From the NCBI GenBank assembly GCA_019973155.2, contig BPQB01000189.1:1-16876 (forward strand): DNA of 16,876 nt, written 5' to 3'. The stretch comes from Phanerochaete sordida (Eukaryota > Basidiomycota > Agaricomycetes > Polyporales > Phanerochaetaceae). The notes beneath the pieces were generated by a model. The model had not been told where the DNA came from, ran no database searches, and worked only from the letters and a program-made list of their open reading frames with translations. Below are positions 1 through 16,876 of the stretch, one piece after another. The position numbers and the translations under genes were made by a program. Within the stretch, counting starts at the first letter, position 1, and each line of letters starts with the position of its first letter.

Positions 1-439
1 GACGCGACGCGACGCGCTGCTTTGGCCGCGGTAATTGGGCGTCAATCGGCCGGGCGGGCGGGGGCGGCGCCCAAAAGGGGCATATTCCAAATTGGGCAAT
101 TGATCTAGTGGTGAAAGTCCAAAGCTTCGTAGCGGGGCATCACGCTCAATTGTCCCTTTGTCGCTGGCGGAGTTTCGAAGGTACGATCTGGTACGATCTC
201 TTTGCCTTCGTGTAACTGTCAATACTAACGCCATCAGGCATTGTATGCTCGACAGCCGGCATGGCAATGCACATCTGGCTATTCATCGCCGCTCTTGCGC
301 TTAGACGTACGACTCTCAATAATTTCGTCCGAAGGGGTACTTAAGGATCCGCACCACAGTGATCATTAAACCGCAGCCCATATCTCCCCCGCGTTACATT
401 CGCTGGACGACCGTACCTCCACCTGGCTCCGCGCCCACC
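1..439. other. Intergenic, upstream of first F-box gene
   Basis: No gene is seen. The first 16 bases are a short GACGC-type tandem run. A 10-base unit, GGTACGATCT, is repeated head to tail at 180-189 and 190-199. The stretch ends in the presumed promoter and leader of the gene starting at 440. No convincing TATA box is visible. The frame upstream of 440 stays open back to a GTG at 359, but without an ATG. Confidence 0.5.
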
Positions 440-2059
440 ATGCCTTCCTCGTCGAGTCCAACATCCCCGCTTGTAGCTGGCTTGCCTGACGAACTGCTCT
501 CGAAGGTTTTTCAAGCTTGCAATCCGCCTCCGCCAGACGCAGATGTCATTGAGGCAAACTGCGAGTTTGAGGACGTCAACTACGACATCCAGCTCTTGCA
601 CCTCAAACAGGTCTGCAGAAGGTGGAAGGTGCTGGTCGAAGAGTCACCTCTGCTCTGGACGCACATCTCCTTGGCCTTCCAGCATGCTGACTACATCTCC
701 GAAGCTCTCCAGCGGTCCAAGGAATGCCTCCTTGTGGTCCACTCTGCCCCCGGCTACAGCACTGGCCACAGCCGCTACGGAGAGCGCAAGGTCAAAAGTG
801 ACGAACGCCAGGCCGAGCTGTTGGTGGGCCTGCTCCGCAAGCATCTGCACCGCATTCGCGTGCTTGCTGTGGCACACACCGTACAGAAGGCTATCGGCGG
901 CGGTCTTCAGCCTGGAGACCTTTCGCAGGCCACTGCGCTGGAACACTTCCTCCTTCCTACCTCGTCCCAGCTTTTCGAAAATTCTGTCTGGATCGCGATC
1001 TTGCTCTCGGCCCCGAAACTTCGGGCGATGCGCTGCTTTGGCTACCTCAGTCAATCGGCCTGGCAAAAATTTGTCTCTGTGCAGTACCAATTCCTTGACA
1101 CACTCTGTATTGGCGATACGAATCCCCAGACGCTCCCAGGAATACCCACGATGATCAGTCTCCTACGCAATCTCCCACTTCTTCAGCATTTGACTCTGCT
1201 GGATTACCGCGAAGAGCGCAACGAGTCCTTCGTCCGCGATTCTGTCGAACTCCCCATGTTGCGGCTGCTGATGATCGTCGAGTGCTGCCACAGGATGGCA
1301 TATCGTCTTATCAGTAATATGGTCCTCCCGCTGGACTGCCGCGTCGCTTTCATCGGAGGCTACGAAGACAATATCACCGCGACGGACGCTCCCTGTATCA
1401 TGGACGCCGCCCGTCGAATTTCTGCCACTGTCAGGCCACATGACCTTCAAAGACTCGAAGTCTCGGCATGGCGCAGCAACCAACTCGTGCTCTGTGCATT
1501 TAGTGCATTGGCTCCGGAATGTGCACAGCATATCCCGATCCCGAGTCTGCCAGGCCTCGCTCCCCGATTCCTCGAGCAGCTCGGGTGGACATACGTGACG
1601 GAGCTTTGCCTCCCCAGCTGCGGTCACATGCTGACATGCAAGAACTCAGGGCGCCCTTGGTCTCCTACTGGAGAGCGAGAGCTCATGGCCCTTTGCCGCA
1701 TTTTGGGCAGTGTGACGAGCCTCACTGTCAATTGCTGCTTCTGCAAGGCGCAGCTCCCTTTCCTCGCATCTCTCATCGGCCCACGTACCGCGGACGGCTC
1801 GAGCCTCTTCCCCAAACTGGATATACTTGTCCTTCACATCACGCCCGTGAGCCACAACCCGAAGGATTATATCGAGAGCTGCAGAATCGGCTTCGCAAAG
1901 GCTCTGGAGACTGCCGTCCGCCGGCGACAGGCCTCTTCCGATACGCACATCGATTATCTGACGCTCACCAGTCCTGAGTGCGCTGACGTAGTTCCTAACA
2001 AGATCGTCGACAGATTGGAAAAGATAGTGCGATCCTTTAACATAATCGAGAACTGGTAG
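440..2059 (+). CDS. F-box-like domain protein (first of a tandem pair)
   Basis: Single-exon gene of 539 aa. The ATG at 440 is chosen because it sits in a good eukaryotic start context (CCCACCATG) and just before the F-box. The frame extends upstream only to a GTG. Residues about 13-80 form an F-box-like domain: LPDELLSKVF, then an insertion of roughly 20 residues, then QVCRRWKVLVEESPLLW. The rest alternates Leu-rich strands and helices, as in the degenerate leucine-rich C-termini common in agaricomycete F-box proteins, and has several Cys. By family, the F-box would bind Skp1 and place the protein in an SCF ubiquitin ligase, with the C-terminus recruiting an unknown substrate. The gene at 2476-4234 is a paralogue: both share HRIRVL, a S-x-W-x-x-IL-x-SAPKL segment, an RISATVRP/RQASATLD segment and late Cys-rich pieces. 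The F-box call is strong; the substrate is unknown. Confidence 0.85.
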   Translation: MPSSSSPTSPLVAGLPDELLSKVFQACNPPPPDADVIEANCEFEDVNYDIQLLHLKQVCRRWKVLVEESPLLWTHISLAFQHADYISEALQRSKECLLVVHSAPGYSTGHSRYGERKVKSDERQAELLVGLLRKHLHRIRVLAVAHTVQKAIGGGLQPGDLSQATALEHFLLPTSSQLFENSVWIAILLSAPKLRAMRCFGYLSQSAWQKFVSVQYQFLDTLCIGDTNPQTLPGIPTMISLLRNLPLLQHLTLLDYREERNESFVRDSVELPMLRLLMIVECCHRMAYRLISNMVLPLDCRVAFIGGYEDNITATDAPCIMDAARRISATVRPHDLQRLEVSAWRSNQLVLCAFSALAPECAQHIPIPSLPGLAPRFLEQLGWTYVTELCLPSCGHMLTCKNSGRPWSPTGERELMALCRILGSVTSLTVNCCFCKAQLPFLASLIGPRTADGSSLFPKLDILVLHITPVSHNPKDYIESCRIGFAKALETAVRRRQASSDTHIDYLTLTSPECADVVPNKIVDRLEKIVRSFNIIENW

Positions 2060-2475
2060 GATAGAAATTGGTTTCTCTGTGACCTAGAATTGGTTAGTTT
2101 ATGACGATGACCTGGCCTTGAACTCGTATCTAAAGTCCATCCGAGAAGGAAGATACAGTAGTAAATTGGCTTGAATTATAATACGTTTTCGATGTAATAA
2201 CGATAAGAGAGTGCTGCTCGGCAAAATCAACACTACCGGACCCGTCCAGAGGTAGTCTAAGGCACTGTCAAGCACGTAAGAGCATATGCTTGATGATCAA
2301 TCTTGTATTATGAGTGGCGCATCCGCTGAGGGGGCGTGTCTTTGTTTGCAGTGCGAAATACAAGACATTTTCCACCCCGCCAGACCGCCACAGAGGAAAG
2401 CGTCGCTACCTTGTATTCAAGACATATAAATCAAACAACCGGCCGGAGGCGTCGTCCTCACCATCTACCACGCAG
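2060..2475. other. Intergenic between the two F-box genes
   Basis: This holds the 3' end of the first F-box gene and the promoter of the second. No ORF here starts with an ATG and looks coding. Apart from the TATA box at 2425-2430, nothing stands out. Confidence 0.5.
2425..2430 (+). promoter_or_regulatory. TATA box of second F-box gene
   Basis: TATAAA lies 45 bases before the ATG at 2476. That leaves room for a start site near 2455-2460 and a very short leader. The position fits the two-codon first exon proposed for this gene. Confidence 0.5.
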
Positions 2476-4234
2476 ATGACGGTCAGTCCGCCTCTTCGCT
2501 ACAATCGCAAGTGATCATGATGTGCTCACCAGCGCATAACAGATGGCGCGGCGCGCCAACCATGTGGCCTCTCGCAAGAAGATCGCAGCGCTCAGCATGA
2601 ACCAGCTCCCAGTCGAGCTGCTACTCGAAATATTTCAGGACTGCCTCGACAGCACGCGAAGCGATAGCCACGCGCAGCAGCTTCTTCGCCTCCAGCGGGT
2701 CTGCCTACAGTGGTACACTGTCATCGAGAACCGATCTCGCCTTTGGGCCGTGATCTATCTGGCGACGCAGCCTCCCCGATACGTTGAGAAGGCCCTTCAG
2801 CGCTCGCGCAACGATCCTCTGTGGGTAGAGACGGCAGCGGAGTACGCGGAAGACGAAGATGAGGACTCTGAGCCCACCGAGTCGAGCCTCTACCCCATTC
2901 ACATTCGCGAACAGGCGGAGGCCCTCATGGGCATACTCAAGACAGAGATGCATCGCATACGCGTGCTTGTCGTGGAGAATTGGCAGGTCCAAGACGTTGT
3001 CCGCGACAACCTACACGCTACGCTCGATGCGCCCGCGCTGGAAGTGCTTCGTCTCCCTGCTGGGATTCCGAGCGACAGCGCCTGGTTTTCGATACTCATG
3101 TCGGCCCCGAAGCTGCAAGACCTGGAGGTCGGCGGGTTCGACGATCTTAAAGCATGGAGCAGCCTCGGAACTGCCTCCCTCCAATCGCTGCGCAAGCTCA
3201 TTCTCAGCAGCGACTACTACGGCGAAGCCGTGCCGACGCTGCCTGTCATCCTGCATCTGCTCCGTTCCGTGCCACGCTTGGAGATTCTCACCCTTTGGAG
3301 CATGAATCCAGATCGAGAGCAGCCATGGGCTGCTACGGACGAAATCACCTCCTTGCCCAAACTACGCAAGCTCGTTGTGGAGCAATGCGGGGCTCATAAC
3401 GCTCTGATGCTCCTGCGCAGCTTGGTGCTGCCTCCTGGTTGCATCGTCAGGCATGCTGAACGCTATGAAACCGATGTCCGCCTTCCACCATTGGATTATC
3501 CAAGACAGGCATCCGCCACGCTTGATGTAGCGGCCACTGTCGGCGCGCTCTTGCAAGGCGCAGGGGAATTCTACTTCGGCTTCGAACGGCGCAGCGACCG
3601 GGTCATCGTGCGCATTGCCGACCAAGACGCACCCATCGATATGACCGACACCGATAACTCTCTGGTTCGCGTCGAGCTCCCACCCCACCCCGACTTCGTG
3701 CGCGACTTCTGCGCGCGCCTGCCACTCTCGCGGGTCGTCGTCCTCTGCCTTGAAGCCATCTGCAGATGCGAGCGCTGGGAGCACGCTCGCCCGCCGACAT
3801 TCTCGAAGGCGGACGAGGTGCGGGGCTTGCACGAGCTCTGCGCAATGATGCCTAGCGTGCGCGAGCTCCGTCTGGAGAGCACCTTCTGCGACTGCGTTGC
3901 CGCGGCGTACGTGTCGCTCGTCGCCGCCGCGCCGCCTGACCTGACCACGCTACGAATCGTCGTCGACGAGGGCTACGACTTGCATCTTGAGCGGCGCCCC
4001 AGGGTCTTCGTGGAGGATTTGCTTCACACGCTCCGACAACGCGAGCTCGCGGGGTACCCGATATATAACCTGAGCGCCAGGAGCAAGGATAGAAGAGACG
4101 GGTTGGACCGCGAGATCATGGACGAATGGTCAAAACGAGGAGACGAAGGAGGAAGATGTGATTTCAATATGGACATCTCTGATGCGTGGAGGTGGGGTGA
4201 AGCAGAATGGTATGATAACATGGACTGTTCGTGA
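2476..4234 (+). CDS. F-box-like domain protein (second of a tandem pair)
   Basis: Proposed exons are 2476-2481 and 2543-4234, giving 565 aa. The first exon encodes only Met-Thr. It is followed by a 61-bp intron (2482-2542) with donor GTCAGT, branch-like CTCAC and acceptor ACAG, and joins in frame to ATGGCG. If that intron is only in the leader, translation starts at 2543 and gives 563 aa. Counting from 2543, the F-box-like domain is about residues 20-72 (LPVELLLEIFQDCL ... RVCLQWYTVIENRSRLW). An acidic run (EDEDEDSEPTE) follows, then a Leu-rich C-terminal region. Its role is expected to be a Skp1-binding SCF substrate receptor. Base composition is more GC-rich towards the 3' part, around 3600-4000. 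It is a clear paralogue of the gene just upstream in the same orientation, so a local tandem duplication is likely. Confidence 0.85.
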
Positions 4235-4364
4235 ATACAGATGTGCTGTCATATAGAACGCCTCAGCGAAGGATGGGATTCTAGGAGGTATGTATACGTA
4301 CCGTGAAACCTGTACACAATTCATAGAACTTGTCCGTCAGCTTCGATAGCCTGCGACAGTGCGT

Positions 4365-5286
4365 TCATGGCCGCAGAGAGTAACTATGAGGTGTTCGTAT
4401 CCCGTAAGTGGGCGAGGGCAGCACGAGTGGAAGGACCTGGACTTGAGCTAGAACACCAATGAAGGTTCGGAACCACATTAGCGTATAAGGACATCTAAAT
4501 CGATCAGAGTTCATACCATGTAGCGTTCCGCGAGGCTCGTACTGTACGGAGAGTAGCTGGCTCGGAGACACGGAGACATTGTTTCCTTCCACAGAACTCC
4601 GGAAGTCAACTTGGATCGCCGTATCTTGCACGGTCTTATAACTGATAATGCCCTCCGAAATGCCTGAGATCGGCATACATTCAAGCCATCAGTCACGCCT
4701 CGAGCAGAGTTGTTTGTGACACCCACCGCCGACTGCAGCCACTCGTATCGTATCGCTCTCAGTGGGCCGTATCTCCGGGCGAGGCGGTGAGACTCAAGCT
4801 CCTCGCTGCACTTCATGCTTGATGCGATTGATCGTACCGTTGTTATTGTTTGTCAGGGTAAATACCGCAGAATATGCTGAATTGATCGTCAGCCGATGTC
4901 GAAGACTGCAAATGACAGAGCACGAGGGAGGAACATGACTCACGAGGTAGACTCGTCTCGAGGTCTCCTGTGTGAGACGCATGACGACCCTCGCGCAGGT
5001 CATCGAGCAGTTCAACCACGGCTGTGCACCAGTAAAGAAATAGCAAGTTTAGCGTAGGACGCCCATAGTATATGTGCGATACATACCGACGAACGGACTT
5101 CCGATTCTGCTGTATGTGATGTGCAACCGCTCCGCCGGCGTCGCAGTGACCCAATTTCCTAACAACCCATATTTAAACCTGAGCGTGATCATCGTCAGCA
5201 TGAGCAAAGAGCTAGCACACCGGTAATACATACCCTGCTACTGCTCCGACGCAGCCTAGTCCGCAATCTTGAAGCCCCCTCGAGAT
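4365..5286 (-). CDS. Partly resolved multi-intron gene, unknown function
   Basis: I do not recognise this protein. Reading the minus strand, the following exons join in frame: 5286-5234, 5178-5087, 5021-4944, 4876-4866, 4810-4723, 4663-4517 and 4447-4365, with TGA at 4367-4365. The introns are 55, 65, 67, 55, 59 and 69 bp. Good signals are GTATGT twice and GTGAGT as donors, and GCTGAC as branch site. Weaker ones are an 11-nt exon, a GTATTT donor, an AAG acceptor and a GTGTCA donor. The translated pieces include a short Gly/Ala/Val hydrophobic stretch (LGCVGAVAGFKYGLLGNW), an acidic helix-like piece (AVVELLDDLREG) and a Ser/Val-rich piece (VEGNNVSVSPSQLLSVQY). The N-terminus is not settled. 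An ATG frame at 5633-5391 (starting MRSRMLDRSRGTHGF) may be part of it, but I found no phase-consistent intron joining them. It lies directly downstream of the RidA gene on the same strand. It could also be a decayed gene. Confidence 0.35.
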
Positions 5287-5390
5287 CTGCAAACACTACA
5301 CGGTGGATCAAACTGCTCGACGCGAGCACGCGCCTTCCGCGGCTGCGACAGAGCCTTGTGTCTCTCGTCGGCGCACTGCTGTAGGTCGCG

Positions 5391-5633
5391 CTAGCTCGCA
5401 CGCGGGGCGGCGGCCAGCTCGCGAACGCGTCGCCTTCCGTTCATCAATGTATTTTCGGGGCTCGAGTCGCGCGAAATGGCGTATTCGCATGCAGGACCAA
5501 CGTAAGGGACGTTAACGGCCGGGGTGCGGATCTTGTACCAGAAATTCCCTGGTTTAGTCCCAACGGCAAAAGCCTCGTACCTTGGCGAGAAACCGTGCGT
5601 ACCACGAGAACGGTCAAGCATTCTGGATCGCAT
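5391..5633 (-). CDS. Candidate 5' exon of the unknown gene
   Basis: This is an 80-codon ATG-initiated frame with a protein-like composition (for example EAFAVGTKPGNFWYKI and NVPYVGPACEYAISRD). It starts 51 bases past the RidA stop codon on the same strand. It may be the first exon or exons of the gene continuing at 5286, with a poorly resolved intron or intron/exon mix between 5287 and about 5410. No homologue is recognised, and an internal intron (GTACGA donor near 5580) is also possible. Confidence 0.25.
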   Translation of the reverse strand: MRSRMLDRSRGTHGFSPRYEAFAVGTKPGNFWYKIRTPAVNVPYVGPACEYAISRDSSPENTLMNGRRRVRELAAAPRAS

Positions 5634-5684
5634 TGATATTCACATTCAGCAAGTGCAGCTATGGTACATCTTCATTTTGATTAC

Positions 5685-6397
5685 TTAGTCCTTGAGGCTG
5701 CGCAAAAGCTCAGTGGAAAGCCTGTGTACAAGCGTAGCATGACTCACCTTGCAATAGCTTCAATCTCAAACAGCGCGTTCAGGGGCAGGCGGGCGACCTG
5801 GACGGCAGAGCGTGCAGGCTTGTGCTCGCCGAAGAATCTGGAGTAGATGGCGTTGCACGCGGCGAAGTCATCCATGTTCGCGAGGAAGACCTGTAGCGCG
5901 CACAAGCCAGTCAGGACCATGCAACGTCAAACAAGAAGTTGAGCACGCACAGTGGTCTTTACAATCTTTCCGACCTCGCTTCCGCCAGCCTCGACGACAG
6001 CCTTCATGTTCTTCAGGGCCTGCTCAGCCTGTGCCTCGACGCCGCCCTCGACCTGCGCCTGTCAGCATGACTCGACGCGCACCCACGCGCCCATCACGCA
6101 CCATCTTGCCCGTCGAGGGGATCAGGCCAAGCGAGCCAGAAGCGAAGAGGAGGTCGCCAACCTTGACGGCCTGGTTGTAGGGCCCGACGGCGGCGGGTGC
6201 ATCTAGGGCAGCGCGTGAGCGTGGGCGACGACGAGCGCGTAGGCGGGCTTACCCTTGGTGGACACGGCGGTGAGGCTCGGGTGCGTGGTGACAGACATGG
6301 CGCGATGTGCTGGTGGCAGGCGGAGGAGTGCGTTCGACGTGCGGGAGACCGTGCGCAGCGTGGCGGGTCTAGCGAGGCGGATGGTGGTGGCGAGCAT
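5685..6397 (-). CDS. MMF1: RidA/YjgF/Mmf1 family 2-iminobutanoate deaminase
   Basis: Five exons, 167 aa: 6397-6253, 6202-6102, 6052-5951, 5890-5748 and 5697-5685. The introns are 50, 49, 60 and 50 bp with GTAAGC, GTGCGT, GTGCGT and GTGAGT donors and CTCAC or CTGAC branch sites. RidA-family enzymes hydrolyse reactive enamine/imine intermediates from PLP enzymes such as threonine dehydratase. The yeast mitochondrial member Mmf1 supports isoleucine synthesis and mtDNA maintenance. Seen here: GPYNQAV at residues 55-61, ASGSLGLIPSTGKM, EGGVEAQAEQALKNM, and KPARSAVQVARLP containing the family substrate-carboxylate Arg (R143). The protein ends FEIEAIA plus a four-residue last exon. Residues 1-33 are Arg-rich with no Asp or Glu, which fits a mitochondrial presequence. 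A second ATG at 6298 (Met34) would give a cytosolic form of standard length. The transposon at 6466 lies just upstream. Confidence 0.93.
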
Positions 6398-6420
6398 CTG
6401 TCGTGATCAGGCTCGACGCG

Positions 6421-6427
6421 CTTTATA
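6421..6427 (-). promoter_or_regulatory. TATA-like box of the RidA gene
   Basis: TATAAAG read on the minus strand, ending 23 bases before the first ATG (6397). If used at the normal spacing, transcription would start at or past the first ATG and favour the second ATG at 6298. A start site further upstream would give the mitochondrial form. Confidence 0.35.
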
Positions 6428-6432
6428 CGGCC

Positions 6433-6447
6433 AGCCTATATGCGCTT
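6433..6447 (+). repeat. 15-bp direct repeat, left copy
   Basis: AGCCTATATGCGCTT is identical to 12721-12735. The two copies lie just outside the two terminal inverted repeats of the element. Here the repeat is the first part of a small hairpin (AGCCTA at 6433-6438 pairing with TAGGCT at 6448-6453). It also lies in the RidA promoter. Confidence 0.6.
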
Positions 6448-6465
6448 TAGGCTTGATTCTAACAG

Positions 6466-6498
6466 GGGGGGTCGTGGTGAGGTCTCTCGGAGTCTGAA
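6466..6498 (+). repeat. Left terminal inverted repeat, 33 bp
   Basis: Begins GGGGGGTCGTGGTGAGG and ends GGAGTCTGAA. It is the exact reverse complement of 12616-12648, 33 of 33 bases. One more G lies outside (6465), preceded by AACA. A perfect inverted match of this length 6 kb apart cannot be chance. Confidence 0.93.
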
Positions 6499-6649
6499 TT
6501 TGAGGCCCATGCCGTCATTGCCGGCCGCCTGCCGCGTTCACGTGACAGTCGCCTCAGAGCGCGAGCTCCTGCGCGTCGTAAATTAGCCTCCTCCCTTCGC
6601 TCCTTCTCTACCCTATGCTGCGCGTTATAATCCCTCTCTTATACCCATA
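6499..6649. promoter_or_regulatory. Helicase promoter region inside the element
   Basis: The stretch between the left repeat and the helicase ATG carries an E-box-like CACGTG (6539-6544). It also has a pyrimidine-rich tract with a TATAA-like sequence (6626-6630) about 20 bases before the ATG, too close for a canonical TATA box. Confidence 0.35.
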
Positions 6650-8715
6650 ATGCGAATTGACACAATTACGACCGAAAATGTCACCGCTGTCGTGTGTGAA
6701 GGCTGCAAAATCAAGGAGCTGCGCCCTTTTCAAGTCCCTCACATCGTCGACATGTCTCTAGGCAAGAGCCTGGTGCTCGTCGCTGCCCCAGGCTCCGGAA
6801 AAACCATCATAATGGCGGGGCCGCTCCTCGTCGCGCAGGCGATGGGTCAGTCAGGCATCGCCTTTGTTGTGGTCCCTTCCAAAATCCTAGTAGACCAGCA
6901 GGTAAGCTCCTCGGCTCTCGGACCTCTCGAGCACGCTAAGTCAGTATTCTCAAGGCTGCAAGCTTTGGAGACTTTGGTCTTCGCACGCTGGCGATCAACG
7001 AAGATACTGTACGCTCCGCTAGCCTGCTTGGACGCGACCTCTGGGCCGAGCTTGCTGCCGGCGACGATGTCCGCGTCGCGGTCGTGACTCCCTGGATGAT
7101 CGCAAGTGACCGACTATATGCGCTTCTGAGAGACGCTAAATTCAAGAACGCCATCCGCTGGCTCGATATCGACGAAGTACACCTGTGTCTGGAGAAGCTC
7201 TCGGTCTGGAGCAAGCCCTACGAAGCTCTTCAGAGCTTGCGCACTCGCCTCCCATCCTCGACGGTCTGGGCAGTCTTCACTGGGACAGCGACCATCAAAG
7301 AAACTCGAATCATCGCTTCTGGGCTAGGTTTTGCTCCTGGTACCTACGTCGATGCCCGCTACTCTGTTGACCGCCCCAATCTCAAGTACACCACCCGATT
7401 CTTTGCTCATTCCGTGTCTGGCTACGAATTCTACGACCTGGCTTGGCTCATTCCTTACGAAATGAAGAACTCTGCTGAAATACCCACTACTCTCATCTTC
7501 TGCGACACTATCGAGCTCGGTGTTCGCCTCATGGCTTTTCTAGACGACTTGATCCCCGACGACGTCCCTGATCGCCTTACTCTCATAATGCCCTGCAACT
7601 CGCTCTTCAAGCGCTCCTTCCGCCTTCGCTTTCGAGACGGCATGGAAGCGGGCCGCATCCGTATCGGCATCTGTACGGAAACCTGCACGTACGGCGTAGA
7701 CATCCGCAACGTCCGCCGCGTCATTACCTTTGGACAGCCAAAGTCCTTCGCGAAGATGAAGCAAGAGCTCTGCCGTGCCGGTCGCGATGGTCTTCCTGCT
7801 CGTGTCTACTGTTACGCGCCGCCTTGGATGCGCGACGTCCCCTTCTACGAGATCAAGGGCAAGCAAGCGAAGGAAGATCTGGCGCGCCGAGAAGCTCTTG
7901 ACCCTGTGGTCCGCGACTGGTTCAACGCCTGCGGTCCGCACGTCCTAAACCCGCGCTGCCCTCGCCAGATCGATATGGATCACAACAGCGAGGCGTTCCA
8001 TCGGCCGGAGCAGTGCTGCTACTTCCACATCCCTGACGATGAATCGGAGGTAAACGACGAGCTGAATGCGAAGCACCTTGCACACCGCCAGTCCAAGCTT
8101 CCGCCCAAGGTACCCCTACCGCGATCCGACGGAACATACTCCGCTGTCGAGACTGCGCACCGACAGTCTCTGAGCGCGATGCTGAAGCGATGGAGACAAG
8201 ACGAGTGGGACGACATCCGCGGTCCCGACGAGGACTTTCCATCCGAGGTCTTTCTCCCCCAACATCGCATCGACCGTCTCCTCGCCAAAGCACACATCTG
8301 TACCTGTCTTGAACGACTGCGCCTGGTCATGGCTGGCTGGAACTATCTCGAATCCCATGGCGAAAAGCTACTTGCATTCATTACTCCCATTCTCGAGGCT
8401 TTTCGGAAGATTATTGGCGAACGCCAGTACGAGACTCTCTGCGCATCAACAGACTCTCAACTGCCACCGGCTGTTGCTGCAGATGGGCTCCCGGCTGTAC
8501 AGGCTTCGTCGGAAAGCTCTGCGGCGCAGTCCTCGACATCTCGAACTACTGGACAATCAGATGCTAGCACGTCGTCCGCGCCTCTACCACGTCTCGTTCT
8601 CAAGATTCGTATGCCTACGACGGATGCAGCCGCAACGCCAGCGATCTTGTCCCCAAAGCGACCGTTACCCGACCACGAGCTCTCGGAAACTGAGGGTCGC
8701 AAGAGGGCGAAATAG
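6650..8715 (+). CDS. RecQ-like superfamily 2 DNA helicase
   Basis: Two exons, 6650-6901 and 6955-8715, give 670 aa. The 53-bp phase-0 intron has donor GTAAGC and an AAG acceptor, the only nearby one that keeps the frame. SF2 motifs in order: Q-motif-like LRPFQ (residues 24-28); Walker A APGSGKT (46-52); TPW (129-131); Walker B DEVH (157-160); motif III FTGTAT (about 192-197); motif IV TLIFCDT (263-269); motif V YGVDIRNV (330-337); motif VI QELCRAGRDG (354-363). After these come Cys410, Cys419 and the pair Cys438-439 with nearby His, placed like a degenerate RecQ zinc-binding region. The C-terminal 100 residues are Ser/Ala-rich and disordered, ending in basic KRAK. All catalytic motifs look intact, so an ATP-driven DNA helicase is expected. 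No winged-helix or HRDC domain is evident. It lies inside the inverted-repeat element and is convergent with the DUF6589 gene, which suggests a role in transposition rather than host repair. Confidence 0.88.
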
Positions 8716-8804
8716 CGCGGAGATGTAGGCAGAAGGCTGGACGGTACCTCAGATAATCAGAGCGCTTGCATAGTAATGAATTACATACGTCGCTTGCTCT
8801 CGCT

Positions 8805-11800
8805 TTATGGTGCGGTCTGTTCGTTCAGGATAGCGGTAGAAAATTCTTGCAGGCTTGAGACACCGTTCACAACAGTAATCGGGTTTGCCGGAATGCGCTC
8901 TTCTTCTGCCTCCTGTAAGTCGTTCAGCAAATATGTGATGGGCGTAGAGGCGCAGGTCAGCGACTTACAAGATCCTCAAGCTCTTCTGGTGTTACCCGGA
9001 AAGGCTCTCGCGAGGTTCGTTGCAGGAATGTGTCCAACTGACCGCCATCGAGCTTGTTGAACCCTCGCGAAAACTCGTTCACAACTGTGTACGACTGCGT
9101 TCGCCCGCGGTGAAATACCAGCACCATGTCACGCCGGTAGTGTTCCCCAAGCTTATTGATATCAGCCGCGATGGAAGCGGGCGTGTGTCGCCCGCCAGAC
9201 TTGGTAGTACGGAAGATGTCGCGGAAGCGGTCGCGCAGGTCGTTGAACCCGCGAAGATTGAAGCTGACGCACTCCCGTAGGAACTTGGAGTCGAAGTCGA
9301 GGCTCTTCGCGTTGAACAGTAGCTTGATCCAGTAGTTGTAGTGCTCCAGAAGCAGGTCACACTCCTGCCAATGACCAGGAAGTCCGGACGGGTTGACCAG
9401 CCAGTTGTTCAGGAATGTGATTCGCAGCTTCTCCGAGAACTCGTAGAGAAAGTTGCAGGCAAGCTCGAGCATCTCGTTGCCATAGTTCGTCGCCCCGCAG
9501 CCCCAGAAGGAAAACCTCCAGATCTGACAGTCGCATCTGTTAGCTCAAGTGTTGTCGTTCATATAGAGCACCGGTGCGTGTACCTTGATAATTTCCCAAA
9601 CCCGTCCCATGTCTCCTACAGCGACCGCAGTGCAGAACTCGAGGTACCAGAGTACAGCCCGGAGGAAATTGACGTTATTGGCTATCACACGATCAGCGGT
9701 CGACGCAAGTCGTGCGCTGGGTGCGAACGCGGCGGACGGTCCATATCGGGCTTCTGTCCACTTGTCGTCGTGTTCACTGTGGTCGCATGCCGTCTCGGTG
9801 TAATAGCGGTTGTACAGAGTGCGCGCCATGTCCTCGAGGCAATCAAAGCAGTGGTCTGCCAGAGGACCATCTTTGCCGAAGTACTTCTCGAGGCAGTCGA
9901 GAAGATTATCACTCGCAGGATATACCACCCCAGTGTACTCCTCGCAAAGCAAGCTGTCCACATATTAGCCTACCAATGACAAGAGAATATATTATGACTA
10001 TAGAACGCACCGAATGCCCTCCAGAGTCAACGCCTCAAAGCGAACCTCGAGGAGACCGTGCATGGGGTAGAAGTCGCACTTTGTGGGATTAAGCTGACGC
10101 TGCAGCAATTCGCAGTCGTGGCGAAGACCGAACGTTCCGGCCTCGATTGTCGGTGCCCAGTTGAGCTGCACAATGTTCTTCCCGTTATTCCATTTGGTGT
10201 GCCATAGCTCGAGCTGCGGGCGGAGGAAGCGACCACATTCCGCATTGGTGCCGCCCTTCAGGACGGCGCGTTGGAGCTTCCGTGTCCGGTCGACACTGAG
10301 CTGATCCCCGCCAACGATGAGGATAGAATCTTCGAGCCGTTCATCCGATAATTTGAGCTGTGCGTCATACACGTCCTGAAGCGCTTCGTTGACCCCGGCA
10401 GTCGTAGCCTCGTTCGCGCCGGAACAGCGCAGAGACGTGATGTCGCTCTTCCGAAGGCGCAAGCGATGTACGGCGTAACTTTCGCTGAATAGGTGCTCGA
10501 CATTGGAGTTATGGCGTTGCAAGGCAGGGACGTGCTTGACAAGTGTGCGGAGAATGTGGCCGGTGCCGATTCCTCGTACATGAGCCCAGTTGATGTCTTT
10601 CTTTAGCTCTTCGACGGTCAGCTTGGAACGAGCATTGCTGGCGATATTTTCGAGCAAAGGGCTGAGGCGGAGCGCGCCTTCGGGGACGTCTTCGAGCTTG
10701 ATGACGATTGCTGAGGTCCCACAGCGAAGAATGTTGCGGTGACCTAGCGTGGGGTCCCAGGCACGGGCCATCTTGTTGACGTTGTCAAAGACGACCTTTC
10801 CGTCGAAGGGACCGTCTGGATTCTGCATGATCCAGTCGTCGAGCCTCTTCTGAGAGTCCTTGGCAATCTCATGGAGCTTGCGTAGGACGTCCGAGCGCGA
10901 AATGGAGAGTCCGATCCGAGAGCACATGGCGAAGATGGTGTGATTCGCTCTCGAGATGAAGAGCAGCATGCCGACAATGGTCGCGAAAAGCGTATTAAAC
11001 TTGTATTGTATGTATAGCAGCATACACATGATCGTTGTGACAGCCTACGAAAGGCGGAATGAGTATATCATTCATACAGATACTGTGGGACCGTACCAGC
11101 CAAGGGTCGCGCCGCATGTTGAGGGCTATCCCAGGATCGGCTCCTGCTTCGTCTACGTCGTCCTCGGCGATATCCTCGCGTCGCGCGCTCTGATTATCCT
11201 CATCAGCGGCAGGGAACAGGCCTTCGCTGCGAGCCGCTCCCAGGTCGCTAGCATGGAGCTCGTCGTTACCAACGGGTTCTTCTGGTTCGCGCTCGTGCTG
11301 TAGCATCGACTCCTCGTCTGACGACTGCTGCGTAGGTGTGATCGCCTCTGTTGCGGCTTCAGCTGCAGTGCGATTCGGGATGGGATCGTACGCATCGCCG
11401 AGCCGCTTGCGAAGCCTCTTGTTCACGGCCATGGTCGACAGAACTGCGAATGACACAGGAGCCTGTGGTGGTGACGCATGTAAGAAGCGTTACAGTGTTG
11501 CGGAGGCATGCACGTACCGTGGACGCCATAAATCTCTCGATCTCAGTCGAGTCCCATGCTGTCAATAAGGACCAGCGAATAACACCGCCCATGTCGAGAA
11601 GCTCGCTGTCTCGCAAACGGCGCGTCTCCTGGTCAACCTCCTCCAGCGTGATGAGTAAAGCGAGCTGGATGATGGAGTTTCGGGTGGACGTGGGCTGAAG
11701 AGCATTACTCGGCCCTGCGCGACTGCGGTCATCGGGACCACGAGCATGGCGCGGCAAGGCGGGGAATGTGGGGCGCACGCGCTGACCGTCGAGAAATTCT

Positions 11801-12279
11801 TGAGCGTATGGGTGCTCGTACAGCAGACGAACGATGTCGACAGGTCTCGTTCCTTCGCGCGAGCTCTGATGGACGAAAGCCGAGATGGACTGCTTCACAG
11901 TTTGATGCCATTTGTCGCCAGGACGTACGCGCAGTAACGTCGATATGAAGTCACCAATGCTGTCAAATTGAGCGCGCTTGATGCATCTGATGACGACGAG
12001 CAACCTGTGCTCTAAGCTGAGATCATTGGTAGCGTGAGGCGTATCTTGGAATAGCGGCATAGAATTCGCTTGGTTGGTACGAGAGCCGTTAATGAACTCC
12101 GATTCGATGGCGGACAGCTGTCTGCCTGGAGCTGGAGCGGGAGATGGAGGATAGTAAATGGGAAACGCAGGCCCCGGCGAGTAGGAGTAGGGCGAGGCTA
12201 AGGGCGGTAGCTGTGGATAGCTCCACGGAGAGAATGTCGACGGAGTGACGGGTGTATGCAGTCCCCCCATGGTTCCCAT
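8805..12279 (-). CDS. DUF6589 protein, probable DDE-type transposase
   Basis: Six exons, 1,064 aa: 12279-11518, 11462-11097, 11044-10011, 9953-9584, 9523-8969 and 8912-8805. The introns are 55, 52, 57, 60 and 56 bp, each phase-consistent. Branch sites are clear in several (CTAAC, CTAAT). Residues 1-120 are Pro/Tyr/Ser-rich and look disordered, a helical region follows, then an acidic linker (about 280-370). The C-terminal two thirds match my memory of DUF6589 (PF20231-type) proteins: a hydrophobic start (about 377-420), FDNVN (D463), GGDQLSVDRTR (D623), LELWHTKWN, RAVLWYLEF, then FWGCGATNYGNEML, NNWLVNPSG and LLLEHYNYWI (E904). The order of D463, D623 and E904, each in a conserved-looking block, is compatible with a DDE nuclease core; that catalytic assignment is inference. 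The start ATG is the first in frame after a TATA box at 12352-12358; another ATG follows at 12270. The gene is convergent with the helicase and lies within the same inverted-repeat unit. Confidence 0.82.
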
Positions 12280-12309
12280 CGTCGGGGAGCCCTGGGAAGA
12301 GTCAAATGA

Positions 12310-12336
12310 GACTCTCCGAAGGCTCAGCCTTGAGTC
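12310..12336 (-). promoter_or_regulatory. Hairpin-forming palindrome in the DUF6589 leader/promoter
   Basis: GACTC (12310-12314) pairs with GAGTC (12332-12336). Inside it, AAGGCT pairs with AGCCTT around one base (12319-12331). It lies between the TATA box and the start codon, at or just after the expected transcription start. Confidence 0.4.
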
Positions 12337-12351
12337 AGAGGGACTCTGGGT

Positions 12352-12358
12352 CCTTATA
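12352..12358 (-). promoter_or_regulatory. TATA box of the DUF6589 gene
   Basis: TATAAGG on the minus strand, 72 bases before the ATG at 12279. This is a normal spacing for a start site near 12325 and a leader of roughly 45 bases. Confidence 0.45.
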
Positions 12359-12615
12359 TGCGTCGGGGTCGCCAGGTTGGCAGACCCAGAAGCGCGAGTG
12401 CCATCCTCTGCGGGTTGGCTCGCGCGGAAGCCTACGATTTTAGGTATTTCAGCGTGACGAAATTATTAGTCAACGAGCTTCAATCGTTTACCGTCATCTT
12501 CGTCGTTACTCTGAGACATATTCGCGTCGAAAAGCCTTGTATTGAGCTGTACAAGAGGCAAGTTACATGCAAGGCCGCGGTTCGAGCTTTGCGAGTTCGG
12601 CAGACGCCGAAATAT
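12359..12615. other. Subterminal region of the element, right side
   Basis: Gene-free stretch between the DUF6589 promoter and the right inverted repeat. A plus-strand frame (12358-12861) runs through here and across the repeat, but I do not consider it a gene. No further repeat shared with the left end was seen. Confidence 0.4.
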
Positions 12616-12648
12616 TTCAGACTCCGAGAGACCTCACCACGACCCCCC
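12616..12648 (-). repeat. Right terminal inverted repeat, 33 bp
   Basis: Exact reverse complement of 6466-6498 over 33 bases. It ends in CCCCCC, followed by GCGTTTAATTCC outside the element. Confidence 0.93.
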
Positions 12649-12658
12649 GCGTTTAATT

Positions 12659-12714
12659 CCAGCCTCTATATGGAGGAACGACGGTACCGCCTCTTCCGAA
12701 ATTTTAGAGGCTGG
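12659..12714. repeat. 10-bp inverted repeat just outside the right TIR
   Basis: CCAGCCTCTA at 12659-12668 and TAGAGGCTGG at 12705-12714 are perfect inverted copies with a 36-base loop. The arm resembles CCAGCCTA beside the left end of the element (6431-6438). Confidence 0.55.
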
Positions 12715-12720
12715 CATGCG

Positions 12721-12735
12721 AGCCTATATGCGCTT
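12721..12735 (+). repeat. 15-bp direct repeat, right copy
   Basis: AGCCTATATGCGCTT is identical to 6433-6447 and in the same orientation, 72 bases outside the right inverted repeat. It is flanked by GAGC...GCTC, so it also sits in a small hairpin (12720-12739). Confidence 0.6.
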
Positions 12736-13084
12736 GCTCAGCTCGCACGGCTTCGTCAGGTCGCGCACGCTTATTCAGGGCAATGCGTAAGGCGTGCGGC
12801 GGGGCGGCGGGCCCCCGCTCGGCGCTGTCTCAGGGTGTATGTGCAGAAATCATCCCGCTGATCGTCGTCCCGCTCCTTGCACGCATCTCCGGGAAATAGG
12901 TTACTTTTGGGTTATGTATACAGACTTCAACATGGACCGCCTGGCATTAACTCTCTCCACTCCTCTCGCTTGTGGTGTTTCGGATTGCTGTGTACGTCCT
13001 AGCCGTGCGGGATGGTGGGACGTGGTGGACGCCTGTATGCCATGCTTTCGACGTTCGACGTACCCGCCTCCCTGGCGATGCCTA

Positions 13085-13405
13085 TCACCGCCGGCCCCGC
13101 CTCCCCTCCTCCGCCGTCGCGCCTCCGTGAGCCTTTCTCCCCTGCGTCAACGATGCATCCCTCGAATTGGATAACGCCTGACGGAGGTCCTCGTACATCG
13201 CGTGCGTATCCCGCGTGAAGTGGGAACCTGTGAAGATCACAGGCGAAAGGCTGCGCACAGGCAGGATGCCGAAGGTGTTCGAGGGCATAATTATGAATGG
13301 AGATGGTGACCGGCACCGTGTAAGAAGGCCAAAGAGACGGAGAGGGTAGAGACAGGCGGTAAGACGATGGAGTCGAAGGCGCGCTGCGGCTTGCTGGAGA
13401 GCCAT
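13085..13405 (-). CDS. Weak candidate small ORF, 106 aa
   Basis: ATG-initiated frame with an in-frame second ATG giving MPSNTFGILPVRSLS. A TATA-like box (TATAAGT, 13430-13424) lies 18 bases before the first ATG. The middle part (HFTRDTHAMYEDLRQALSNS) looks protein-like, but the ends are Arg/Gly-rich and low in complexity. No family is recognised. It may be non-coding or one exon of a spliced gene. Confidence 0.22.
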   Translation of the reverse strand: MALQQAAARLRLHRLTACLYPLRLFGLLTRCRSPSPFIIMPSNTFGILPVRSLSPVIFTGSHFTRDTHAMYEDLRQALSNSRDASLTQGRKAHGGATAEEGRRGRR

Positions 13406-13739
13406 TCCTCACTTTGGTTGGGTACTTATAGCATCGCTCGAATGGCCCTTCGGTCAAGAAGTCTACACGAGAAAGTCAGCTGGATCTTTCCTGCCGTCGA
13501 TGGAGGACCAGCGGAAGCCACAGCGGAATCAAGACTTGTTCGCCGTAGGCCTGAGCACTGCAATTAAAGCGAGGAAACAAAAAGTCGGAGTGACCAGGAA
13601 CGCATGGGGCAGAAGATGGAGGCAGGCATTCCGATGAAACCGCACGACGGCGAGCACAGACAAAAGGCGACGACGTCGGGGGCATAATTGGGCGAGAGTG
13701 CGCGTCGCGGGGGAACGGGCGACGCGGCGACGAAACGCG

Positions 13740-13793
13740 TGACGCATCCGTGACTGCTCACGCCTCACGCGGTGACGTGCCCCGTGCGTGACG
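13740..13793 (+). promoter_or_regulatory. Cluster of TGAC motifs (bZIP/CRE half-site-like)
   Basis: TGAC occurs at 13740, 13751, 13773 (as TGACGTG) and 13789, all on the same strand within 54 bases. Three are preceded by CG. This resembles bZIP or ATF/CREB half-sites. It may serve a promoter for the small minus-strand ORF or be chance in GC-rich sequence. Confidence 0.25.
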
Positions 13794-14179
13794 GGCGTTG
13801 TGGGTGCTTGTTGGGCAGTGCCCATGCAGTGCCTGGACATCAAATCTTCCTAATTTCTTCGTGATTCCAGCGCAGCCATGAGCCTGAACGGGGATCGAGA
13901 TGGCATCAGCAGGGAGATACGCGAGAACATTAGTTGCGGTCTTGTACACGGGCGGAGAGGGTACAGCGCGTGCGCAGGCGCGCGTGGACTTGAATACAAG
14001 GTGTAGCGTATGCGAACGGGGAATGCGGCACGCGGCCGGGCTAGAACTACAGGGCCAGTGTAGGGTATCGGGGATGAAAAAGAAGACCAGGACAGGCGAA
14101 TCAGATGCGAAGGCCAAGGAGTGAGAGAAAAGGGCGTGTAGCGAAACGAGATGACCTCGGAGACCGGCCGGTACAAACA

Positions 14180-16722
14180 TTATATCAGAGCGGTGTTCTT
14201 GAGGTTTCCTTGTAGGATTATGTCTCGCACTACATCATGCATGAGAGCAGGGATGCGGTCTCACGAGGCTGGAACTTACCGGTCATGATGATGGTTCTTG
14301 TGCTCCGTGTATCTATCACCGAGGTTCCGTGAACTGTGATGCCGCAGAAGTAAGCCAGGCAATCCCCGTATAGCGACTGCGCGATACGAACTGTAGAGTT
14401 CGCGGTCCCTGTTCGGAGAATGCGTTTGATGTATTGCCCCAAACTTGTTCTTGAAATCTGTCGGCGCTCGTCAGTGATACAGTGACCGACGGTGAGAGAA
14501 TGAAGAGGGCCGTACAGCTGTACACGGACTCGTAATTGTTCGGCTTGTCGCGGTAGTGTGGCATATGGTGTCTCAACTTGACACCGCTTTCAAGCTTTTT
14601 CTGCACTAGGATGAGCCCGCGCAGCAATTGAGATGGGATGTCAGCTACGTACCCGCAATAAATCAGTCTGCGGCGGGGAGCGGTTCAGCCTCTGGGACAC
14701 CCAGCCGTCGGGCGAGTACGTACCTTGTTCAAGAACAGGATGATGTTCACGTTGGAGAGCAGCTTGTTCGATATCACGTGTTTCCAGAGATACAGGGAGT
14801 CTTCGAGGCGGTTCATCCGCGGGTCCTGAGGGGCGAACGACGTACGTTAGTCCTGAGACATCGTCAAGCCGTATGGAGCTCGCCACGCACCTCTGCCAGC
14901 ACCTGATCAAATGCGCTGATAGGCGCAAGGAAGATTATGGCATCGACTGCAAAGAGATATCGCCGTTAGCATGTCAGCGGAGGCCCCAGCAAACGCGGGC
15001 TGGGCGTACCATCGTCGAAATACGGTGCCCATGCTTGTCGTTGGTTTCGCGCCCCGCCCACGTCGTATATCTTCCATTCTACGCCTCGGAACTCTGGGTT
15101 GGAGACCTTGAACGTGTGCTCGACAACGCCTGTGGTCTTCAGCCGTGCTTTGAGAACATCGTCTGCAAAGCATCAGACTCCAAAGCGAACCTAGCGACTT
15201 CAGCGAGTGAACTCACCGTCGGTGGGGAAGTACATCTTCGCAGTGATACGGTCGAGCTGGTCGAGGTAGCTGCCGCAGGCAGTCAGGGGCCGCCGAGCGC
15301 GCACCGCAGCCAGGGGCGACTCACAAGCCGCTGCTCTCCTCGAGCCGTATGCGCTTCTCCGCAAGCTTCTGCCGCACCCGCTTGTCCCTCCAGAGCTCCG
15401 CGATGCACGGCGCCGAGCGGTTGATGGTGTGCACCGGGTCCTCTGGGTCCTCCCACCAGCCCTGGAGCTCGCCCGAGTGCGCGCTCTTCGGGCTCTGGAT
15501 GCGCCCGAGCGAGAACGCCTTCTTCCAGTTCGACGTCGTGCGCACGCTCGGCTCCGCGCCCGCGCCCGCGCTCACGGGCGACGTCGGCAGCGAGTGGCTC
15601 GTGCCTGCGGGGATGACGATGCGCGGGAGCGGCTCGCCCGCGTCGTGGCTGCTGCGGCTGTCGAGGCTCCCCCGCGGGAGGTGCGTCGCCTCGTTGTCCG
15701 CGTTCTCCTCCGGGTCGGACAGCTGCTGGAGCAGGCGCTGCTCGAGCTCGAGCAGCGGCGCGAGCGAGCGCAGGTACCGCTCGTACGGGATGCCGCTCCC
15801 CCCGTGCGGCGCGCTCCCGCCGGCGTGCCCGTTCCCGTGTGCGCTGATGACGATCGCGGCCGGCTCGCCCGCGTCGTAGTCGTCGTCGTCGTGCGCGGCG
15901 TCCTCCGGCGCGATCGCATCGAGGATCCTGTGTGCCGCGCGCGCACGCAAGACGGCGAGGGCAGGCGTCCGAGTCAGCCCGGGTGCCCACGGCAAGGGGT
16001 GCAGCGGCACATGCTCACCTTCGCACGGAGCGGAGCAGATTCAGATAGATGACGAACCGCCAGGCGATGCGCTCTTGGTGGAACGACTCGGGCGTGTGTA
16101 GCAGTTGGAACTCTGCAATCAGGCTGTCAGCGTCCTGCATCGTCTCTCGGCATCCCACCAAGGTGTCGGGCCCCGACAGGTCGCGGCGCGAGGATCCGTG
16201 CACCGCTCGGCACTGCCATTGCGTCAGGCAAGGGCGTATGTGTTACATCACCGGATGCGCTGCACAGGTGCAGTACATAAAGGCGCACTACCGACGGCCG
16301 AGAGTGCTCGACACCCCCACATTCTGCACAGCCCCGCGCATGTCGTTCAGTGGCATTTTTCTGTGGAGCTGCTGCTTGCGCAGACGGCAAGTGCCCCGGG
16401 TAACAATGACAAAAATGCGCAGAAAATCCGAAGAAATAATGACAGACACGGCCCAGGACTCACGTTTCAGCGTGGTGCTCTTGCCGCTCTCGCTCTGGCC
16501 CAGCAGGAGGACCTTGATTTGCTTCTGCTTGCGGCTGCGCCGCTCCGAGTCGCGGAGCATCTTGTCAATAGTGTCGCTGCGCTTCTTGGCCTCCTGCTCG
16601 GCGCGGAGCCTGCCCTCGCGCTCCTGCTGGGACTCATTCGCGGGAGGCTGGAGGGCGACCGCGAGGGGGTCGGATATGGAACGACGTCGCCCCGAGCCTG
16701 GTGGGTGTATGTTCCTGTTCAT
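14180..16722 (-). CDS. Atypical heterotrimeric G-protein alpha subunit
   Basis: Twelve exons, 529 aa: 16722-16464, 16112-16019, 15927-15325, 15269-15217, 15162-15010, 14946-14891, 14825-14724, 14667-14653, 14600-14516, 14457-14392, 14333-14280 and 14229-14180. All junctions are phase-consistent. G-box motifs: P-loop GQSESGKST (75-83); switch I RLKTTG (343-348) with the catalytic Arg kept; switch II DVGGARNQR (370-378), where the usual catalytic Gln is Ala374; NKTD (439-442), split by an intron; TSVIDT (499-504). The C-terminal helix is VRDIILQGNLKNTALI. G-alpha proteins bind GTP and relay receptor signals at the plasma membrane. This one has about 150-200 extra residues (about 122-305), rich in Asp, Gly, Ser and Pro, inserted in the helical domain. 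It lacks Gly2 for myristoylation and the Cys at position -4. It looks like one of the divergent basidiomycete-specific G-alphas. The third exon is very GC-rich. Intron 1 is 351 bp; the others are 50-91 bp. Confidence 0.92.
16113..16463 (-). other. Long first intron of the G-alpha gene
   Basis: 351 bp against 50-91 bp for the other ten introns of this gene. It has a GTGAGT donor, and CTGAC then GATTGCAG at the 3' end. The splice is secure because it restores the conserved LKQFQLLHTP segment right after the P-loop. No clear extra exon is seen. The last 90 bases happen to be open in frame with exon 2. Confidence 0.7.
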
Positions 16723-16876
16723 GATGGAACACAGGCAAGGAGCAACTCGCGGTGGCAGTACAAGGTTTACTAGGACGGAATGCCCGACGGGCGGGCGCCT
16801 TGTGGCCGGGGTAGGCTAATATACGGGTCGAGGGTCAGCTGTGGACATCAGAAGGACTGGAGGGAGGCTGGCCAGG
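16723..16876. other. Upstream region of the G-alpha gene
   Basis: Presumed promoter and leader of the minus-strand G-alpha gene, cut by the window edge. No decisive promoter motif is seen. Confidence 0.4.

Follow-up and report, generated by a model that had tools for sequence, protein, structure and literature searches.

The locus, its genes and the ends of the element

The window analysed here (16,876 bp) is the whole of contig C189 of a Phanerochaete sordida assembly. Its central part is occupied by two convergent genes, one for a RecQ-like helicase and one for a protein of the DUF6589 family, which lie between inverted repeats and, further out, between short direct repeats (target-site duplications, TSDs). 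The features are as follows (window coordinates):

6439..6447, plus strand: left TSD copy, TATGCGCTT, a 9-bp direct repeat abutting the terminus
6448..12726, no strand: very probably a complete transposon, 6,279 bp, TAGGCTTG...CGAGCCTA; ends from alignment to two 566-bp copies and from the flanking TSD
6466..6498, plus strand: left arm of the perfect 33-bp inverted repeat, subterminal, 18 bp inside the end
6650..8715, plus strand: RecQ-like SF2 helicase gene, exons 6650-6901 and 6955-8715, GT-AG intron 6902-6954, 670 aa
8805..12519, minus strand: DUF6589 (PF20231) gene, predicted DDE transposase, 1,124 aa, seven exons (12519-12492, 12431-11518, 11462-11097, 11044-10011, 9953-9584, 9523-8969, 8912-8805)
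12616..12648, minus strand: right arm of the perfect 33-bp inverted repeat, subterminal, 78 bp inside the end
12659..12714, no strand: subterminal palindrome, inside the right terminus and outward of the right 33-bp arm, arms 12659-12668 and 12705-12714; from fold prediction and genome matches
12727..12735, plus strand: right TSD copy, TATGCGCTT, a 9-bp direct repeat abutting the terminus

That the 33 bases at 6466-6498 are the exact reverse complement of those at 12616-12648, as a first-pass annotation had read them, was borne out by direct comparison; by our own arithmetic, ∼2e-12 such exact repeats are expected by chance in 16.9 kb. The arms sit within a 50-bp inverted repeat (6449-6498 and 12616-12665; 88%, BLAST E 1e-11). 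The same annotation had taken the arms as the boundaries of the element, which had to be corrected: the 33-bp repeats are ruled out as termini because homology with two other genomic copies (on contigs C126 and C12) continues beyond them. This similarity spans 6448 to 12726, and since it stops there, and since direct repeats flank exactly these positions, the element was placed at 6448-12726, with the 33-bp repeats being subterminal. Its termini (TAG...CTA; TAGGCTTG and TAGGCTCG) are directly flanked by the 9-bp TATGCGCTT; the TSD that the annotation had proposed to look for could thus be read at both ends. The right end is ∼60 bp longer than the left, palindrome included. A 15-bp TSD (AGCCTATATGCGCTT on both sides) was ruled out because AGCCTA belongs to the element in the other copies. 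The host DNA directly left of the TSD (window 6430-6447) also carries AGCCTA, the right-terminal six bases of the element, which creates a 15-bp direct repeat around the window element that is absent at C126 and C12; this AGCCTA may be due to chance, to a target preference or to a remnant of an older end.

Both genes had been described as readable from start to stop, which holds once one GT-AG intron (helicase) and six (DUF6589) are removed. The helicase gene is located within the element ends, and its model is identical to a deposited 670-aa P. sordida protein, the locus tag of which (PsYK624) points to strain YK-624. The protein contains RPFQ, GSGKT, DEVH, TGTAT and GRDG, which we take to stand at the places of the RecQ motifs, and its best PDB match is helicase Q1 (E 1.4e-10). 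In GenBank, the pair is named hypothetical protein and DEAD/DEAH box helicase. Outside the element, two reading frames left of the insertion (323-2059 and 2540-4234), with LPDELL and LPVELL, resemble F-box proteins, and a minus-strand frame near the contig end (16288-16815), with LLLGQSESGKST, is in our view like a G-protein alpha subunit.

Related copies in the assembly

When 76 bases of the left end were used to search the assembly that contains the window (40.8 Mb, 222 contigs), four places were matched: the two ends of the window element and one locus each on C126 and C12. The latter are 566-bp units with both ends present, unlinked to the window and flanked by a 9-bp CGCAGGCAG (C126) and an 8-bp CTTCTACG (C12). 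The lack of both a second copy and an empty site had been named beforehand as an outcome that would count against a transposon; the ends do recur, each time with a TSD of its own. The assembly holds 10 DUF6589 loci, window included. Four of these (window, C26, C2 and C20) could be delimited by scanning for TAG...CTA ends with an exact duplication on either side. Besides the two 566-bp units, the following copies were delimited:

Window element: 6,279 bp, TSD 9 bp
C26 element: 5,848 bp, TSD 8 bp, by scan
C2 element: 6,285 bp, TSD 10 bp, by scan
C20 element: 3,711 bp, TSD 9 bp, by scan
C9 element: TSD 9 bp, TCGTAACCA on both sides, by eye; atypical left terminus TGATCTTG
C6 non-autonomous copy: 547 bp, TSD 8 bp
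C94 non-autonomous copy: 373 bp, TSD 9 bp
C10 non-autonomous copy: 1,524 bp, TSD 10 bp
Mini-element at C26:311038: 65 bp, both ends of the C2 family, perfect TSD of 10 bp (AGGACAGACA)

Altogether, 11 copies carry duplications of 8-10 bp (10 by exact scan, C9 by eye): 8 bp in three, 9 bp in five and 10 bp in three. The scan was positive at 11 of 21 loci, one of which (C64) is unrelated, compared with 5 of 420 first-order Markov sequences used as control. The ends of the C64 unit (1,206 bp, inverted ends TAGTGAAGG, 8-bp duplication GGCGCTCC) resemble DUF6589-element ends only in TAG. The 65-bp mini-element is near the minimum size for accommodating two ends. C152 is a 92% copy of C9 that has lost its left part at the contig start, and no ends were found at the DUF6589 loci C37, C12:92k, C213 (read beyond the first 2 kb) or C30 (contig start). 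Pairs of C20-family ends lie ∼1.8-1.9 kb apart at C1:2341385-2343257, C20:84119-86044 and C110:43243-45026, which is too short for the full gene.

For the family of the window element, a single full-length copy was found in the assembly, and the two non-autonomous copies closest to it are 97% alike. The flanks of the window element (748 and 774 bp) matched only the window itself, so that no empty site was found; a BLAST search of the left end against plasmid sequences gave, as expected, no match. That the element is still active, its genes being intact, is unproven.

The termini differ in their inner parts. In fold predictions, palindromes were found inside the C20 repeat (z −6.9) and the C2 left (−5.0) and right (−2.9) termini; the one in the window right end is weak (z −1.8, 11 of 200 shuffles as good), and the window left end has none (z +1.8). 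In the window right end, what looks like an older terminus (...TTTAATTCCAGCC) precedes a ∼62-bp module ending GCGAGCCTA. This module (window 12659-12726), or part of it, is the sole match at 15 other genomic places, two of which were read: at C7:389526, it has a 9-bp CCCTCGCTC on both sides, within a CGCT-rich stretch, its inner end not being TAG; at C20:290642, no clear duplication was seen. A guess that fits is that a mini-element was captured as the new right terminus of the window element.

Linkage of the helicase to a predicted DUF6589 transposase

The convergent pair of helicase and DUF6589 genes is present at five of the nine helicase loci in the genome (window, C26, C2, C9 and C152), and in three of these besides the window (C26, C2 and C9) it is enclosed in a bounded element. 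C213 carries both genes in the opposite arrangement. No DUF6589 match was found near the helicase loci C76, C64 and C12:38k in the stretch read, a weak match at C12:38k not being reproduced by tblastn. The helicase at C76:103769-105526, 45% identical and interrupted by one stop, lacks a DUF6589 match within ∼4 kb and may be a relic or a lone helicase. Among 17 close relatives of the helicase in the databases, five have a DUF6589 protein on the same contig (a second P. sordida contig, Trametes, Cerrena, Cerioporus and Cytidiella), as judged from equally long contigs and, for Cerrena, from locus tags that follow one another as well; for the remaining 12, no such protein was among the matches listed. 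Across six pairs (these five plus the window), the distances between helicases correlated with those between DUF6589 proteins (r 0.80), a value reached by one of 720 permutations, the true pairing. The proposal of the first-pass annotation that both genes belong to one mobile unit is upheld because of the ends and the duplications, which recur elsewhere in the genome.

The DUF6589 protein of the window falls clearly within the Pfam family (PF20231, E 1e-111), for which Pfam gives no function. The last 800 aa of our 1,124-aa model coincide exactly with the deposited protein PsYK624_170210 (800 aa), which is 324 aa shorter, exons 1 and 2 and the beginning of exon 3 being absent from it. Since the N-terminal 330 residues match relatives (up to E 8e-38), the longer model is better supported than the deposited one. 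At least 81 basidiomycete DUF6589 proteins, the window's own included, are recorded as hypothetical or uncharacterized; a protein search using the DUF6589 alignment returned only two proteins. Within the openly licensed papers of PubMed Central, DUF6589 is not named, and the one paper in which PF20231 appears is on optics and unrelated.

An AlphaFold model of the protein (pTM 0.79) was compared with known structures. All of the top 13 rows of VIA-align were DDE transposases or RAG1, at moderate Z, while no Foldseek match reached E 0.001 and the DUF6589 profile had no sequence match among PDB chains. Three acidic residues, D199, D359 and E640, are conserved at 90% or more in an alignment of 35 of the at least 81 proteins, and at the other genomic loci covering them they are kept in nine of nine, eight of eight and nine of nine cases, respectively. 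E597 is disfavored as the third catalytic residue, being Y in C9 and C152; E600, kept in eight of eight loci, is a possible alternative in that role. The predicted fold also matches that of the hAT transposase Hermes, at ∼9% sequence identity; a Pfam search of the protein gave no hAT match, and we know of no helicase in hAT transposons. Taken together, the predicted fold and the conserved acids suggest that the DUF6589 protein is probably the DDE transposase of the element.

Class assignment and proposed mechanism

Position 6448-12726 is thus very probably a complete, apparently autonomous transposon of the AcademH type, with DUF6589 as its DDE transposase and the RecQ-like helicase as an accessory protein. 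This is the best explanation of the ends, the duplications, the non-autonomous copies, the linkage of the two genes and their correlated divergence, the DDE-like predicted fold and the conserved acids taken together; from it we infer the chemistry, a cut-and-paste mode, the role of the helicase and mobilization in trans. AcademH was reportedly defined by Kojima in 2020. The element was set beside it by description, as given in excerpts of two citing papers (PMC10045372; PMC10799480), and the likeness consists of a DDE-type transposase (predicted here), a RecQ-like SF2 helicase and TSDs of 9 or 10 bp in print versus 8-10 bp here. A RecQ helicase in Academ is also described in part of PMC3627910, and AcademH is noted as low-copy in Basidiomycota (excerpt of PMC10799480). 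The first-pass annotation, which had named AcademH as the closest described type, agrees with this. The element differs from the printed description in its 8-bp duplications (3 of 11 copies) and in having a related DUF6589 element, C20, without helicase. AcademX, the second lineage named within the Academ superfamily, has a nuclease in place of the helicase and TSDs of 3 or 4 bp (excerpt of PMC10045372). The element is therefore most likely AcademH by description, what is new being that a member has been mapped and that it indicates DUF6589 as the transposase. A Cys8 zinc finger is known from Academ transposases, and the nuclease of AcademX is XPG-like.

Such a zinc finger is not evident in DUF6589, whose alignment has two cysteine columns at 70% or more. 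This difference, and the C20 element, in which like ends and a 9-bp TSD go with DUF6589 only and no helicase match, would fit a DDE superfamily of its own, apart from Academ, in which some lineages gained a RecQ helicase independently. Given that TSD length and RecQ helicase agree with the descriptions of AcademH and Academ in the available excerpts, and that AcademH is known from Basidiomycota, we consider this unlikely. Among matches listed for Academ with Phanerochaete or Cys8 in openly licensed PubMed Central, there were only unrelated papers.

Far less probable still is a KolobokH or other helicase-bearing Kolobok element. The likeness is that of a fungal DDE transposon with a RecQ helicase: KolobokH encodes one and is reported only from fungi, and a rhodophyte Kolobok has it on the complementary strand, as does the window element (excerpts of PMC9587614). 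However, the KolobokH helicase lies downstream of the transposase domain according to the same excerpts, whereas here it is a separate, convergent gene on the opposite strand. None of the 11 copies has a TTAA duplication, all being 8-10 bp long and varied in sequence. Kolobok duplicates TTAA, and gene arrangement and TSDs together led to the rejection of KolobokH. That two host genes came to lie by chance between old inverted repeats, as their GenBank labels might suggest, is barely credible in view of matching ends at unlinked loci, each with its own TSD, of three further bounded elements that contain the gene pair (C26, C2 and C9) and of the transposase-like predicted fold.

For the AcademH-type element, the following mechanism is proposed. 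DUF6589 would bind the TAGNCT...AGNCTA ends, with their subterminal repeat and palindrome, excise the element and join it to target DNA with a stagger of 8-10 bp, which host repair would convert into the TSD. The RecQ-like helicase, encoded tail-to-tail with DUF6589, would be an accessory, probably in end opening, in clearing the strand-transfer complex or in gap repair, and the short, internally deleted copies would be mobilized in trans by the same transposase family. In print, the TSD difference between AcademH (9 or 10 bp) and AcademX (3 or 4 bp) "seems related" to the presence of a helicase or a nuclease (excerpt of PMC10045372). Of the relatives, the C20 element is the most instructive on this point: it has 144-bp terminal repeats (97%), TAGTCT ends and a 9-bp duplication, its DUF6589 reading frame is only distantly like that of the window (23% identity), and no helicase match was found in its 3,711 bp. 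Because a helicase-free element has a 9-bp duplication, C20 argues that the stagger is determined by the transposase and not by the helicase, provided that no helicase acts in trans. A broader reading, offered tentatively and held to be somewhat less probable than its negation, is that DUF6589 defines a whole group of DDE transposons in basidiomycetes, characterized by TAGNCT ends and an optional RecQ helicase, so that the 8-10-bp stagger would be set by the transposase, as against the helicase or nuclease suggested in print; the ends would be modular, with 62-65-bp fragments that move themselves and one of them adopted as the right terminus of the window element.

The general type of element has been described before, and what is added here is probably the function of DUF6589 and the true ends of the element. 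If DUF6589 proteins are transposases, many apparent host genes, and the RecQ-like "repair" genes adjoining them, belong to mobile elements. With an intact, mapped element, a relative that shares the stagger but has no helicase, and a 65-bp derivative flanked by a duplication of its own at hand, the role of the helicase would be directly testable with short donor DNAs.
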